Both the position numbers and the translations under genes were made by a program. The notes under the pieces are model-generated. The model did not search any database. It was not told where the DNA came from and was given only the letters and a program-made list of their open reading frames with translations. From NCBI RefSeq assembly GCF_900177385.1, contig NZ_FXBJ01000002.1, positions 2,112,001 through 2,176,000 on the forward strand: a DNA stretch of 64,000 nucleotides, given 5' to 3'. Numbering within the stretch: the first letter of the stretch is position 1; each line of letters begins with the position of its first letter. The stretch is from Carnobacterium iners (lineage in GTDB: Bacteria; Bacillota; Bacilli; Lactobacillales; Carnobacteriaceae). Shown in pieces: positions 1 to 64,000 of the stretch.

Positions 1-325
1 TCTCATAAATTTCAACCATTTTTTCGATGATAACTTGTTGTACTTCACCTTGACTTTTAGCATTTTTCAATTTAACCTCTTGACGTAGCGCGTTACTGAT
101 TTCCATTGATGCGTCGTACCCAACATCTGCGCCAATAAGAATTTCTTCTAATTCCTCAAAAAAATCTTCATCTACTGTTCTAAAATTTGCAAATAATTCG
201 TTCATTCGATTTGAAAAAGATTTTCTTGTTTTTTCTAATCCTTTTTCATATTTCTCTGTTACTTCGGTTGTTTCAATTTTTTCTTCCCCTGTAAAGGCTC
301 GTTTTATTTTATCAAAAAATCCCAT
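1..325 (-). CDS. ftsY: Signal recognition particle receptor FtsY (N-terminal part, cut by window edge)
   Basis: The reverse strand reads MGFFDKIKRAFTGEEK followed by a helical N domain (EELEEILIGADVGYD) typical of the SRP-family GTPase receptor FtsY, which docks ribosome-SRP complexes at the membrane. The start is an ATG at 325 with a purine-rich upstream (AAAAGAGGTAAGACA). Only about 108 residues are inside the window, so the GTPase G domain is not visible. The long acidic A domain of E. coli FtsY is absent, as is usual in Firmicutes. It follows the yidA-like gene in the rnc-smc-ftsY neighbourhood, which supports the call. Confidence 0.9.
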   Translation of the reverse strand, partial: MGFFDKIKRAFTGEEKIETTEVTEKYEKGLEKTRKSFSNRMNELFANFRTVDEDFFEELEEILIGADVGYDASMEISNALRQEVKLKNAKSQGEVQQVIIEKMVEIYE

Positions 326-378
326 TGTCTTACCTCTTTTCTTTTTTATAGTCGCATTCACTTATTCAACTTATCTAT

Positions 379-1188
379 TTATTGAAGAGCAAACTTTTGA
401 ATAGCATATGCAACACCATGGTCATTATTATTTTTAGTTATAAATTGAGCAATTTCTTTTATTTCAAAAGTGGCATTTTCCATGGCGACTCCCACTCCAG
501 CAAACTCAATCATTGCAAAGTCATTCGCCTCGTCACCTATGGCCATTACTTCATGAGAGGCGATTCCTAAAAGATCACAAAGAACAGAAATCCCTTTGCC
601 TTTATCTACCTCTTTGTTCATCAATTCAAGTAAAATTGGTCTAGATTTCATTAAAGTAAATTTTTCGAAAAACTCTAAAGGTATTTTTGTAATGGCCTCA
701 TCTAAAATTTCTTCTTTATAACAAAAAACAACTTTATTTATAGCCATATCTTCAGAAAGTTCTTCAGAAGTAACAGTGACAAAGGGCAATGCGTTCATTA
801 CTGTCGAATACAATGACTCTCTTCCCAATGGATAAGGAGGCTCGTATACTTTTTCTAAATCAATAAAATTACAAGGAAGATTAATGTCTTGGCTTAATTT
901 ATACAATTCCTGAGCTTCTTGTTTTGATAATGTTTTCTGAGATAAAATTTCTCCAGTATCCGTTTTTTGAACTAACCCACCATTATAAGTAATACAGTAA
1001 TCTCCTGGCTCTCTCAAATCTAACTCTTCCAAATAATGTGCCATCCCTAAAAGTGGTCTCCCGGTGCACAAGACAACTTTTATCCCCCTTTTTTTTGCTT
1101 CGTAAATAGCCTGTTTGTTCTCATTGGATATTATTCGATCTTTCGTTAATAAAGTACCGTCTAAGTCTATCGCAATTAATTTGATCAT
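379..1188 (-). CDS. yidA: Cof-type HAD sugar-phosphatase, YidA-like
   Basis: 269 residues, the usual length for Cof-type HAD hydrolases. Motif I is DLDGTLL at residues 8-14 (nucleophile Asp8, acid/base Asp10), and the GDEAND motif near residue 218 supplies the Mg2+ ligands. Extended similarity to E. coli YidA can be recognised (GDYCITYNG near residue 63, MAIGDEANDFAMIE near the end), so a cytosolic sugar-phosphate phosphatase is likely. The exact substrate cannot be read from sequence. It lies between smc and ftsY and is probably cotranscribed with them. Confidence 0.85.
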   Translation of the reverse strand: MIKLIAIDLDGTLLTKDRIISNENKQAIYEAKKRGIKVVLCTGRPLLGMAHYLEELDLREPGDYCITYNGGLVQKTDTGEILSQKTLSKQEAQELYKLSQDINLPCNFIDLEKVYEPPYPLGRESLYSTVMNALPFVTVTSEELSEDMAINKVVFCYKEEILDEAITKIPLEFFEKFTLMKSRPILLELMNKEVDKGKGISVLCDLLGIASHEVMAIGDEANDFAMIEFAGVGVAMENATFEIKEIAQFITKNNNDHGVAYAIQKFALQ

Positions 1189-1210
1189 CTAATCTTCGAC
1201 TCCTTCGTGT

Positions 1211-4200
1211 TTATTTCATTGCATTTATACTCCCTCGTTCAGCTTCTTCTAATCGAACAGAGACAATCTTAGATACACCAGATTCTTGCATCGTTACACC
1301 ATACAAAACATCCGCTTCTTCCATTGTACCTTTACGATGAGTAATAACAATAAATTGCGTATCTCTATCAAATTCATTTAAGTATCGGCCAAAACGGACG
1401 ACATTTGCTTCATCTAATGCTGCTTCAACTTCATCTAAAATACAAAAAGGTACAGGTCTAACTTGAATGATAGCAAATAGCAGTGCAATTGCAGTAAAGG
1501 CTCTCTCTCCACCAGACAGTAAACTTAGCTGCTGTAATTTTTTACCTGGTGGTTGAACAATAATTTCAATTCCAGTAGTTAGTACATTCTCTGGATCTGT
1601 CAAGCGTAGTTCAGCCATCCCACCACCAAACATTTGGGGAAAGACTTTGCTAAAACGAAAGCGAATAGCATTAAACGTCTCTGTAAACCGAAGAATCACT
1701 TCTTCATCCATTTCATTCATTGTTTCGTACAAGCTTTCCTTAGCTCCTAGTAAATCATCACGTTGCTCTACTAAAAAGGTATACCGATTATAAATACGTT
1801 CAAATTCTTCAATCGCACCTAAGTTAACGTGACCCAGTTCTTGAATGCTTAATTTGAGTAATTTAACTTTTTGTGCTGCTTCTTCTGTTTTTATTGTTGG
1901 TGTGTGATGTTGTTTAGCACTTTCAAAAGTTAGGTTGTATTCTTCACTTAAATAAACTAATCGATTATCCATCCTAACGTCATTTCTATTCACTGAAACT
2001 TCTACTTTTGTTTTTTGTTCAACTACATATAGCTGTTGATTATTTTTTAAAGTAACTGTTTGTTCTACTTGATTTAATCGTTCCTGAAGCAAGAGTAATT
2101 TTTCTTTGTGGAGAATCAGAGAATGTTCTACTTGTTCTTTTTCTTTTTTTAACTTGGAAGATTTAGCTATTAAATCACTCTCAGAAAGTTTTTGATCCCC
2201 ATTTGATTGAGAAATTTCTTGGATAAATAACCTTAACTTATCTACCTCTTTTTGTCCTATCTCTAATTGATTATCAATCCTATTATGCTCATTTTTCAAA
2301 CTTGTCATTTGTTCTTTAATAGTTGCAGATGAAGTCATTAATTCTTGAACCTTTTGTAGAATGGTGGCTTGTAACTTTTCTCTTTCTTCATCTTGAGAAG
2401 AAACCATCTCAATTTGTCGTTTGGTTTGATCCATTTTATCTTTTAGTATGAAAGATTCTTTTTTTATGGCCTCTAGACGTTTCACATAAGTATTTTCTTC
2501 TTGTCTCTCTTCTTGTTCTTCAAATCGATTACCTTTTAATTCTCTTACTAAACGAGTAAATTTTTCAACAATAACGGTGTGTGCATTTTTTAATTCTTGA
2601 TCTTTTAGTCGCTGTTGTTCGCCTAACTCTCGTACTTTTTCTAATTTCTCTTCTTCTTTTATCACTGTTTGTTTTAGCTGTTGAACCTCTGTTTCTTTAG
2701 TTAATAACTTATTTTCCATTTGATCAATCTGCTTACTTAATGTAGCCAGTTCGTTTTTTCGAGAAAACAGGCTGCTTTGGTTCCCTTTTTTACTTGCTCC
2801 ACCGGTCATAGAACCACCAGCATTCATAACATCTCCTTCGAGAGTTACGACACGATAGCTAAATTGAATCATTTTTGCAATACTATTGGCAGACTCTAAA
2901 TCTCTAGCTACAATAGTCGTACCTAATAAGTTTTGGATAATTGACGAGATTTCTTTAGGATAACCAACTACTTCAGATGCTATCCCTATAAAACCTGCAC
3001 TGTTTTTAACCTTTGTCTCAACTGAAAGTGGTAAATGACGTGATTTTATAGTTGTTAAAGGCAAAAATGTTGCACGACCAGAGCGTTTTTGTTTCAAAAA
3101 ATTAATTGAGTTACGTGCACTTGTCTCATCTCGAACAATAATATTTTGCGAAGCGGCTCCTAATGCAATATCAATAGCTATTTCACTTTCTTTAGGAACG
3201 CTAATTAACTCAGCAACGGCTCCAACTACTCCACCAATCTTAACTTTATGTTTCAGTATCTCTTTTACGCCTTGATAAAACCCAGTATAATCATCCGTTA
3301 GTTCCTGTAAACTTTCTTTTTTTGCTTTAGCTTGTTGAACCACTCGTAATGCATCAAACATTTTTTTATTTTCATTTTCTAAAATTACACGTTTGTCTTG
3401 AACGGTTACTTGTTGTTCTTGATAATGTAAAATCTTCTCTGCAATTTCTTGTTGAATCGCCTTCATGTCTGAAGTCGTTCTTGTTAACTTTATTTCAGAT
3501 TGTTCTTTTTCTAATTCTAAAGCAGCTATTCTAGCAGTGGATTTCATTTTTTTTTGTGAAACTTGATTAAGACTTTTTTCTAGATAGTTTTGTTCGTTTC
3601 GTAAACTTGTTTGCTCTTGCATTAAATCGATATAATTGCTACGAAGTTGTTCCCTAATTTCTTTACTATCAGAAGCTAACATTTGCTGTTCTTTTTGAGC
3701 TTTCTTTAACTGAGAATGACCTATTTTCTGGTCTTCACTTTTTTTTGTTATTGTTATAGTTACTTGTTTTAATTCTTCAGTCAATTGTTCGACTTTTTCT
3801 TTGGCTAATTGCCTTTGTTGTTCATGTTGTTGTCGATTTTTTTTTGTATGTTTAGATCTTTCATTTAAAACTTGTTTTTTCCCTTCTAATTGTTCATAGT
3901 GTTGCAGAATTTTCATTAAAGAATTTTGTTCGCTGTCTATTATTTCAGTTACCTTATTTTTTTCATTTTTTAATTCTAATAGTTCTTTCTCTAATTCAAC
4001 ACTTATCTTTTGCATTTTATTTAGCTGTTGATTAAAAGAGTCAACTTCTTGATTTTGACTCTCCGCTTGCTTCTTTAATTGTTCTATTTCTACAACCGTT
4101 AAAGCGATTTCTACATCACTTAACTGCTTTTTTTGCAATAGGTAATCTTTTGCAATACTGCTTTGTATTTTTAATGGTTCAATCTGGCTATCTAATTCAT

Positions 4201-4786
4201 ATATAATATCTTGAACACGACTTAAATTATCTTCTGTTTCTGCTAGTTTTTGTTCAGCTTTTTTCTTGCGTGTTTTATATTTAAAGACTCCGGCTGCTTC
4301 TTCAAAGATAGAACGACGATCTTCAGGCTTACTATTAAAAATAGTCTCTACTTTCCCTTGCGAAATAATCGAAAAGGATTCTTTCCCTAGCCCAGAGTCC
4401 ATAAATAACTCTACGATATCTTTTAATCTACAAGCTTGTTTATTGATAAAAAACTCACTATCTCCATTGCGATGCAACCGTCTTGTAATATTTATTTCTG
4501 CAAAATCTAAAGGTAGAAAATGATCTTCATTTTCTAAAACTAAGGTTACTTCTGCAAAATTTAACGGTTTACGCAAATCTGTTCCCGCAAAAATAATATC
4601 ATTCATTTTTCCTCCACGTAAACTCTTTGCGGATTGCTCTCCTAAAACCCAACGAATAGCTTCAGTAATATTACTTTTCCCACTACCATTTGGTCCAACT
4701 ACCGCTGTGACGCCTTCGTGGAAGTCAATAATTGTTTTCTCCGCAAATGATTTAAAACCAGTGATTTCAATTCGTTTTAACTGCAA
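1211..4786 (-). CDS. smc: Chromosome partition protein SMC
   Basis: SMC ATPase of the SMC-ScpA-ScpB condensin that compacts and segregates the chromosome. Walker A GPNGSGKSN is near residues 31-39. Two long coiled coils surround a hinge at about 500-660 (ending in a GGSMTGGA stretch). The C-terminal head has the signature LSGGERAFTA and Walker B CILDEVEAALD. Start chosen as TTG at 4786: it gives (M)QLKRIEITGFKSF, the family N-terminus, and has AGAAAGGAG eight bases upstream. An in-frame ATG 30 bases earlier lies before this ribosome site and has none of its own. That gives 1191 residues, normal for SMC. It lies downstream of rnc across a perfect hairpin. Confidence 0.95.
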   Translation of the reverse strand: MQLKRIEITGFKSFAEKTIIDFHEGVTAVVGPNGSGKSNITEAIRWVLGEQSAKSLRGGKMNDIIFAGTDLRKPLNFAEVTLVLENEDHFLPLDFAEINITRRLHRNGDSEFFINKQACRLKDIVELFMDSGLGKESFSIISQGKVETIFNSKPEDRRSIFEEAAGVFKYKTRKKKAEQKLAETEDNLSRVQDIIYELDSQIEPLKIQSSIAKDYLLQKKQLSDVEIALTVVEIEQLKKQAESQNQEVDSFNQQLNKMQKISVELEKELLELKNEKNKVTEIIDSEQNSLMKILQHYEQLEGKKQVLNERSKHTKKNRQQHEQQRQLAKEKVEQLTEELKQVTITITKKSEDQKIGHSQLKKAQKEQQMLASDSKEIREQLRSNYIDLMQEQTSLRNEQNYLEKSLNQVSQKKMKSTARIAALELEKEQSEIKLTRTTSDMKAIQQEIAEKILHYQEQQVTVQDKRVILENENKKMFDALRVVQQAKAKKESLQELTDDYTGFYQGVKEILKHKVKIGGVVGAVAELISVPKESEIAIDIALGAASQNIIVRDETSARNSINFLKQKRSGRATFLPLTTIKSRHLPLSVETKVKNSAGFIGIASEVVGYPKEISSIIQNLLGTTIVARDLESANSIAKMIQFSYRVVTLEGDVMNAGGSMTGGASKKGNQSSLFSRKNELATLSKQIDQMENKLLTKETEVQQLKQTVIKEEEKLEKVRELGEQQRLKDQELKNAHTVIVEKFTRLVRELKGNRFEEQEERQEENTYVKRLEAIKKESFILKDKMDQTKRQIEMVSSQDEEREKLQATILQKVQELMTSSATIKEQMTSLKNEHNRIDNQLEIGQKEVDKLRLFIQEISQSNGDQKLSESDLIAKSSKLKKEKEQVEHSLILHKEKLLLLQERLNQVEQTVTLKNNQQLYVVEQKTKVEVSVNRNDVRMDNRLVYLSEEYNLTFESAKQHHTPTIKTEEAAQKVKLLKLSIQELGHVNLGAIEEFERIYNRYTFLVEQRDDLLGAKESLYETMNEMDEEVILRFTETFNAIRFRFSKVFPQMFGGGMAELRLTDPENVLTTGIEIIVQPPGKKLQQLSLLSGGERAFTAIALLFAIIQVRPVPFCILDEVEAALDEANVVRFGRYLNEFDRDTQFIVITHRKGTMEEADVLYGVTMQESGVSKIVSVRLEEAERGSINAMK

Positions 4787-4816
4787 ATGAACTTTCTCCT
4801 TTCTCAATAAGTACAT

Positions 4817-4857
4817 GAATTAAGGATAAGCTAAACATTCTAGCTTATCCTTAATTC
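4817..4857 (-). other. Perfect 17-bp hairpin between rnc and smc
   Basis: The left arm 4817-4833 and right arm 4841-4857 are exact reverse complements (17 bp) around a 7-base loop. It starts three bases after the rnc stop codon and ends about 70 bases before the smc start. On the transcribed (minus) strand no run of T follows, so it is not a standard intrinsic terminator. A long dsRNA stem next to the RNase III gene could be an RNase III processing or autoregulation site (inference). Confidence 0.6.
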
Positions 4858-4859
4858 TA

Positions 4860-5555
4860 TTATTGGCCTTGTAAATTCAACAAAGCATTTTCTGCAGCAA
4901 CTTGCTCAGCTGCTTTTTTTGTTCGTCCTTGACCTTGTCCCAATATTTGTCCTTCTGCGCTGACTTCAACAACAAAAGCCTTTTGATGAGCTGGCCCGAT
5001 TTCTTCGACTAATTGATAATCAATTGTTATTTCGCCTTTTTTCTGCAAATATTCTTGCAGATTCGTTTTATGATCCATCACATGTGAGAAAGCACCGGAT
5101 TGTATTTTAGGAAACATAGTCTGGTTTAGAAACTCCAATACTTTAGTAATTCCTTGATCCAAATACAAAGCACCAATAAAAGATTCAAATAAATCACAAA
5201 GAAGGGCTGGTCTTTTTCTACCATCCATTCGCTCTTCGCCTTTGCCTAAACGGATATAATGATCGAAACCACAATCTTTAGCAAATAAGCTCAAGCTTGC
5301 CTCACAGACAATTCTTGCTCTTAGTTTTGTTAGATGTCCTTCTGGCAGTGTAGGATAATGCTCAAAAAGATATCTTGAAATAATCAATTCTAACACAGCA
5401 TCACCTAAAAACTCGATACGTTCGTTATCTTTTATATTTTGATTCCTGTGCTCATTCACATATGATGAATGAGTAAATGCCTCTTCTAGATAAGCAGTAT
5501 TATTAAATGAGATGTTAAAATCATCTTTAAGTTCTTTTAAAAATAGTTCATTCAT
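4860..5555 (-). CDS. rnc: Ribonuclease III
   Basis: Double-strand-specific endoribonuclease that processes rRNA precursors and structured mRNAs. The signature ERIEFLGDAVLEL is at residues 45-57, with catalytic Glu48 and Asp52 on this numbering. A C-terminal double-stranded RNA binding domain runs from about residue 158 to 228 (KTNLQEYLQ to AAEQVAAENALL). The start is the ATG at 5555 preceded by GGGAGGAG; an upstream in-frame extension of 19 residues exists but lacks a ribosome site and is unlike the family. That gives 231 residues, the usual length. It lies between acpP and smc as in Bacillus and other Firmicutes. Confidence 0.95.
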   Translation of the reverse strand: MNELFLKELKDDFNISFNNTAYLEEAFTHSSYVNEHRNQNIKDNERIEFLGDAVLELIISRYLFEHYPTLPEGHLTKLRARIVCEASLSLFAKDCGFDHYIRLGKGEERMDGRKRPALLCDLFESFIGALYLDQGITKVLEFLNQTMFPKIQSGAFSHVMDHKTNLQEYLQKKGEITIDYQLVEEIGPAHQKAFVVEVSAEGQILGQGQGRTKKAAEQVAAENALLNLQGQ

Positions 5556-5699
5556 CTTTTTTCTCCTCCCAAGCAGACTTGCCAAACTAGTACTAGTATA
5601 CTGCTTTTTCAACTAAAAATAAATAGTTTCATTTTCCGTCCACGAACTCCCATCTTACTATACTTTTTACTTAACTTAAATAAAATCAAATTAAAACAC

Positions 5700-5746
5700 T
5701 AAAAAGACTTTTGATAAAAGAAAAAATTCTTTACCAAAAGTCTTCT
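5700..5746 (-). terminator. Intrinsic terminator after acpP
   Basis: On the minus strand an imperfect stem AAGACTTTTGGTAAAGAA / TTCTTTTATCAAAAGTCTT is followed by TTTTTAG, immediately after the acpP stop codon. Confidence 0.8.
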
Positions 5747-5755
5747 AGGTTACTA

Positions 5756-5998
5756 TTAATTTAGATTTGCATTGATATAGCTTACTGCATCTCCAACAGA
5801 AGAGATGTTTTCTGCATCATCATCAGAAATTTCTGTCCCAAAAACATCTTCTAATTCCATTACCAATTCTACAATATCAAGTGAGTCTGCTCCTAAATCA
5901 TCTTTAAATGTCATTTCAAGAGTGACTTTTTCTTCATCAATACCAAATCGTTCAACAATTATTTTTTTAATTTTTTCAAACGTTTCATTCTTTGACAA
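5756..5998 (-). CDS. acpP: Acyl carrier protein
   Basis: Small acidic protein (80 residues) that carries growing acyl chains in type II fatty acid synthesis. The phosphopantetheine attachment motif DSLDIVEL puts the modified Ser at residue 39. The start is TTG at 5998, reading [12 protein letters not shown], with GGGGGTG six bases upstream; the nearby ATG is out of frame. It sits just downstream of plsX, which uses acyl-ACP as substrate, and is followed by its own terminator, which separates it from rnc. Confidence 0.95.
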
Positions 5999-6104
5999 TC
6001 CTTACACCCCCGTTTGGCTTTTTTGTTATACTTTTTTTACGTATCAGACATGTTTATTTTACAGATAGTTAAAGATAAAGTCTAGCTTTTTTGTATTTTA
6101 CTCT

Positions 6105-7115
6105 TTAAATCCCTTCATCTTGTTTTGCTTCAAAATGAGTGACAAGATCATCAATAACTTTTGAAGCTAACATTTCATGAATTTGTTTAATTGTAAAGTA
6201 AACCGCTTCTTTTCCAGTTGAGCCATGTGTTTTAACAACAGGCGCTTTAATTCCGAATAGTACTGATCCTCCATGTTTAGAATAATCTAATACATCTTTC
6301 ATTTCAGACAAACTATCTTTTAGTAATAGACCACCCAATTTAGCTTTAGTACCGTTATCGTAAACAGCTGATTTTAATAATTTCATCATTGACATCGCAG
6401 TACCTTCAATCGTTTTCAAGACAGCGTTCCCAGTAAATCCGTCTGTGACGACAACATCTGCAACTCCGCTTAAAATATCACGAGCTTCTACATTCCCAAT
6501 AAAATGAATCATTGGCTCATTTTTTAAAAGTTGGTAGGCACGTTTAGTAAGGTCATTACCTTTGTTTTCTTCTGTCCCATTATTTAATAAGCCAACAGTT
6601 GGTTTTTTTATTCCTTGCACCAATTTAGCATATTCACTACCTAGAACAGCATATTGATGGATATTTTCAGGTTTAGAATCTGCATTTGCACCGACATCCA
6701 TTAAATTGAACCCTTTTTCTGAATCCGTAATCACTGGTAAAGTAACTAGCAAGCCCGGACGATCAATTCCTTTAATACGTCCAATAATCAATAATCCAGC
6801 TGTTAAAAGTGCTCCTGTATTCCCCGCTGAAAAAAGAGCATCTGCTTCTTTATTTTTTACAGCTTGTGCCGCTAAAACCATTGAAGCGTTTTTTTTACGA
6901 CGAATAGATCGAATAGGATCATCTTCACTCTCTATTTTTTCATCTGTATGAACAATTCTGATATTTGTTTCATTTGATAAATAAGGTTTAATTGCCTCTT
7001 CTTTTCCGTATAAAATAAATTCCATATCTTTAAATTCATTCGCTGCAAGCACAACACCTTCGACTATTGCTTTAGGTGCGTTATCTCCACCCATTGCATC
7101 TACTGCAATTTTCAC
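6105..7115 (-). CDS. plsX: Phosphate acyltransferase PlsX
   Basis: Converts acyl-ACP to acyl-phosphate, the first step of phosphatidic acid synthesis in Gram-positive bacteria; it also receives acyl-phosphate made by the Fak system. The N-terminus [17 protein letters not shown] is diagnostic, and downstream motifs ([31 protein letters not shown]) also match. 336 residues is the family length. ATG start with AGGAGGAA upstream. The gene stands between recG and acpP; unlike Bacillus, no fapR is seen here. Confidence 0.95.
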
Positions 7116-7213
7116 ACTTTATTCCTCCTTGTTTATCCTTTAAACGATTCTTTTTATAGATTTTACGGTTCCTACTTCATTTTAGTATTAACGAATAGTT
7201 TTAACAATACTTA

Positions 7214-9262
7214 TCAGTTAAAATTTTGTTCAGATAACTGTTCCAAGCCAAGTGATTTTCGTAACTGTGAATACTTTGGGTCAATCATAAATTTAGGATT
7301 ATTAACCAGTTCTGTCGCTTCTTGTCTAGCGGCTTCCAATGCTCCAAAATCGCCAATAATATCTCCTACTTTAAAATTGGGTAATCCAGATTGTTTTGAT
7401 CCAAATAAGTCTCCAGCACCTCTTAATTCCAAATCCTTTTCACTTAAAACAAATCCATCTAGTGTTTCAGTCATTATTTTCATTCGTTCAATACCTGTTT
7501 CACTTTTAGGATTAGCTACTAAAATACAATAGGATTCCTTATGCCCGCGTCCTACCCGACCTCTTAGTTGATGTAATTGAGATAGCCCGAAACGATCTGC
7601 GTCGTAGATAACCATTGTTGTAGCATTCGGCACGTTAACTCCAACCTCAATAACCGTCGTAGAAACAAGAACAGCTAATTTATTTTCTTTAAATTGATGC
7701 ATCACTTGTTCTTTTTCTGCTGATTTCATTTTACCATGTAATAATCCGACTTGATAACGTGTTGCATAATAAGCCGATAGCTTCTCATAAATATCTGTCG
7801 CATTCTTTACGTCTAACGTTTCTGATTCTTCTATTAGCGGACAAATCACGTAAGCTTGAGAACCTAATCTTAATTGACGCTCCATAAATTCTAATGTCAG
7901 CTCAAAATTTTTAGGTCTAGTCCAAGTTGTCTCTATTGGGATTCGTCCAGCCGGTAACTCATCGATAATGGAGACATCCATTTCTCCATACGTTGTAATG
8001 GCTAATGTTCTTGGAATCGGCGTCGCAGTCATAAATAAAACATCGGGTTCTTTACCTTTATCTCGCAATATTTTCCTTTGATTTACTCCAAAACGGTGTT
8101 GTTCGTCCGTTATAACTAAACCTAATCGAGAAAAATAAACATCTTTTTGAATTAATGCGTGGGTTCCAATGATAATATCTAATTGACCATTTTCTAACTC
8201 TTCTAAAATAATCCGACGTTCTTTTACTTTAGTTGAACCTGTCAAGAGTGCAATTCTAACTTCTAAAGGATCAAATAGCTGACTTAAACTTTCCATATGT
8301 TGTTCTGCAAGAATTTCAGTGGGAACCATCAATGCAGATTGATACTTTGCATTTGCAGTTGCAAACAAGGCTATAGCTGCGACAATTGTTTTCCCACTTC
8401 CAACATCCCCTTGCAGTAACCTATGCATGTGCATAGGTTCTTTTAAATCCGTACAAATTTCATTCACAACCCTTTTTTGAGCCTTTGTCAGTTCAAAAGG
8501 TAAAGAAGCGATGAAACGTCTTAGATCCTTAACATCGTACTTTATTTGTAACCCATAACCAGCTGCTTTTTGCTTTTTCCTCAGACTCTGAAGTTTAAGT
8601 TGATACAATAAAAACTCTTCAAAGATAACTTCTCTTCTAGCTTGTTTTGATTGCTCTTGTGAAGTAGGAAAATGCATACCATATACCGCTTCATTATGAG
8701 ATATCAGCCGATACTTTTCTTTTAATTCATTAGGTACATTTTCTGGAATCAATTCATGGTAATTTTGATAAGCTTTTTTTACTAATTCAAAAATCGTTTT
8801 TTGCTTTATCCCTTTATTTGCTTTATAAATAGATTCAAAATCGTTTGTTGAATCTCCTGAACTCGTTCCTAGGATTTTAATGCCCGTCAAACTTTTACGC
8901 TTAGCGTCCCACTTACCAAACACCGCTAATTCTTCGCCCAAAACAATTTTATTTTTTAAATAAGATTGATTAAAAAAAGTAATTGAAATGACTGCGTGTT
9001 CGATGATCAAACGAAAAGATAAACGATTTTTTTTAGGTCCAAAGCGACTAACAACGGCTTCGGAGACAACATTTCCTTTTAACGTCACCTTTTCTTGATC
9101 TTCTATCTCTAATAAATTTTTTTCTTGAATATCTTCGTAACGAAAAGGAAAATGAGAAAGCAAATCTAAAATCGTAAAAACGCCTAATTGATTTAACGCT
9201 TCTTGACGCTTTTGTCCAACCGAAGGAAGAACAGATACTGAATCATAAATCTTTTTCCCCAT
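7214..9262 (-). CDS. recG: ATP-dependent DNA helicase RecG
   Basis: Superfamily 2 helicase that remodels stalled forks and branched recombination intermediates. The N-terminal OB-fold wedge domain spans about residues 50-150. Walker A is GDVGSGKTIVA near residue 285, the DEQH box is TDEQHRFG, and motif VI is QLRGRVGRG in the second RecA-like domain. 682 residues is normal. It begins ATGGGGAAAAAG after a GGAGATGAAC ribosome site. It lies downstream of fakA across that gene's terminator and upstream of plsX. Confidence 0.95.
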   Translation of the reverse strand: MGKKIYDSVSVLPSVGQKRQEALNQLGVFTILDLLSHFPFRYEDIQEKNLLEIEDQEKVTLKGNVVSEAVVSRFGPKKNRLSFRLIIEHAVISITFFNQSYLKNKIVLGEELAVFGKWDAKRKSLTGIKILGTSSGDSTNDFESIYKANKGIKQKTIFELVKKAYQNYHELIPENVPNELKEKYRLISHNEAVYGMHFPTSQEQSKQARREVIFEEFLLYQLKLQSLRKKQKAAGYGLQIKYDVKDLRRFIASLPFELTKAQKRVVNEICTDLKEPMHMHRLLQGDVGSGKTIVAAIALFATANAKYQSALMVPTEILAEQHMESLSQLFDPLEVRIALLTGSTKVKERRIILEELENGQLDIIIGTHALIQKDVYFSRLGLVITDEQHRFGVNQRKILRDKGKEPDVLFMTATPIPRTLAITTYGEMDVSIIDELPAGRIPIETTWTRPKNFELTLEFMERQLRLGSQAYVICPLIEESETLDVKNATDIYEKLSAYYATRYQVGLLHGKMKSAEKEQVMHQFKENKLAVLVSTTVIEVGVNVPNATTMVIYDADRFGLSQLHQLRGRVGRGHKESYCILVANPKSETGIERMKIMTETLDGFVLSEKDLELRGAGDLFGSKQSGLPNFKVGDIIGDFGALEAARQEATELVNNPKFMIDPKYSQLRKSLGLEQLSEQNFN

Positions 9263-9308
9263 AGTTGTTCATCTCCTCTCCATCACTTTTTAAGGTTTTT
9301 ACTTAAAA

Positions 9309-9357
9309 TTTTAAAAATAGACAACAATAGTAAAAATAAAATACTATCGTTGTCTAT
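9309..9357 (-). terminator. Intrinsic terminator after fakA
   Basis: Minus-strand stem with a 16-base arm at 9342-9357 and its partner at 9317-9332 (one wobble), followed by TTTTTAAAATTTT. It lies between the fakA stop and recG. Confidence 0.8.
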
Positions 9358-9367
9358 TTCATTTAAT

Positions 9368-11044
9368 TTATTCTACTGATAATAAGTATGGATAAACAGG
9401 CTGTTGTCCTTCGTGAACTTCAACTTCTACCTCTTGAAATTCTTGACTAATTTCACCAGCTATTTCATTAGCTTCGTCCATATTACCATCTTCTCCTAGT
9501 AAAATAGTTACAATTTCACTTTCATCAGTAATCATCATTTTAAGTGTTTCTAGCGCGGCCTCTTTACGATTTAGTTTAGAAACTTTAATTTCACCATCAA
9601 TTATTCCCATGAAATCATCTTTTTTGATACTAATACCTTCTATTTCTGTATCGCGAACAGCATTAGTGATTTGACCACTTATAACATTCTCTAATTCCAT
9701 ACTCATTTCTTTTTTGTTTGTTTCCATATCATTTAACTCATTGAAAGCCAGCATGGCTGTCATCCCTTGAGAAACCGTTTTACTTGGAATAACAACTACC
9801 TCTAATTCACTAACTTCTGCAGCTTGATCAGCAGCCATAAATATATTTTTATTATTTGGTAAAATAATAACTTTTTCAGCATTGATAGCATCAATTGCTT
9901 TCAATATATCTTCTGTACTAGGGTTCATTGTTTGTCCCCCACTGATAACGTAACCCACACCTAAGCTTTTAAACAGATTTTGTACTCCTTCACCAGCAGC
10001 GACAGCTATTATACCATAAGGCGTTTTTTTGCTAGGTGCTTTAGAAGCAGTTGGTTTTTCATTATCTAAGATTGTTTCATGTTGTTCACGCATATTATCT
10101 ACCTTGATTTTTACAAGTGAGCCAAATTCTTGACCATAATTCATCACTTCGCCAGGATATTCTGTATGGACATGAACCTTAACAATTTCATCATCTGATA
10201 CGACTAAAAGAGAATCGCCAATTTCATTTAAATGATTGCGGAAAGTATCATAGTCAAAGTCTTGTTTGACTGTCTCTCCATCACCAATTTTGACCATGAT
10301 TTCAGTACAATAACCAAATTTAATGTCTTCTGTAGCAATATGATTCGAGACGCTACGGTGGTGTTCTGCATTTACCATATCACTCATTTGTTCTGGAGAA
10401 GGTTGGTACTCTTCGTCTTCATTGACTTTACCTGATAATACTTCTAAGAATCCTTCATAGATAAATAAAAGACCCTGTCCTCCACTATCTACTACACCAA
10501 CTTCTTTTAAAACAGGCAATAAATCAGGTGTTCTTGCTAAAGATTTTTTCGCTTCACGAACAACTGCTTCCATTATTACAACAACGTCATCAGTAGATTT
10601 AGCTTGTAGTTCACCAGCCTTTGCTGATTCACGTGCTACAGTTAAAATAGTTCCTTCAACTGGTTTCATGACCGCGTTATACGCTGTTTGGACACCATTC
10701 ATAAAAGCTCCAGCAAACTCTTTTGCTGTTACGGTTTCTTTGTTTTCAATCGCTTTACCAAAACCTCTAAATAATTGAGATAAAATAACTCCTGAATTTC
10801 CACGTGCTCCCATCAATAAACCTTTTGACAAAGCTGCCGCTAGTTCATTCATGTTATTTGACTCACAATTTTCAATTGCTTTTACTCCACTTGCCAATGA
10901 CAAGTTCATATTTGTACCAGTATCTCCATCTGGAACTGGAAAAACATTTAATGAGTTAACATATTCAGCATTCTTATCTAAACGTTTGGCCCCAACTGCA
11001 ACCATGTTGCGGAACTGTTTTCCTTCTAACTTTGTAACATTCAC
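9368..11044 (-). CDS. fakA: Fatty acid kinase catalytic subunit FakA (YloV, DAK2 family)
   Basis: ATP-dependent kinase that phosphorylates fatty acids held by a FakB (DegV-type) partner, feeding PlsX. The N-terminal DhaL-like nucleotide domain has NVFPVPDGDTGTNMNLSL and a MGARGNSGVILSQ stretch; the middle and C-terminal domains are those of the YloV family. The start is GTG at 11044 (MNVTKLEGKQF) with AAGGAGGA seven bases upstream; the in-frame ATG further upstream would put this ribosome site inside the gene. 558 residues. It follows yloU closely, a widely conserved pairing. A candidate FakB partner is at 34068-34937. Confidence 0.92.
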   Translation of the reverse strand: MNVTKLEGKQFRNMVAVGAKRLDKNAEYVNSLNVFPVPDGDTGTNMNLSLASGVKAIENCESNNMNELAAALSKGLLMGARGNSGVILSQLFRGFGKAIENKETVTAKEFAGAFMNGVQTAYNAVMKPVEGTILTVARESAKAGELQAKSTDDVVVIMEAVVREAKKSLARTPDLLPVLKEVGVVDSGGQGLLFIYEGFLEVLSGKVNEDEEYQPSPEQMSDMVNAEHHRSVSNHIATEDIKFGYCTEIMVKIGDGETVKQDFDYDTFRNHLNEIGDSLLVVSDDEIVKVHVHTEYPGEVMNYGQEFGSLVKIKVDNMREQHETILDNEKPTASKAPSKKTPYGIIAVAAGEGVQNLFKSLGVGYVISGGQTMNPSTEDILKAIDAINAEKVIILPNNKNIFMAADQAAEVSELEVVVIPSKTVSQGMTAMLAFNELNDMETNKKEMSMELENVISGQITNAVRDTEIEGISIKKDDFMGIIDGEIKVSKLNRKEAALETLKMMITDESEIVTILLGEDGNMDEANEIAGEISQEFQEVEVEVHEGQQPVYPYLLSVE

Positions 11045-11099
11045 TACTATATCCTCCTTCATCACTTTCAATCAAAGTGACTACGACAAATTCTTTTTT

Positions 11100-11462
11100 T
11101 TAATCTTTTAAGACACGAACACCTTGTACATAAACGTTCACTGCTTTAGCAGAGATGTCTAACATTGTTTCTAAATCATACTTAACTTTTTCTTGTACAT
11201 TACGGCTTACTTCAGAAATTTTAGTCCCATAACTAACGATGATGTAAACATCCACTATAACGCCATCATCTTCTTGACGTACAATTACACCACGCGAATA
11301 ATTTTCTTTATTAAGAATATCATTTAAATTATCACGAATTTGATTTTTGCTTGCCATACCAACAATCCCAAAAATTTCAGTCGCTGCTCCTCCGACTACT
11401 GTGGAAATTACTTCGTTTGAAATATCAATAACACCAAATTGCGTTTTTATTTTAACTGCCAT
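11100..11462 (-). CDS. yloU: Asp23/Gls24 family envelope stress response protein YloU
   Basis: 120 residues. A short protein of the Asp23/Gls24 family, with the typical ISNEVISTVVGGAATEIFGIVGMASK N-terminal segment (residues 14-39) and VDVYIIVSYGTKISEVSRNVQ in the middle. Members are linked to envelope stress; the molecular function of YloU is not well defined. It is encoded 55 bases upstream of fakA and almost certainly forms an operon with it. ATG start behind AAAGGAGGA. It is divergent from rpmB, leaving about 310 bases of shared upstream sequence. Confidence 0.88.
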   Translation of the reverse strand: MAVKIKTQFGVIDISNEVISTVVGGAATEIFGIVGMASKNQIRDNLNDILNKENYSRGVIVRQEDDGVIVDVYIIVSYGTKISEVSRNVQEKVKYDLETMLDISAKAVNVYVQGVRVLKD

Positions 11463-11683
11463 GGTAAAAATCCTCCTTTTTGCTAGTTAGCCATGAATTA
11501 CTACTCCATATTTTATCATAGCTGGCTGAATATTAAAAGGTCTAAGGTGAAAACTCGCTGTTCTCTAATAGTAATAGGTAGTTATATTTATTAATTATTT
11601 TTTAAAATAATTATGCCACAATAAACTACTCGCTACTTTCTATGATTTTAGGCTGTCAAGTAAAATTCCTTGAAAGAAAAATC

Positions 11684-11712
11684 TTGCATATCTTCCCTAA
11701 TTATGATAAATT
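11684..11712 (+). promoter_or_regulatory. Probable sigma-A promoter of rpmB
   Basis: TTGCAT (11684-11689) and TAAATT (11707-11712) are separated by 17 bases, about 65 bases upstream of the rpmB start. The match is moderate and is called from position and spacing only. Confidence 0.45.
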
Positions 11713-11775
11713 ATGAAAGTATGAGTGTATAGATTGAAGCCTTGCTTCGAGATATCGGCAAAGGAGGAAAGAATA

Positions 11776-11964
11776 ATGGCTAAAGTATGTGTTATTACAG
11801 GACGCAAAGCAAAAAGCGGAAACAACCGCTCTCACGCTATGAACAAGACAAAACGTACATGGGGTGCTAACTTACAAAAAGTTCGCATTTTAGTTGATGG
11901 AAAACCTAAAAAAGTTTGGGTTTCTACTCGCGCTCTTAAATCTGGTAAAATTGAACGCGTTTAA
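11776..11964 (+). CDS. rpmB: 50S ribosomal protein L28
   Basis: 62 residues beginning [20 protein letters not shown], followed by the family pattern [16 protein letters not shown]. The ATG at 11776 is preceded by AAGGAGGAAAGAATA; a longer in-frame extension has no ribosome site and is unlike L28. The first zinc-finger cysteine position is present as VCVITG, but the full four-cysteine set of some L28 forms is not seen. Monocistronic, facing the yloU-fakA operon, as in many Firmicutes. Confidence 0.97.
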
Positions 11965-11971
11965 AAAGTAC

Positions 11972-12012
11972 AAAAAATAGAGTTGAGACAATTGTCTCAA
12001 CTCTATTTTTTT
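11972..12012. terminator. Bidirectional terminator between rpmB and thiN
   Basis: A perfect 30-base palindrome (11977-12006; half ATAGAGTTGAGACAA) is flanked by A residues on the left and T residues on the right, so it can end both rpmB (+) and thiN (-) transcription. It overlaps the thiN stop codon. Confidence 0.88.
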
Positions 12013-12658
12013 AATCTTTACTTTGTATAACCGCTACCAGCCCTGTTTCAAAAGAGAACTGGCATTTTTTGTTTATAAACTCATTACTTGCTAAAGATTG
12101 AGGATAAGCGATATCTGCTTTAGATAACTCATATTTCATACCTTTCAGTGTTAATTCCTTAACAGCGGTTAGGCAAACAAAAGCCAAATACTTTTTATCT
12201 TTCTCTTTTTCGATTTCATAGGTTCCGGGATTAAAATAAGACAAGTTATTTTTATTGTCAATAATGTTTATTTTAGATAAGTGAGGATAAAAAGCTGGTT
12301 GAAAAACAAGCCATAAATTATTTAATAAATGATCCAATCTTCCTCCCGTAGCACCATACAACGTTACTTCTTCAGGAGAAAACTCCCCAAACGCTACTCT
12401 AACAGCTAACTCTGTATCTGTTGCATCTTTTTCCGCTGGAAATTGACGCACGTCTTTTACTTCGTTTTTTAAATATTCTAGTTCCACAGAGGTAATAGAA
12501 TCAAAATCACCCAAAGCTAAAATAGGTTTAATGCCGTAATCCAATAGTCTCATAGCACCTCTATCCACACCAATCCAGATTAAGTTATCAGATAAACTAT
12601 TTTTAATATTTGGTAGATAACTCTCTGGGCCGCCAACCATTATCGCAATTTTAACCAT
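12011..12658 (-). CDS. thiN: Thiamine pyrophosphokinase
   Basis: Transfers pyrophosphate from ATP to thiamine, giving the cofactor TPP. Motifs seen: GVDRGAMRLL, ALGDFDSIT and FPAEKDATDTELAV, plus YGATGGRLDHLLNN, all characteristic of the family. The start taken is ATG at 12658 (MVKIAIMVGGPE), overlapping the end of rpe by 8 bases; an in-frame ATG at 12673 is possible because neither site has a strong ribosome sequence, which suggests translational coupling. 215 residues. With ThiT at 49501-50079 it forms a thiamine salvage route. Confidence 0.92.
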   Translation of the reverse strand: MVKIAIMVGGPESYLPNIKNSLSDNLIWIGVDRGAMRLLDYGIKPILALGDFDSITSVELEYLKNEVKDVRQFPAEKDATDTELAVRVAFGEFSPEEVTLYGATGGRLDHLLNNLWLVFQPAFYPHLSKINIIDNKNNLSYFNPGTYEIEKEKDKKYLAFVCLTAVKELTLKGMKYELSKADIAYPQSLASNEFINKKCQFSFETGLVAVIQSKD

Positions 12659-13310
12659 CTCGTCGCACGGCATCTTTTAAAGTCATCAATCGTTCTACTG
12701 GATTTTTTGCACCGTAAATATAAGAACCAGCTACAAAAACATTTGCACCTGCATCTTTACATATTTTAGCCGTTTCAGGTGAAATACCGCCATCAACTTC
12801 GATTTCAAAATGGTACCCTTTATCTTTTTTTAGTCTATATAATGAGGCAATTTTAGAAACTGTCTCCTTAATAAAACTTTGACCACCAAAACCAGGATTA
12901 ACAGTCATGACTAAAACCATATCCACTTCACTTAAAATGGGCATAATAGATTCAACTGCTGTCCCAGGATTAATAACTACGCCTGCTTTGACACCTTGAT
13001 TTTTAATCAATTGAATAGCACGATGAATATGAGGCGTACTTTCTACATGGACTGTAATAATATCTGCTCCTGCTTTAGCAAAATCTTCAATAAAATTTTC
13101 AGGATTTTCAATCATTAAATGACAATCTAATGGTAATTTCGTTATCGGACGGATTGCGGAAACAATGTTCGCTCCAAAAGTTAAGTTTGGCACGAAATGC
13201 CCATCCATAACATCTACGTGGATGTAGTCCGCTCCTCCTTCTTCAACTAACCGAATGTCCCTTTCTAAATTCGCAAAATCTGCACTTAAAATAGATGGTG
13301 AAATTTTCAT
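12651..13310 (-). CDS. rpe: Ribulose-phosphate 3-epimerase
   Basis: Interconverts ribulose 5-phosphate and xylulose 5-phosphate in the pentose phosphate pathway. N-terminal MKISPSILSADFANLERDI, then HVDVMDGHFVPN, CHLMIENPENF and VDGGISPETAKICKDAGAN are family motifs carrying the metal-binding His and Asp residues. The start is placed at the ATG at 13310 with GTGAGG upstream; ATG at 13316 and GTG at 13322 are alternatives. 219 residues. It follows rsgA directly, as in Bacillus. Confidence 0.93.
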   Translation of the reverse strand: MKISPSILSADFANLERDIRLVEEGGADYIHVDVMDGHFVPNLTFGANIVSAIRPITKLPLDCHLMIENPENFIEDFAKAGADIITVHVESTPHIHRAIQLIKNQGVKAGVVINPGTAVESIMPILSEVDMVLVMTVNPGFGGQSFIKETVSKIASLYRLKKDKGYHFEIEVDGGISPETAKICKDAGANVFVAGSYIYGAKNPVERLMTLKDAVRRDG

Positions 13311-13318
13311 ATACATCC

Positions 13319-14218
13319 TCACTTTTCCTTCTTATTGTATTTAGGTTTTCTGTTTTCGATTTCATCAAGGTATTGTAAATAATGTTTGTAACGATAGGCC
13401 TGTATCGTACCCTCTGAAACTTCTTTTTGGACTTGACAGCCCGGTTCATTCCGGTGCATACAACTTCTAAAACGACAAAGATCTTGTACTTCAACAAATT
13501 CTAAGAATAATTCAGGTAACTCTTCTGTTTCAATCTCTAAAAAATCTATCGAACTAAAACCAGGCGTATCTGCTACTAATCCATCATATAAAGGAATCAA
13601 CTCAACATGACGAGTAGTATGCTTTCCACGACCCAATGCTGAAGAAATAATCCCAGTTTTTAAGTCTAATTCAGGAGCAATTTGATTTAAAAGCGTTGAT
13701 TTTCCGGCACCTGATTGTCCCATAAACACCGTTAATTTATTTGGAAAATATGCTATTAACTCTTCTATTGCTGCATGATTTGATTTTAATTCTGGAAGAA
13801 TAACTGGATAGCCTATTTTCTCATACTGCTGTTTTAGAATCGCCATGTCTTTGATTTGTTCTTTATTCAATAAATCTATTTTTGTAATATAAATAATAGC
13901 CTGAATACCTTTACTTTCTAAGGTGATTAAAAAGCGGTCTAGTAAATTAGTGGAAAAGTTAGGCTCAATAGCTGACATAATAATAATTCCTAAATCAACA
14001 TTTGCTACAGTAGGACGGATAAGTTCATTTTTTCTTGATAACAATTCTTTAAGAATTCCATCAGTCGTCGTGCTGCTCTCAAATTCTACATAATCACCAA
14101 CCATCGGCGTTAATTTACGTTTTCTAAAATTACCTCTACCACGAGTTTGGTAGGTTTCACCTTCGTGGTAAACATAATAAAATCCACTCAACGCCTTTCT
14201 AATTTGTCCTTTTGGCAC
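13319..14218 (-). CDS. rsgA: Small-subunit biogenesis GTPase RsgA
   Basis: Circularly permuted GTPase that acts late in 30S assembly. N-terminal OB fold (about 1-70), then the GTPase motifs in permuted order: TKID near residue 116 (the G4 position, with T instead of N), GQSGAGKSTLLN near 165 (G1) and DTPGFSS near 212 (G3). The C-terminal zinc-binding region has CRFRSCMH and a later Cys. Starts GTG at 14218 with AAGGAGGT five bases upstream. 299 residues. It sits between prkC and rpe, separated from prkC by a terminator. Confidence 0.95.
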   Translation of the reverse strand: MPKGQIRKALSGFYYVYHEGETYQTRGRGNFRKRKLTPMVGDYVEFESSTTTDGILKELLSRKNELIRPTVANVDLGIIIMSAIEPNFSTNLLDRFLITLESKGIQAIIYITKIDLLNKEQIKDMAILKQQYEKIGYPVILPELKSNHAAIEELIAYFPNKLTVFMGQSGAGKSTLLNQIAPELDLKTGIISSALGRGKHTTRHVELIPLYDGLVADTPGFSSIDFLEIETEELPELFLEFVEVQDLCRFRSCMHRNEPGCQVQKEVSEGTIQAYRYKHYLQYLDEIENRKPKYNKKEK

Positions 14219-14284
14219 AGTGTACCTCCTTTTTTTTTTTATTTAGTTTAACGAATAAGAATGTTCTTTTTTATATTTTAACAC

Positions 14285-14319
14285 CAAAAAACCCGAAAGA
14301 CTAGTTTATGTCTTCCAGG
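14285..14319 (-). terminator. Intrinsic terminator after prkC
   Basis: Minus-strand stem CCTGGAAGAC / GTCTTTCGGG (two wobble pairs, 8-base loop) runs into GGGTTTTTT, about 30 bases beyond the prkC stop. Confidence 0.7.
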
Positions 14320-14350
14320 GATTTCGGTTTATAGCAACATTAGACTTCTT

Positions 14351-16348
14351 TTATGGAGAAACTTCATCTTCTTCGATAGTTTCTCCATCCCTAACAACTT
14401 TGTATCTTCCTTTTTTTCCTTCTTCTAAGACAAATGGTAAGTCAATTTCAGTATCTTCTGAAATTTCGAATTGTTGGTAAACAGTTTCTAACTTGTGTTC
14501 TTTATCTTCTATATAAATCGTGATTAAGTTTGGAAGAGTGTTTGGCTCTACGCTCTCTTCATCGTTTCCAGAAGAATCTATCTCTTGTAGTTTTTTATAA
14601 GAAATATCAATTCTTTTATTAACTGTCTTTGCCGGGATTTCTTTAGGTCCCTGTGAAAGAACCACCGAAATATCTTTCCCTGCGTATAAAATAGTTCCTG
14701 CTGCTGGATTTTGTGATATAACTTGCCCCTCGGCTACTTCGGCTGAGTACTCTTTTGTGATCGTTACATTTAGCTCATTATCATTTACATAATCTCTCAC
14801 GCTCTTTTCAGTGTACCCACTCAAATCGCGCATTTCAAAACCAGCTTGTCCAGTACTAACGACAAAGGTAACCGTTATATCTTCAGGAATAACAACTTCA
14901 TTTTCGTTAATGTTTTGTGAAATAATCAGGCCTGCCTCTATTGTATCACTACTTTGATCTTCACGCTCTACAGTAAAATTTTGTTCGTTTAATTGAGCTT
15001 GAATTTCCTCATATGATTCTCCTGTATAATCTAGAAATTTAAAAGTTACTTTACCAGAGCTAATCACAACATCTATTGGTGTATTTTCTTTTACGCTTAA
15101 ACCTACTTTAGGTTTAGATTTTATAATGAGTCCTTCTTCAATGTCATCATCTGCTTCTTTTGTAACTTTTCCGAGAAGTAACTTTTTTTCAGATAAAACT
15201 TTCGTTGCTTCATTTTCAGTCATATCTGTTATATCTGGAACAGTAACATCTTTCGGTGCACTATTTGCTATCAAAAAGAATAGTCCAATGCTCAATAAAA
15301 ACAAAGCTAATGCTATCGAGAGCAATACCTTACGCTTTTTACTTTTTTTAGTTTGCACTTTATTTGATTTTTCATTATTTTTAAGCTGCTTATTATCTAA
15401 TCTTTCATTTTCTTGAGTCTTAGCTTCTACTTTTGAGTCTTTTATAACTAAAGGAATCGGTTCTAAAATTTTTGTTGTTTCCATCATACTAACTGGAATA
15501 TATTTTGCTTCATCTCTTCGGTCTGCCGATAATGCAGTAGCCAAATCATTTTGCATCTCGTAAATCGTTTTATATCTATCCGCTACTTCTTTAGCTGTAG
15601 CCTTTAAAACGACATTCTCTAAAGCTTGCGGGATGCGTTGATCGTAACTTTTGACAGAAGGAACAGTTTCTTGGAAATGCTTTAGAGCAATTGAAACGGC
15701 AGACTCTCCATCAAACGGAACATGGCCCGTTAAGAGTTCATATAAAATAATTCCTAGAGAGTAAATATCAGATTGATTTGTTGCCATGCCTCCGCGTGCT
15801 TGCTCGGGCGACAAATAGTGTACTGAACCTAGTAATGAATTAGTCTGTGTAATAGACGTTTGAGATAGGGCAACTGCTATTCCAAAATCGGTAATTTTAA
15901 CTATGCCAGATTCATCAATTAAGATATTCTGTGGTTTCAAATCGCGATGAATGATTCTATTATGATGAGCAGCAGCTACTGCAGATAGAACTTGATCCAT
16001 AATATGTGTGACTTTTTGATAGGGTATCGGAAAGTTCGTATGAATATACTTTTTTAAGTCCATTCCTTTAACGTACTCCATAACAATGTATTGGTTATCA
16101 TCTTCTTCACCGATATCATAAACACTCACAATATTAGGATGGACTAATTCAGTCGCTGCAAGGGCTTCTCGCTTGAATCTTCTAATCGTATCTTGATCGT
16201 CACGGAAATCATAACGTAATACCTTAACAGCTACGTCTCTATCTAATATTAAATCGTGTGCTAAATAAACGTGAGCCATTCCACCGCCACCGACTGTGCC
16301 AATTATTTTGTAGCGACCATTTAACTTTGTTCCTATTTGCATATCCAT
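14351..16348 (-). CDS. prkC: PASTA-domain Ser/Thr protein kinase PrkC/StkP
   Basis: Membrane kinase that senses muropeptides or lipid II through extracellular PASTA repeats and phosphorylates cell-wall and division proteins. The kinase domain is at about residues 13-270, with Gly-rich loop VGGGGMAHVY, Lys42, catalytic HRDLKPQN (Asp136) and DFG 154-156. There is one membrane helix at about 342-363. Three PASTA repeats follow (about 368-435, 436-502, 503-570), then a C-terminal beta-rich tail of about 95 residues. 665 residues. Start ATG at 16348, or ATG two codons later; both share the ribosome site AAAGGAGGG. Overlaps prpC by 16 bases. Confidence 0.95.
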   Translation of the reverse strand: MDMQIGTKLNGRYKIIGTVGGGGMAHVYLAHDLILDRDVAVKVLRYDFRDDQDTIRRFKREALAATELVHPNIVSVYDIGEEDDNQYIVMEYVKGMDLKKYIHTNFPIPYQKVTHIMDQVLSAVAAAHHNRIIHRDLKPQNILIDESGIVKITDFGIAVALSQTSITQTNSLLGSVHYLSPEQARGGMATNQSDIYSLGIILYELLTGHVPFDGESAVSIALKHFQETVPSVKSYDQRIPQALENVVLKATAKEVADRYKTIYEMQNDLATALSADRRDEAKYIPVSMMETTKILEPIPLVIKDSKVEAKTQENERLDNKQLKNNEKSNKVQTKKSKKRKVLLSIALALFLLSIGLFFLIANSAPKDVTVPDITDMTENEATKVLSEKKLLLGKVTKEADDDIEEGLIIKSKPKVGLSVKENTPIDVVISSGKVTFKFLDYTGESYEEIQAQLNEQNFTVEREDQSSDTIEAGLIISQNINENEVVIPEDITVTFVVSTGQAGFEMRDLSGYTEKSVRDYVNDNELNVTITKEYSAEVAEGQVISQNPAAGTILYAGKDISVVLSQGPKEIPAKTVNKRIDISYKKLQEIDSSGNDEESVEPNTLPNLITIYIEDKEHKLETVYQQFEISEDTEIDLPFVLEEGKKGRYKVVRDGETIEEDEVSP

Positions 16349-17094
16349 TTGCCCTCCTTTCCTTTATTGGGTTCTATTAGCATAACTGTAACGTTATCGT
16401 ACCCACCGTTTGCATTCGCTAATGAAACTAACTCTGACACCTTTTCTTTAAGGCTCGTACTTGATATAGTTAATATTTTTGCTATTTCTTTATCGTTAAC
16501 CATATTGGTTAACCCATCAGAACAAAGCAACAATTGATTTCCTGTTGAAATAGAGGTAGTAACGATATCCACATCTACTTTTTTAGTAACTCCTAAAGAG
16601 CGAGTCAAAATATTTTTTTGGGGATGATTCATAGCTGCTTCTGTTGTAATTTCGCCACTTTTTAATAATTCATTAACCAATGAATGATCGTCCGTTACTT
16701 GCTTTAAGTTTCCATTTATAAAATGGTAGGCTCGACTATCTCCAACATTCGCAACAATAAAATGATTTTCAACTAAAGCCACTGCTACAAGAGTTGTACC
16801 CATTCCTTCTAAATCTGGATACTGAGTTGATTTTTCAACAATTCGAGTATTTTCTATATTAATATGTTCTTTGATCCACTCTACAATCGTATCTACATCA
16901 GTTAAACCACTATTTTCCCATGCATCTCCTAAATGTGAAACAGCCATTTCACTAGCAATATCTCCAGCTTTATGACCACCCATTCCATCACACAAAACTG
17001 CTAATGGTATCCCTTGATTATTCTCAAAGTAATTAGCAAAATCTTGATTGTTTTTTCTTTTCTTTCCAATATCACTTTGAAAAAAAATATGCAT
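16333..17094 (-). CDS. prpC: PP2C-type protein phosphatase PrpC/Stp
   Basis: Metal-dependent Ser/Thr phosphatase that reverses PrkC phosphorylation. The N-terminus has the family sequence QSDIGKKRKNNQD; CDGMGGHKAGD supplies a metal-binding Asp near residue 37; GDSRAYH and CSDGLTNMV follow, with GGYDNVTVML near the C-terminus. 253 residues. ATG start after GAGGTG. The gene overlaps the start of prkC, so the pair is translationally coupled. Confidence 0.95.
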   Translation of the reverse strand: MHIFFQSDIGKKRKNNQDFANYFENNQGIPLAVLCDGMGGHKAGDIASEMAVSHLGDAWENSGLTDVDTIVEWIKEHINIENTRIVEKSTQYPDLEGMGTTLVAVALVENHFIVANVGDSRAYHFINGNLKQVTDDHSLVNELLKSGEITTEAAMNHPQKNILTRSLGVTKKVDVDIVTTSISTGNQLLLCSDGLTNMVNDKEIAKILTISSTSLKEKVSELVSLANANGGYDNVTVMLIEPNKGKEGKWICK

Positions 17095-17133
17095 TACTAC
17101 ACCTCACCGATCATAGAAATTAGTCTTTTAAAT

Positions 17134-18525
17134 CTATTTTCTTCTTAAACAACTAATGAAAAAGCCATCTGTCCCAAAATCTTGTGGATAAATCTGCATT
17201 AAATTATCTTGAATCGTTCCATTTAAAGCATCACTCGCGACAACAGCTATTTTTTCGAAGTTAGGATGAGAACTTAAAAATGCCTCTATTGTCCCTTGGT
17301 TTTCTTCTTTAGTAATAGTACACGTACTATAAACTAATATTCCATCTTTTTTTAATTTTGGAGCGACACTTGTCAAAATATCTAACTGAATTTTTTTTAA
17401 TTGAGTGATATCTTGAGCTTTTTTTGTGTACTTAATATCTGGTTTTCTTCTCATTAATCCTAAACCAGAACAGGGTGCATCCACCAAAATACGATCAAAG
17501 CTCTCATCTTCAAAAGCTTCTTCGACTTTCCTAGCATCCATTGTTCTTCCCTCAACTACTTTATCGACACGCAATCGTTTAGCATTATCTTCAATTAATT
17601 TTACTTTATGTGGGTGCAAATCAAGTGCTACAACCTTGCCACCTGCTTCTTGTGATAAGAATGAAGCAATATGAGTCGTCTTACCTCCGGGAGCAGCACA
17701 GGCATCTAATACTTGGTGATGTCCCTCTATTTGCATAGCAGGAGCTACTAGCATAGACGTTTCATCTTGTATCGTTAACTGGCCTGACTGGAATAAAGGT
17801 GAGGACGCAAAATGGCCTCCTTTACTAATGACTCCTACTGAAGAAATAGCACTCTGTTCTACATGAAATCCTTCTTCTTCCATTACCTCTAGAGCCTCTT
17901 TGACAGATAAATATTTCTCATTAATACGTGCACTAGAATGACTAGGACTTAAAATAGATCTCCCTAATTTCCTTGTTTCTTCTATCCCTATTTCAGCTAT
18001 AAATTTTTCAATCAACCATTTCGGCATACTAATTTCAATACTTAATCGCTCTACTGGATCTTTTATCTCATCAAGTGATTTAAATCCTTTACGCTCAGCA
18101 TTTCTCAAAACGCCATTAATAAATTTACTAACTCCAATGTGACCTTTTTTCTTTGCTACTTCTACAGCTTCAAATAAAATAGCATGAGAAGGTATTTTAT
18201 CTAAGTAAATCATTTGATAAATAGATAAACGCAATAAATTACGAACCCAAACATCTAATTTTTGATTTTCTTTCAAAAAAGAAGTCAAATAATAATCCAA
18301 TGTTAACTTGTGTTGCAGTACGCCATAGACTAATTCAGTTAATAAACGAGCATCTGCTGGAGACAAATTATTTTTTTGTATCGTCTCGTTGAGGAGTAAA
18401 TTAGAATAGGAATGGTCTTTTTCTGTTTTTTCTAAAATAGACATCGCTAAATAACGACTAGTCTTTTTTGTATTGCGTTTTTGTACAGTCTTATCTGTTT
18501 CTGTTTTATCTTTTTTAGTTTCCAT
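17134..18525 (-). CDS. rsmB: 16S rRNA (cytosine-967-C5) methyltransferase RsmB
   Basis: Methylates C967 of 16S rRNA (E. coli numbering). An N-terminal NusB-like RNA-binding domain (about 25-155) precedes a Rossmann methyltransferase domain with CAAPGGKTTH near residue 275, DAPCSGLG near 350 and the catalytic Cys in YSTCTITKEEN near 400. 463 residues, slightly longer than usual because of a Lys/Thr-rich N-terminal stretch. The ATG at 18525 overlaps the end of fmt by 11 bases. Part of the priA-def-fmt-rsmB-prpC-prkC block. Confidence 0.94.
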   Translation of the reverse strand: METKKDKTETDKTVQKRNTKKTSRYLAMSILEKTEKDHSYSNLLLNETIQKNNLSPADARLLTELVYGVLQHKLTLDYYLTSFLKENQKLDVWVRNLLRLSIYQMIYLDKIPSHAILFEAVEVAKKKGHIGVSKFINGVLRNAERKGFKSLDEIKDPVERLSIEISMPKWLIEKFIAEIGIEETRKLGRSILSPSHSSARINEKYLSVKEALEVMEEEGFHVEQSAISSVGVISKGGHFASSPLFQSGQLTIQDETSMLVAPAMQIEGHHQVLDACAAPGGKTTHIASFLSQEAGGKVVALDLHPHKVKLIEDNAKRLRVDKVVEGRTMDARKVEEAFEDESFDRILVDAPCSGLGLMRRKPDIKYTKKAQDITQLKKIQLDILTSVAPKLKKDGILVYSTCTITKEENQGTIEAFLSSHPNFEKIAVVASDALNGTIQDNLMQIYPQDFGTDGFFISCLRRK

Positions 18526-19468
18526 TTTCCCCTACCTTTTCTCCAATCGTTACTTGGCTTCCTATTCCAGTTAAATAGGCCAGTGTTGTCATTTTACTTT
18601 TGCCTGCAGGTTGAAGTTCGTTAATTTGTATTGTTGTATTATTTCCACAAGAAATGACAAGCGCGGCTTTTTCTATTCTAACAACAACTCCAGGTTCTTC
18701 GCTTATTTTTTCTTCTAAAACAGTTGTATCCCAAATTTTCACTCGGATATTATCTATAATGGTATAAGTAACTGGCCATGGACGCATGCCTCGTACTTGG
18801 CAGTCAATTTCTTTAGCTTCTTTTGTCCAGTCAATTCTTTCTTGTTCTGGCTTAATATTGGGTGAAAAAGTAACTTTTTCTTCATCTTGTATGATTGGTT
18901 TAATTTTGCCAGCTAATAAATCAGGTAAAGTATCGATTAATAGTTCTTTTCCTAACGCACTCAAGCGTTCAAAAAGAGTTCCCACATCATCACTTTCCGT
19001 AATTTCTAAAGAGCGCTGAGATAAAATTAAACCAGCATCCATTTTTTTCTCCATATACATAATGGTTACGCCCGTTTCTTTTTCACCTTTTATTAAAGCA
19101 TAATGGACAGGTGCGCCTCCACGGTATTTAGGTAAAAGAGAAGCATGAACGTTTATTGCACCATATTTCGGTGTGTTCAATAATTTTTGAGGCAAAAATT
19201 GGCCAAAAGCTGCTGTAATAAGCAAATCTGGTTTCATCTCTATTATTTTAGTCATTTCGTCTGAACCCGTTATTTTCTCTGGCTGTAAAACGATTAAATT
19301 TTGCTTAAGTGCCGCAATTTTTACTGGAGTTTGTGTCATAACCTTTTTTCTACCAACCGGTCTATCTGGTTGTGTTACTACGGCTAGTATTTCGTATTTC
19401 TCCTCAATTAAAGCTTCTAATATTGGAACAGAAAATGCTGGTGTCCCCATAAATACTATTTTTGTCAT
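18515..19468 (-). CDS. fmt: Methionyl-tRNA formyltransferase
   Basis: Formylates initiator Met-tRNA using 10-formyl-THF. N-terminal MTKIVFMGTPAFSVPIL, active-site NVHASLLPKYRGGAPVHYAL near residue 110 and the GVTIMYMEKKMDAGLIL segment are diagnostic. A C-terminal OB-like tRNA-binding domain follows from about 205. 317 residues. ATG overlaps the def stop codon by 4 bases, so def and fmt, which act at opposite ends of N-formyl-Met metabolism, are translationally coupled. Confidence 0.96.
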   Translation of the reverse strand: MTKIVFMGTPAFSVPILEALIEEKYEILAVVTQPDRPVGRKKVMTQTPVKIAALKQNLIVLQPEKITGSDEMTKIIEMKPDLLITAAFGQFLPQKLLNTPKYGAINVHASLLPKYRGGAPVHYALIKGEKETGVTIMYMEKKMDAGLILSQRSLEITESDDVGTLFERLSALGKELLIDTLPDLLAGKIKPIIQDEEKVTFSPNIKPEQERIDWTKEAKEIDCQVRGMRPWPVTYTIIDNIRVKIWDTTVLEEKISEEPGVVVRIEKAALVISCGNNTTIQINELQPAGKSKMTTLAYLTGIGSQVTIGEKVGENGN

Positions 19469-19959
19469 GTTATATTCTCCTCCATATAATCTTCTAAGTC
19501 TTCTGGTTTAATTTTTTGAATGATTTTATCTGTAAATAACTTTCCATCAAGATGTTCTAATTCATGTTGAAAAACACGTGCTAGATAATCTTCTGCTTCA
19601 ACTTCATAAGCGTCACCATCTCTATCAAAATACTGAAGAACAATCGTTTCTGCTCGCTCAACTGTACCGTAGATTTCTGGAAAACTCAGACAACCTTCAA
19701 CGTCAATTGCTTTACCTGATGATTTTATAATCTTAGGATTAATCATTTCAAATAAACCTGTTTCTTCATCAATCTCAACTAATGCTATTCTAAGTGATTT
19801 ATTTACTTGAGGTGCCGCAATACCAATTCCGTCACCGTCTATCATTGTTTCATACATATCATCCATCAACTGAATAATTTCATCTGTGATATCTAACACC
19901 TCTTTAGTCGGTGTAACTAATACTGGGTCAGGGTATTTTATTATTGGTAATAAAGCCAT
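19465..19959 (-). CDS. def: Peptide deformylase
   Basis: Removes the N-formyl group from nascent proteins. The three PDF motifs are present: GIGIAAPQ (residues 44-51), EGCLSFPE (metal Cys90) and QHELEHLDG (His132, catalytic Glu133, His136). 164 residues and ECLS-like motif 2 fit the short type 1 form. ATG at 19959. Lies between priA and fmt. Confidence 0.95.
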   Translation of the reverse strand: MALLPIIKYPDPVLVTPTKEVLDITDEIIQLMDDMYETMIDGDGIGIAAPQVNKSLRIALVEIDEETGLFEMINPKIIKSSGKAIDVEGCLSFPEIYGTVERAETIVLQYFDRDGDAYEVEAEDYLARVFQHELEHLDGKLFTDKIIQKIKPEDLEDYMEENIT

Positions 19960-19980
19960 TTATTTTCCTGCTTTCTTTTA

Positions 19981-22395
19981 TCAAATAAAATGCATCGGTT
20001 CAGAATCAATCGCAATTTGTAAACCTTTTGCCATCTCTTTTTGTGATTGACTTAGTAGCTCTTGTAATTGTTTAAACAAAGTTGGTTCGTGTTTATACTT
20101 AATAATTGTTTGATAGTAATACCGATTATTTACTCGCGCAACTGCTTTTGGTGTAGGACCTAACAAGATTGTTTCTGGTCTTAAATTTGGTCTGATGGAC
20201 TCTACAATTTCTTGCATTTTTTTTGAAGCTTGTAATTCTTCAGTATGACTCGTCGTAATCAGAATAGTGAAAAAAAATGGTGGATAATTCCCTCTATGTC
20301 TTAAAAGCATTTCTTTTTGATAGAAAGCATCATAATCGTGTTTTTGAGCTAGCTGAATAGAATAATGTTCTGGATTAAATGTTTGAACAATTACTTCTCC
20401 TTTTAACTCAGCTCTTCCTGCCCTTCCGCTCACTTGGGTTAGTAATTGAAATGTTCGTTCACTTGCTCTGAAATCCGGTAAACCTAATCCAGTATCTGCG
20501 TTTAAGACTCCGGCTAATGTGATATTAGGGAAATCTAGTCCCTTTGCAATCATCTGAGTACCTAACAGTATATCCGCTTCTTTATTCCCAAAGGCAGATA
20601 ATAATTTTTCGTGAGCTCCTTTTTTTCTAGTTGTATCGACATCCATCCTAATCACTCTTGCTTCTGGTATGATGTCATGTAGTTCCTCTTCTATTTTCTG
20701 TGTTCCAGTACCGTAATACCGAATCTTATGTCCGTTGCAACTTGGACAAATGCGAGGTATAGCTTCTTCATGTCCACAATAATGACATTTCATTGTTTTT
20801 GTATCCATATGCAAGGTTAAGGAAATATCGCAATTAGGACAGGGCAAAACAAAGCCGCAGTCTCTACACATAACAAAAGAAGAATACCCACGACGATTCA
20901 ATAGAAGAACAATCTGTTCTTTTTTAGCTATTCGATCTCTTATTTTTTCTTGTAAGACAATTGAAAAATTACTACGGTTTCCTGTTTTTACTTCTTCACG
21001 CATATCGATAACTTCGACTACGGGTAAATCTTTTTTATTTACTCGCTCAGGTAATTCAAGTAAAGTATACACTTTTTTATAAGCACGTGCGCGTGATTCT
21101 AGTGACGGTGTCGCACTACCTAGGATAACCGGGCAACTATGATAATCTGCTCTCCAAATCGCTACATCTTTGGCATGATAACGTGGATTTTCATCTTGCT
21201 TATACGTTCCTTCATGTTCTTCATCAATGATAATCACACCAATGTTCTTAACCGGAGCAAAAATAGAAGATCGTGCACCAACAACTACTTTAGCCTCTTG
21301 TCTTTCTATCTTACGCCATTCATCGTATTTTTCACCTATTGATAAGCCGCTGTGTAAAACAGCAACAGCTCCACCAAATCGGCCTTTAAAAGAATGAACC
21401 ATTTGAGGTGTTAAAGCAATTTCTGGTACAAGCATTAAGGCTGATTGACCATTTTTTAATGTTTCCGCTATCGTTTGCAAATAAATTTCTGTTTTTCCAC
21501 TTCCGGTTACGCCTTTAAGTAAGAAAACTTCTTTTTCGTGTTGTTTAACAGCTTTCATAATCGGCTGTAACGCTTTTTCCTGCGTATCATTTAAGACAAA
21601 CGGCTCGGTTTTTTTAAATTCTTTGTGCTTAAATGGATCACGATACATTTCTTCTTCAAAAAAAGAGAGCCATTTTTTATTTTCAGCTTCTCGTAAAATA
21701 GCTGCAGAAACCCCATATTTTTTATTCATATCAGTAGTACTAATGGATTCATTATTCAATGATTGAAGTTGTCTCAATAATACTGACTGTTTAGGAGCTC
21801 GTTTACCTAATCCAATAATCTCTTCTTCCAATTGTTCAAAGCTTAAATCGGATTGAATCATCCGTCTTTTTTTTGTTTTTGCTTGGTTTTTTACAGAATA
21901 AGACAACTCAACTAATTCTTTTTTCTTTAGCTTTAATAATTGAGGCATCAATCCGCGTTCCGTCGCTTCATCCCAAGTTAATTCATTTCTACCTTTAAAT
22001 AATTCAAAGAATAAATTTTCTGGTATTTCATCTATTACTTTTATTTTTTTTTCATATTTTGCTCGCAACATAGCAGGCAACATAGTTTGATAACAAGTAA
22101 TTTGAAAAGAAAAAGTCCATCTTGCCATTTCACGTCCTAATAACAGCAGTTCTTCATCTAAAACAGCTGTTAAATCCATTAAATTAGCTATAGCTTTTAA
22201 CTCTCCTTTAAAATTACTTGCTTGAGTAATTTCAACAACAAATCCTTGGACTTTTCTAGCTCCTTGTCCAAAAGGAACTTCTACCCGCATACCAGGCATT
22301 ATTTGTTCATCAAATTCAGCTAGAATTAAATAATCGTAGGGTTTATTTGTTTGCATTGTTGGGACATCTACAATAACCTTAGCAATTGAAACCAC
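19981..22395 (-). CDS. priA: Primosomal replication helicase PriA
   Basis: Reloads the replisome at repaired or stalled forks. It has an N-terminal 3'-end binding domain, Walker A GVTGSGKTEIYLQ near residue 298, the DEEH box (IIIDEEHEGTYKQ) and two zinc clusters formed by eight cysteines between about 510 and 560 (CRDCG, CPNC, CHYC, CPSC). 804 residues. Start GTG at 22395 with AGGAAGTGA upstream. 15 bases downstream of coaBC, an arrangement also seen in Bacillus. Confidence 0.95.
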   Translation of the reverse strand: MVSIAKVIVDVPTMQTNKPYDYLILAEFDEQIMPGMRVEVPFGQGARKVQGFVVEITQASNFKGELKAIANLMDLTAVLDEELLLLGREMARWTFSFQITCYQTMLPAMLRAKYEKKIKVIDEIPENLFFELFKGRNELTWDEATERGLMPQLLKLKKKELVELSYSVKNQAKTKKRRMIQSDLSFEQLEEEIIGLGKRAPKQSVLLRQLQSLNNESISTTDMNKKYGVSAAILREAENKKWLSFFEEEMYRDPFKHKEFKKTEPFVLNDTQEKALQPIMKAVKQHEKEVFLLKGVTGSGKTEIYLQTIAETLKNGQSALMLVPEIALTPQMVHSFKGRFGGAVAVLHSGLSIGEKYDEWRKIERQEAKVVVGARSSIFAPVKNIGVIIIDEEHEGTYKQDENPRYHAKDVAIWRADYHSCPVILGSATPSLESRARAYKKVYTLLELPERVNKKDLPVVEVIDMREEVKTGNRSNFSIVLQEKIRDRIAKKEQIVLLLNRRGYSSFVMCRDCGFVLPCPNCDISLTLHMDTKTMKCHYCGHEEAIPRICPSCNGHKIRYYGTGTQKIEEELHDIIPEARVIRMDVDTTRKKGAHEKLLSAFGNKEADILLGTQMIAKGLDFPNITLAGVLNADTGLGLPDFRASERTFQLLTQVSGRAGRAELKGEVIVQTFNPEHYSIQLAQKHDYDAFYQKEMLLRHRGNYPPFFFTILITTSHTEELQASKKMQEIVESIRPNLRPETILLGPTPKAVARVNNRYYYQTIIKYKHEPTLFKQLQELLSQSQKEMAKGLQIAIDSEPMHFI

Positions 22396-22409
22396 TCTTT
22401 ATCACTTCC

Positions 22410-23615
22410 TCACTTAATCATTTGCTCTATAGCTACTTTAAAAATTTCTTCGGCAACTTTTTGTTTGCTACGGATAGAAACTTTAACAGGTTCGCTATTC
22501 GGCGTGAAAATAATCACTTCATTTGTATCTTGATTAAATCCAACATTGGGTTTTGAGACATCATTAGCTACAATCATATTAGCTTTTTTGCGCATTAATT
22601 TTTCTTGAGCGTAACTTTCAAGGTTATTTGTTTCTGCAGCAAAGCCAATCAGAAACTGTTGCTGCTTAGTATGACCTAATTGGTACAAAATATCTGTTGT
22701 TTTTTCTAATTCTATTATCAGCAATTCTTCACTTTTTTTAATTTTTTTAGAAGCTTGTTTTTTTGGACGATAATCCGATACAGCCGCAGCCATTACAACA
22801 ATATCTACCAATGCGTATTCTTTCAATACAGCATCCAACATTTCTAAAGCAGAACTTACATAGACAACAGTTACTCCAAAAGGTTCAGGTAATTGACTAG
22901 TAGCAGAAATAATAGTTACTTGTGCTCCTAAATCTCTGGCAACACTCGCCAAGCTGTAACCCATCTTACCAGATGAATCGTTGGTTATATAGCGAACAGG
23001 GTCAATACGTTCTTTTGTTCCACCTGCTGTTATGACAACACGCTTATTTTTTAATGGCAACTCTGCTTGTCTTGGAATCATAAATTGTTTGACTGATTCA
23101 ACAATCGTTAACGGTTCTGGTAGTCTACCTTTGCCTTCATATCCTTCTGCCAGAAAACCGGTTTCTGGTTCCATAACAAAACGCTTATCTAATCTTAAGG
23201 TTGCAAAATTACGAACAGTTGCTGGATTCTCCAACATATGTGAATTCATTGCAGGAACAACAAAAATAGGAGCTGTTGTAGCTAGTAAAGTTGTCGTAAC
23301 AAAATCATCTGCTATTCCATTTGCTACCTTAGCAATAACATTGGCTGTGGCAGGAGCAATAACAGCTAAATCCGTCCAGTCTGCTAAATGGATATGACTG
23401 ACTTTATCTTCTTCTCTCTCATCAAATGTATCTGTGTATATATGGTGTTTGCTCACTATTTGGAACGTCAAAGGGGTTACAAATTCCATAGCTGATGCAG
23501 TCATTGCTACTTTAACATTTGCTCCTTGTTTAATAAACTGTCTAACTAAGTCAACAGCTTTATAGGATGCTATACCTCCACAAACATATAACGCAATATT
23601 TTTATTTTTTAACAT
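22410..23615 (-). CDS. coaBC: Bifunctional phosphopantothenoylcysteine decarboxylase / synthetase CoaBC
   Basis: Carries out two steps of coenzyme A synthesis. The N-terminal flavoprotein (CoaC) domain of about 175 residues has GGIASYKA, HIHLADWTD (active-site His) and PAMNSHMLENPA. The C-terminal CoaB domain from about 187 has ITAGGTKERIDPVRYITN and MAAAVSDYRPK. 401 residues, the normal fused form. ATG at 23615 follows AAGGAGGCTAG. Upstream is the rpoZ terminator, so it probably has its own promoter. Confidence 0.95.
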   Translation of the reverse strand: MLKNKNIALYVCGGIASYKAVDLVRQFIKQGANVKVAMTASAMEFVTPLTFQIVSKHHIYTDTFDEREEDKVSHIHLADWTDLAVIAPATANVIAKVANGIADDFVTTTLLATTAPIFVVPAMNSHMLENPATVRNFATLRLDKRFVMEPETGFLAEGYEGKGRLPEPLTIVESVKQFMIPRQAELPLKNKRVVITAGGTKERIDPVRYITNDSSGKMGYSLASVARDLGAQVTIISATSQLPEPFGVTVVYVSSALEMLDAVLKEYALVDIVVMAAAVSDYRPKKQASKKIKKSEELLIIELEKTTDILYQLGHTKQQQFLIGFAAETNNLESYAQEKLMRKKANMIVANDVSKPNVGFNQDTNEVIIFTPNSEPVKVSIRSKQKVAEEIFKVAIEQMIK

Positions 23616-23721
23616 TTTGACTAGCCTCCTTCAAAATACAACAGAATGTTAACGATACCTGATAACAGTTTACTAAAAAATAAGATGTTTGTCTTGTGAA
23701 CCTAGTAATTCCTTAATTTAC

Positions 23722-23765
23722 TAAAATAAAAATACTCCAAAAACAGGTAAATACCTATTTTGGAG
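23722..23765 (-). terminator. Intrinsic terminator after rpoZ
   Basis: On the minus strand CTCCAAAATAGG / CCTGTTTTTGGAG forms a stem followed by TATTTTTATTTTAG, between rpoZ and coaBC. Confidence 0.75.
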
Positions 23766-23801
23766 CACATGTAAAAATTATTAGCGATTAAATAAAAGCA
23801 A

Positions 23802-24017
23802 TTACTCTTGAGGCCCAACCGTGGTAGGATCGATAACTAAATCTCCGGCGTCAATTTCTTCTAGTGCACGTCCCACATTTTTATATGATTGGTAATTTTC
23901 TAACATAGGCATAGCCTTTGCTTCCAATTCGTGTGCACGCTTGCTTGCTAAAATAACTAACGAATATTTTGAATCAATTTTTTCTAATAAACTATCAATA
24001 GATGGCAATAACATCAT
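23802..24017 (-). CDS. rpoZ: RNA polymerase omega subunit
   Basis: 71-residue omega subunit that stabilises the RNA polymerase core. It begins [21 protein letters not shown] with the conserved ASKRAHEL segment and the C-terminal [12 protein letters not shown] region. Six bases downstream of gmk, which is the standard Firmicute pairing. Followed by its own terminator. Confidence 0.95.
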
Positions 24018-24023
24018 AATATT

Positions 24024-24656
<633 letters not shown>

Positions 24657-24695
24657 CTAAAAAAATAAGTTATTCTTTTTTATAAAAATAGTACT

Positions 24696-24917
24696 TTATT
24701 CAAAAGTTGATAAGAAGAGTTTGAGAGTGTCCATCTCTTCATTCGTTAATGTTAAACCTTTACCCATTTTCTCATGGTTTGGTGACCAATCACGAATATC
24801 AAATTTAGGTGGATTACCATTCCAACTTACTAAATTAATTTCTTTTTGCCAGCCTTTATTATTCTTTGACAACACTGCAATTTCTTCCATTATTTCATAA
24901 GAAAATTTTTGAGACAC
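24696..24917 (-). CDS. YdbC-like small protein (PC4-type fold)
   Basis: 73 residues, with KGWQKEINLVSWNG and PPKFDIRDWSPNHEKMGKG. These match the YdbC family of Lactobacillales, for which a PC4-like, single-stranded-DNA-binding fold is known. A role as nucleic-acid binder or transcription coregulator is possible but not shown by sequence. Start GTG at 24917 behind GAGGTG. It lies 58 bases upstream of gmk in the same direction and may be cotranscribed. Confidence 0.75.
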   Translation of the reverse strand: MSQKFSYEIMEEIAVLSKNNKGWQKEINLVSWNGNPPKFDIRDWSPNHEKMGKGLTLTNEEMDTLKLFLSTFE

Positions 24918-25104
24918 TGTTCTTTACACCTCACATATAGACATTAAAAGTAATTTTTAAATAACTAGTTACAAACACTTGTCCTTTTAGTGTACCATAA
25001 AAAATAGAAATGGTGTACGCCTTTTTTCATATTTCTTCATTAATACTAGTAAAGCCTATTTTTAAGAGAATATAGTTTTTCAAGGTTATTTTAAACATAA
25101 TTTT

Positions 25105-25153
25105 AAATATAAAAGAAGTAGTATGAACACTAATCGTGTCATACTACTTCTTC
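25105..25153 (-). terminator. Terminator of the ntp ATPase operon
   Basis: Minus strand: AAGAAGTAGTATGA / TCATACTACTTCTT, a 14-bp perfect stem (25113-25126 with 25139-25152), followed by TTATATTTAAAAT. It lies 25 bases beyond ntpD. Confidence 0.85.
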
Positions 25154-25177
25154 ATGAAAACAGATTTAAATTAAAGG

Positions 25178-25804
25178 CTAACCCATGTCTTTAACTTTCA
25201 TTAAGCGAGTTATATTCGCTCTCTCATTTTCATCTAATTTCATTTGGATGAAATAAATTGTCTCTTCTAATTGAGGAATTGTCATGTATTCTAAAGCATT
25301 TACACGACGACGAGTTTTCTCAATCTCATCTGCCATTAGTTGGCATGTTTTTTCTATCTCAGAAAGTTCTAACAGTTCAGTCATAACCGCAGACATCTCT
25401 TCGATTGACGTATCAAGTTCACTATTTGAATTTAGGTAACCATACTTTAAATCATTTGTATCTTGACTCTCATCGTATCCAAAATTCATTACAGGTACTG
25501 AAACACTCATAATATTTTTTTGGTACATTTCTAATTCAACCGAACGTGGTGGTATAGCTACTAACTCTTCAATAAATTTTTCATTTAGTAAAGCCTTAGC
25601 CATTACAAATGATTGCATCGCACTAGTTAATTTTTCTTCAACTATTGAACGTAATACATTATTTTTTCTGATTAGAGTAATAAACTGACGCATCAATTCA
25701 TCTTGTTTATCTTTTAATAATTTATGACCACGAGTTGCTGTGCTTAATCGTTGTTTTAAAATGGTTAATTCCATTCTTGTAGGGTTGACGTTTAACTTTG
25801 CCAT
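25178..25804 (-). CDS. ntpD: V-type Na+-ATPase subunit D (central stalk)
   Basis: Rotor axle that couples the catalytic A3B3 ring to the membrane rotor. 208 residues starting [20 protein letters not shown], with [14 protein letters not shown] and a C-terminal helix [18 protein letters not shown], all typical of subunit D; the protein is largely coiled coil. Six bases downstream of ntpB and last gene of the operon. The E. hirae ntpH and ntpJ genes do not follow; a terminator does. Confidence 0.94.
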
Positions 25805-25810
25805 TTAGAC

Positions 25811-27187
25811 TCATTCCCCTTTCGGCAGGTATTCGTCTAACATTTCATCTTTGATTCGCTTTAATTCTGTTCTTGGTAAAATAGCTAACAATTCCCAAGC
25901 TAAATCTAGTGATTGTTCAATTGTACGATTCGTGTAATTACCTTGGTTTACATATTCATTTTCAAAACGCTCGCCGAATTTAGCAAATAACTTATCTGTT
26001 TCTGAAAGAGCAGATTCACCTAAAACAACTGCTAATTCCTTTGCTTGTTTACCTTCAGCATAAGCAGCAAACATTTGGTTCATTGTTGCAGCATGATCTT
26101 TTCTTGTTTTCCCTTCTCCTGTACCTTTATCTTTCAAACGCGATAAAGAGGGAAGTACATCAATTGGAGGTTGGATTCCACTATTGAATAAATCACGAGA
26201 TAAGATAAGTTGTCCTTCAGTAATATAACCTGTTAAATCTGGAATTGGGTGAGTAATATCGTCTTCGGGCATCGTTAATATCGGTATTTGAGTAACAGAA
26301 CCTTTTCCACCTACTAAACGTCCAGCACGTTCAAACAATGTTGCTAAGTTTGTATACAAGTAACCTGGGTAACCACGTCTTCCTGGTACCTCACGTCTTG
26401 CTGCTGAAATTTCGCGTAAAGCTTCACAATAGTTAGTCATATCCGTCATGATAACAAGAACATGCATATCTTTTTCGTAAGCTAAATATTCAGCCGTTGT
26501 TAATGCCATTTTTGGCGTTGCAATCCGTTCGATAGCTGGATCATCAGCTAAATTAATAAACATTACTGAGTGGTCGATAGCTCCTGTTTTACGAAAATCT
26601 TCCATAAAAAATTCAGCTTCTTCAAAAGTAATCCCAATTGCTGCAAAGACAATCGCAAACTCTTCTTCAGAATCTAAAACGGTTGCTTGTCTAGCAATTT
26701 GAGCTGCTAATTCTTTATGTGGTAGTCCTGAACCTGAAAATACAGGTAGTTTTTGTCCTCTAACTAATGTATTCAAATGGTCGATTGATGAAATTCCCGT
26801 TTGGATGAATTCATCTGGATAATCGCGCGCCATTGGATTAATCGGTTCACCATTTACATCCATTGTTTTTTCTGGAATTAATTCAGGACCATTATCGTTA
26901 ATTCGTCCCATTCCATCAAATACTCGACCAACCATATCCTCAGAAACATCTAGTGAAAGTGGTCTACCTAAGAAACGTACTTTTGTATCTTCTAAATTTA
27001 TTCCACTTGAACCTTCAAAAATCTGAACCATAGCTTTATCGCCATTGATTTCTAAAACTTGACCACGTCTTTTTTCACCAGTTTGCATTTGTATATCGAC
27101 TAGTTCATCAAATTTAACGCCTTCTACGCCTTCAACTGCCATTAAGGGGCCCACAACTTCTGTTACTGTTTTGTATTCTTTAAGCAT
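25811..27187 (-). CDS. ntpB: V-type Na+-ATPase subunit B
   Basis: Non-catalytic subunit of the A3B3 head. It starts [20 protein letters not shown] at the ATG at 27187, overlapping the end of ntpA by 8 bases. The P-loop position reads [11 protein letters not shown], the usual degenerate form in B subunits. 458 residues, equal to the family norm. A longer reading from 27214 would begin inside ntpA and lacks support. Sits between ntpA and ntpD. Confidence 0.95.
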
Positions 27188-28964
27188 CTGAGTCCATTCC
27201 CCCTTCTTCAACAATTTGATGAATCGTATTTTTAATGTCTTCTTTTAATTGATCAAATTCGCTAATTCTTTCTTCTGGGATATATTTACTACGTGCAATT
27301 CTTTCTCGAACAGCGACAGTTCCTTCAATAATCTCATTGAAGTAAGAACCTAATTTCATACCGGCTAGTGCTTCATCTTGGAAATCAAGAATGGTAGAGA
27401 GCATTCCATACTGTTTTTCGATTGACGTATAGCTATCAACATCATCAAAAGCATTTTGCTGTAAGAAATCTTCACGAATCATTTTAGATACTTCAAGTTT
27501 TAATCTATCCGTTTCTGATAGAGATTCAACGCCGACTAAACGTACAATTTCTTGTAATTCTGATTCATCCTGTAATAGCGTCATGGTTCTTCTTACCATA
27601 ACAGTCCAATTTTTTTCTAACTTGTTTCCAATAAATGTCCCCAATTCAGCTGAGTACAATGAATAAGAAGATAACCAGTTAATGGATGGGAAGTGACGTT
27701 TTTGAGCTAGTAAATTATCTAAACTCCAAAAAACTTTAGCTACACGTAATGTATTTTGCGTTACTGGTTCTGAGGTATCTCCACCTGGAGGCGAAACTGC
27801 ACCAATAGCAGTGATACTTCCTTCACGACCTTCTGTACCTAATGCGATAATTTTACCAGCACGCTCGTAAAATTCTGCAATACGACTACCAAGATAGGCA
27901 GGGTACCCTTCATCTCCTGGCATTTCTTCCAAACGACCTGACATCTCACGAAGTGCCTCTGCCCAACGCGATGTTGAGTCAGCCATGATTGCCACGCTGT
28001 ATCCCATATCTCTAAAGTATTCTGCAATCGTGATACCTGTATAAATTGAGGCTTCACGAGCCGCAACCGGCATATTTGAAGTATTAGCGATTAAAATCGT
28101 ACGTTCCATAATCGATTCACCAGTACTAGGATCAATTAATTCTGGAAACTCATTGATTACGTCCGTCATCTCATTACCACGCTCACCACATCCAACATAA
28201 ACTACTAAATCGACATCTGCCCATTTAGCTATTTGGTGTTGTACAACAGTTTTTCCAGCACCAAAAGGTCCAGGTACTGCTGCTGCTCCTCCTTTTGCTA
28301 CTGGGAATAACGTATCAATAACACGTTGACCAGTAATCATTGGAGCATCTGGGTTTAATTTTTTTGCTGTTGGACGGCCCTGTCTTACTGGCCATTTCTG
28401 TAACATCGTAAATTCTTTCGATCCATCTTCAGTATCTAATGTATAGATTGTATCAGTAATATCAAAGCTTCCACTTTTAATACTTGTTATCGTTCCTTCA
28501 ACGCCATAAGGCACCATTACTTTGTGTACAATAACTTTAGTCTCTGGGACAGTACCTACAATATCACCAGCAATAACTCTAGTTCCAACCTCTACGGTTG
28601 CTGTGAAATCCCATTTATCCGTACGACTCAATGCTTTTATTGACACACCACGGACTAAATAGTTGCTATCTGTTTTTTCCATAAACTTGTCTAACGGACG
28701 TTGAATTCCGTCAAACATTTGTGAAATCATTCCAGGAGCCAATTCTACTGATAAGGCTTCTCCAGTAGTTTCTACTGGTTCTCCAGGTCCAATCATCGAT
28801 GTTTCTTCATAAACTTGAATAGAGGCTACGTCATTACGCATTTCAATAACCTCACCAATTAACCCAAGTTTACCAACTTTACAAATATCTTGAATATTTG
28901 CCTCCTCCATTCCATCAGCCGTAACTAATGGTCCAGAGACACTCACAATTCTTCCTTTGTTCAA
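27180..28964 (-). CDS. ntpA: V-type Na+-ATPase catalytic subunit A
   Basis: Hydrolyses ATP to drive rotation. Walker A is [13 protein letters not shown] near residue 237; the catalytic GCGERGNEM and the [24 protein letters not shown] segments are diagnostic, and the long non-homologous region of V/A-type A subunits is present at about 115-185. 594 residues. Start TTG at 28964 with ATAGGAGGT upstream. Follows ntpG by 12 bases. Confidence 0.96.
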
Positions 28965-28976
28965 ACTGGTAACCTC

Positions 28977-29288
28977 CTATAAAATATTTTGTCCGACTGC
29001 TTTTTCAACATTTTGTTGAATTCTTTTTTTCCCAATACCTAAAGATCCTAAATGATTCGGAATTAGAATAACAGCAGGCTGAACTACTTGGTCGTAGCGT
29101 TCGATTGTTTCAGGTATTAATTTTCCTAGTGGCTCAGTTAAATAGATAATCCCATAATTTTCTTTGGCTAATTGGTCTACCATACGTCTAGCTTCTTTAG
29201 CTTCCGATGCATAAAAAATATTAAATCCTAAAATTTTAAAAGGGAGAATGGAATCTTTATCGCCAACTACTCCTATTTTATAAGCCAT
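28977..29288 (-). CDS. ntpG: V-type Na+-ATPase subunit F (NtpG)
   Basis: 103-residue small central-stalk subunit. MAYKIGVVGDKDSILPFKILG matches the conserved N-terminus of subunit F, and the Rossmann-like fold continues through YGIIYLTEPLG and PAVILIPNHLGSLGIG. The start overlaps ntpC by 11 bases. In E. hirae naming this is NtpG. Confidence 0.92.
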   Translation of the reverse strand: MAYKIGVVGDKDSILPFKILGFNIFYASEAKEARRMVDQLAKENYGIIYLTEPLGKLIPETIERYDQVVQPAVILIPNHLGSLGIGKKRIQQNVEKAVGQNIL

Positions 29289-30282
29289 AAATGATTCGCA
29301 TCCTTTCTCTTATTTCTTTTATTGGAAGATTATTTTCTTTTCCCACTAAAATTAAGCGTAAGTTTTTAACTTCGTTTTCTTTAGCATAAATATAAGCCAA
29401 TATCGGCATTGGCCCAAAAACTTCCAGTTTAGCATCTTTCATCTTTTCCATATAAGCATTATCTGTTTGTAAATCAAGTCTTACGGGTGATAGTTCTTGC
29501 GTTTCTGGGTTAACAGAGTTTAAAATAATATCACTGTACTTCCCATCAGCAAGTTTCTTACCCGCATCAACTAAATTTCCAGTACCAAGTTGAATCAACT
29601 CTTTTTTTGAAATACTTCCTGAACTAGATAATATCGTTGTTAAAAAGTTTTGAGATCGTTTTTGTTTAATTGCTCTAGACAATGTAGATAAATTATTTAA
29701 GTCAATTAGCATTGTAATTAAATCAACTACTTTAGGATCTCTAGTACTTTTTGCTAACTGTTTCAAATGAGTAAAATAACGTCGATCTAAAATAATATCA
29801 ACGGATTGAACGTTATGATACTCCTCATAACCTGTTTTAACTTCTTGAATGCTAATTATATACTCTTGACTTAGTTCGTCTGATTTCCCTGTTTCTACAG
29901 CTTGTTTCAAAGATGAAATAGATTCTTTCCCAATCGGTATAAGCATGCTAGAAAAATCATTTTGTGTTAAATTTTCTTTTAACATTACTTTTAAATTATG
30001 ATAAGAATAACGTAGTGTAAACAACTCTACTAAAGCTGGTTCAGGACTAATCGTAAACAGTTCGTCGTACATCCGTTTTAACTCATTCACAAGAAGCGTG
30101 TCGTAATTTTTCGTTCTTTTCAACTCTTCGACATCATTACGATAGGGTGTATCTTTTAACACACCTAGTGCCTCCTCAAAATCAGGCGACTGTAGCATCC
30201 GTTCAAATTGATCATTTTTAAGGAGGTTACTTTCGAAAACACGAATACGTGCATTAGTCCCAGCAAAAGCTGTTGGTTCCAT
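29278..30282 (-). CDS. ntpC: V-type Na+-ATPase subunit C
   Basis: Funnel-shaped subunit (d-type) linking the axle to the membrane rotor ring. 334 residues beginning MEPTAFAGTNARIRVFESNLL, with a repeated helical organisation (FTLRYSYHNLKVMLK; PMPILAYIYAKENEVKNLRLI) typical of the family. Seventeen bases after ntpE in the conserved order. Confidence 0.93.
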   Translation of the reverse strand: MEPTAFAGTNARIRVFESNLLKNDQFERMLQSPDFEEALGVLKDTPYRNDVEELKRTKNYDTLLVNELKRMYDELFTISPEPALVELFTLRYSYHNLKVMLKENLTQNDFSSMLIPIGKESISSLKQAVETGKSDELSQEYIISIQEVKTGYEEYHNVQSVDIILDRRYFTHLKQLAKSTRDPKVVDLITMLIDLNNLSTLSRAIKQKRSQNFLTTILSSSGSISKKELIQLGTGNLVDAGKKLADGKYSDIILNSVNPETQELSPVRLDLQTDNAYMEKMKDAKLEVFGPMPILAYIYAKENEVKNLRLILVGKENNLPIKEIRERMRIIYGL

Positions 30283-30299
30283 TTATTCTCCCCCTTTTT

Positions 30300-30881
30300 T
30301 TAAAACAATTTTTTAGAAATAGATGGTATTATTTGCCTTCTGATTTCAGTAATCAATGAATCAAACAAATAGTTATATTGGATACCTGTTTTATCTTTGA
30401 TAATAAATCCGGCTTTTTTATCAATCGTTTCAGTAGACAATAATACCAGTAGACCTTTTTGAACAGCGTTATCAGTCCAAGTTTTAGATACTTTCTGACT
30501 AGATTTTTCACCTAGAACTAACTCAATAGTTTCTATTGTTTTGAACTGCTCTAAAACGGAAAGTAAAAATTGTTGGAATCTTATTTCGTCCCATTTTTCC
30601 ATAGTTGTTTGGGCTTCCTCAAAAACGTTGTATAAAAAATGTTGTTTTTTAGCTAATATCTCGTCTCTTCTTTGATTTTCTAAACTATTTTGATTCTTTT
30701 CAAAATCTTCTGCTAAACGTTTATCAATCAATTGCAATTGTTTTATTTTTTCTTCTTCCAGTTTCACTTCAGCTAGTGCAATAGTTTCTTTAGCTTCTAA
30801 TTTAGTCTGGTTTATTGTCTCTTGTATTTCAATTTTCTTTTTTTCAATCATACGATCAGTAATGAGTTTTAAATCTGACAT
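30300..30881 (-). CDS. ntpE: V-type Na+-ATPase subunit E (peripheral stalk)
   Basis: 193 residues. The N-terminal half is a long charged helix (about residues 10-105, rich in Lys/Glu/Gln), the C-terminal half a globular domain; this is the architecture of V-ATPase subunit E, which pairs with NtpF in the peripheral stators. Sequence is poorly conserved, so the call leans on position between ntpK and ntpC. ATG behind GGAGGGAAATT. Confidence 0.88.
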   Translation of the reverse strand: MSDLKLITDRMIEKKKIEIQETINQTKLEAKETIALAEVKLEEEKIKQLQLIDKRLAEDFEKNQNSLENQRRDEILAKKQHFLYNVFEEAQTTMEKWDEIRFQQFLLSVLEQFKTIETIELVLGEKSSQKVSKTWTDNAVQKGLLVLLSTETIDKKAGFIIKDKTGIQYNYLFDSLITEIRRQIIPSISKKLF

Positions 30882-30937
30882 AATTTCCCTCCACTCTTAT
30901 CAATTTCTTTTTTGTATAGAAAAGTAACTTAATTTTT

Positions 30938-31432
<495 letters not shown>

Positions 31433-31463
31433 TTATTGTGTTTTATTTTTTTAAAATTATCAT

Positions 31464-33422
31464 TTATTTACTGTCTTTTTTTAAATAAATATGTTTTTCA
31501 AACGTTTTTAACGGATTAAGTGCATGTCCGCCACCTTCATAAAATTTACCAAAAAATTCAACATATTGTAATCTTGCTGTATGCACATACGCACTCAGAT
31601 AAGTTAAGAAGATATTTAAAGAATGTAGAGCAATAAACAATAGAATTCCAACAGTGAACTTAGCCACTGGTGGAAGGAAATCAACAATCATATTAAATGC
31701 TGCTGCGATACTTCCACCTGAAATACCTAAAGCCATCAGTCTTGTATAACTAACTAAATCGCCGACATAACCGGTTATTCCATAAATATTATACAAGCCA
31801 AGTGCAGCTCCCAAACCTTTACTTTCCGATGACAACATCGTTACAAAAATAATTCCAACAACGTTTACGCCAATCAGAATGTAAGCGACTAAATTAAGAA
31901 TTGGACTATCAAATACCATCATTCCTAATACTAGTAAGCCTATACCTAGAAGAATCCCAACCCAGGCCATACCATCGACATAACTAGAAGCACGTTGTTG
32001 TTTTCTCCACTTCACTCCACTATTAATAAGCAAGCCATAGATCAGTTGGATAAAACCAAAAATTACAGAAACAATCAATATCGTTATGACATCAGATGTT
32101 GTAGATAATAGTTGAATTGGTAATTCGTAACCTATAAAACTACCATAAACTAATCCCCAAACGATTACGGAATAAGATAGTAGATTGAAAAAGCGAATAA
32201 ATTTAGCTGTTCCACGATCAAGATTAAATAGTTTCTGGGCAGCAAGTGTCCCAACCATAAGAATCAAGCCATACCCTACATCTGCACTCATCATACCAAA
32301 GAATACTAAGTAAAAAGGCATCATGAATGGCGTCGGATCAATATCGTCGTATTTAGGCAGACTATACATTTCAGTAATACTCTCAAATGGTTCTACGAAC
32401 TTATTATTTTTTAAAACAACAGGGACGATATCAAATTCTTTCATCTTAATTTCTTCTGGGATAATAGCATAATTATTTTGCCCAAGATGCTCATCCAAAA
32501 GTTTGCTCAAATCAGAAAATTGTTCTTCTTCTAACCAACCATTTAGCATGAAGAGACTATTGCCGTTTAACAGAAGATCTTTTCCAATTTCTCTTTGGTG
32601 TAGATTGTAATAATATTCCTCTCCCAATTGTAATTCCTTTAACTGAGGAGAAAATTGCAACAATTCTTTTTTCAATTTCCGCTCTTTTTCTTGTAGTGCT
32701 TTATTTTCAGTCCTATTTTTTTGTAGCTCTTCTTTAGGTAAGGATTTGTAAGGATAAGTGAATTTAGTAAACTGAAACTGGTTTAGTACTTCTTCGATTA
32801 CTTTTTCATTATCTTTTGCAGTAATAACTAGATACGCTGCTTCGTCTTTGTATAGAAAAATTTCATCCATATAATTAGTTTCAGATTCTTTTAAAGCTTC
32901 TTTAAAATCCGATACATTTCCTGAACAAATTGTTCCAACAAATGCTGAAGTCAATTTAAATTTAGTCAAGTCATTGGGATTAAAACTTAAAGGCTCCCAC
33001 TTACGCAAGAATAACTCTTCCTCATTTAACGTTTTTTGCTTTTGATCTAAAATGATGAGTTCCTTTTCCTTTTCTGAAACGTCATCGCAAATCTCTTTCA
33101 ACCGGGTAATCGAAACCGATTTTTCAAGCTCTTCTAATGTGTATTCTTCTCTACCTGCCTTTAATTTAGCAAACATTCCTGCTTTAGGAATGTATTGATT
33201 TAAATAAGTCAAAGAATATTGAATATCTTTTAATCGTTCTTCGTATTCCATTCTTTCATTTGCTGGTTTTTCTTTAGAGTAGTAATCAAGAAGCGTTGAT
33301 TCTTCTAAAGTAGACAGATCAAACAGTTCTAGTCTTTGTAACTCCTGTACTGCCTTTAGTAGAAGGTCTTTATCTGTTTGTTCAGCTAAGAGCGTTACTT
33401 TTTTCATTTTAGCTATTGCCAT
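31464..33422 (-). CDS. ntpI: V-type Na+-ATPase membrane subunit I (a subunit)
   Basis: Provides the ion half-channels and anchors the stators. The N-terminal cytoplasmic half (about 1-320) is mostly helical; the C-terminal half has about eight membrane helices, with LVSYTRLMALGISGG carrying a conserved Arg. The start is set at ATG 33422 (MAIAKMKKVTLLAEQ) behind AAGGAGG with long spacing, overlapping ntpF by 14 bases; a further upstream start would lie deep inside ntpF. 652 residues. Confidence 0.93.
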   Translation of the reverse strand: MAIAKMKKVTLLAEQTDKDLLLKAVQELQRLELFDLSTLEESTLLDYYSKEKPANERMEYEERLKDIQYSLTYLNQYIPKAGMFAKLKAGREEYTLEELEKSVSITRLKEICDDVSEKEKELIILDQKQKTLNEEELFLRKWEPLSFNPNDLTKFKLTSAFVGTICSGNVSDFKEALKESETNYMDEIFLYKDEAAYLVITAKDNEKVIEEVLNQFQFTKFTYPYKSLPKEELQKNRTENKALQEKERKLKKELLQFSPQLKELQLGEEYYYNLHQREIGKDLLLNGNSLFMLNGWLEEEQFSDLSKLLDEHLGQNNYAIIPEEIKMKEFDIVPVVLKNNKFVEPFESITEMYSLPKYDDIDPTPFMMPFYLVFFGMMSADVGYGLILMVGTLAAQKLFNLDRGTAKFIRFFNLLSYSVIVWGLVYGSFIGYELPIQLLSTTSDVITILIVSVIFGFIQLIYGLLINSGVKWRKQQRASSYVDGMAWVGILLGIGLLVLGMMVFDSPILNLVAYILIGVNVVGIIFVTMLSSESKGLGAALGLYNIYGITGYVGDLVSYTRLMALGISGGSIAAAFNMIVDFLPPVAKFTVGILLFIALHSLNIFLTYLSAYVHTARLQYVEFFGKFYEGGGHALNPLKTFEKHIYLKKDSK

Positions 33423-33735
33423 AGCGATTGACGACCTCCTTAACAATATCATTAACTACATTTTTTTTATTCATCTGAACGGACTGTTTCATTTTTTCTA
33501 CTTCAACCGTGATTACTTTATTTATTTCTTCTTTAATAGAGGTAATTTTTTCATCATATTCTTTTTGTTGTATATCTTCGTAATCTTTTAATTCTGAGGA
33601 TAATTTCTTTTTATTTCCTTCAATTACTACTTGCACTTCAGCTTTTATACTTTTTATTTCACTGATACTGTCTAGCTCTAACTTCGCTGCTTTTTCTTCT
33701 GCTTTTTTGACGTATTCTACAGTTTCTAAACTCAT
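33409..33735 (-). CDS. ntpF: V-type Na+-ATPase subunit NtpF (peripheral stalk, G/H-like)
   Basis: 108 residues, almost entirely a charged alpha helix rich in Lys, Glu and Val, ending VVNRYGNS. Length and composition fit the G/H-like stator helix that pairs with NtpE. It is the first gene of the operon, as in E. hirae. ATG follows GAGGAGGTGAGATA. Similarity is low-complexity, so identity rests on position. Confidence 0.85.
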   Translation of the reverse strand: MSLETVEYVKKAEEKAAKLELDSISEIKSIKAEVQVVIEGNKKKLSSELKDYEDIQQKEYDEKITSIKEEINKVITVEVEKMKQSVQMNKKNVVNDIVKEVVNRYGNS

Positions 33736-33751
33736 TATCTCACCTCCTCAA

Positions 33752-33822
33752 GAATAAAAAATAGGCGTGCTTGAAAAGACTTCTTCTCACCCCTTGAAGA
33801 ATCATCCTTGAAAGCTATCGCC
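33752..33822 (-). promoter_or_regulatory. Terminator-like hairpin in the ntp operon leader
   Basis: On the minus strand GGCG (33819-33822) pairs with CGCC (33764-33767). Inside are GCTT/AAGC and GATTCTTC/GAAGAAGTC (one bulge). The closing CGCC is followed by TATTTTTTATT, then by the ntpF ribosome site. The shape is that of an attenuator; no ligand-binding motif was recognised. Confidence 0.45.
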
Positions 33823-34013
33823 CAACCGTTACACTCTATTTTATTAAGTAAACTAAGTTTATCCCAAATAATGAAATCCTTTTGATGACTTTCCCTCTAA
33901 GAAAAAAACACTACTCCACCTAACTTGACGCCTTTTAATTTTTATGCTTATCTCTACAAACAACTTATTTCTTAGCTGTTGTTCAACAACATATTTAAAC
34001 TTATACTTGTACC

Positions 34014-34042
34014 ATTATACCGTTTTTTAACCGAAATTACAA
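34014..34042 (-). promoter_or_regulatory. Probable promoter of the ntp operon
   Basis: On the minus strand TTGTAA (34037-34042) and a perfect TATAAT (34014-34019) are 17 bases apart. It lies about 280 bases upstream of ntpF, giving a long untranslated leader, and just beyond the degV stop codon. Confidence 0.65.
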
Positions 34043-34067
34043 TGTAGAAGGGTTAAATAAGCCAACG

Positions 34068-34937
34068 TCATTTTTTTATCTCACCGAATGAAAATACTGC
34101 TATAGATCCAAAACCAGTATGAGCAGCAATTGTTGGACCGTAAGGATAAATCTGGATATCTTTTACTGCCATTTTGTCTAAAATTGTATTTTTTATCCAA
34201 ATGGCTTCTTCAGGTACACCTACGTGTCCGATAAAAAGCGTTTGTTTTTCTGGTTCTACTATACCTTCAATTGTTTTTTGGACTAAATACTGTAAAGATT
34301 TTTTGCGTCCACGTACTTTCGCAAATGGGACTAAATTACCTGTACGATTCATAATAATAATAGGCTTTACGTTTAACAATGTCCCTAGTGTTGCTGAAAC
34401 AGCTGAAATACGTCCACCTCGTTCTAAATGCTTGATATCTTCTACAGTTACCCAAGAGTGAAGTTTCAACTTATTTTCTTCGATCCATTGCGCAACTTCT
34501 ACTAATGATTTACCCATTTTTTTTAACTGTACTGCTTCGTAAATCAATAATCCTTCTCCAAGACATGCGGCTAGAGTATCAACGACCGTAACTTCGATTA
34601 AGCCGTACTCTTCTTTTAACATCTCAACAGCTGCCATTGCATTATTATAAGAGCCACTCAATCCAGATGAAAAGGCTAAATAAAGAACCGGCTCATTATT
34701 CTCAATATAATATTTAAAGGTTTCAAAATAAGTTCCGATATTTATTTGTGAGGTTGTAGCAATCTCTCCATTTTTTACTGATTGAAAAAACGCTTCTCTA
34801 TCAAATGTTTTACCTAAATCGTCTAGGTATTCATTGCCGTTCAAATTAATTGTCATGTTAATAACATGAATGCCATTTTCTTCCACAAAATCTAGTGGTA
34901 AATCACAGCAAGCATCTGTCATTATTTTATAAGTCAT
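34068..34937 (-). CDS. DegV family fatty-acid-binding protein (FakB-like)
   Basis: 289 residues. MTYKIMTDACCDLPLDFVEE, then TSQINIGTYFETF near residue 85 and AFSSGLSGSYNNA near 110 are DegV motifs that bind a fatty acid carboxylate. Such proteins present fatty acids to FakA (here at 9368-11044). Start at ATG 34937, behind GAGGAG; two other Met codons lie just upstream. Monocistronic, divergent from the SOS-type gene at 35127. Which fatty acids it prefers cannot be told. Confidence 0.9.
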   Translation of the reverse strand: MTYKIMTDACCDLPLDFVEENGIHVINMTINLNGNEYLDDLGKTFDREAFFQSVKNGEIATTSQINIGTYFETFKYYIENNEPVLYLAFSSGLSGSYNNAMAAVEMLKEEYGLIEVTVVDTLAACLGEGLLIYEAVQLKKMGKSLVEVAQWIEENKLKLHSWVTVEDIKHLERGGRISAVSATLGTLLNVKPIIIMNRTGNLVPFAKVRGRKKSLQYLVQKTIEGIVEPEKQTLFIGHVGVPEEAIWIKNTILDKMAVKDIQIYPYGPTIAAHTGFGSIAVFSFGEIKK

Positions 34938-34984
34938 CATAAAACTCCTCATCATACCTTATCTATTTTTGCATTTCTCTTTCT

Positions 34985-34990
34985 ATTATA
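34985..34990 (-). promoter_or_regulatory. Possible -10 box of degV
   Basis: A perfect TATAAT on the minus strand about 48 bases before the degV start. No good -35 hexamer is visible at the expected distance. Confidence 0.35.
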
Positions 34991-35021
34991 ACTAGAAACC
35001 TAATGAAAGAAAACTTTATCG

Positions 35022-35065
35022 TTAATAATTTTTAAAAGACTGTCATTAATAATTTTTAAAAGACT
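35022..35065. repeat. Two tandem copies of a 20-base sequence
   Basis: TTAATAATTTTTAAAAGACT occurs at 35022-35041 and again at 35046-35065, separated by GTCA. The second copy ends inside the -35 box of the LexA-type promoter, so the duplication lies immediately upstream of, and touches, that promoter. Confidence 0.85.
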
Positions 35066-35114
35066 TGCAAAAAAGAACATTTGTTCGTATAATAGAAGTA
35101 TCAAACAAACGTTC
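35065..35114 (+). promoter_or_regulatory. SOS promoter with LexA box
   Basis: TTGCAA (35065-35070) and TATAAT (35088-35093) are 17 bases apart. Between them lies GAACATTTGTTC (35075-35086), a match to the Gram-positive LexA/DinR box core GAAC-N4-GTTC. A second, one-mismatch copy AAACAAACGTTC is at 35103-35114, downstream of the -10. LexA bound at either would block the polymerase. Confidence 0.8.
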
Positions 35115-35126
35115 GGAGGAATCGAT

Positions 35127-35444
35127 ATGGAAAAAAAATTAGCTGAGCAGTATTCTATTTTTTTTAATAAAAAAATCTCTTTGATAAAAAAAATTAATAC
35201 CATAAAAACTTTATCTCAAATGCCGGAATATCAAATTTTACTTTTTTTAGCCCAGGCTTACGATCGGAAAAAGCCTATCATTCTTCAAATAAATAAAAAT
35301 GACTACAATTTATCTATCAGTGAAAAGCATGGAACGATTAGTTATTTCCAGAATAAAAGTGGGATGCTTGTTTTAGAAAATACTGATTCTCAGATAACCC
35401 ATATGCTTTGCTACAAAGACATCCGTCATATCCGTCTTGCTTAG
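35127..35444 (+). CDS. Small YolD-like protein, probable SOS-regulated orphan
   Basis: 105 residues. A basic helical N-terminus (about 1-45) is followed by KKPIILQINKND, GTISYFQNKSGMLVLE and YKDIRHIRL. This strand-turn pattern resembles YolD-like proteins, which are usually encoded beside SOS-controlled Y-family DNA polymerases (UvrX/ImuB type). ATG at 35127 behind CGGAGGA. The LexA box in its promoter supports a DNA-damage role. No polymerase gene follows: a terminator comes about 90 bases later. The family call is from pattern only and could be wrong; the SOS control is the firmer part. Confidence 0.55.
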   Translation: MEKKLAEQYSIFFNKKISLIKKINTIKTLSQMPEYQILLFLAQAYDRKKPIILQINKNDYNLSISEKHGTISYFQNKSGMLVLENTDSQITHMLCYKDIRHIRLA

Positions 35445-35532
35445 ATATGATAGTATGTATTGCAAATCTTTAGCTCTATTGTTTATAAAAAACATTATTA
35501 ATTAAAAATATTCTAAATGAGCATCAGTTGAT

Positions 35533-35570
35533 AATGACACATTTTTTATAATTTGTGTCATTTTTTTATT
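35533..35570 (+). terminator. Intrinsic terminator downstream of the YolD-like gene
   Basis: AATGACACA / TGTGTCATT, a perfect 9-bp stem with a 12-base loop, followed by TTTTTTTATT. Confidence 0.8.
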
Positions 35571-35666
35571 CTCGCGAATTGTAAAATTAAGCTAAACAAC
35601 TAAAAAAGCCATTCGTGGTACACTCAAACTGTATTTCAACTAAAGAAAACATAGGAGTAATCACGT

Positions 35667-35885
35667 ATGACCTACTCCTATCTTACTAATAAAGAACTAA
35701 TAATGATAAAAACATATTTCCATCAAAAGGTTTATATTTTGACAACTGTCAAAAAACACAATCTAATGCTTCGAAACATTTTATACTACATTCTTTTTCT
35801 ACGTTCTATCGGACGCAATCAACTCAAGTATCTTTACCCTGTTTTCTTCGCACGATTTCTTTTGCTTTATCTATTAAAATTATAA
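35667..35885 (+). pseudogene. Remnant of an IS30-family transposase N-terminus
   Basis: The first 21 residues, MTYSYLTNKELIMIKTYFHQ and onward, look like the start of IS30-family transposases (helix-turn-helix region). After that the reading no longer resembles the family and stops at 72 residues, so only the 5' tip of the element survives or the frame is lost. An AGGAG lies a few bases before the ATG region. It separates the SOS-type gene from the his cluster. No inverted repeats could be assigned. Confidence 0.5.
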
Positions 35886-35942
35886 AAGGAGATCCATTTA
35901 GGATGAAAAATCCTTTCAATTCTTTTGCTGTGTACTTACCAT

Positions 35943-36584
35943 TTACCAGACGTCTATATCTTTTCGTTCACCTTTAAAATTGTTGTTTTTTTGATGGCGC
36001 TCCGCCAATACCGTGGCAACATCATCAACGGCAATGCCTTGATTATGCAGTAAGACTCCAAGGTGGTACAGCAAGTCAGCTGTTTCATTTGCAGTATTTT
36101 TTTTGTCTGCATTTTTTGTGGCAATGATAACTTCAATTGCTTCTTCACCAAATTTTTTAGCTATTTTATCGGTTCCTTCTGTTAACAGATAATGGGTGTA
36201 GGAAGCCTCTTCTTTATCTTTTAACCGGTCTTGAATGATCTTCTCGATATCTTTCAGAGTAAAAGCTGGAGCAATGTTGAAATAGCTTTCCGTATTTCGG
36301 TGACAAGTTGGTCCTGCTGGGTCTACCAATATAAGCAAAGCATCTTGATCGCAGTCCAAATACATTTCTTTTACATATTGGACATTCTGACTGCTTTCGC
36401 CTTTTTTCCACAGCCTTTCTTTGCTCCTAGAATAAAACCAAACTGCTGCTTCTTTTTTTGTGATTTCGAAAGCCTCTTCATTCATGTACCCAACCATTAG
36501 GACGTTTTTATTCGTGTAATGCTGCAAGATAACCGTCAGTAATCCTTGGGAAAAATCAGGCTTCAAATCATCGTAATTAGACAT
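35943..36584 (-). CDS. hisI: Histidine biosynthesis bifunctional protein HisIE (probably impaired)
   Basis: 213 residues: an N-terminal phosphoribosyl-AMP cyclohydrolase domain (about 1-105) and a C-terminal phosphoribosyl-ATP pyrophosphatase domain (about 115-205, with EEAIEVIIA and ETADLLYHLGVLL). The cyclohydrolase keeps LDCDQDALL and the Cys of GPTCH, but where the family has a third zinc-binding Cys (SCF) this protein reads ESYF, and the usual Thr-Gly after CH is Arg-Asn. Loss of a zinc ligand suggests the HisI activity is damaged. Last gene of the his cluster; overlaps hisF by 8 bases. Confidence 0.85.
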   Translation of the reverse strand: MSNYDDLKPDFSQGLLTVILQHYTNKNVLMVGYMNEEAFEITKKEAAVWFYSRSKERLWKKGESSQNVQYVKEMYLDCDQDALLILVDPAGPTCHRNTESYFNIAPAFTLKDIEKIIQDRLKDKEEASYTHYLLTEGTDKIAKKFGEEAIEVIIATKNADKKNTANETADLLYHLGVLLHNQGIAVDDVATVLAERHQKNNNFKGERKDIDVW

Positions 36585-37341
36585 AACGCATCAATACTCC
36601 TTTTTTAGAACAGCTATCTTTTACTTCAGTAATAGAGACTTCTTCATCATGGAAAATGGAGGCGGCCAATCCGGCAGATACATCGGTCTCTTTGAATAAA
36701 TCTGCAAAGTGCTGGGCGTTTCCTCCACCTCCAGAAGCAATGACAGGAATATGGACGGCTTGTTCAATTAGCCTCAATAACCGATGATCAAAACCTTGTC
36801 TCATGCCATCGTAATCCATACTGGTGACTAGTAATTCCCCGGCACCTAATGCCTCAACTTCTTTTACCCATTCGAGCGTTTGCTTAGGTGTTCGTTTTTT
36901 TCCGCCATGAGTATAGCAAAACCAATCTTCTTCTTCGGGTTCCCATCGTGCATCGATTGCAATACAGATGCACTGCGAGCCAAACTTCTCACTAGCCTCT
37001 TTAATAAATGAAGGATTTTCCAATGCAAAAGAATTCAAGCTAACTTTATCTGCTCCTGCATTGAGCAGCTGGGAGATGTCTTCCATATTTTTAATTCCAC
37101 CTCCTATAGTCAAAGGAATAAACAATTCCTTAGCTGTCTTACGAATGACATCAATCATGAGTTCATGTCCTGTTTCAGTTGCAGAAATATCCAAAAACAC
37201 CAATTCATCTGCTCCAAAAGCATTGTATTTTTTCGCCATTTTAACCGGATCACCGATTTTTCTTAATTGTTTAAATTGAATACCCTTGACCACTTGGCCG
37301 TCTTTTACATCCAAGCAAGGAATAATCCGTTTTTTAATCAT
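36577..37341 (-). CDS. hisF: Imidazole glycerol phosphate synthase subunit HisF
   Basis: 254-residue (beta/alpha)8 barrel that closes the imidazole ring using ammonia from HisH. MIKKRIIPCLDVKDGQVVKG carries the first catalytic Asp, and IAIDARW the second near residue 130; TIGGGIKN, TSMDYDGM and VIASGGGGN are phosphate-binding loops. The reading frame is intact. The start ATG overlaps the former end of hisA. Its neighbours are damaged, so its metabolic use is doubtful. Confidence 0.92.
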   Translation of the reverse strand: MIKKRIIPCLDVKDGQVVKGIQFKQLRKIGDPVKMAKKYNAFGADELVFLDISATETGHELMIDVIRKTAKELFIPLTIGGGIKNMEDISQLLNAGADKVSLNSFALENPSFIKEASEKFGSQCICIAIDARWEPEEEDWFCYTHGGKKRTPKQTLEWVKEVEALGAGELLVTSMDYDGMRQGFDHRLLRLIEQAVHIPVIASGGGGNAQHFADLFKETDVSAGLAASIFHDEEVSITEVKDSCSKKGVLMRYV

Positions 37342-38044
37342 AGTCTAGTCCCTCCCAGAAAGTATACGTGCTGGTTGCTTTTCTAACAATCGCTGCAGTA
37401 ACAGCGGATTTTTTTTAATATATAATATCTTTGAGACTGCGTATACCACCTGGATCCCACAATAGGGTGTTTTGGATAACCTTACTAGTGCAACGGTTAA
37501 TTCCCTATTTGGACCACCCAGCTTTCCATCTTTTGTAGTATCTGTATAAACAATACTTCCTAAAGGCAAATCGGTTACCGATTCGGCAACCTCGCAAATA
37601 TTCTGTTCACTGACTTCTGTCCAGCCATTCAATGCAGCCTTCTCTACTTTCACATCAAGTCCCAAGTAAATCTTTCCGGGATAGCGTGTGGCTATTTTCG
37701 CAAACCATTCTCTATCTTGAAGGCCTTTGATTCCAACAATGATATAAGAAGCTACTGCTTCAAGGTAATGTCGAATGGTTTTTCCAGATTGGATTCCCCC
37801 ACCGATTTCTATCGGAACGGTACTTTTTTAAGAATGTTTTGATATAAGCGCTAGAAGTTGGTTGTTTCTTGACTGCTCCTATCAAATCAACAATATTGAT
37901 GCGTGTGACTTGAGGGTGTTGATTATAAAAAGTAATCGTTTCTTCGGGTGTTCGTTTCATTTCCTCTTTGGTTGCACAATCCTCTTCTATTAGGCGGACA
38001 CTTTTATTGTCAATCAAATCGATTACTGGCCATATCTCATTCAT
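37334..38044 (-). pseudogene. hisA: Broken hisA (phosphoribosylformimino-AICAR ribotide isomerase)
   Basis: Reading from ATG 38044, MNEIWPVIDLIDNKSVRL to TFLKK is a good HisA N-terminus, then the frame fails. One base at about 37822 must be removed to continue into TVPIEIGGGIQSGKTIRHYL and on to IVYTDTTKDGKLGGPN. Near 37460 a second frameshift is needed to reach GGIRSLKDIIY, followed by an in-frame TAA and then SAVTAAIVRKA and FWEGLDYD, a recognisable C-terminus overlapping the hisF start. At least two frameshifts and one stop make it non-functional. Confidence 0.9.
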
Positions 38045-38616
38045 GCAAATCCTCCTTGAAGTGCTTGATTTAAAATTGCCAATCCTTTTATTCCGCTTTT
38101 TTCAGGATGGAATTGAATACCCAAAATATTATCCTTTTGCACGATTGCTACTACTTCTTGCCCATAATCAGCTGTAGCGATAATGTTTTCTTTGGTGACT
38201 ACTTTATAGGAATGAATGAAATATACATCTCCATTTAAAATTGGAAGAGTTGATTGCAACGCATTCCATCCGAGATGGGGTACGGGATACGGGCTAATGA
38301 TTCTTTCAACTGTACCGGGCAGAAAGCCAAGACCGTCGATATTCCCTTCTTCACTGTGTTGAAACAACAACTGCATGCCAAGGCAAATCCCTACCAATAG
38401 TTTTGTTTCCTTTAACTCATTCAATAAAGGAAGCAGGTCTTGTGCTTGAATTCGTTCCATGGCATCTTTGAAGTGTCCAACACCTGGCAAGATAATAGTG
38501 TCTGCCTGTCGAAGGGCATCTTCCTCTTTGGTTACTTCTACCTCATAGCCCAGAAAACGGATGGCATTAGTTAAATTAGCAATGTTTCCCAAACCATAAT
38601 CCATAATCGCTATCAT
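38041..38616 (-). CDS. hisH: Imidazole glycerol phosphate synthase glutaminase subunit HisH
   Basis: 191-residue class I glutamine amidotransferase that supplies ammonia to HisF. The nucleophile Cys is in GICLGMQLLF near residue 78, and the His-Glu pair in FHPEKSG near 172. The oxyanion-strand motif PGVGHFKDAM departs slightly from the family (usually GVGAF). Frame intact; ATG behind AAAGGAGTGATTGA, overlapping the end of the shortened hisB. Overlaps hisA by 4 bases. Confidence 0.9.
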   Translation of the reverse strand: MIAIMDYGLGNIANLTNAIRFLGYEVEVTKEEDALRQADTIILPGVGHFKDAMERIQAQDLLPLLNELKETKLLVGICLGMQLLFQHSEEGNIDGLGFLPGTVERIISPYPVPHLGWNALQSTLPILNGDVYFIHSYKVVTKENIIATADYGQEVVAIVQKDNILGIQFHPEKSGIKGLAILNQALQGGFA

Positions 38617-38990
38617 TCAATCACTCCTTTTGAAAAATCTACATCCAAGTACAAATAAGAGCGTCTTCTGATATCGGTCACTAATCGAGCCAATGTTTCG
38701 TCCATCGATACATTGGTTGTACCATAATATGTTATACTCTCTTTTTCTTTACCCAGCTCAGTCAACAATTGTCCCAATACGATACCAACATCTTCAGTTG
38801 TACGGTGAGAATCCATATCTGTATCGCCATCGACTATCAAATTTAGTACAAAATGGCTGTGAAAAGCAAATAAATCCAGCATATAGTTCAAAAAACTAAC
38901 TTCCGTTTCAATGCTAGACGGATCTAAACCTTGTTTTAATGACATACTGCTTTTTGTTTCTTTGGTATTGCGTTCTATAAATACTATCAT
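38613..38990 (-). pseudogene. hisB: hisB with in-frame internal deletion (imidazoleglycerol-phosphate dehydratase)
   Basis: 125 residues instead of about 195. The first part follows HisB (IERNTKETKSSMSL, FLNYMLDLFAFHSHF, MDSHRTTEDVGIVLGQ, VSMDETLARLVTDI) up to YLDVDF. It then jumps to SKGVIE, which looks like the ordinary C-terminal end of HisB, so about 70 codons including the second metal-binding HH repeat are gone without shifting frame. Key His residues are also replaced in what remains (FLNYML for FFDHML; SHRT for HHT). Surely inactive as dehydratase. The hisH ribosome site at its end is preserved. Confidence 0.88.
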
Positions 38991-39121
38991 TGTCTTCTCT
39001 CCATTCTTTTATAATTGATTCAAGTTGTGTTAATTATTCGTCTGTCCATTATTGAATAGTGAATAGCCTTTTACAGTAACGAATGGGACGAATCAAGATA
39101 CATTATCGGCTAGAATCCTCT

Positions 39122-39397
39122 TTATCGAATGTACTCTCCTAATTCCAAGGCGACTTCATCGTAAGTAAAAACGAAGTTCGCTTCATTCGATAGTACAGTC
39201 ATCATATCACTGACTTCTTTCTCAAAAATATCTTTCAATTTTCCAGCTAACTTTCTTTGATTATTCATAAAGGTTCCTAATTTAGTTGTATTCTTGAATA
39301 AGTATTCTGACTTGTTCCACAAACTGTGACACCCATGAGTAATGACATTAGTACGGCAATTATCCAAAAGCTACTTAATTTCTTCTTTATCTTACAT
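39122..39397 (-). pseudogene. Fragments following the His T-box: lipoprotein signal peptide remnant and unidentified tail
   Basis: From ATG 39397, dropping one extra T gives MKIKKKLSSFWIIAVLMSLL, then MGVTVCGTSQNT: a lipoprotein signal peptide with a possible lipobox Cys, ending at a stop at 39277. In another frame, 39122-39268 reads MNNQRKLAGKLKDIFEKEVS and continues to LGEYIR. I do not recognise the latter. T-box(His) leaders often precede amino-acid ABC transporters, so this may be the wreck of a histidine-uptake binding protein (inference). An 81-residue reading from 39367 exists but spans both frames. Confidence 0.45.
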
Positions 39398-39449
39398 TCT
39401 TCCTATATCTTTTAAAATTTTGAACCTAGAATTTATATCGCAAAACGGT

Positions 39450-39660
39450 TAAAAAAACTCCCGTGGTTCCACCTCAATTTATTGATGCTTCACAGTATCA
39501 ATCTCAAAAAGTACTATCATACTTTTGCACTGTAACGGGTGCGAGTCCCGAATCCAACTACTCCCAAAAAATGGTTTCACCGATTAGCTCAAAGATGTGT
39601 TCAATACACTTGTTTATGTGCTCTCACCAACCGCACACTCTCTGATAAACAACCTGTATC
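39450..39660 (-). promoter_or_regulatory. T-box leader, histidine specifier
   Basis: On the minus strand the T-box core GAGGTGGAACCACGGGAG lies at 39458-39475. Upstream there is a stem I with CAGAGAGTG and GGTTGGTGAGAGC elements. The specifier region reads GAACACATC, in which CAC (39597-39599) is a His codon. CCCGT upstream can pair with ACGGG of the T-box end, directly followed by seven T, giving a terminator alternative. This matches a tRNA-His-sensing leader for his biosynthesis or uptake genes. Confidence 0.88.
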
Positions 39661-39696
39661 TACTCTTTCTTTTCAAAGCCTATGTTTTTCTATTTG

Positions 39697-39740
39697 TTTT
39701 GTAATTGTTTTGTAATTGTTTTGTAATTGTTTTGTAATTG
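39697..39740. repeat. Four tandem copies of an 11-base unit
   Basis: TTTTGTAATTG is repeated four times without mismatch (39697, 39708, 39719, 39730). It lies at the presumed 5' end of the T-box transcript, between the promoter and stem I. Confidence 0.95.
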
Positions 39741-39746
39741 TCACCT

Positions 39747-39775
39747 AATTTATCATATAAAAAATGATTTGTAAA
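39747..39775 (-). promoter_or_regulatory. Probable promoter of the T-box/his transcript
   Basis: Minus strand TTTACA (39770-39775) and TAAATT (39747-39752) with 17 bases between; an alternative -10 TATGAT overlaps at 39752-39757. Confidence 0.45.
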
Positions 39776-39967
39776 TAAAAAAGAATTTTGATAGTTTCAA
39801 TCAAAAGGAATTTCTTTTTTAACATAGAAGGTATCTCGTTCAACCAGATTGTATTTTTTTATTCATACTTTTATTTTTAATAACTTAACTAATTCCTGAA
39901 TAATTCATAGATTTTTTCAAAAGCTACTTAATGTTTGTTGTGGCGCTACTTTTTATTTAATTTTCTT

Positions 39968-40100
39968 GCACCCTTTGGGTGTGAAAAAAGAACCCCAATC
40001 TGTTATGGTTAAAGCGACTAAACTAAACCATGAAAGGGATTCTCTAAATGGCTACATTACACGAAAATCACTCTGTCCAAAAAGCTACAATTTCCAGTTA
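39968..40100 (+). mobile_element. 5' end remnant of an IS1380-family element
   Basis: CACCCTTTGGGTGTGAAAAAAGAACCCC-like sequence at about 39970-39996 matches, on the other strand, the outer end of the IS1380 element at 47728-47757 (GGGGTTCTTTTTTCA next to a short CACC/GGGTG palindrome). It is followed by AAAGGGATTCTCTAA and an ATG at 40049 reading MATLHENHSVQKATIS, like the start of such transposases, then a stop. The rest of the element is missing. The gap around it (39776-40385) holds no other gene I can support; a weak TTTTGAT/ATCAAAA hairpin lies at 39783-39806. Confidence 0.6.
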
Positions 40101-40385
40101 AAAGGTAATGATTATAAAAAAAGAAGTAAAGAACGAAAAAATAGTAAAATAATTTCATGAGAAATAACACATAACAAAATATACTAAATTTTTGAAAAGT
40201 ATGAATCATTCAGGATAGAATAGGTTTATTAAATTAATTTTTAGTAATATAAGAATACAAATAATATGGAGCGTTATCGATGACCATTGTGCTTAATTTA
40301 TTTAACAGATAGGATACATAAAATGACATAGAATAGTATATAAAGAACCTTATTAAATCAAGGTTTTTTTTCATCTTAAAATTAA

Positions 40386-40412
40386 AAATCAGACACAAAA
40401 TGTATCTGATTT
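40386..40412 (-). terminator. Terminator after the Xre-type regulator
   Basis: Minus strand AAATCAGATACA / TGTGTCTGATTT (one wobble, 3-base loop) followed by TTAATTTT, 17 bases beyond the gene. Confidence 0.75.
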
Positions 40413-40428
40413 CTTTTATAATCATTGT

Positions 40429-40617
40429 TTAATCTTTAAAAATATCATCAACGGTCGTCTCGAGAACCTGAGCTAACTCAAATGCCAATTTTAAAGTTGG
40501 ATCATATCGATCATTTTCAATCGCATTAATTGTTTGTCGAGTGACGCTACACTTTTTTGCTAAAGCCTCTTGTGTAAGTTTTTTATCTTTTCGGAGTTCA
40601 AAAATTTTATTTTTCAT
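40429..40617 (-). CDS. Small Xre-family (Cro/CI-type) transcriptional regulator
   Basis: 62 residues forming one helix-turn-helix domain: LTQEALAKKCSVTRQTINAIENDRYDPTLKLAFELAQVL, ending VDDIFKD. Such stand-alone HTH proteins often regulate the membrane protein encoded with them. It overlaps the end of the upstream membrane-protein gene by 11 bases, so the two form a unit. The target is likely its own promoter. No toxin motif is visible. Confidence 0.85.
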   Translation of the reverse strand: MKNKIFELRKDKKLTQEALAKKCSVTRQTINAIENDRYDPTLKLAFELAQVLETTVDDIFKD

Positions 40618-40939
40618 AGCTACTCATTTTACGACTATAAATCCAGTAATATATAAAATAACTAACAATCACAATTAACAAATAAAATAACTCCGGATAA
40701 TTAAACTCTACCATTGCTAAACGCTCATCATTCAAGTTAAAGAAATTGAAAACAAAGTTAATAATGAAAAACATTATTAGTAATAACCAACTACTTACAA
40801 TCGCTTTATGTTTAATCAACTGTGAACGTTCGTCGTCCTTTTTACTTGTAACACCGTATTCATTATTTCCAGTCAACCAACCAATAACAAAAAACATAAT
40901 TAAACCAACTACAAAAGTAATTATCCACCTGATTAACAA
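40607..40939 (-). CDS. Small membrane protein paired with the HTH regulator
   Basis: 110 residues. Three to four hydrophobic helices: about 4-22, 47-66 and 83-102, with a charged loop KKDDERSQLIKHKA between the first two. DUF2178-like proteins found beside Xre regulators have the same layout and the DERS...I..KA loop. Start TTG at 40939 with GAGGTG six bases upstream. Function unknown; the pairing suggests a signalling or stress module. Confidence 0.7.
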   Translation of the reverse strand: MLIRWIITFVVGLIMFFVIGWLTGNNEYGVTSKKDDERSQLIKHKAIVSSWLLLIMFFIINFVFNFFNLNDERLAMVEFNYPELFYLLIVIVSYFIYYWIYSRKMSSYEK

Positions 40940-41263
40940 TCAAATCACCTCACTAAAATGTAAAAAACTCTTTCCACTTAACTTTATAATAATAACTTCT
41001 TAATGTCAACAACTCTTTACATCTAATAAGTGTACTATCTTACTAAATTGGCCCGGTTATTGAATATTGAGTAAAGTAGAATATCTTCGGCATAACTTAC
41101 ACTCTAGTTGAGTTTTACATATTCATCACACTTTGTTAGATACATGAAATCTTATAGAATCATGTATTGATTGAATGAACCTTTAACACTTTTAGCGTAT
41201 TGAAGTTCTTTTTTAGTAAAGATAATTTCTATCATCTTTCTACTTTTAACGAGTTAGCAGTGT

Positions 41264-41292
41264 ATACAAAGTAGATACTCTTCTGGTATAAT
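41264..41292 (+). promoter_or_regulatory. Probable promoter of mazEF
   Basis: A perfect TATAAT (41287-41292) lies 25 bases before the mazE start. The -35 region is weak (ATACAA or TATACA). A GTATAC palindrome at 41262-41267 could be part of an autorepression operator. The 41-41.26 kb stretch upstream holds no gene I can support. Confidence 0.5.
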
Positions 41293-41317
41293 GAATAAAA
41301 GAAAGGAAGGGATTTTA

Positions 41318-41560
41318 ATGATTAAGCTACCAGTTAAGCAGTGGGGAAACAGTCAGGCAATACGTTTACCAAAAAGCCTATTAGAAGCATTGGAAGCAGA
41401 AAAAGATGATGACTTAAATGTAGAAGTTATTAATCATTCGATTATATTAACCAAAGCAGAAAAAGAAGTCACGTTTGAAGAACTTTTTAAAGACTACAGT
41501 AAAGAAAAATTCACTACAGAAATACAAAGTTTTTCTCCTGTAGGAAATGAAAAATGGTAA
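41318..41560 (+). CDS. mazE: MazE-type antitoxin (AbrB/SpoVT fold)
   Basis: 80 residues. KLPVKQWGNSQAIRLPKSLLEAL is the swapped-hairpin DNA-binding domain of MazE/AbrB antitoxins; the acidic C-terminal tail (EVTFEELFKDYSKEK) would occupy the toxin. Start ATG at 41318 with AAAGGAAGGG upstream; an in-frame ATG nine codons earlier has no ribosome site. The gene overlaps the toxin gene by 7 bases. Confidence 0.88.
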   Translation: MIKLPVKQWGNSQAIRLPKSLLEALEAEKDDDLNVEVINHSIILTKAEKEVTFEELFKDYSKEKFTTEIQSFSPVGNEKW

Positions 41561-41892
41561 AACAAGGCGATATTGTTAAGATAAATTTAGAGCCTAAACA
41601 AGGACATGAGCAACAAGGATACAGACCTTATATTTGCTTAAGTTATCATGGTGTCAGTGACTATGCTAATATAGCGGTCTTTGCTCCAATATCAAACACA
41701 GAACGCAACTATCCTTTATATATCCCCTTAAAAGGTACGAAATCTTCAGGAAAAATTTTGTTAGATCAATTAGTTACCATTGATTACAACGCAAAAGAAT
41801 ATAGTTACATTGAAACTGTTCCAGAGAAATTGAAAAATGAATTATTAATAAAGGTAAAAGTAATCTTTCAAAAAAATGAAAAGATAAAGTGA
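41554..41892 (+). CDS. mazF: MazF/PemK-type mRNA endonuclease toxin
   Basis: 112 residues. The N-terminal GDIVKINLEPKQGHEQQGYRPYICLS is the conserved MazF strand with the Glu-Gly-Arg-Pro region (here QGYRP); IAVFAPISNT and KSSGKILLDQLVTIDY match the middle part with the catalytic-region Asp-Gln. It cleaves mRNA at short sequences; which one is not predictable. ATG overlaps the antitoxin end. Confidence 0.88.
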   Translation: MVKQGDIVKINLEPKQGHEQQGYRPYICLSYHGVSDYANIAVFAPISNTERNYPLYIPLKGTKSSGKILLDQLVTIDYNAKEYSYIETVPEKLKNELLIKVKVIFQKNEKIK

Positions 41893-42443
41893 TAAAGTAG
41901 TCTTAACAATGAAAATTATCATTTAGCAATGAAGGCTATTAACGTTTAAAAGGACTCAATCGCTTAAAAAGCAGTAGAGTCTTTGTTGCTATTATTCAGG
42001 TAGTGGTTGGTTTGTTAAGTTTTTTCAAATACACATTATATTTCACTACTTTTCTTAATAAATAACAATTTTTTCTAAATATATTATAACATTTTGTACT
42101 ATTAACAACGCGTTCAATATTCTTTATTACATAGGTTAGGTTGTTAAAATAAAACACTGTTCTATCAAGTTTTATTTCCTGGCGTCCGAAAACAAAGATT
42201 CTAATTATACACCTTACTAAGAATGATAGTTATCATTTTTTTATACTACTTTAATAAAATTAGAGTTTTTGAATTGTTTCAAATAATAGAATCTAAGGAA
42301 CATTTTATCGCCTCTTAGGAGTTAACTACATTTTTCCAAAAATGACTTTTATCAGCCTAATTGTAAAATTGATTTCATTAATATCTTGGAGTAAAGATGA
42401 AACGTAATATCTTTTTTTCATAATCTTATTAATTTATTTAAAA
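41893..42443. other. Gene-free AT-rich stretch between mazF and opuCD
   Basis: No gene supported. One item stands out: AATGATAGTTATCATT at 42222-42237, a 7-2-7 palindrome followed by T6, which could be a short hairpin terminator or a metalloregulator-like operator. An imperfect stem AAGGACTC / GAGTCTTT lies at about 41950-41982. Confidence 0.5.
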
Positions 42444-42478
42444 ATACAACCTCCAAAAACAAGTTTCGGAGGTTGTAT
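42444..42478 (-). terminator. Terminator of the opuC operon
   Basis: Minus strand ATACAACCTCC / GGAGGTTGTAT, an 11-bp perfect stem with a 13-base loop, followed by TTTTAAAT, just beyond opuCD. Confidence 0.88.
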
Positions 42479-42506
42479 TATTCTTTTACGTACATATATT
42501 TTTTAT

Positions 42507-43175
42507 CTAGCCACGTACTTTACGTGTAGGATCTAATTTCTTTTCAATTACTCCCAGCACAAAATCACTAATAATAGCCATTAATGCTGTTGGTATAGCG
42601 CCAGATAATATAATAGCCCCTCCATCAGTAGCATTAACTCCACGTGTTATAATATCACCTAGACCCCCTGCTCCAATAAAGGTTCCAATCGCAGTGATAC
42701 CAATTCCAACAACTAGTGCATTACGAATGCCAGCCATGATAACAGATAGCGATAATGGTAATTCAATCATAAAAGTTAACTGTAATCTTGTCATTCCCAT
42801 ACCTTTTCCTGAATCCAAAACATTGTTATCAACGTTTTTTACTCCTGTATACGTGTTTTTTATAATTGGCAATAAAGAATATAAAAATACGGTAACAATA
42901 ACTGTCGTTGTACCGAGCCCTAATCCAAGCATTAAAATAGAGAGCATAGCTAAGGATGGGATAGTCTGAATCACATTAGCTATCCCGATAACCCAATTTG
43001 CTAACTTTCCTCGACGGGAAATCAAAAACCCTATCGGAATACCGATAATTGCTGCAAAAAGGACACCGTAGATAGAGATTAAAAAATGTCGTGAAAATTG
43101 CTCCCAAATATAAAAACCATTTTCACTAAAGTAATACCATAATTGTTCCCATAGGCCTAACTCTGAAACATCCAT
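42507..43175 (-). CDS. opuCD: Glycine betaine/carnitine/choline ABC permease OpuCD
   Basis: 222 residues with six membrane helices and the inner-membrane permease signature ([28 protein letters not shown]). Second permease of an OpuC-type osmoprotectant transporter. It ends the operon, two bases after opuCC. N-terminus lacks a signal; ATG at 43175. Confidence 0.92.
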   Translation of the reverse strand: MDVSELGLWEQLWYYFSENGFYIWEQFSRHFLISIYGVLFAAIIGIPIGFLISRRGKLANWVIGIANVIQTIPSLAMLSILMLGLGLGTTTVIVTVFLYSLLPIIKNTYTGVKNVDNNVLDSGKGMGMTRLQLTFMIELPLSLSVIMAGIRNALVVGIGITAIGTFIGAGGLGDIITRGVNATDGGAIILSGAIPTALMAIISDFVLGVIEKKLDPTRKVRG

Positions 43176-43177
43176 CG

Positions 43178-44116
43178 TTATTCAGCCCCCTTTTTATCTT
43201 CGAAAAAATTATTTTCGTCAAGAAAATTTCGTGCAACTGTTTTAGGCTCTAACAAATCATTGTCTGCACTAAAATTCATTTCTTGCATTTTTTCTGTTGA
43301 GATCGTGTCTTTTAATTTTAATAAAATATCATTTAATTCTGGATATTCTTTTAAAACTTGGTTTGATGCAACGGGACTAGCATCATACGGTGGAAATAAC
43401 TGTTTGTCATCTTCTAAAACAACTAAGTCATAACTTTTTATTCTTCCATCTGTTGAATAACCTAGAACAACGTCCATTTTATCTGCCTCTAAAGCATCAT
43501 AAACTAGGCCAATTTGCATAGGATACACACGATTAAAGTCAAAGCCATATGTGTTTACGAAAGCATCGTATCCATCACCTTTTCTTTCCATCCATGAAGT
43601 ATCAGCCCCCAGGTTAAGTTCTGAGATACTGTCTTTTAAATCGCTAATTGTTTTAAGTCCATATTTTTCAGAAGTTTCTTTTGTCACCATGAATGCGTAA
43701 GAGTTTGAAAAACCATAGCTTGGAAACCACTTTTGATCAAATTCTGTTTCAAATCCCTCTACAACAGTATCAAACGCTTTAATAGGATCTGTTATAGGGT
43801 CTAAAGCCAATTCACCTGTCAAAGAAGTCCCTGTATAACGAGCCCCTGATACGTTTGCATCTCCGCCAATTAATGCTTGATGATTTAGTGTAGATGAACC
43901 TAAATTATTAATAATTCCTGCATCAACATCTAAATAGTGCTCAACCATACCCTCGACAATAAAGGCTAAAATCTGTGTTTCGGAAGTCGTACCTCCTGTA
44001 ATGATAATACCTTCTCCATCAAGCCCTCCACCTAAGCCCGGAAGTGAACAACTGCTTAATACAACAGTTGCAAAAAGAAGAATCACAATTTTTTTAAATT
44101 TATTGATTGTGTTCAT
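43178..44116 (-). CDS. opuCC: Osmoprotectant-binding lipoprotein OpuCC
   Basis: 312 residues. A signal peptide with lipobox LSSC places the mature N-terminal Cys at about residue 23; the mature part begins SLPGLGG. The rest is the OsmF/OpuCC-type binding protein (IIITGGTTSETQILAFIVEG, LNHQALIGGDANVSGARYTGT). It delivers quaternary ammonium compounds to OpuCB-OpuCD. Between the two permease genes, as in Bacillus and Listeria. Confidence 0.92.
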   Translation of the reverse strand: MNTINKFKKIVILLFATVVLSSCSLPGLGGGLDGEGIIITGGTTSETQILAFIVEGMVEHYLDVDAGIINNLGSSTLNHQALIGGDANVSGARYTGTSLTGELALDPITDPIKAFDTVVEGFETEFDQKWFPSYGFSNSYAFMVTKETSEKYGLKTISDLKDSISELNLGADTSWMERKGDGYDAFVNTYGFDFNRVYPMQIGLVYDALEADKMDVVLGYSTDGRIKSYDLVVLEDDKQLFPPYDASPVASNQVLKEYPELNDILLKLKDTISTEKMQEMNFSADNDLLEPKTVARNFLDENNFFEDKKGAE

Positions 44117-44138
44117 TATTTAAAAACCTCCTATATTT

Positions 44139-44762
44139 TTATGCTTGAGCGAGTGTTACTTTTTCCTCTAGTTTTCCTAATAAAAAATCTATTATTAATG
44201 CCATTAATGTCACCGGTATCGTTCCGGCAAGAATAAATTCAGTACTAAACACATTTAATCCATTAAAAATAAAGTCTCCTAATCCACCAGCTCCGATATA
44301 AGAGGCTAATGCGGCCCATGCTATCACGTATACTCCAGAAAGACGGATACCAGCCATTATCACAGGTGCTGCTTGCGGCAATTCTACAAGCCGAATTAAA
44401 TCTATATCTGTCATTCCCATACCTTTACCGGCATCTTTTAAACCTGCATCTACTCCTTGTACTCCAATAAACGTATTTCTTAAAATTGGCAGTAATGAAT
44501 AGATAAATAATGCGACGATGGCAGGGATTTTTCCAATACCTAAAATTGGAATCATCAAAGCTAATAAAGCTAAAGAGGGAACCGTTTGTAAAATTGTTGC
44601 TAATCCAATAATAAATGATGATAATCTTTTAAACCGAGTTAGTACAATACCTAGAGGAACTGCTACGATAACTCCAAGAAACAAAGCAATCATAGAAATA
44701 TAGAGGTGTTCCCAAGTTTTTAACAATAGGTCAGAACCATTGTTTACAAAAAAATCAACCAT
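44139..44762 (-). CDS. opuCB: Glycine betaine/carnitine/choline ABC permease OpuCB
   Basis: 207 residues, five to six membrane helices and the permease loop [30 protein letters not shown]. First permease of the OpuC system; pairs with OpuCD. ATG at 44762, 12 bases after opuCA. Confidence 0.92.
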
Positions 44763-44774
44763 ATCTCTTCCCTC

Positions 44775-45959
44775 CTATTCTTTACTTTCTTTTGCTGTCA
44801 TCGATTCCATCTTATTTCCGTCAGGGATATCAGCTTCGTCGCTATCGCCCCAAATCGTATCATAAACAATATCCACTAGCGATGCGCGTGTAACAATTCC
44901 TACCAAGTGATTGTTTTCATCTACAACAGGTACATTTTTAAAGCCCCGTTTTAGAATACGCTGAACAGTGTCTCTCAAAAGAGTTTCTTTTCTTACAAAA
45001 TAAACTTTGTTAGACATAATATCTCCAACACTCGTAGCTTTTTTTCTGTTTAAATCGATACTTTCAATATCAACAAAACCTTTAAGTACACCCGCGTCAT
45101 CTGTTACCAATAATGTATCTACACGACGATCGCGCATGATTTTAATCGCGTCTGAAATAGATTTTCCAGGTGTGACAGATGCTGGATTTTTTAACATGAC
45201 TTGTTCAACTGTTTGGATATTTGGTCTTGCTTGTATTAAGCGATCTTCGCCAATAAAATCTTCAACAAATTGATTAGCTGGAGCTGATAAAATATTATCC
45301 GGAGTATCGAATTGAACGACTTTTCCTTCTTGCATAATAACGATTCTATCTGCTAATTTTAAGGCCTCATCCATATCATGAGTAACAAATACGATTGTTT
45401 TATCTAATTCTTTTTGTAGTTCTTTAAGTAATTCTTGTAAGGAGTCTCTTGTAATCGGATCTAATGCACCAAATGGCTCATCCATTAAAATAATATCTTG
45501 ATCAGCTGCTAGTGCACGAATAACACCTATTCTTTGTTGCTGACCTCCAGAAAGTTCTGATGGATACCGATCCAAGAAATCTAACGGTAAATCCACTTTT
45601 TTTATAAGATCTTCTGCTATTGCTCTTTGCTTTTTTAGAGGCCATTTCATTAATCGAGGAACTAACACAATGTTATTAAATATTGTCATATGAGGCATCA
45701 AGCCGATTTGTTGAATTACATAGCCAATTTTACGTCGCAACTTTACTGGATCTTGTTTCATAATATCTTCACCATTAATTAAAATCTGACCAGATGTGGG
45801 CTCAATCATTCGATTAATCATTCTCATGGATGTTGTTTTGCCACTACCACTCGTACCGATAAAAACAATAAACTCTCCTTTATTAAAAAAAAGATTGATA
45901 TTTTCTACAGCTTTCTTGCCGCCTTTGTAGACTTTTGAAATATTTTTAAATTCAATCAT
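44775..45959 (-). CDS. opuCA: Osmoprotectant ABC transporter ATPase OpuCA with CBS domains
   Basis: 394 residues. Walker A GTSGSGKTT near 35-43, signature LSGGQQQRIGV, Walker B IILMDEPFGALDP. Two CBS domains at about 250-370 (VEQVMLKNPASVT; VGDIMSNKVYFV) may sense ionic strength or a nucleotide. Start ATG at 45959 (MIEFKNISKVYKGGKK) behind GAGGGTGG; a GTG three codons earlier is possible. First gene of opuCABCD. Confidence 0.94.
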   Translation of the reverse strand: MIEFKNISKVYKGGKKAVENINLFFNKGEFIVFIGTSGSGKTTSMRMINRMIEPTSGQILINGEDIMKQDPVKLRRKIGYVIQQIGLMPHMTIFNNIVLVPRLMKWPLKKQRAIAEDLIKKVDLPLDFLDRYPSELSGGQQQRIGVIRALAADQDIILMDEPFGALDPITRDSLQELLKELQKELDKTIVFVTHDMDEALKLADRIVIMQEGKVVQFDTPDNILSAPANQFVEDFIGEDRLIQARPNIQTVEQVMLKNPASVTPGKSISDAIKIMRDRRVDTLLVTDDAGVLKGFVDIESIDLNRKKATSVGDIMSNKVYFVRKETLLRDTVQRILKRGFKNVPVVDENNHLVGIVTRASLVDIVYDTIWGDSDEADIPDGNKMESMTAKESKE

Positions 45960-46020
45960 CGTTTCCACCCTCTTTTTTAATTTTCATTTCTTTTATAAAA
46001 AACTCAGATAGTACAGCCTT

Positions 46021-46049
46021 ATTATCCATTAAATAGCCTACATTATCAA
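46021..46049 (-). promoter_or_regulatory. Probable promoter of opuC
   Basis: Minus strand TTGATA (46044-46049) and GATAAT (46021-46026), 17 bases apart, about 60 bases upstream of opuCA. The stretch 46050-46359 beyond it is very AT-rich and shows no gene. Confidence 0.55.
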
Positions 46050-46289
46050 ATTTAACTTTTTCATTTGATATAATTAGTTAAAAATATCTTGTTTTTCATA
46101 ATCTTCTAAACCCTTTCTTAAGCTCTTTACTCTTTTTAATTTAACTATAATTCATATCTTTAATTTTTTTGTTATTTTTAATCAATTAACGCATTTCTTT
46201 CAATTTTTTTAAATTAACGTTTAATTATTTTGTTTTTTAATTTTTGGTATTTAATTCATTTATTTATCGGTTTCTCATTAGGAAAGTAC

Positions 46290-47762
46290 AAATTTTGGGC
46301 ATAGTTCGCCCTTTTTTTTGATTGATTTTTTTAAAAGATTTTAAAAGATTAATGAGTATTTAAATATAATGTCGAATCCTTTGGATTCGATTAAAGACGG
46401 CATAAAACTCCGCTTGATAAACATGTGAACTAGAAAGTATTAGATACATTTCTCTTTCAGTACTCACTAGTTTACCAGCCACTTTGAATAAGTGAAGACG
46501 AATCGTATTAATTTGAAGTCCTTTATAATTTTTATCAAAACAAGTTGTACGCAAAAGATTGATTAGGTTATATGCAAGGACACTTATCATCATACGTGTA
46601 CGATTTTCAATAAATTTAGGGCTATCTGTCTTATCAAAATAGAAAACATTTTTTTCTTCCTTAATGTAGTTTTCCATAGCACCACGCTTTTTATACGTCT
46701 CGAAAACTTGTTTTGATGAACTATTTTCTGAAAAATTTGAGGCAATAAACGTATGCTTGAAAAGTAACTCGCCCATTTCTCGAATGGATTGAATGCATAC
46801 TCTACGCGGTCTAGACCAAGACGCTGCTTGATAGGAAACGGAATAATAGCACTCTTCTTTTTCATTCCAAGGATAATTATCGCCATAATACACAAACTCT
46901 CCTGCTAATCGGTATAAATTATTAGTATGTTTTAGGCGAATGACAAAGTTTGACCCATATTCTTCGCATAACTCATAAATATCAGGTGTTGCAAATCCAC
47001 TATCTCCACGCACTAAAATATCTGTCGTAGGGACTGCTTGATTATAATGATCTAATAACGGTTCAAGAAACTCTTTAACTCCTTTAGACGTGTATTGATT
47101 TCCTGAACGAAGTTTAGCTTTTAAAAAATCGCCCGTTAATCCATCGAATGCGACTAATGGATGATAACCGTTTGTTCGATAGTGGGCATTATAATCTGTT
47201 TGTTCCTGAATACCGAAGGTATCAGAGTGTGTAGAATCCAAATCAATAATCATATTCATATCATTGCGAACAAATCTCGCTTGGTCAATTAATGTTTGAT
47301 TAAAGGTTTCTAAATCATTAATCGTTTGGTCTGTAATGCAATCAAGAAACCGAGAGATAGTCGGTTGAGAAGCTAGACACTCTTCTAGTGATAGAGTTTG
47401 TAATACTGGATCATACTGTAAGATAGTTGCAGACGAATCAGCTTTATAGCCAGCAATTAGTTGAAGAATTAGTTATTTTAAAATTTTATGGTTAGTGTGT
47501 TTCCAATAGCGACGATTTTCATTATATGAAATGAGTTTTTTTGACAATTCTTCAAAATGAAAAGTATCCATTAATTCATCAACTAAAATTAATCCTGAAT
47601 CACTCGATAAACGACCGCCTGTATGAGAGACATATAAATGGCTATTGAATTTCATTGCTTTTTCTTGTAAAGTAATCATTAAGAGAACCCCTTTCTATTG
47701 GTTGTTTGTGATGATATAACCCTATCAGAAAGGGGTTCTTTTTTCATCACCTAGTGGGTGAT
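46290..47762 (-). mobile_element. IS1380-family insertion sequence (approximate limits)
   Basis: The element contains one transposase gene. The right end carries GGGGTTCTTTTTTCA and a CACC/GGGTG palindrome at about 47728-47757, shared with the remnant at 39968. The left end is probably near the GGGC/GCCC hairpin at 46294-46310, but inverted repeats and target duplication could not be fixed, so limits are estimates. Confidence 0.7.
46360..47679 (-). pseudogene. IS1380-family transposase interrupted by one stop codon
   Basis: From ATG 47679, MITLQEKAMKFNSHLYVSHT is followed by SSDSGLILVDELMD and so on to KHTNHKILK, then a TAA at 47473-47475. The same frame continues without a break (LILQLIAGYKADSSAT; SQPTISRFLDC; IIDLDSTHSDTFG; RGDSGFATPDIYE; GAMENYIKEEKN) to the end at 46360. 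The DDE residues are in DLDST, RGDSG and the MENYIKE segment. Full length would be about 439 residues, normal for IS1380. So a single nonsense change silences an otherwise complete transposase, unless it is read through. Confidence 0.9.
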
Positions 47763-47852
47763 AAAGCAAATTAGTTTAAACGCTGTAAAATTAACATCGA
47801 TTAATGTTTTTAGAAAAGCTATGAATTATTTAGGTTTAATAATTTAAAAATC

Positions 47853-47886
47853 AAAATAAAAAAACTTCCAAAATCTGAAAGTTTTA
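47853..47886 (-). terminator. Terminator after cls
   Basis: Minus strand AAAACTTTC / GGAAGTTTT with one G-T pair and a 7-base loop, followed by TTTATTTTGA. Confidence 0.7.
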
Positions 47887-47921
47887 AAAAAATAATAAAA
47901 TAAATTATTTTAAACTACTAG

Positions 47922-49373
47922 TTATAAAATTGGAGAAAATAGTCTAGAAAAAACTTGTTTAAATTTCAACCATTTTGATTGATTATCTAACATTTCTTGA
48001 GTCAACAAGTAGCTTTTTTCGATATCATTATAAAAAATATCTCTTTGCTGCTTAGCAACTTCAGGATCATAGATAAAAGCATTAACTTCGAAATTAAGTT
48101 TAAAACTTCTAACATCAAAATTAGCCGTCCCTATTGAACAAATTTCTCCATCTATAACTATCGTTTTAGCGTGTAAAAAACCATTATCATAAATATATAC
48201 CTCCGCTCCAGCAGCAATCATTTCAGCTGCGTAGTAAGTTGTTGCACGATAAATAAAAGGATGATCAGGCTTATTTGGGATCATAATTTTAACATCTATT
48301 CCTGACATTACTGCTATTTCTAACGTTTCTAACAGAGAATCATCTGGAACAAAATAGGGTGTTTGAATAAAAATCGATTCCTTTGCCATACTAATCATTT
48401 TTATATACCCTTTTTTTATTTGCTGTATTTCTGAGTCTGGGCCACTTGATACAATTTGCATATTTGTTTTCCCTTGCTTTTTTATAAGTGGAAAATAATT
48501 TTCTTGATATTCTAACTTATAGTTAGTAACCGTTGCATTCCAATCCATTAAAAATCTACTTTGTAGTGGCAAAACAGCGTTACCTTCGATTTTCATGTGT
48601 GTATCACGCCAATACCCAAACTTTTTATATTCTCCTAGGTACTCATCGCCAACATTAAATCCACCAGTATATCCAATTTTACCATCAATGATAACAATTT
48701 TCCTATGATTACGGTAATTAAATCTTAGATTTATTAGACTGTGACTCGAGCCGAAGAAAGATTCTGCGCAGCCTCCTAAAGATTCTAATTTTTTAAAAAA
48801 GTTGAATTTCAACGAACGTGAACCTAAGGCATCATAAATAACTAAAACTTCTATTCCTGCAGCTGCTCTATCTTCTAATGCTGTCAGTACTCTTCTTCCA
48901 ATTTTATCATCTTTAAATATATAGTAGATTAAATGAATATGATGTTTAGCATTATACATATCAGCAATTAACGACTCATATTTTTCTGCTCCATCCGTAA
49001 ATAATTGGATTTTATTTCCTTTTGTCAAAATAGATTCATCACTTTCCAGAAATAGACTCGCCATTTCTTTAGCATTTTCAGATGCTTGCTTACTAGAAAG
49101 TAAATCTTCATCATCTGCTAACATTTCTTTTTGCGCTTGTACTAATTCATACATACCTATGCTTTCTTGAGCTTTAATATCAAAAATCTTTTTCCTGGAT
49201 AACTTATTTCCAACAAATAGATAAAAGACAAAACCAACAACAGGTAAGAAAATCAAAACAACTAACCAAGCCCAAGTTGCTGCAATATCACGCTTTTCTC
49301 TAAAAACTGTAATAATAGCAAAAAAGGTATTTAACGTAATAATGATAGAAGTAATTGATAAAAATAGTTGCAT
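47922..49373 (-). CDS. cls: Cardiolipin synthase
   Basis: Condenses two phosphatidylglycerols to cardiolipin, a lipid linked to osmotic stress. 483 residues. Two N-terminal membrane helices (about 3-22 and 32-55), then two phospholipase-D HKD motifs: HRKIVIIDGKIGYTGG near 220 and HAKTIVIDGEICSIGTANFD near 400. Start ATG at 49373 with AAAGGA six bases upstream; 16 codons further upstream another ATG lacks a ribosome site. Its position between two betaine transporters fits a role in osmoadaptation. Confidence 0.94.
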   Translation of the reverse strand: MQLFLSITSIIITLNTFFAIITVFREKRDIAATWAWLVVLIFLPVVGFVFYLFVGNKLSRKKIFDIKAQESIGMYELVQAQKEMLADDEDLLSSKQASENAKEMASLFLESDESILTKGNKIQLFTDGAEKYESLIADMYNAKHHIHLIYYIFKDDKIGRRVLTALEDRAAAGIEVLVIYDALGSRSLKFNFFKKLESLGGCAESFFGSSHSLINLRFNYRNHRKIVIIDGKIGYTGGFNVGDEYLGEYKKFGYWRDTHMKIEGNAVLPLQSRFLMDWNATVTNYKLEYQENYFPLIKKQGKTNMQIVSSGPDSEIQQIKKGYIKMISMAKESIFIQTPYFVPDDSLLETLEIAVMSGIDVKIMIPNKPDHPFIYRATTYYAAEMIAAGAEVYIYDNGFLHAKTIVIDGEICSIGTANFDVRSFKLNFEVNAFIYDPEVAKQQRDIFYNDIEKSYLLTQEMLDNQSKWLKFKQVFSRLFSPIL

Positions 49374-49500
49374 AAGCAATCCTTTCAAATCGTTTTTTCT
49401 AATCTTACTATGTCCCATCATTTTTTACTAGTATTACCAAAACAATTAAAGTCATTCCTTAACAGTTAGCGGGAGATAAAGGGATTATAATTTTCTTATT

Positions 49501-50079
49501 TTAATTGAGCTTACTTTTTTCTGTTGGTAGAAATAAATCAGGACTTGTCTTACTTAATAAAACTAACACCATTGCTGTAACAGTCATCGTAGCAAACGCG
49601 CTACTGCCATTCGCAATAAACGAGTACCAAACTGGGCTCATTCCTTCGGGGGCATAGCTTCCCCAAAAATAATATCCAGCAACAAAATGCCAGAAGAAGC
49701 GGGCAATTGTTCCTACGATTGCTGCAAGAACAATATAATAAACTGCTTTAATCTGTTTACTATTTTTGATTGTAGCTTGAACTGGTTTTGCCAATAATCC
49801 TGCCATTCCAGCAAACGTAAATGCTATAAAATATTCAATAAATCCTTGAACTAGACTCAAGATTGCGACATTACCGGTTAGATAATGCAAAATCCCCCAT
49901 AAAAAACCTGCAGTTAAACCCGCAATTGTTCCTCTTCTAAGTGAATATAAAACCAAAGGGATCATCCCTAATGAAATGGTAAAGCCTGTTCCAATATTAG
50001 TAGGTATCATAGATAAAACAATCGCTGTTGCTGCCACTATTGTTCCTTCAATCCATACTCGTAAACTAATATTTTCCAT
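49501..50079 (-). CDS. thiT: Thiamine ECF transporter S component ThiT
   Basis: 192 residues with six membrane helices; the pattern IPTNIGTGFTISLGMIPLVL, GFLWGILHYLTG and the C-terminal ARFFWHFVAGYYFWGSYAPEG with Trp and Tyr residues of the thiamine pocket fit ThiT. Works with the shared ECF energizing module encoded elsewhere. Start ATG at 50079 behind AGAGGAGG. Preceded by a TPP riboswitch, which confirms the substrate. Confidence 0.93.
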   Translation of the reverse strand: MENISLRVWIEGTIVAATAIVLSMIPTNIGTGFTISLGMIPLVLYSLRRGTIAGLTAGFLWGILHYLTGNVAILSLVQGFIEYFIAFTFAGMAGLLAKPVQATIKNSKQIKAVYYIVLAAIVGTIARFFWHFVAGYYFWGSYAPEGMSPVWYSFIANGSSAFATMTVTAMVLVLLSKTSPDLFLPTEKSKLN

Positions 50080-50086
50080 AAAAAAA

Positions 50087-50130
50087 CCTCCTCTTAATGT
50101 GCTGAACAGTGCCACACATCAAAGGAGGAG
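50087..50130 (-). promoter_or_regulatory. Ribosome-site sequestering hairpin of the thiT leader
   Basis: CTCCTCCTTTGATGTG (50115-50130) can pair with CACATTAAGAGGAGG (50087-50101) on the minus strand, hiding the AGAGGAGG site of thiT. No T-run follows. The switch therefore probably acts at translation. Confidence 0.75.
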
Positions 50131-50163
50131 CTAAAATGATTATTTTATTAATCAGTTGCCCCG

Positions 50164-50249
50164 TCACAATCCCTACGCTCGTACTAACGAACAGGTTCGA
50201 AGGGTTAGAATCAAAGATTCAATCTCAGCTTTACAGCACCCCTTTGTGA
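50164..50249 (-). promoter_or_regulatory. TPP riboswitch aptamer (THI element)
   Basis: Minus strand: P1 arms TCACAA (50244-50249) and TTGTGA (50164-50169) enclose the conserved GGGGTGC, CTGAGA, ACCC-TTC-GAACCTG and GTAGGGA segments in the right order. All core elements of the THI box are seen. Binding of TPP would lower thiT expression. Confidence 0.95.
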
Positions 50250-50282
50250 TGGTTGTTCTATTTTATTTTTTCTTACTTAATT

Positions 50283-50311
50283 ACTATAATAAACATATAT
50301 GTCCTTGTCAA
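50283..50311 (-). promoter_or_regulatory. Promoter of thiT
   Basis: Minus strand: consensus TTGACA (50306-50311), 17 bases, TATAGT (50283-50288). It lies about 35 bases before the riboswitch and seven bases from the IS-generated target duplication. Confidence 0.8.
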
Positions 50312-50317
50312 GTCGTG

Positions 50318-50328
50318 CTAATAAAATG
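50318..50328. repeat. Left target-site duplication of the ISLre2-type element
   Basis: CTAATAAAATG, identical to 52008-52018 on the other side of the element. Confidence 0.85.
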
Positions 50329-50432
50329 TTTGTGTCAAGTTTTTCTCGAGCGTCCTATTACCATGCTAGTTTAGACGTTTTATTCTTGTACACTCATCAG
50401 CTACCGCACGGCTACGCCGCTTGCTGGCCCAT

Positions 50433-50476
50433 CTTTTGGGAGAAGGTTCCTAAAACCAGGAACCTTCTCCCAAAAG
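50433..50476 (-). terminator. Perfect 19-bp hairpin at the end of the ISLre2 transposase gene
   Basis: 50433-50451 and 50458-50476 are exact reverse complements around a 6-base loop, seven bases past the transposase stop. No T-run follows, so it may protect the message or block read-through rather than act as a simple terminator. Confidence 0.7.
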
Positions 50477-50483
50477 ACAGGAA

Positions 50484-51893
50484 TTAACGAAAACTTTTAA
50501 TTAATTGTCCTATTGCTGATGAACGGGAGGCATATAACGGAATAGTCCCATTTTTTGCCCCGACTGACTGCCGTGTTTTCTCATGCAATAACGACGATAA
50601 ACGAACCGTTTGGTTTAACTTACGTTGATTTCTCGCACTTCTATTTTGTTGGTGAAGATAGGCTTCACGCAAGGTGTGATTAAACATCCCTTGTTTTACC
50701 TTTACCATAGCTTCGCAACCTTCTGCGCTCCAATGCATTCCTCGCTTTTTCATGCGAAAAGAGATACGTCGTTGATTGGACTCCATTGCGCCTAAACCTC
50801 TTGCGTCCTTCGGCGCTTGTTCTACTTTTTCGCGCCAATCGAAAATTCGATCCCAATTTCGTACTACATAGGTTCGAAATGTAGTCAGTTTTTCCACTGC
50901 AGAAGTTTCATCTAGCGTACTTTCATACGTATCCAACCAAATAGTTAACTGATCTAAATCATGCGTCTTTAATGCTTGTTTGACCTGCTGTTTAAAAATG
51001 GTAGTTTTCACGCCAAATGCACGGTTTAACCCTTGAAAAACATGATAAGAGTCTAGCTGATTTAAAACAGGGTAGTTCGATTGAGAAAAAGCTTCTTGGA
51101 ATTTGTCTGCGGTATACCCTTGTCCGCCGTCACTATTTGTAATGATTTGAGCTTGTTGTAAGGCATAATGATTCGCTGTAAAGGCTTGAATCTCTGCCCA
51201 AAAACCAGCGGTTTTTTTAGTCGTCATAATGGCTTTGGGTTCCTTTAAAGAGACGCGTTTCCCATTTTTATTCCAGCCTTCATAAAGGATGGCATGACGA
51301 ACTTCTAAGCTCTTTTTCTTTTTTGTCCCACGGACAAAAACTCCATCAGCCTCGGCATAAAGATAGTCTACCTTTTTTCCTTCCGGCAACTCAGCTGATT
51401 CTTCTAGTTCCAATACGCTCTCTTCATCTTCACGTGCTTGTGCGGATCCAACGCGTTTGAGAAGACTACCGACTGTTTGATGACTAATCGTAACAGCTGT
51501 CCATTCATTTAACATATTTGCAGTATCTCTATAAGTAACTTTACTCGCCAACTCTGCCACTTTTACTTCTACTAATGGACTATGGCGTTGATATTTCCGA
51601 ATACCTAGCCAGTCATCTAGCGGATAATGATTTTGACTCTCTTGATCTATCATCAAGGTACGACAATAACGAACAGACCCAAAAATAAACTGAACGGTTT
51701 TCCAATCTTCTCGTTTCACTTTCCAACCTTCCTCTTGTTTCTGCTCTTTGATTACCTGATTGAGATGAGTGAAGACATCTCCTACTAATTCAGCGAATAC
51801 TTCATACATACAGACTTGAATAGCTTCTTCTGTCTCTATTAAATTGCTTGAATCCTTTATTATTTGGTAAACCTTTGATATAATCTTATTCAT
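50484..51893 (-). CDS. ISLre2-family transposase
   Basis: 469 residues in one uninterrupted frame. MNKIISKVYQIIKDSS begins a helical N-terminal part; the YRDTANMLNEWTAVTISHQTV segment near residue 140 is a helix-turn-helix-like region, and YAEADGVFVRG near 195, NSDGGQGYT near 260 and the following Glu-rich part fit the DDE catalytic core of the UPF0236/ISLre2 group. ATG at 51893 with AAAGAGG upstream. Likely active. Confidence 0.85.
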   Translation of the reverse strand: MNKIISKVYQIIKDSSNLIETEEAIQVCMYEVFAELVGDVFTHLNQVIKEQKQEEGWKVKREDWKTVQFIFGSVRYCRTLMIDQESQNHYPLDDWLGIRKYQRHSPLVEVKVAELASKVTYRDTANMLNEWTAVTISHQTVGSLLKRVGSAQAREDEESVLELEESAELPEGKKVDYLYAEADGVFVRGTKKKKSLEVRHAILYEGWNKNGKRVSLKEPKAIMTTKKTAGFWAEIQAFTANHYALQQAQIITNSDGGQGYTADKFQEAFSQSNYPVLNQLDSYHVFQGLNRAFGVKTTIFKQQVKQALKTHDLDQLTIWLDTYESTLDETSAVEKLTTFRTYVVRNWDRIFDWREKVEQAPKDARGLGAMESNQRRISFRMKKRGMHWSAEGCEAMVKVKQGMFNHTLREAYLHQQNRSARNQRKLNQTVRLSSLLHEKTRQSVGAKNGTIPLYASRSSAIGQLIKSFR

Positions 51894-52007
51894 AAGAAGG
51901 CCTCTTTCATTTATGTATTTGCCGCTCAAGCATACATTTATGATAGAACGTCTTCTTTCTTTTTGCTAGTAAAAAATAATAGTATCTCGAGAACTATTTT
52001 ACACATA

Positions 52008-52018
52008 CTAATAAAATG
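52008..52018. repeat. Right target-site duplication of the ISLre2-type element
   Basis: CTAATAAAATG, identical to 50318-50328. Confidence 0.85.
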
Positions 52019-52035
52019 ATTTTTTTATACTTAAA

Positions 52036-53029
52036 TTAAAAATTATCTGATCCTATACTTGAATCAGATATGGGCTTTTTTGGTACTTCTGATTCTTTAT
52101 CTGGTTTTGGAACTAGAACTGGCTTCGCATCTAGTTCTAGTTCTGGTTCTGGCTTTGAAACTGAAGTCTGATCCGGTTTCACTGTTGAATTTGGATTTTT
52201 ATTATCAGAAGGTTCCAAAGGTTTTGCTGGTTCATAAGAGTCTGGATTCCAAGTACTTCTAGACTCTTTATATATTGTATTCGGCTTACTTTCTATCTAT
52301 TCATTATTTTACATGTCTTGTTCCGTTTATTCTAGCAATTTTTCTTCTATCGCTCTTTTCTTTTTTAATTAACTGTTCTTCAATGAGCTTTAATCGTTTT
52401 TTTATTTTATTTTTCATAGTCCTAACTTTGTACTAACTTTTTCCTGTAACTGCTTAAATTGTTTTCTTGTAACGTTATCTCTAACTATTTTTTTATTAGT
52501 TCTTTCAAAAAGTGTAGTAAAAGCTCTAACTGTTTCTTCGTTATGCTTAAATTTTACTGTCGCTTCAATTAACTTCTCACTTAATTCTTTAAATAAAGTT
52601 AAAGATAAGAGTTCACTATTTTTTAAAAAAATTTCTGCTTCTTTAGCTATTTTTTAACTATATTGTCGGATAAAATCTTTTCTGTTAACAAACTCTTATT
52701 TCTTCTTGTGTTTTATAGAATAAACTTGCTGTGTTTACGTCTTTTAATAATTCCTCATTAGCTAAATCAGTTGACAATCCTTCAACTTGTTGTATAACAT
52801 TCTTCAGTTATTTTTTAGTAGAGTTATTAGCTAATTCGTGTTCTCTCATCTTTAAACAAGCTATTAAATAATCATTTTATTGTTTCTATTCAATCTATCT
52901 TTTGTTCAGATTTAGTCATTTTTCTGCTTGCACCGACCTATTATACTGGGCTCCTTTTATAATAACTGCAGCAGTAAATAAGGCTAAAAAACCAAGTAGG
53001 ACATTTTTTATTCGTTTTTTTACTTTCAA
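52036..53029 (-). pseudogene. Decayed gene for a secreted protein with Pro/Glu/Lys-rich C-terminus
   Basis: From TTG 53029 the reading begins MKVKKRIKNVLLGFLALFTA, a signal peptide, running to RSVQAEK and a stop. Several frames must be combined to follow it: REHELANNSTKK, NVIQQVEGLSTDLANEELLKDVNTA, ELSEKLIEATVKFKHNEETV, then a C-terminal tail PNSTVKPDQTSVSKPEPELEL and so on, rich in Pro-Lys and Glu. At least four stops or shifts interrupt it. No cell-wall anchor is seen at the end. The family is not recognised; a surface or cell-wall-associated protein is plausible. Confidence 0.55.
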
Positions 53030-53074
53030 TTACATTTTATTTTATTTTTTATAGTTAGTATCTCTATAAACTAG

Positions 53075-53554
53075 CTATATTTTTTTAAAGTAGATAAACT
53101 TAAACCTATTATTTTCTTTGTAACGCTCTTTAGTATCTTTAAAGCCCGTTTTTAAATAAAGCATTTGGCCACTAAGATTATCATAATCAACAGCTAAAAC
53201 GACTTTATTTATATTATCAAAACTGTTCCTTATATAAATAGGTAATGCCTCTATAGATAATTTTCCGAATCCTTTTTCTTGAAATCGTTCATCAATAGAA
53301 TGATCTCTTAGAAATAGACTAGTATTATCCATTGGAAAAGTTTCAATAACCTTATTTTTTTGTAAAATGAAAAAACCTACCAGATTCTCTTTATTTAAAA
53401 TCAAAATAGGGTGTTTTTGTGTTTCATGTAGACTATTTGTCATCGCCTTTATTGGCATATCTGCATATTGATGGTCTTCTAGCGCGTAACTTTCTATGAG
53501 TGGTATATCCCCTATTGTAGCTTCTTTTAACTTAATCCCTTTATATTCAATCAT
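53075..53554 (-). CDS. GNAT-family N-acetyltransferase
   Basis: 159 residues. ILILNKENLVGFFILQ is the central strand pair, FLRDHSIDERFQEKGFGKLSIEAL the acetyl-CoA binding turn (Q-x-x-G-x-G with QEKGFG), and VVLAVDYDNLSGQMLYLKTGF the C-terminal helix region. Acceptor substrate unknown. ATG at 53554 with AGGTGGTGAG upstream; GTG four codons earlier is possible. Flanked by a pseudogene and a long non-coding stretch, so possibly accessory. Confidence 0.8.
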   Translation of the reverse strand: MIEYKGIKLKEATIGDIPLIESYALEDHQYADMPIKAMTNSLHETQKHPILILNKENLVGFFILQKNKVIETFPMDNTSLFLRDHSIDERFQEKGFGKLSIEALPIYIRNSFDNINKVVLAVDYDNLSGQMLYLKTGFKDTKERYKENNRFKFIYFKKI

Positions 53555-53566
53555 TTCTCTCACCAC

Positions 53567-54282
53567 CTGTTCTTAATGATTAAATCATTTTATGCAAAAA
53601 ATAATACCCCTAATAAAAGTAGAATTCATTGTTACCATACCTTCTAAATCCATTTCCTGGTTTCATCAAATAAATAACTAGTTTAAGTCTGCTCTTTAAT
53701 ATAGTAGCGTTGTATCAAATTACTTCTTATCTTTTTAAATAAATCATTTTATAATTGGTTTAAAAGATAGAAAGCTGGTAAAATCATTGTAATTCGAGTA
53801 ATAACACAATTAGTTTTATTCTATTTTCTTTTGGTGTCTCAAAAAAATTTTTGTTTATCTTTTTCATCAACTATTTTTCTTAAAGAACTTGATAATTCAT
53901 TGTTTTAATAACGTTTCTGGCCTATTTAATCTATCTAAAATCTCATGCTTTTTTGATTAATCTCCTTAAAAAAACCACTTTTTTAGTTAGCAGTCTATTG
54001 TTTTTTCTTTAAATGAGAAAATTCTTATCTAATTATAATTTTTCTCTCATAGTTCTTTTAAAACAGGAATAACTTGCTGTTATTGGCTAGTATTGGAAAG
54101 TCTGTTTGTTTTCATTTAAAGCTTTACATGGTAAGCTTTATCTTGTGCTCACTTCTAGTATAGGCTTTTTAACAGAAAAAATCTATTTTTAATAGTAAAA
54201 AGTAATTCAATTATTTTTAGTTTTTCTGTAATAATCGTATGTAAATAGTTGGTAAAAAAAATAAAAAAAGGAGTCGGTTTTA
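53567..54282. other. Long AT-rich region upstream of opuA
   Basis: About 700 bases without a gene I can support. The last 60 bases carry the opuAA ribosome site AAAAAGGAGTCGG and a weak promoter candidate (TTCAAT, 17 bases, TAATAA at about 54207-54235). The remainder could be decayed sequence; no repeat or RNA element was recognised. Confidence 0.5.
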
Positions 54283-55482
54283 TTGACGAAGATTAAAGTA
54301 GAAAATGTTACAAAAATTTTCGGTAAAAAAAGTGAACGTGTTACTGAGCTTCTAGACCAGAATAAATCAAAGCAAGAAATTTTACAAGAAACAGGCGTTA
54401 CTGTTGGTGTCAACAATGTTAGTTTTACAATCGAAGAAGGTGAAGTTTTTGTCATCATGGGTCTATCTGGTAGTGGTAAATCCACTTTGGTTAGAATGCT
54501 TAATAGACTAATCGATACAACGCAAGGGAACATCTACATTGATGGTGAAAATCTATCTAAGATGAGCAAGAAAGACTTGCGTGAAGTAAGACGTAAGAAG
54601 ATGAGTATGGTTTTCCAAAACTTCGCACTATTTCCTCAACGTACAATTCTTGAAAATACCGAATATGGTTTAGAAATTCAAGACATTGATAAAAAAGAAA
54701 GAACCCAAAAAGCTACGCAAGCTTTAGAAAACGCTGGCCTAGGTGATTACATTCATCAACACCCTAATCAATTATCTGGTGGTATGCAACAACGTGTCGG
54801 TTTAGCTAGAGCATTAGCTAATAATCCTGAAATTCTATTAATGGATGAAGCTTTCTCTGCTTTAGATCCACTCATTCGAAAAGAAATGCAAGATGAGTTA
54901 GTAGAACTACAAGCGACCGTAAAGAAAACAATTATTTTTATTACTCATGATTTGAATGAAGCTTTAAGAATTGGCGATCGCATTGCTTTGATGAAAGATG
55001 GCGCTATTGTACAGATTGGAACACCTGAAGAAATTTTAATGAAACCTGCAGATGATTACGTTGAACGCTTTGTTGAAGATGTTGACCGTTCTAAAGTTCT
55101 TACTGCTGAAAACATTATGAAACGACCTGAAACAGTTAATATAAATAAGCATGGTCCACGTGTTGCATTAGAACAAATGAAACGTGAAGGAATATCAAGT
55201 ATTATTGTCGTTGACGATAATCGTAACTTAAAAGGTTATGTAACTGCTGAAGATGCTTCTGAAGCACGTAAAAACTCGATTACAAGTCTGGAAACCATTC
55301 TAAAATTAGACATACCAACAGTTGATCGTACAACAACAATGAATGATATTTTTTCAGTTATTCACGATACAGTAACCCCTGTTGCTGTAGTAGATAACAA
55401 AAAATTAGTTGGTATTATTGTTAGAGGAGCGGTAATCGCTGCACTAGCAGGCGAAAGCGAGGAGGAATTAATCAATGAATAA
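54283..55482 (+). CDS. opuAA: Glycine betaine ABC transporter ATPase OpuAA with CBS domains
   Basis: 399 residues. N-terminal [20 protein letters not shown] and the extended region before Walker A ([17 protein letters not shown] near 65-80) are typical of OpuAA/GbuA. Signature [15 protein letters not shown], Walker [14 protein letters not shown]. Two CBS domains from about 275 on ([32 protein letters not shown]); in Lactococcus OpuA such domains sense ionic strength. Start TTG at 54283 behind AAAAGGAG. First gene of the operon; overlaps opuAB by 8 bases. Confidence 0.94.
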
Positions 55483-56329
55483 TATTTTAAACTTAGTTCC
55501 TAAGCTGCCAGTAGCTGAACAAATTGAAAGATTAACAAGATGGATAACACAAACATTTTCATTTCTGTTTGATCCTATTCAAACATATTCAGAATTATTT
55601 ATGGATGGAATCACAACCTTTTTATTGTTTATTCCACCAATCATTTTTATTCTCTTAATTGCGCTACTAGCATTCTTTGTCTCTGGCAAAAAATTTGGCT
55701 TAACTACTTTTTCAATCGTAGGTTTATGGTTCATTTATAACCAAGGACACTGGGAGAATTTGATGAATACTATTACTTTAGTATTAGTAGCTAGTCTACT
55801 TTCAGTTATTATTGGTGTTCCATTTGGAATATTAATGGCTAAAAGTACAATTGCTAACAATATTTTGAAACCAGTTTTAGACTTCATGCAAACTATGCCT
55901 GCCTTTGTCTATCTTATACCGGCAGTTGCATTTTTCGGTATCGGAGTCGTTCCAGGAGTTTTTGCTTCTCTAATCTTTGCTATCCCTCCTACTGTTCGTT
56001 TTACTAATTTAGGGATACGTCAAGTCTCTACTGAATTAGTTGAAGCATCAGAAGCATTTGGTAGCACAGGTTTCCAAAAATTATTTAAAGTTGAATTGCC
56101 TCTTGCAACATCCACAATCATGGCAGGAATTAACCAAACGGTTATGCTAGCATTATCAATGGTCGTTATTGCTTCTATGATTGGTGCGCCAGGTTTAGGT
56201 AGAGAAGTTCTCTCTTCATTGCAACGTGCACAGATTGGAACAGGATTTGTTTCTGGTATTGGCTTGGTTGTATTAGCCATTATTATTGACCGTATCACTC
56301 AAAAATTAACCAATAAAACTAAAAAATAG
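55475..56329 (+). CDS. opuAB: Glycine betaine ABC permease OpuAB
   Basis: 284 residues, about seven membrane helices, with the permease loop [22 protein letters not shown] and a typical [28 protein letters not shown] stretch. In Lactococcus OpuA the binding protein is fused to this permease; here it is separate, as in Bacillus and Listeria Gbu. ATG at 55475 behind GAGGAGGAA inside opuAA. Confidence 0.94.
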
Positions 56330-56347
56330 TAAAAAGGTGGTTTTAAT

Positions 56348-57241
56348 TTGAGAAAGAAAGAATATAAATATCTAGGGATCATAACAGGACTTGCCCTTTC
56401 CATTTTCGCAGCAGGTTGTTCAACTGATAACTCAAAAGTGATTAACGATGATTCAGTAGGAAAGGGTCAAGAAATTGATCTTGCTTATGTAGAATGGGAT
56501 ACAGAAATAGCTTCTACAAATGTGATTGGAACTGTTTTAGAAGAACTAGGCTACGACATCAACCTAATCCCGCTTGATAATGCCGTTATGTGGGAAGCTA
56601 TTTCAACTGGTGAAGCTGACGCAATGGTTGCTGCTTGGCTGCCTGATACACATGCAGCACATTACAAAAACTATCGTGGAAATCTTGTAAACTTAGGTGA
56701 GAATCTAGGTGGCGCTAAACTTGGTTTAGTTGTTCCTAAATACATGGACGTTGATTCTATTGAAGACTTGACGAATGAAGCTAATAAAACAATTACTTCA
56801 ATTGAACCTGGTGCAGGCATAGTGGCTGCGGCAGAAACTGCAGTTGAAGAATATGATAGTCTGAGTGGTTGGGACTTAGATACTTCTTCATCTGGGGCGA
56901 TGGTTGTTGCTTTAAAAAAAGCTATTGAAAATGAAGAAGAGATTATTATTACTGGCTGGTCTCCTCATTGGAAATTTTCAACCTATGATTTAAAATATCT
57001 TGAAGATCCTAAAAAAGCTTTTGGAGGAACAGAAACAATCAACACAATGGTCAGGACAGATTTAGAAAAAGATATGCCTGAAGCCTATAAAGTTTTGGAT
57101 CAATTTAATTGGACAAAAGAAGACGTTGAATCTGTTATGTTACCTATTAGTGAAGGTGAAGATCCTAAAGATGCAGCAAAAGAATGGATTAAAGATAATT
57201 CCGATAAAGTTGAAGCTTGGACTAAGGATGTAGTTAAATAA
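56348..57241 (+). CDS. opuAC: Glycine betaine-binding lipoprotein, copy 1
   Basis: 297 residues. Signal peptide with lipobox FAAGC (Cys24). The mature protein keeps the aromatic residues typical of OpuAC/GbuC binding sites: LAYVEWDTE (Trp50), VMWEA (Trp82), AAWLP (Trp97) and GWSPHW (Trp204, His207, Trp208). At residue 209 it has Lys, where the two following copies have Met, next to the ligand-binding loop. Start TTG at 56348 with AAAGGTGG upstream. First of three tandem paralogues, all 297 residues. Confidence 0.92.
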   Translation: MRKKEYKYLGIITGLALSIFAAGCSTDNSKVINDDSVGKGQEIDLAYVEWDTEIASTNVIGTVLEELGYDINLIPLDNAVMWEAISTGEADAMVAAWLPDTHAAHYKNYRGNLVNLGENLGGAKLGLVVPKYMDVDSIEDLTNEANKTITSIEPGAGIVAAAETAVEEYDSLSGWDLDTSSSGAMVVALKKAIENEEEIIITGWSPHWKFSTYDLKYLEDPKKAFGGTETINTMVRTDLEKDMPEAYKVLDQFNWTKEDVESVMLPISEGEDPKDAAKEWIKDNSDKVEAWTKDVVK

Positions 57242-57274
57242 AATTTATTAAAACATTAATAAAGGGGTTTTATT

Positions 57275-58168
57275 TTGAAAAAAAATAATTTCAACTATTT
57301 AGGGATTTTGACAGGACTTGCACTTTCATTGTTCGCTACAGGTTGTGCATCTGATGATGCACAAACAACTAAAGATGATTCTGTAGGCAAAGGTCAAAAA
57401 ATTGATCTTGCTTATGTAGAATGGGATACAGAAGTAGCTTCTACAAATGTGATTGGAACTGTTTTAGAAGATCTGGGCTACGACGTTAACCTAATTTCGC
57501 TTGATAACGCCATTATGTGGGAAGCTGTTTCGAACGGTGAAGCTGACGCTATGGTAGCTGCTTGGCTACCTGAGACGAACGCAGCGCATTATGAAAAATA
57601 TGGTAAGGACCTAGAAAACTTAGGTGAAAATTTAAGTGGTGCTAAACTCGGTTTAGTTGTTCCTGAATACATGGACGTTGAGTCTATTGAAGACCTAACG
57701 AATGAAGCTAATAAAGCGATTACTGGAATTGAGCCTGGTGCAAGCATAGTAGCCGCAACAGAAAACGCATTAAAACAATATGATAGTCTAAATGATTGGA
57801 ACTTAAATACTTCTTCATCTGGAGCAATGACCGTTGCTTTGAAACAAGCTATTGAAAACGAAGAAGAAGTCGTCATTACAGGATGGTCACCCCACTGGAT
57901 GTTTGCAACATATGACTTAAAATATCTTAATGACCCTAAAGAAATTTTTGGTGGAATAGAAACAATTAACACAATGGTTAGAAAAAATTTAAAAACAGAT
58001 ATGCCTGAAGCTTACAAGGTTTTAGATCAATTTAACTGGACAACTGAGGATATTGAAACTGTTATGTTAGCAATCAGCGAAGGTGAAGATCCCAAAGATG
58101 CAGCAAAAGCATGGATCAATGATCATCCCGAGGAAGTTACGGCTTGGACAAAAGACGTAAAAAAATAA
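57275..58168 (+). CDS. Glycine betaine-binding lipoprotein, copy 2
   Basis: 297 residues, collinear with copy 1 without gaps. Lipobox FATGC (Cys24), and the same Trp50, Trp82, Trp97, Trp204, His207 and Trp208. Residue 209 is Met, as in copy 3. Differences are scattered over the surface regions, for example NAIMWEAVSNGE and ETNAAHYEKYG. Start TTG at 57275 with AAAGGGG upstream, 33 bases after copy 1. Same ATPase-permease pair upstream, so it probably competes for it. Confidence 0.9.
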   Translation: MKKNNFNYLGILTGLALSLFATGCASDDAQTTKDDSVGKGQKIDLAYVEWDTEVASTNVIGTVLEDLGYDVNLISLDNAIMWEAVSNGEADAMVAAWLPETNAAHYEKYGKDLENLGENLSGAKLGLVVPEYMDVESIEDLTNEANKAITGIEPGASIVAATENALKQYDSLNDWNLNTSSSGAMTVALKQAIENEEEVVITGWSPHWMFATYDLKYLNDPKEIFGGIETINTMVRKNLKTDMPEAYKVLDQFNWTTEDIETVMLAISEGEDPKDAAKAWINDHPEEVTAWTKDVKK

Positions 58169-58214
58169 TAACGTTAAAACATTTACTAAAAAATATATAG
58201 AAGGTGGTTTTATT

Positions 58215-59108
58215 TTGAAAAAAAATAATTTTAAACATTTAGGACTTGCAACAGGATTGGCACTTTCATTATTCGCAGCAGGTTGTGCGTCCGATGATGC
58301 AGAAACAGCTAAAGATGATTCAGTCGGTAAAGGTCAAGAAATTGATCTGGCATATGTCGAATGGGATACAGAAGTAGCTTCTACAAACGTTGTTGGTTCT
58401 GTTTTAGAAGGTTTAGGCTACGATGTTAACCTAATTCCTCTTGATAATGCTGTTATGTGGGAAGCTGTTTCGACAGGCGAAGCAGATGCTATGGTTGCTG
58501 CTTGGTTACCCGGTACTCACGCAGCTCAATATGAAAAATACGGTAATGATGTTGATAATTTAGGGGAAAATTTAAGTGGTGCTAAACTTGGTTTAGTCGT
58601 TCCTAAATACATGGATGTTGATTCTATTGAAGACCTAACCGACGAAGCTAGTAAAACAATCACAGGAATTGAACCTGGTGCTGGTGTCGTTGCTGCTACA
58701 GAAACGACAATGAAAGAATACGACAATTTAGGGGATTGGAAATTAGAAACCTCTTCATCTGGCGCTATGACCGTTGCATTGAAACAAGCTATTGAAAATG
58801 AAGAAGATATTATTGTTACTGGTTGGTCTCCTCACTGGATGTTTGCAACCTATGATTTGAAATATTTAGCTGACTCTAAAGAAACTTTCGGCGGAGTTGA
58901 AACAATTAATACCATGGCTAGAAAAGATTTAGAAAAAGACATGCCTGAAGCTTATAAAGTTCTAGACCAATTTAACTGGACAACTGAAGATATTGAATCT
59001 ATTATGTTAGCTATCAGCGAAGGTGAAGATCCTAAAGATGCTGCAGAAGCATGGATCGATGATCATGCTGAAGAAGTTGCAGCTTGGACAAAAGGTGTAA
59101 GTAAATAA
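58215..59108 (+). CDS. Glycine betaine-binding lipoprotein, copy 3
   Basis: 297 residues, the same architecture: lipobox FAAGC (Cys24), all ligand-site Trp residues and PHWMF. The leader region (MKKNNFKHLGLATGLALSLF) is closest to copy 2, which suggests copy 2 and 3 separated last. Start TTG at 58215 behind AAGGTGG, 46 bases after copy 2. It ends the operon before a strong terminator. Confidence 0.9.
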   Translation: MKKNNFKHLGLATGLALSLFAAGCASDDAETAKDDSVGKGQEIDLAYVEWDTEVASTNVVGSVLEGLGYDVNLIPLDNAVMWEAVSTGEADAMVAAWLPGTHAAQYEKYGNDVDNLGENLSGAKLGLVVPKYMDVDSIEDLTDEASKTITGIEPGAGVVAATETTMKEYDNLGDWKLETSSSGAMTVALKQAIENEEDIIVTGWSPHWMFATYDLKYLADSKETFGGVETINTMARKDLEKDMPEAYKVLDQFNWTTEDIESIMLAISEGEDPKDAAEAWIDDHAEEVAAWTKGVSK

Positions 59109-59149
59109 AATTAATTTAATTACCTAGTTTTCACTTAATTTATAAACTA

Positions 59150-59193
59150 AAAAAAGATGTTTCTTCCTCATTTTGGGAGAAGCATCTTTTTTT
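59150..59193 (+). terminator. Terminator of the opuA operon
   Basis: AAAAAGATGTTTCTTCC / GGGAGAAGCATCTTTTTTT, a long stem with a 7-base loop and a T-tract, 40 bases beyond copy 3. Confidence 0.85.
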
Positions 59194-59363
59194 GTTGCAG
59201 TTTTTTTTATTTTTTCAATCTAATCATTTTCTAATTAAGCACTCTTTAAGCTGTTTTTGCTGTGATACACTTAATCTAATACTAATTCGCCTATAGTACA
59301 CTAACAAGATACGTTAAACACCTATATGAGCCACTCTAGCATCTCTATCGGCTTAACATAAAC

Positions 59364-59411
59364 AAAAAACTTCCAAAAAAGGCCTAAAATAACCTTTTCT
59401 GGAAGTTTTTT
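59364..59411 (-). terminator. Terminator after rnjB
   Basis: Minus strand ACTTCCAGAAAAGG / CCTTTTTTGGAAGT, 14-base arms with one mismatch and a 10-base loop, followed by TTTTTTGTTT. About 170 bases separate it from the opuA terminator; that interval shows no gene. Confidence 0.85.
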
Positions 59412-59421
59412 TGTTTACTAT

Positions 59422-61101
59422 TTAGTTTCTTCTATTTCTTGAACTTGTTTCCATAATAATTGGCAAAATAACAGGTCTTCTTCTTGTTTGTTCGAATAAA
59501 TACTTGCTAAGCGCATCTCTAATTTCTTGTTTTAGACGACTCCACTCAAATTCTTTATGATTTAAGTTATCTTCTACAACTTTTCTAACAATCTCGTTGC
59601 TTGATTCAATAAGATCTGTATTTTCTTTAACGTATACAAATCCACGAGTCATCACCTCAGGGCCTGACATAATTTTACCTTTTTTACGACTAATAGTTAC
59701 CACAGCCACAAAAATACCATCTTCAGACAATAATTTACGATCTCTCAACACAATGTTTCCAATGTCTCCGATACCAATACCGTCAACCATCGTGTTACCA
59801 GCAGTTACTTGACCGGACATAGACATGCGACCAGCTTTGTATTCAACAACATCGCCTTTTCCAGGAATAAAAATATTTTTAAAAGGAATGCCCACTTCGT
59901 GAGCTAACTTTGCGTGTGCTGCTAAGCGTCGGTACTCTCCAGTAACAGGAATGAAATAAGTTGGTTTAATCAGATTTATCATTAACTTTAAATCATTAGG
60001 AGTAGCATGTCCAGAAGCCTTGATATTATCAGAAATCTGTTTTACTTCTCCGCCTGCACGATAAATCATATTTTTCGTCTTATTAACCGTTACTTCCATA
60101 CTTACAGAAGGACTAGTAACTATATAAACTAAATCGCCTTCTTTAATGTTAATTTGTAAATGTTTCCCCATCGCCATTCTTTGAAGAGTTTTAATCGGCT
60201 CTCCAGTTGTACCCGTTTCTAAAACAACGATTTCATTATCTGGATATTTTTCAATATCTTCAATTGAAACGATTAAATCTTCATTAGGTAAGTGTATTTT
60301 TTTTAACTTCATGGCTAATTCAACAATCTCTTCTACCTTTTTGCCAGTAAAAAATATTTTTCGACCAGACTTATAAGCTGCATCCATCACTTGTTGAATC
60401 CGTAGAATATTACTAGCAACGCTAGCTACAATAATGCGTTCTTTAGTGTTGCGGAATGTATCTTCGACTTGTTCAGCAACTTTATAATCACTCATATTTT
60501 CGATAGAGCTCTCAGCGTCACTTGAATCACTTAATAAAGCTAATACTTTACTCTTTCCAATATCGCTTATTTTAGCTAAATCAGTCTGATAAGCAGGAGT
60601 AGCACTTTGATCAAATTTAAAATCACCAGTATAAACAATGCTGCCTTCAGCTGTTTTTAATGTTACACCTACTGAGTCTGGAATAGTGTGGGTTGTTCTA
60701 AAAAAACCTAAAACAGCGTGCTCAAATTCAATTTCAGTATCTTCATCAACAATATGATAGTCATCAAAATGACTGACTTGGCTATCTTTTTCAACAAATA
60801 ATTTTGCTAATGCAATAGTCAATTCTGTACCAAAAACAGGCACATCAAATTTTTGAAGAAAATAAGGTAGTGCCCCAATTGCATCTTCATGTCCATGTGT
60901 TAAAAATACGCCTGTTACACGATCGCGATTTTCTTCTAAATAACTAAAGTCAGGAATGACAATATCGATTCCTAATAATTCTGTTTCTGGATACATTAAC
61001 CCGCAATCCAAAACAAATATTTCTTCATCTACTTCAACAACATACATGTTTTTTCCATTTTCACGTACGCCACCTAGTGGAATTATTTTAATATTACTCA
61101 T
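59422..61101 (-). CDS. rnjB: Ribonuclease J2
   Basis: 559 residues of the beta-CASP metallo-beta-lactamase family, which degrades and matures RNA by endo- and 5'-3' exonuclease activity together with J1. The metal motif normally HGHxDH reads HGHEDA at residues 69-74, so the last His is missing, a substitution typical of J2 proteins of lactic acid bacteria. SDSSDAES near 190 and VASVASNILRIQQV near 230 are beta-CASP motifs. The order asd-dapA-rnjB is as in Bacillus. Probably weak alone and a partner for J1. Confidence 0.92.
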   Translation of the reverse strand: MSNIKIIPLGGVRENGKNMYVVEVDEEIFVLDCGLMYPETELLGIDIVIPDFSYLEENRDRVTGVFLTHGHEDAIGALPYFLQKFDVPVFGTELTIALAKLFVEKDSQVSHFDDYHIVDEDTEIEFEHAVLGFFRTTHTIPDSVGVTLKTAEGSIVYTGDFKFDQSATPAYQTDLAKISDIGKSKVLALLSDSSDAESSIENMSDYKVAEQVEDTFRNTKERIIVASVASNILRIQQVMDAAYKSGRKIFFTGKKVEEIVELAMKLKKIHLPNEDLIVSIEDIEKYPDNEIVVLETGTTGEPIKTLQRMAMGKHLQINIKEGDLVYIVTSPSVSMEVTVNKTKNMIYRAGGEVKQISDNIKASGHATPNDLKLMINLIKPTYFIPVTGEYRRLAAHAKLAHEVGIPFKNIFIPGKGDVVEYKAGRMSMSGQVTAGNTMVDGIGIGDIGNIVLRDRKLLSEDGIFVAVVTISRKKGKIMSGPEVMTRGFVYVKENTDLIESSNEIVRKVVEDNLNHKEFEWSRLKQEIRDALSKYLFEQTRRRPVILPIIMETSSRNRRN

Positions 61102-61131
61102 TTCTTCACCTCTGTTTCTTTCTATTTATTT

Positions 61132-62013
61132 TTATTTATTCGTTAAATTTAAACTATTTAAAATCGTTTGTATTTCTTCTTTTGTACAATCTACTAAAGG
61201 CAATCTTACGCTTCCTACTTCTACTCCTAGCGTGTTCAAAACCATTTTGACGGGTGCAGGAGAAGGAACAGAGAAAAGACTATTCATTTTAGGTATTAAT
61301 TGACGATGCTGATTTGCAGCCTCAACAATTTTCCCTTTACCAAGAAGATCATACATATCTTTCATTTGATTACCTAATATATGACTTGCAACAGAAATAA
61401 CACCAGTAGCTCCTATACATTTAGCTGGGAAAGTCAGGTTATCTTCACCAGTATAAACAAGAAAACCATCCTTTGTTTTTTCAATAATTTCACTCATAGC
61501 ATCTAAACCCATACACTCTTTAATACCAATGATATTTTTGAAATTTGCTAAACGAATCGTTGTAGTAGGATCAATCGATACACTTGTTCTACTTGGAACA
61601 TTATAAATAATAATAGGTAAATCCGTATTTTTAGATACGGCTTCAAAATGAGCATATAATCCAGCTTGGTTAGGTTTATTGTAATACGGTGCCACAACTA
61701 GTACCGCATCTATACCTTTAATGTTCTCTACTTCTTTTGTAAAGGAGATTGTTTCAGCCGTACTATTTGTCCCTGTCCCTACAATAACTGGAACACGGCC
61801 ATTGATAATCTCTGCTGATTTCTTATATAGTTCTAACTTTTCATCGTGAGATAATGTTGGAGATTCACCTGTTGTTCCACCTATGACAAGTCCTTCGCTT
61901 CCGTTAGCTAAAAGATAATCAATTAAGGGTTCTAATTTATCATAATCAAGTTGCCCTTTTTCATTAAATGGGGTAGTCATTGCTGTTATAATTCTTGCTT
62001 TTATTAAACTCAT
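61132..62013 (-). CDS. dapA: 4-hydroxy-tetrahydrodipicolinate synthase
   Basis: Condenses pyruvate with aspartate semialdehyde, the first committed step to lysine and diaminopimelate. 293 residues; GGTTGESPTL near 45, YNVPSRTS with the catalytic Tyr near 135, and IGIKECMG with the Schiff-base Lys near 160. Start ATG at 62013 (MSLIKARIITAMTTPF) behind AGAAGGTG; an ATG seven codons earlier lacks a ribosome site. Uses the product of asd, its upstream neighbour. Confidence 0.95.
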   Translation of the reverse strand: MSLIKARIITAMTTPFNEKGQLDYDKLEPLIDYLLANGSEGLVIGGTTGESPTLSHDEKLELYKKSAEIINGRVPVIVGTGTNSTAETISFTKEVENIKGIDAVLVVAPYYNKPNQAGLYAHFEAVSKNTDLPIIIYNVPSRTSVSIDPTTTIRLANFKNIIGIKECMGLDAMSEIIEKTKDGFLVYTGEDNLTFPAKCIGATGVISVASHILGNQMKDMYDLLGKGKIVEAANQHRQLIPKMNSLFSVPSPAPVKMVLNTLGVEVGSVRLPLVDCTKEEIQTILNSLNLTNK

Positions 62014-62048
62014 TAAAGACACCTTCTCTTTCATGATTCGCTCTATTT

Positions 62049-63092
62049 TTATTTCTTTATTAATCCCATACCATGTAATTTTTCAGCAATTTGAACTGAA
62101 TTTAAAGCTGCGCCTTTAATTAAGTTATCTGATACAACCCACATATGATATCCATTCTTCACATCTATATCTTGTCTAATTCTTCCAACAAATGTTTCTT
62201 TTTTACCTTCTGCTGTTAAAGGGGTAGGATACAATTGTATAGAGGGATCGTCTTGTAGTTCTATTCCTGGTGCTGATTGCAATGCTTCTTTTATACCAGA
62301 AACAGATGCTGATTCATCCTTTACTTCTATATAAACAGATTCTGAGTGACCAGATACTACAGGTACACGGACACAAGTAGCTGAAACTTTTATTTCGCTA
62401 TCTGACATAATTTTTTTTGTTTCGTTTATCATTTTCCACTCTTCGAAAGTATATCCTTCTTGGGAAAATAAATCGATTTGCGGTAAAATATTAAACGAAA
62501 TAGGATAATGTTTTTTATCCCCACCTGAAGGCAAGATAGTTGCTTCATAAGCTTCATTATTCAGCATTTGTTGAGCTTGATCTTTCATTTCTTTAACAGC
62601 AGCTATTCCAGCACCGCTAACTGCTTGATAAGTTGAAACAATAATTCGGCTTAAACCATATTTTTTACGAATAGGCTCTAATGCTACCATCATTTGGATA
62701 GTCGAACAATTAGGGTTTGCAATAATACCATTGTGCCCTTTTAACGCTTCAGGATTCACTTCTGGAACAACTAATGGAACTGTTGGATCCATGCGGTAAG
62801 CACTTGTATTATCGATAACGATTGCACCACGTTTAACCGCCTCTGGAGCAAATTGTTGTGAAATACTTCCGCCAGCACTAAACAAAGCAATGTCAACACC
62901 GTCAAATGATTCAGGAGTCGTCTCTTCAACTACTAATTCTAACCCATTTACCGTTATTTTTTTTCCTGCTGATCGTTTTGAAGCAAGAACTTTAATTTCG
63001 CGAATAGGTAGAGTTGAACTTTCTATCATTTCAATCATCTTTGTTCCAACCGCTCCGGTTGCACCGACTACAGCTATCGTATATTTGATCAT
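62049..63092 (-). CDS. asd: Aspartate-semialdehyde dehydrogenase
   Basis: Makes aspartate semialdehyde for lysine, methionine and threonine synthesis. 347 residues. N-terminal NADP-binding [14 protein letters not shown], and the catalytic Cys129 in NPNCSTIQM. The proton-abstracting His lies in [13 protein letters not shown] near 250. First gene of the asd-dapA-rnjB unit; ATG at 63092 behind AAAAGGGG. Confidence 0.95.
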
Positions 63093-63313
63093 TTGATTAT
63101 TACCCCTTTTATAAAACTATTCATATTTATTTTTTATTTTTTATTTTTAATTTATCCTACAGACGTAACCAATGTACATTTTATCATAAATAGCGATAAA
63201 ATCATACAGATGTAGATTATTCCCTTTGTTTTAAATTAAATTGAGCTAAATGTATAAGATTAGTGCTAAAATAAATAAGCACTTAAAAAAATAAAGAAAA
63301 TAAAGGAGAAAAA

Positions 63314-64000
63314 ATGAAAAACAAGAAAAAAATAGCTGTTTGGCTTACTTTAACACTCCTACTCTTAGTTACAATTGGATTCGTCACGCTTAAAAATCTT
63401 ACCTATCAGCCCTCTTCTTTAGCGCTTGAAGCTGCAACCAATACTAGTTCCTATACTGTTGAAACAACAAATAATGTTGTTTATTTTAAACCAACAAAAA
63501 AACCCCTCAATAGTTCACTTATTTTCTATCAAGGTGCACTTGTTAATCAAAAGAGTTATAGTATTTGGGCTTCAAAGTTAGCATCTGAAGGATACCCAGT
63601 ATATTTGGTTCATCATCCTTTTAATTTAGCTATTACAAATAAAAACAAAGCCAAAGATATTGTCGAAGAGTACGCCATTAAAGATTATATAATAGGTGGA
63701 CATTCCCTAGGTGGCGTGATGGCCAGTCGATATGCTCACGATAAACAAAAGGACCCTACTATAGATAAAGGAAGTTTAAAAGGTATTTTCTTTTTAGCTA
63801 GTTATCCAGACAGTAACGGCAGTCTAAAAAATACTGATTTATCAGTTTTATCAGTAACCGGATCAAATGACGGTGTGTTAAATCAAGAATCTTATCTTGA
63901 AAGTAAAAAATTCTTACCAGATGATACATTGTACTCATCTATTGAAGGTGGAAACCATGCTGGATTTGGAAGTTATGGACCACAAAAAGGCGATAGTTCT
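63314..64000 (+). CDS. Alpha/beta hydrolase, membrane-anchored or secreted (cut by window edge)
   Basis: ATG at 63314 with AAAGGAG upstream opens a frame that stays open to the window end, so 229 residues are visible and the C-terminus is missing. An N-terminal hydrophobic segment (about 7-27) is a signal or anchor. The hydrolase fold shows FYQGALVNQKSYS, the nucleophile elbow GGHSLGGVMAS (Ser131), an Asp in TGSNDGVL and a His in GGNHAGFG as the likely triad. Substrate unknown. Divergent from asd. Confidence 0.8.
   Translation, partial: MKNKKKIAVWLTLTLLLLVTIGFVTLKNLTYQPSSLALEAATNTSSYTVETTNNVVYFKPTKKPLNSSLIFYQGALVNQKSYSIWASKLASEGYPVYLVHHPFNLAITNKNKAKDIVEEYAIKDYIIGGHSLGGVMASRYAHDKQKDPTIDKGSLKGIFFLASYPDSNGSLKNTDLSVLSVTGSNDGVLNQESYLESKKFLPDDTLYSSIEGGNHAGFGSYGPQKGDSS

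Follow-up and report, generated by a model that had tools for sequence, protein, structure and literature searches.

OpuA is a model ABC importer. In Lactococcus lactis (OpuAA plus OpuABC; structures 3l6g/3l6h and 7ahc-7ahh), an ATPase with CBS domains serves a permease to which one kind of receptor is fused. In Bacillus subtilis (OpuAA-OpuAB-OpuAC), the ATPase, the permease and a lipoprotein receptor are encoded by separate genes, and the single receptor has its two lobes inverted in order. OpuA importers with several receptors are also known: Ureibacillus and Lysinibacillus loci carry an extra receptor behind one ATPase-permease pair, making two, and in most of them the second has its lobes in inverted order and keeps the canonical contact residues. 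Among amino-acid importers, GlnPQ of lactic acid bacteria has one core fed by several receptors of different ligands (PMC8025302), placed in tandem and fused to the permease.

We analysed a 64,000-nucleotide stretch of the Carnobacterium iners genome (hereafter the window). It contains an OpuA unit that shares with L. lactis the CBS ATPase, the permease, a receptor about 60% identical and the same Trp cage, and with B. subtilis the separate genes. In contrast to both, and to the fused receptors of GlnPQ, it encodes three free lipoproteins, one of which has an altered carboxylate site; the residues changed are the equivalents of two B. subtilis contacts (positions 157 and 102, see below). This receptor variant is the modestly new element. 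With two apparently canonical receptors next to one that differs at two residues of the carboxylate site, this natural triplet lends itself to testing how the choice of ligand evolves. It also bears on a question raised for OpuA: do free receptors that differ in ligand compete for a shared core, or do they cooperate on it?

Gene anatomy of the unit

All genes of the unit lie on the + strand. The first encodes an OpuA/ProV-type, OpuAA-like ATPase with two CBS domains (54283..55482; TIGR01186 496 bits for a cut-off of 326.6, PF00005, PF00571 twice). It overlaps by 8 nt the gene of an OpuAB-like permease (55475..56329; PF00528), which adjoins ATPase and receptor genes in relatives too. Behind this opuAA-opuAB pair come, as had been predicted, three lipoprotein genes of 297 codons each, copy 1 (56348..57241), copy 2 (57275..58168) and copy 3 (58215..59108), all with a TTG start and a purine-rich ribosome-binding site. 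At the nucleotide level the repeats follow one another in register at intervals of 927 and 940. The array had been described as having no gaps; this holds for the protein alignment, which is free of indels, but not for the genes, which are separated by spacers of 33 and 46 nt.

The three products match the OpuAC family PF04069 far over its cut-off. Retention of the lipobox and of the ligand-site Trp residues in every copy, another element of the original prediction, was borne out by a Cys24 in lipobox-like context and by nine Trp residues in register, with the cage W50, W97 and W204 present throughout. The choline-binding receptor profile ChoX (TIGR03414) gave 140–153 bits, for a cut-off of 379. 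The locus thus combines a ProV/OpuAA-subfamily ATPase with CBS domains, a single permease type followed by OpuAC-family receptors, and the Trp cage, and the ATPase-permease-receptor order is the same in relatives. By its sequence, the unit is an OpuA-type, CBS-containing osmolyte importer with three separately encoded lipoprotein receptors and a predicted function in glycine-betaine uptake.

An intrinsic terminator (59148..59194, +), with a stem of about 19 bp and a T run, ends the unit (MFE −25.4 kcal/mol, z −7.4). Folding of the junctions between receptor genes revealed no terminator- or attenuator-like structure, and a promoter scan gave no signal above that of shuffled sequences. ATPase, permease and the three receptors are probably carried on one transcript.

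Changes at the carboxylate end of the ligand site

The receptors are related to that of L. lactis OpuA (E 5e-102) and to B. subtilis OpuAC. For L. lactis OpuA, the carboxylate contacts are given as G437, V438 and a histidine that appears in print as H392, and the Trp prism includes W484 (PMC2861598). The L. lactis receptor aligns to the three copies gaplessly, with an offset of 280. In the aligned L. lactis sequence residue 392 is Ser and the only His nearby is 382, so that His382 was taken as the contact in question. In the numbering of the copies, 437/438 then correspond to 157/158, His382 to 102 and W484 to 204. The contacts of B. subtilis OpuAC, W72, W178, W225, Gly26, Ile27 and His230, fall by alignment on positions 204, 50, 97, 157, 158 and 102, respectively.

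Copies 1 and 3 have the canonical site (W50, W97, W204, H102, G157). In copy 2 the Trp cage is intact, and the two carboxylate-contact positions carry Asn102 (AAC, 57578..57580, +) and Ser157 (AGC, 57743..57745, +), which the first reading of the sequence had overlooked. Position 102 is His in 74/74 background homologues, and position 157 is Gly in 97% of homologues. Because of Asn102 and Ser157, copy 2 was filed as an OpuAC homologue and not as a glycine-betaine receptor, whereas copies 1 and 3 keep both OpuAC carboxylate contacts, His102 and Gly157.

Departures were counted at the 93 positions that are at least 95% conserved in the background of 74 homologues. Copy 1 had none, copy 3 only P221S, and copy 2 only H102N and G157S. 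The probability that both copy 2 departures fall by chance on the five contact positions is 0.002, a post hoc value. Under a stricter background, made up of 53 single-receptor loci, N284H also appeared in copies 2 and 3 and V85I in copy 1, none of them at a ligand contact. H102N and G157S were likewise the only departures at the 93 positions in copy 1 of the array of a second species (G005). A search for the codon pattern of Asn102 in 395 genomes of the order found no receptor beyond these two; a third match (G318) lay outside any receptor frame and was attributed to chance, and an apparent N102 in another locus (L110) arose because a receptor of different order had been misaligned. For copy 2, a confident AlphaFold model (mean pLDDT 86) had as best match the closed, betaine-bound L. 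lactis receptor 3l6h (TM 0.93 by target length, 60% identity), which serves as a check of the fold only.

The original prediction had singled out copy 1 for its Lys209 (AAA, 56972..56974, +), in place of the Met of copies 2 and 3. The residues were read correctly, but Lys is the majority residue there (52 of 82 homologues, Met in the other 30), single-copy homologues included, and Lys209 was rejected as a marker of specialisation. The accompanying proposal that the array widens the substrate range fared better, in that a ligand change is plausible; the residues implicate copy 2, with H102N and G157S, rather than copy 1.

We favour, with a probability of roughly 50%, the reading that copies 1 and 3 serve as ordinary receptors for glycine betaine and that copy 2 is a retained receptor whose altered carboxylate subsite gives it another ligand or affinity, with delivery to the same permease. 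For copies 1 and 3, as canonical OpuAC receptors, the most likely ligands would be glycine betaine and also proline betaine. In copy 2, the Trp cage would still hold a trimethylammonium head, while the carboxylate subsite would be changed by Asn102 for His and Ser157 for Gly. Its ligand would most likely be a related compound with a quaternary ammonium or sulfonium group, or else glycine betaine itself, bound with changed affinity; a change of one kind or the other is expected. All three receptors presumably dock on the one permease, to which copy 2 would deliver its ligand, as would copies 1 and 3, and the three free lipoproteins should compete for a single docking site. Competition of receptors with differing scope on one core has been discussed (PMC11065425). 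Several points speak against this reading. A carboxylate can be hydrogen-bonded by Asn too, and position 157 makes its contact via the backbone, so that copy 2 may still bind glycine betaine; the Asn/Ser pair is known from two species only; and the closest sister genome (G007, see below) manages without copies 1 and 2. Neither the genome nor 17 relatives yielded a betaine-aldehyde dehydrogenase scoring above the cut-off, which makes choline (through glycine-betaine synthesis) a disfavoured, if conceivable, ligand of copy 2.

The altered site of copy 2 would also fit a non-transporting sensor or decoy, comparable to the choline-associated GbsU-type binding proteins; GbsU, a receptor-like protein without a transporter of its own, has been described (PMC6207618). 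We regard this as very improbable: copy 2 sits within a transporter unit, it is as conserved outside the site as copies 1 and 3, and no sensor partner was seen adjoining it.

Divergence, gene conversion and loss of receptor copies

Protein identity was 75% between copies 1 and 2, 76% between 1 and 3, and 81% between 2 and 3. The corresponding dS values were 0.61, 0.89 and 0.73, and the dN/dS values 0.22, 0.16 and 0.13. The copies are therefore old and under purifying selection. Together with the tree, these ratios uphold the earlier proposal of tandem duplication plus selection.

In the whole-gene tree, copy 3 grouped with copy 3 of G005 and with the receptor of G007 (93/89), and copies 1 and 2 of both species were separate from this group (94/91). 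The tree varied along the gene. For codons 1–95 the copies of the window's genome clustered together, as expected from gene conversion; for codons 96–180, copies 1 and 2 of both species came together, apart from both copies 3. Recent gene conversion as the sole pattern, which had been named as the outcome contrary to the prediction, was not what the window's genome displayed, and conversion was visible in the G005 array. There, copies 1 and 3 were 96% and 95% identical at their ends and 81% identical over codons 96–195 (P 1e-10, with segment boundaries drawn after inspection of the data). Between the window and G005, the orthologous copies 3 diverged evenly (84, 83 and 87% across the segments). 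This difference indicates that in G005 conversion homogenised the ends of copies 1 and 3 and spared the middle.

Four residues (102, 157, 168 and 176) are common only to copy 2 of the window and copy 1 of G005, and codons 101–102 read ACG AAC in both. These shared features favour a single ancestral Asn/Ser variant, which conversion would have partly overwritten in G005. A parallel change of 102 and 157 in the two species is a conceivable alternative, because the whole-gene tree pairs copies by species and leaves the two Asn/Ser copies ungrouped. Either origin suggests selection on positions 102 and 157. In a broader reading, which we hold tentatively, a second kind of receptor with an altered carboxylate site would be conserved on one OpuA core in this genus: conversion would homogenise the rest of the gene, selection would keep the ligand-determining central segment distinct, and the importer would have a built-in choice of ligands. 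The array illustrates how tandem paralogues may remain distinct under gene conversion.

Copy number at this locus was compared in 18 genomes of the family. The locus holds three copies in G000, G005 and G008 and two in G011, and most of the other genomes have a single one; the g2 members of the set have a more distant receptor at the locus. In the tree, the G008/G011 array had a separate origin. In G007, ATPase and permease are 98% identical to those of the window, and the sole intact receptor is 98% identical to copy 3. The stretch between permease and receptor holds a stub, interrupted by two in-frame stops, whose sequence matches the 3′ end of the other copies (71% identity to copy 2 over 147 nt, E 5e-18). 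This decayed remnant shows that the extra copies were lost, and an assembly collapse was rejected as the cause of the single copy.

Such losses, the conversion in G005 and the range of one to three copies in the family are also what neutral turnover would produce, with duplicates arising by unequal crossing over and then homogenised or lost, and with the site changes of copy 2 as drift in a redundant copy. This is unlikely, given the intact frames, the dN/dS of 0.13–0.22, the few departures at conserved positions, and the persistence of the Asn/Ser pair in two species despite the surrounding conversion.

Dosage is a more serious rival, though still a doubtful one. The three receptors would bind glycine betaine alike, and the array would supply each transporter with more of them, for instance when salt is high or the temperature low. 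Contact residues are identical in copies 1 and 3, all five are kept in the three copies of G008, arrays of one to three copies come and go within the family, and cooperation of OpuA receptor domains raises transport (PMC11065425). Against dosage, copy 2 departs most strongly at two positions that both contact the carboxylate, and a second species has these departures as well.

Extra receptors at other OpuA loci and neighbouring systems

At nine OpuA loci (L009, L022, L025, L027, L029, L030, L035, L039 and L058), one permease is followed by a pair of receptors whose lobe orders are opposite. The second receptors of Lysinibacillus sp. 13S34 and Metalysinibacillus (L017:6873-7748 and L024:6906-7766) carry T101M and G157N, a change at the carboxylate end. 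In a Candidatus Tetragenococcus pullicola MAG (L036:5107-7668), the OpuA permease is fused to two tandem receptor domains (853 aa), and the second domain has inverted lobe order with Cys/Gln replacing W97/H102. Extra receptors recur at the OpuA loci of Bacilli, and these cases support, descriptively, the view that change of the ligand site in such receptors is a recurring theme.

The genome holding the window (2.57 Mb) has two small contigs that share stretches with Carnobacterium plasmids, among others. A separate OpuC-type system lies about 8 kb from the array (window 42507-45968), with a CBS ATPase, two permeases and a receptor closest to OpuBC/OpuCC structures. In a third system (L106:4151-6642; G000:C2 about 1350150-1352641), an ATPase accompanies a permease fused to its receptor, which is closest to Lmo1422 (4z7e) and to the ergothioneine transporter EgtUC.

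Elsewhere in the window, a Na+ riboswitch (33781-33827, −) is located upstream of the gene for V-type ATPase subunit I (31464-33452), a position that suggests sodium control of the V-ATPase operon. A T-box (39438-39685, −) precedes genes with IGPD and GATase domains that resemble part of a his operon, and a TPP riboswitch (50153-50253, −) precedes a membrane-protein gene (49501-50115). Between the latter gene and the OpuA unit, a transposase-like protein of the UPF0236 family (50484-51929, −) likely marks an insertion element. Finally, three matches of equal score in one relative (G015:C1:820307, 893430 and 966553) are exactly 73,123 bases apart, which suggests a repeated block or an assembly artefact.
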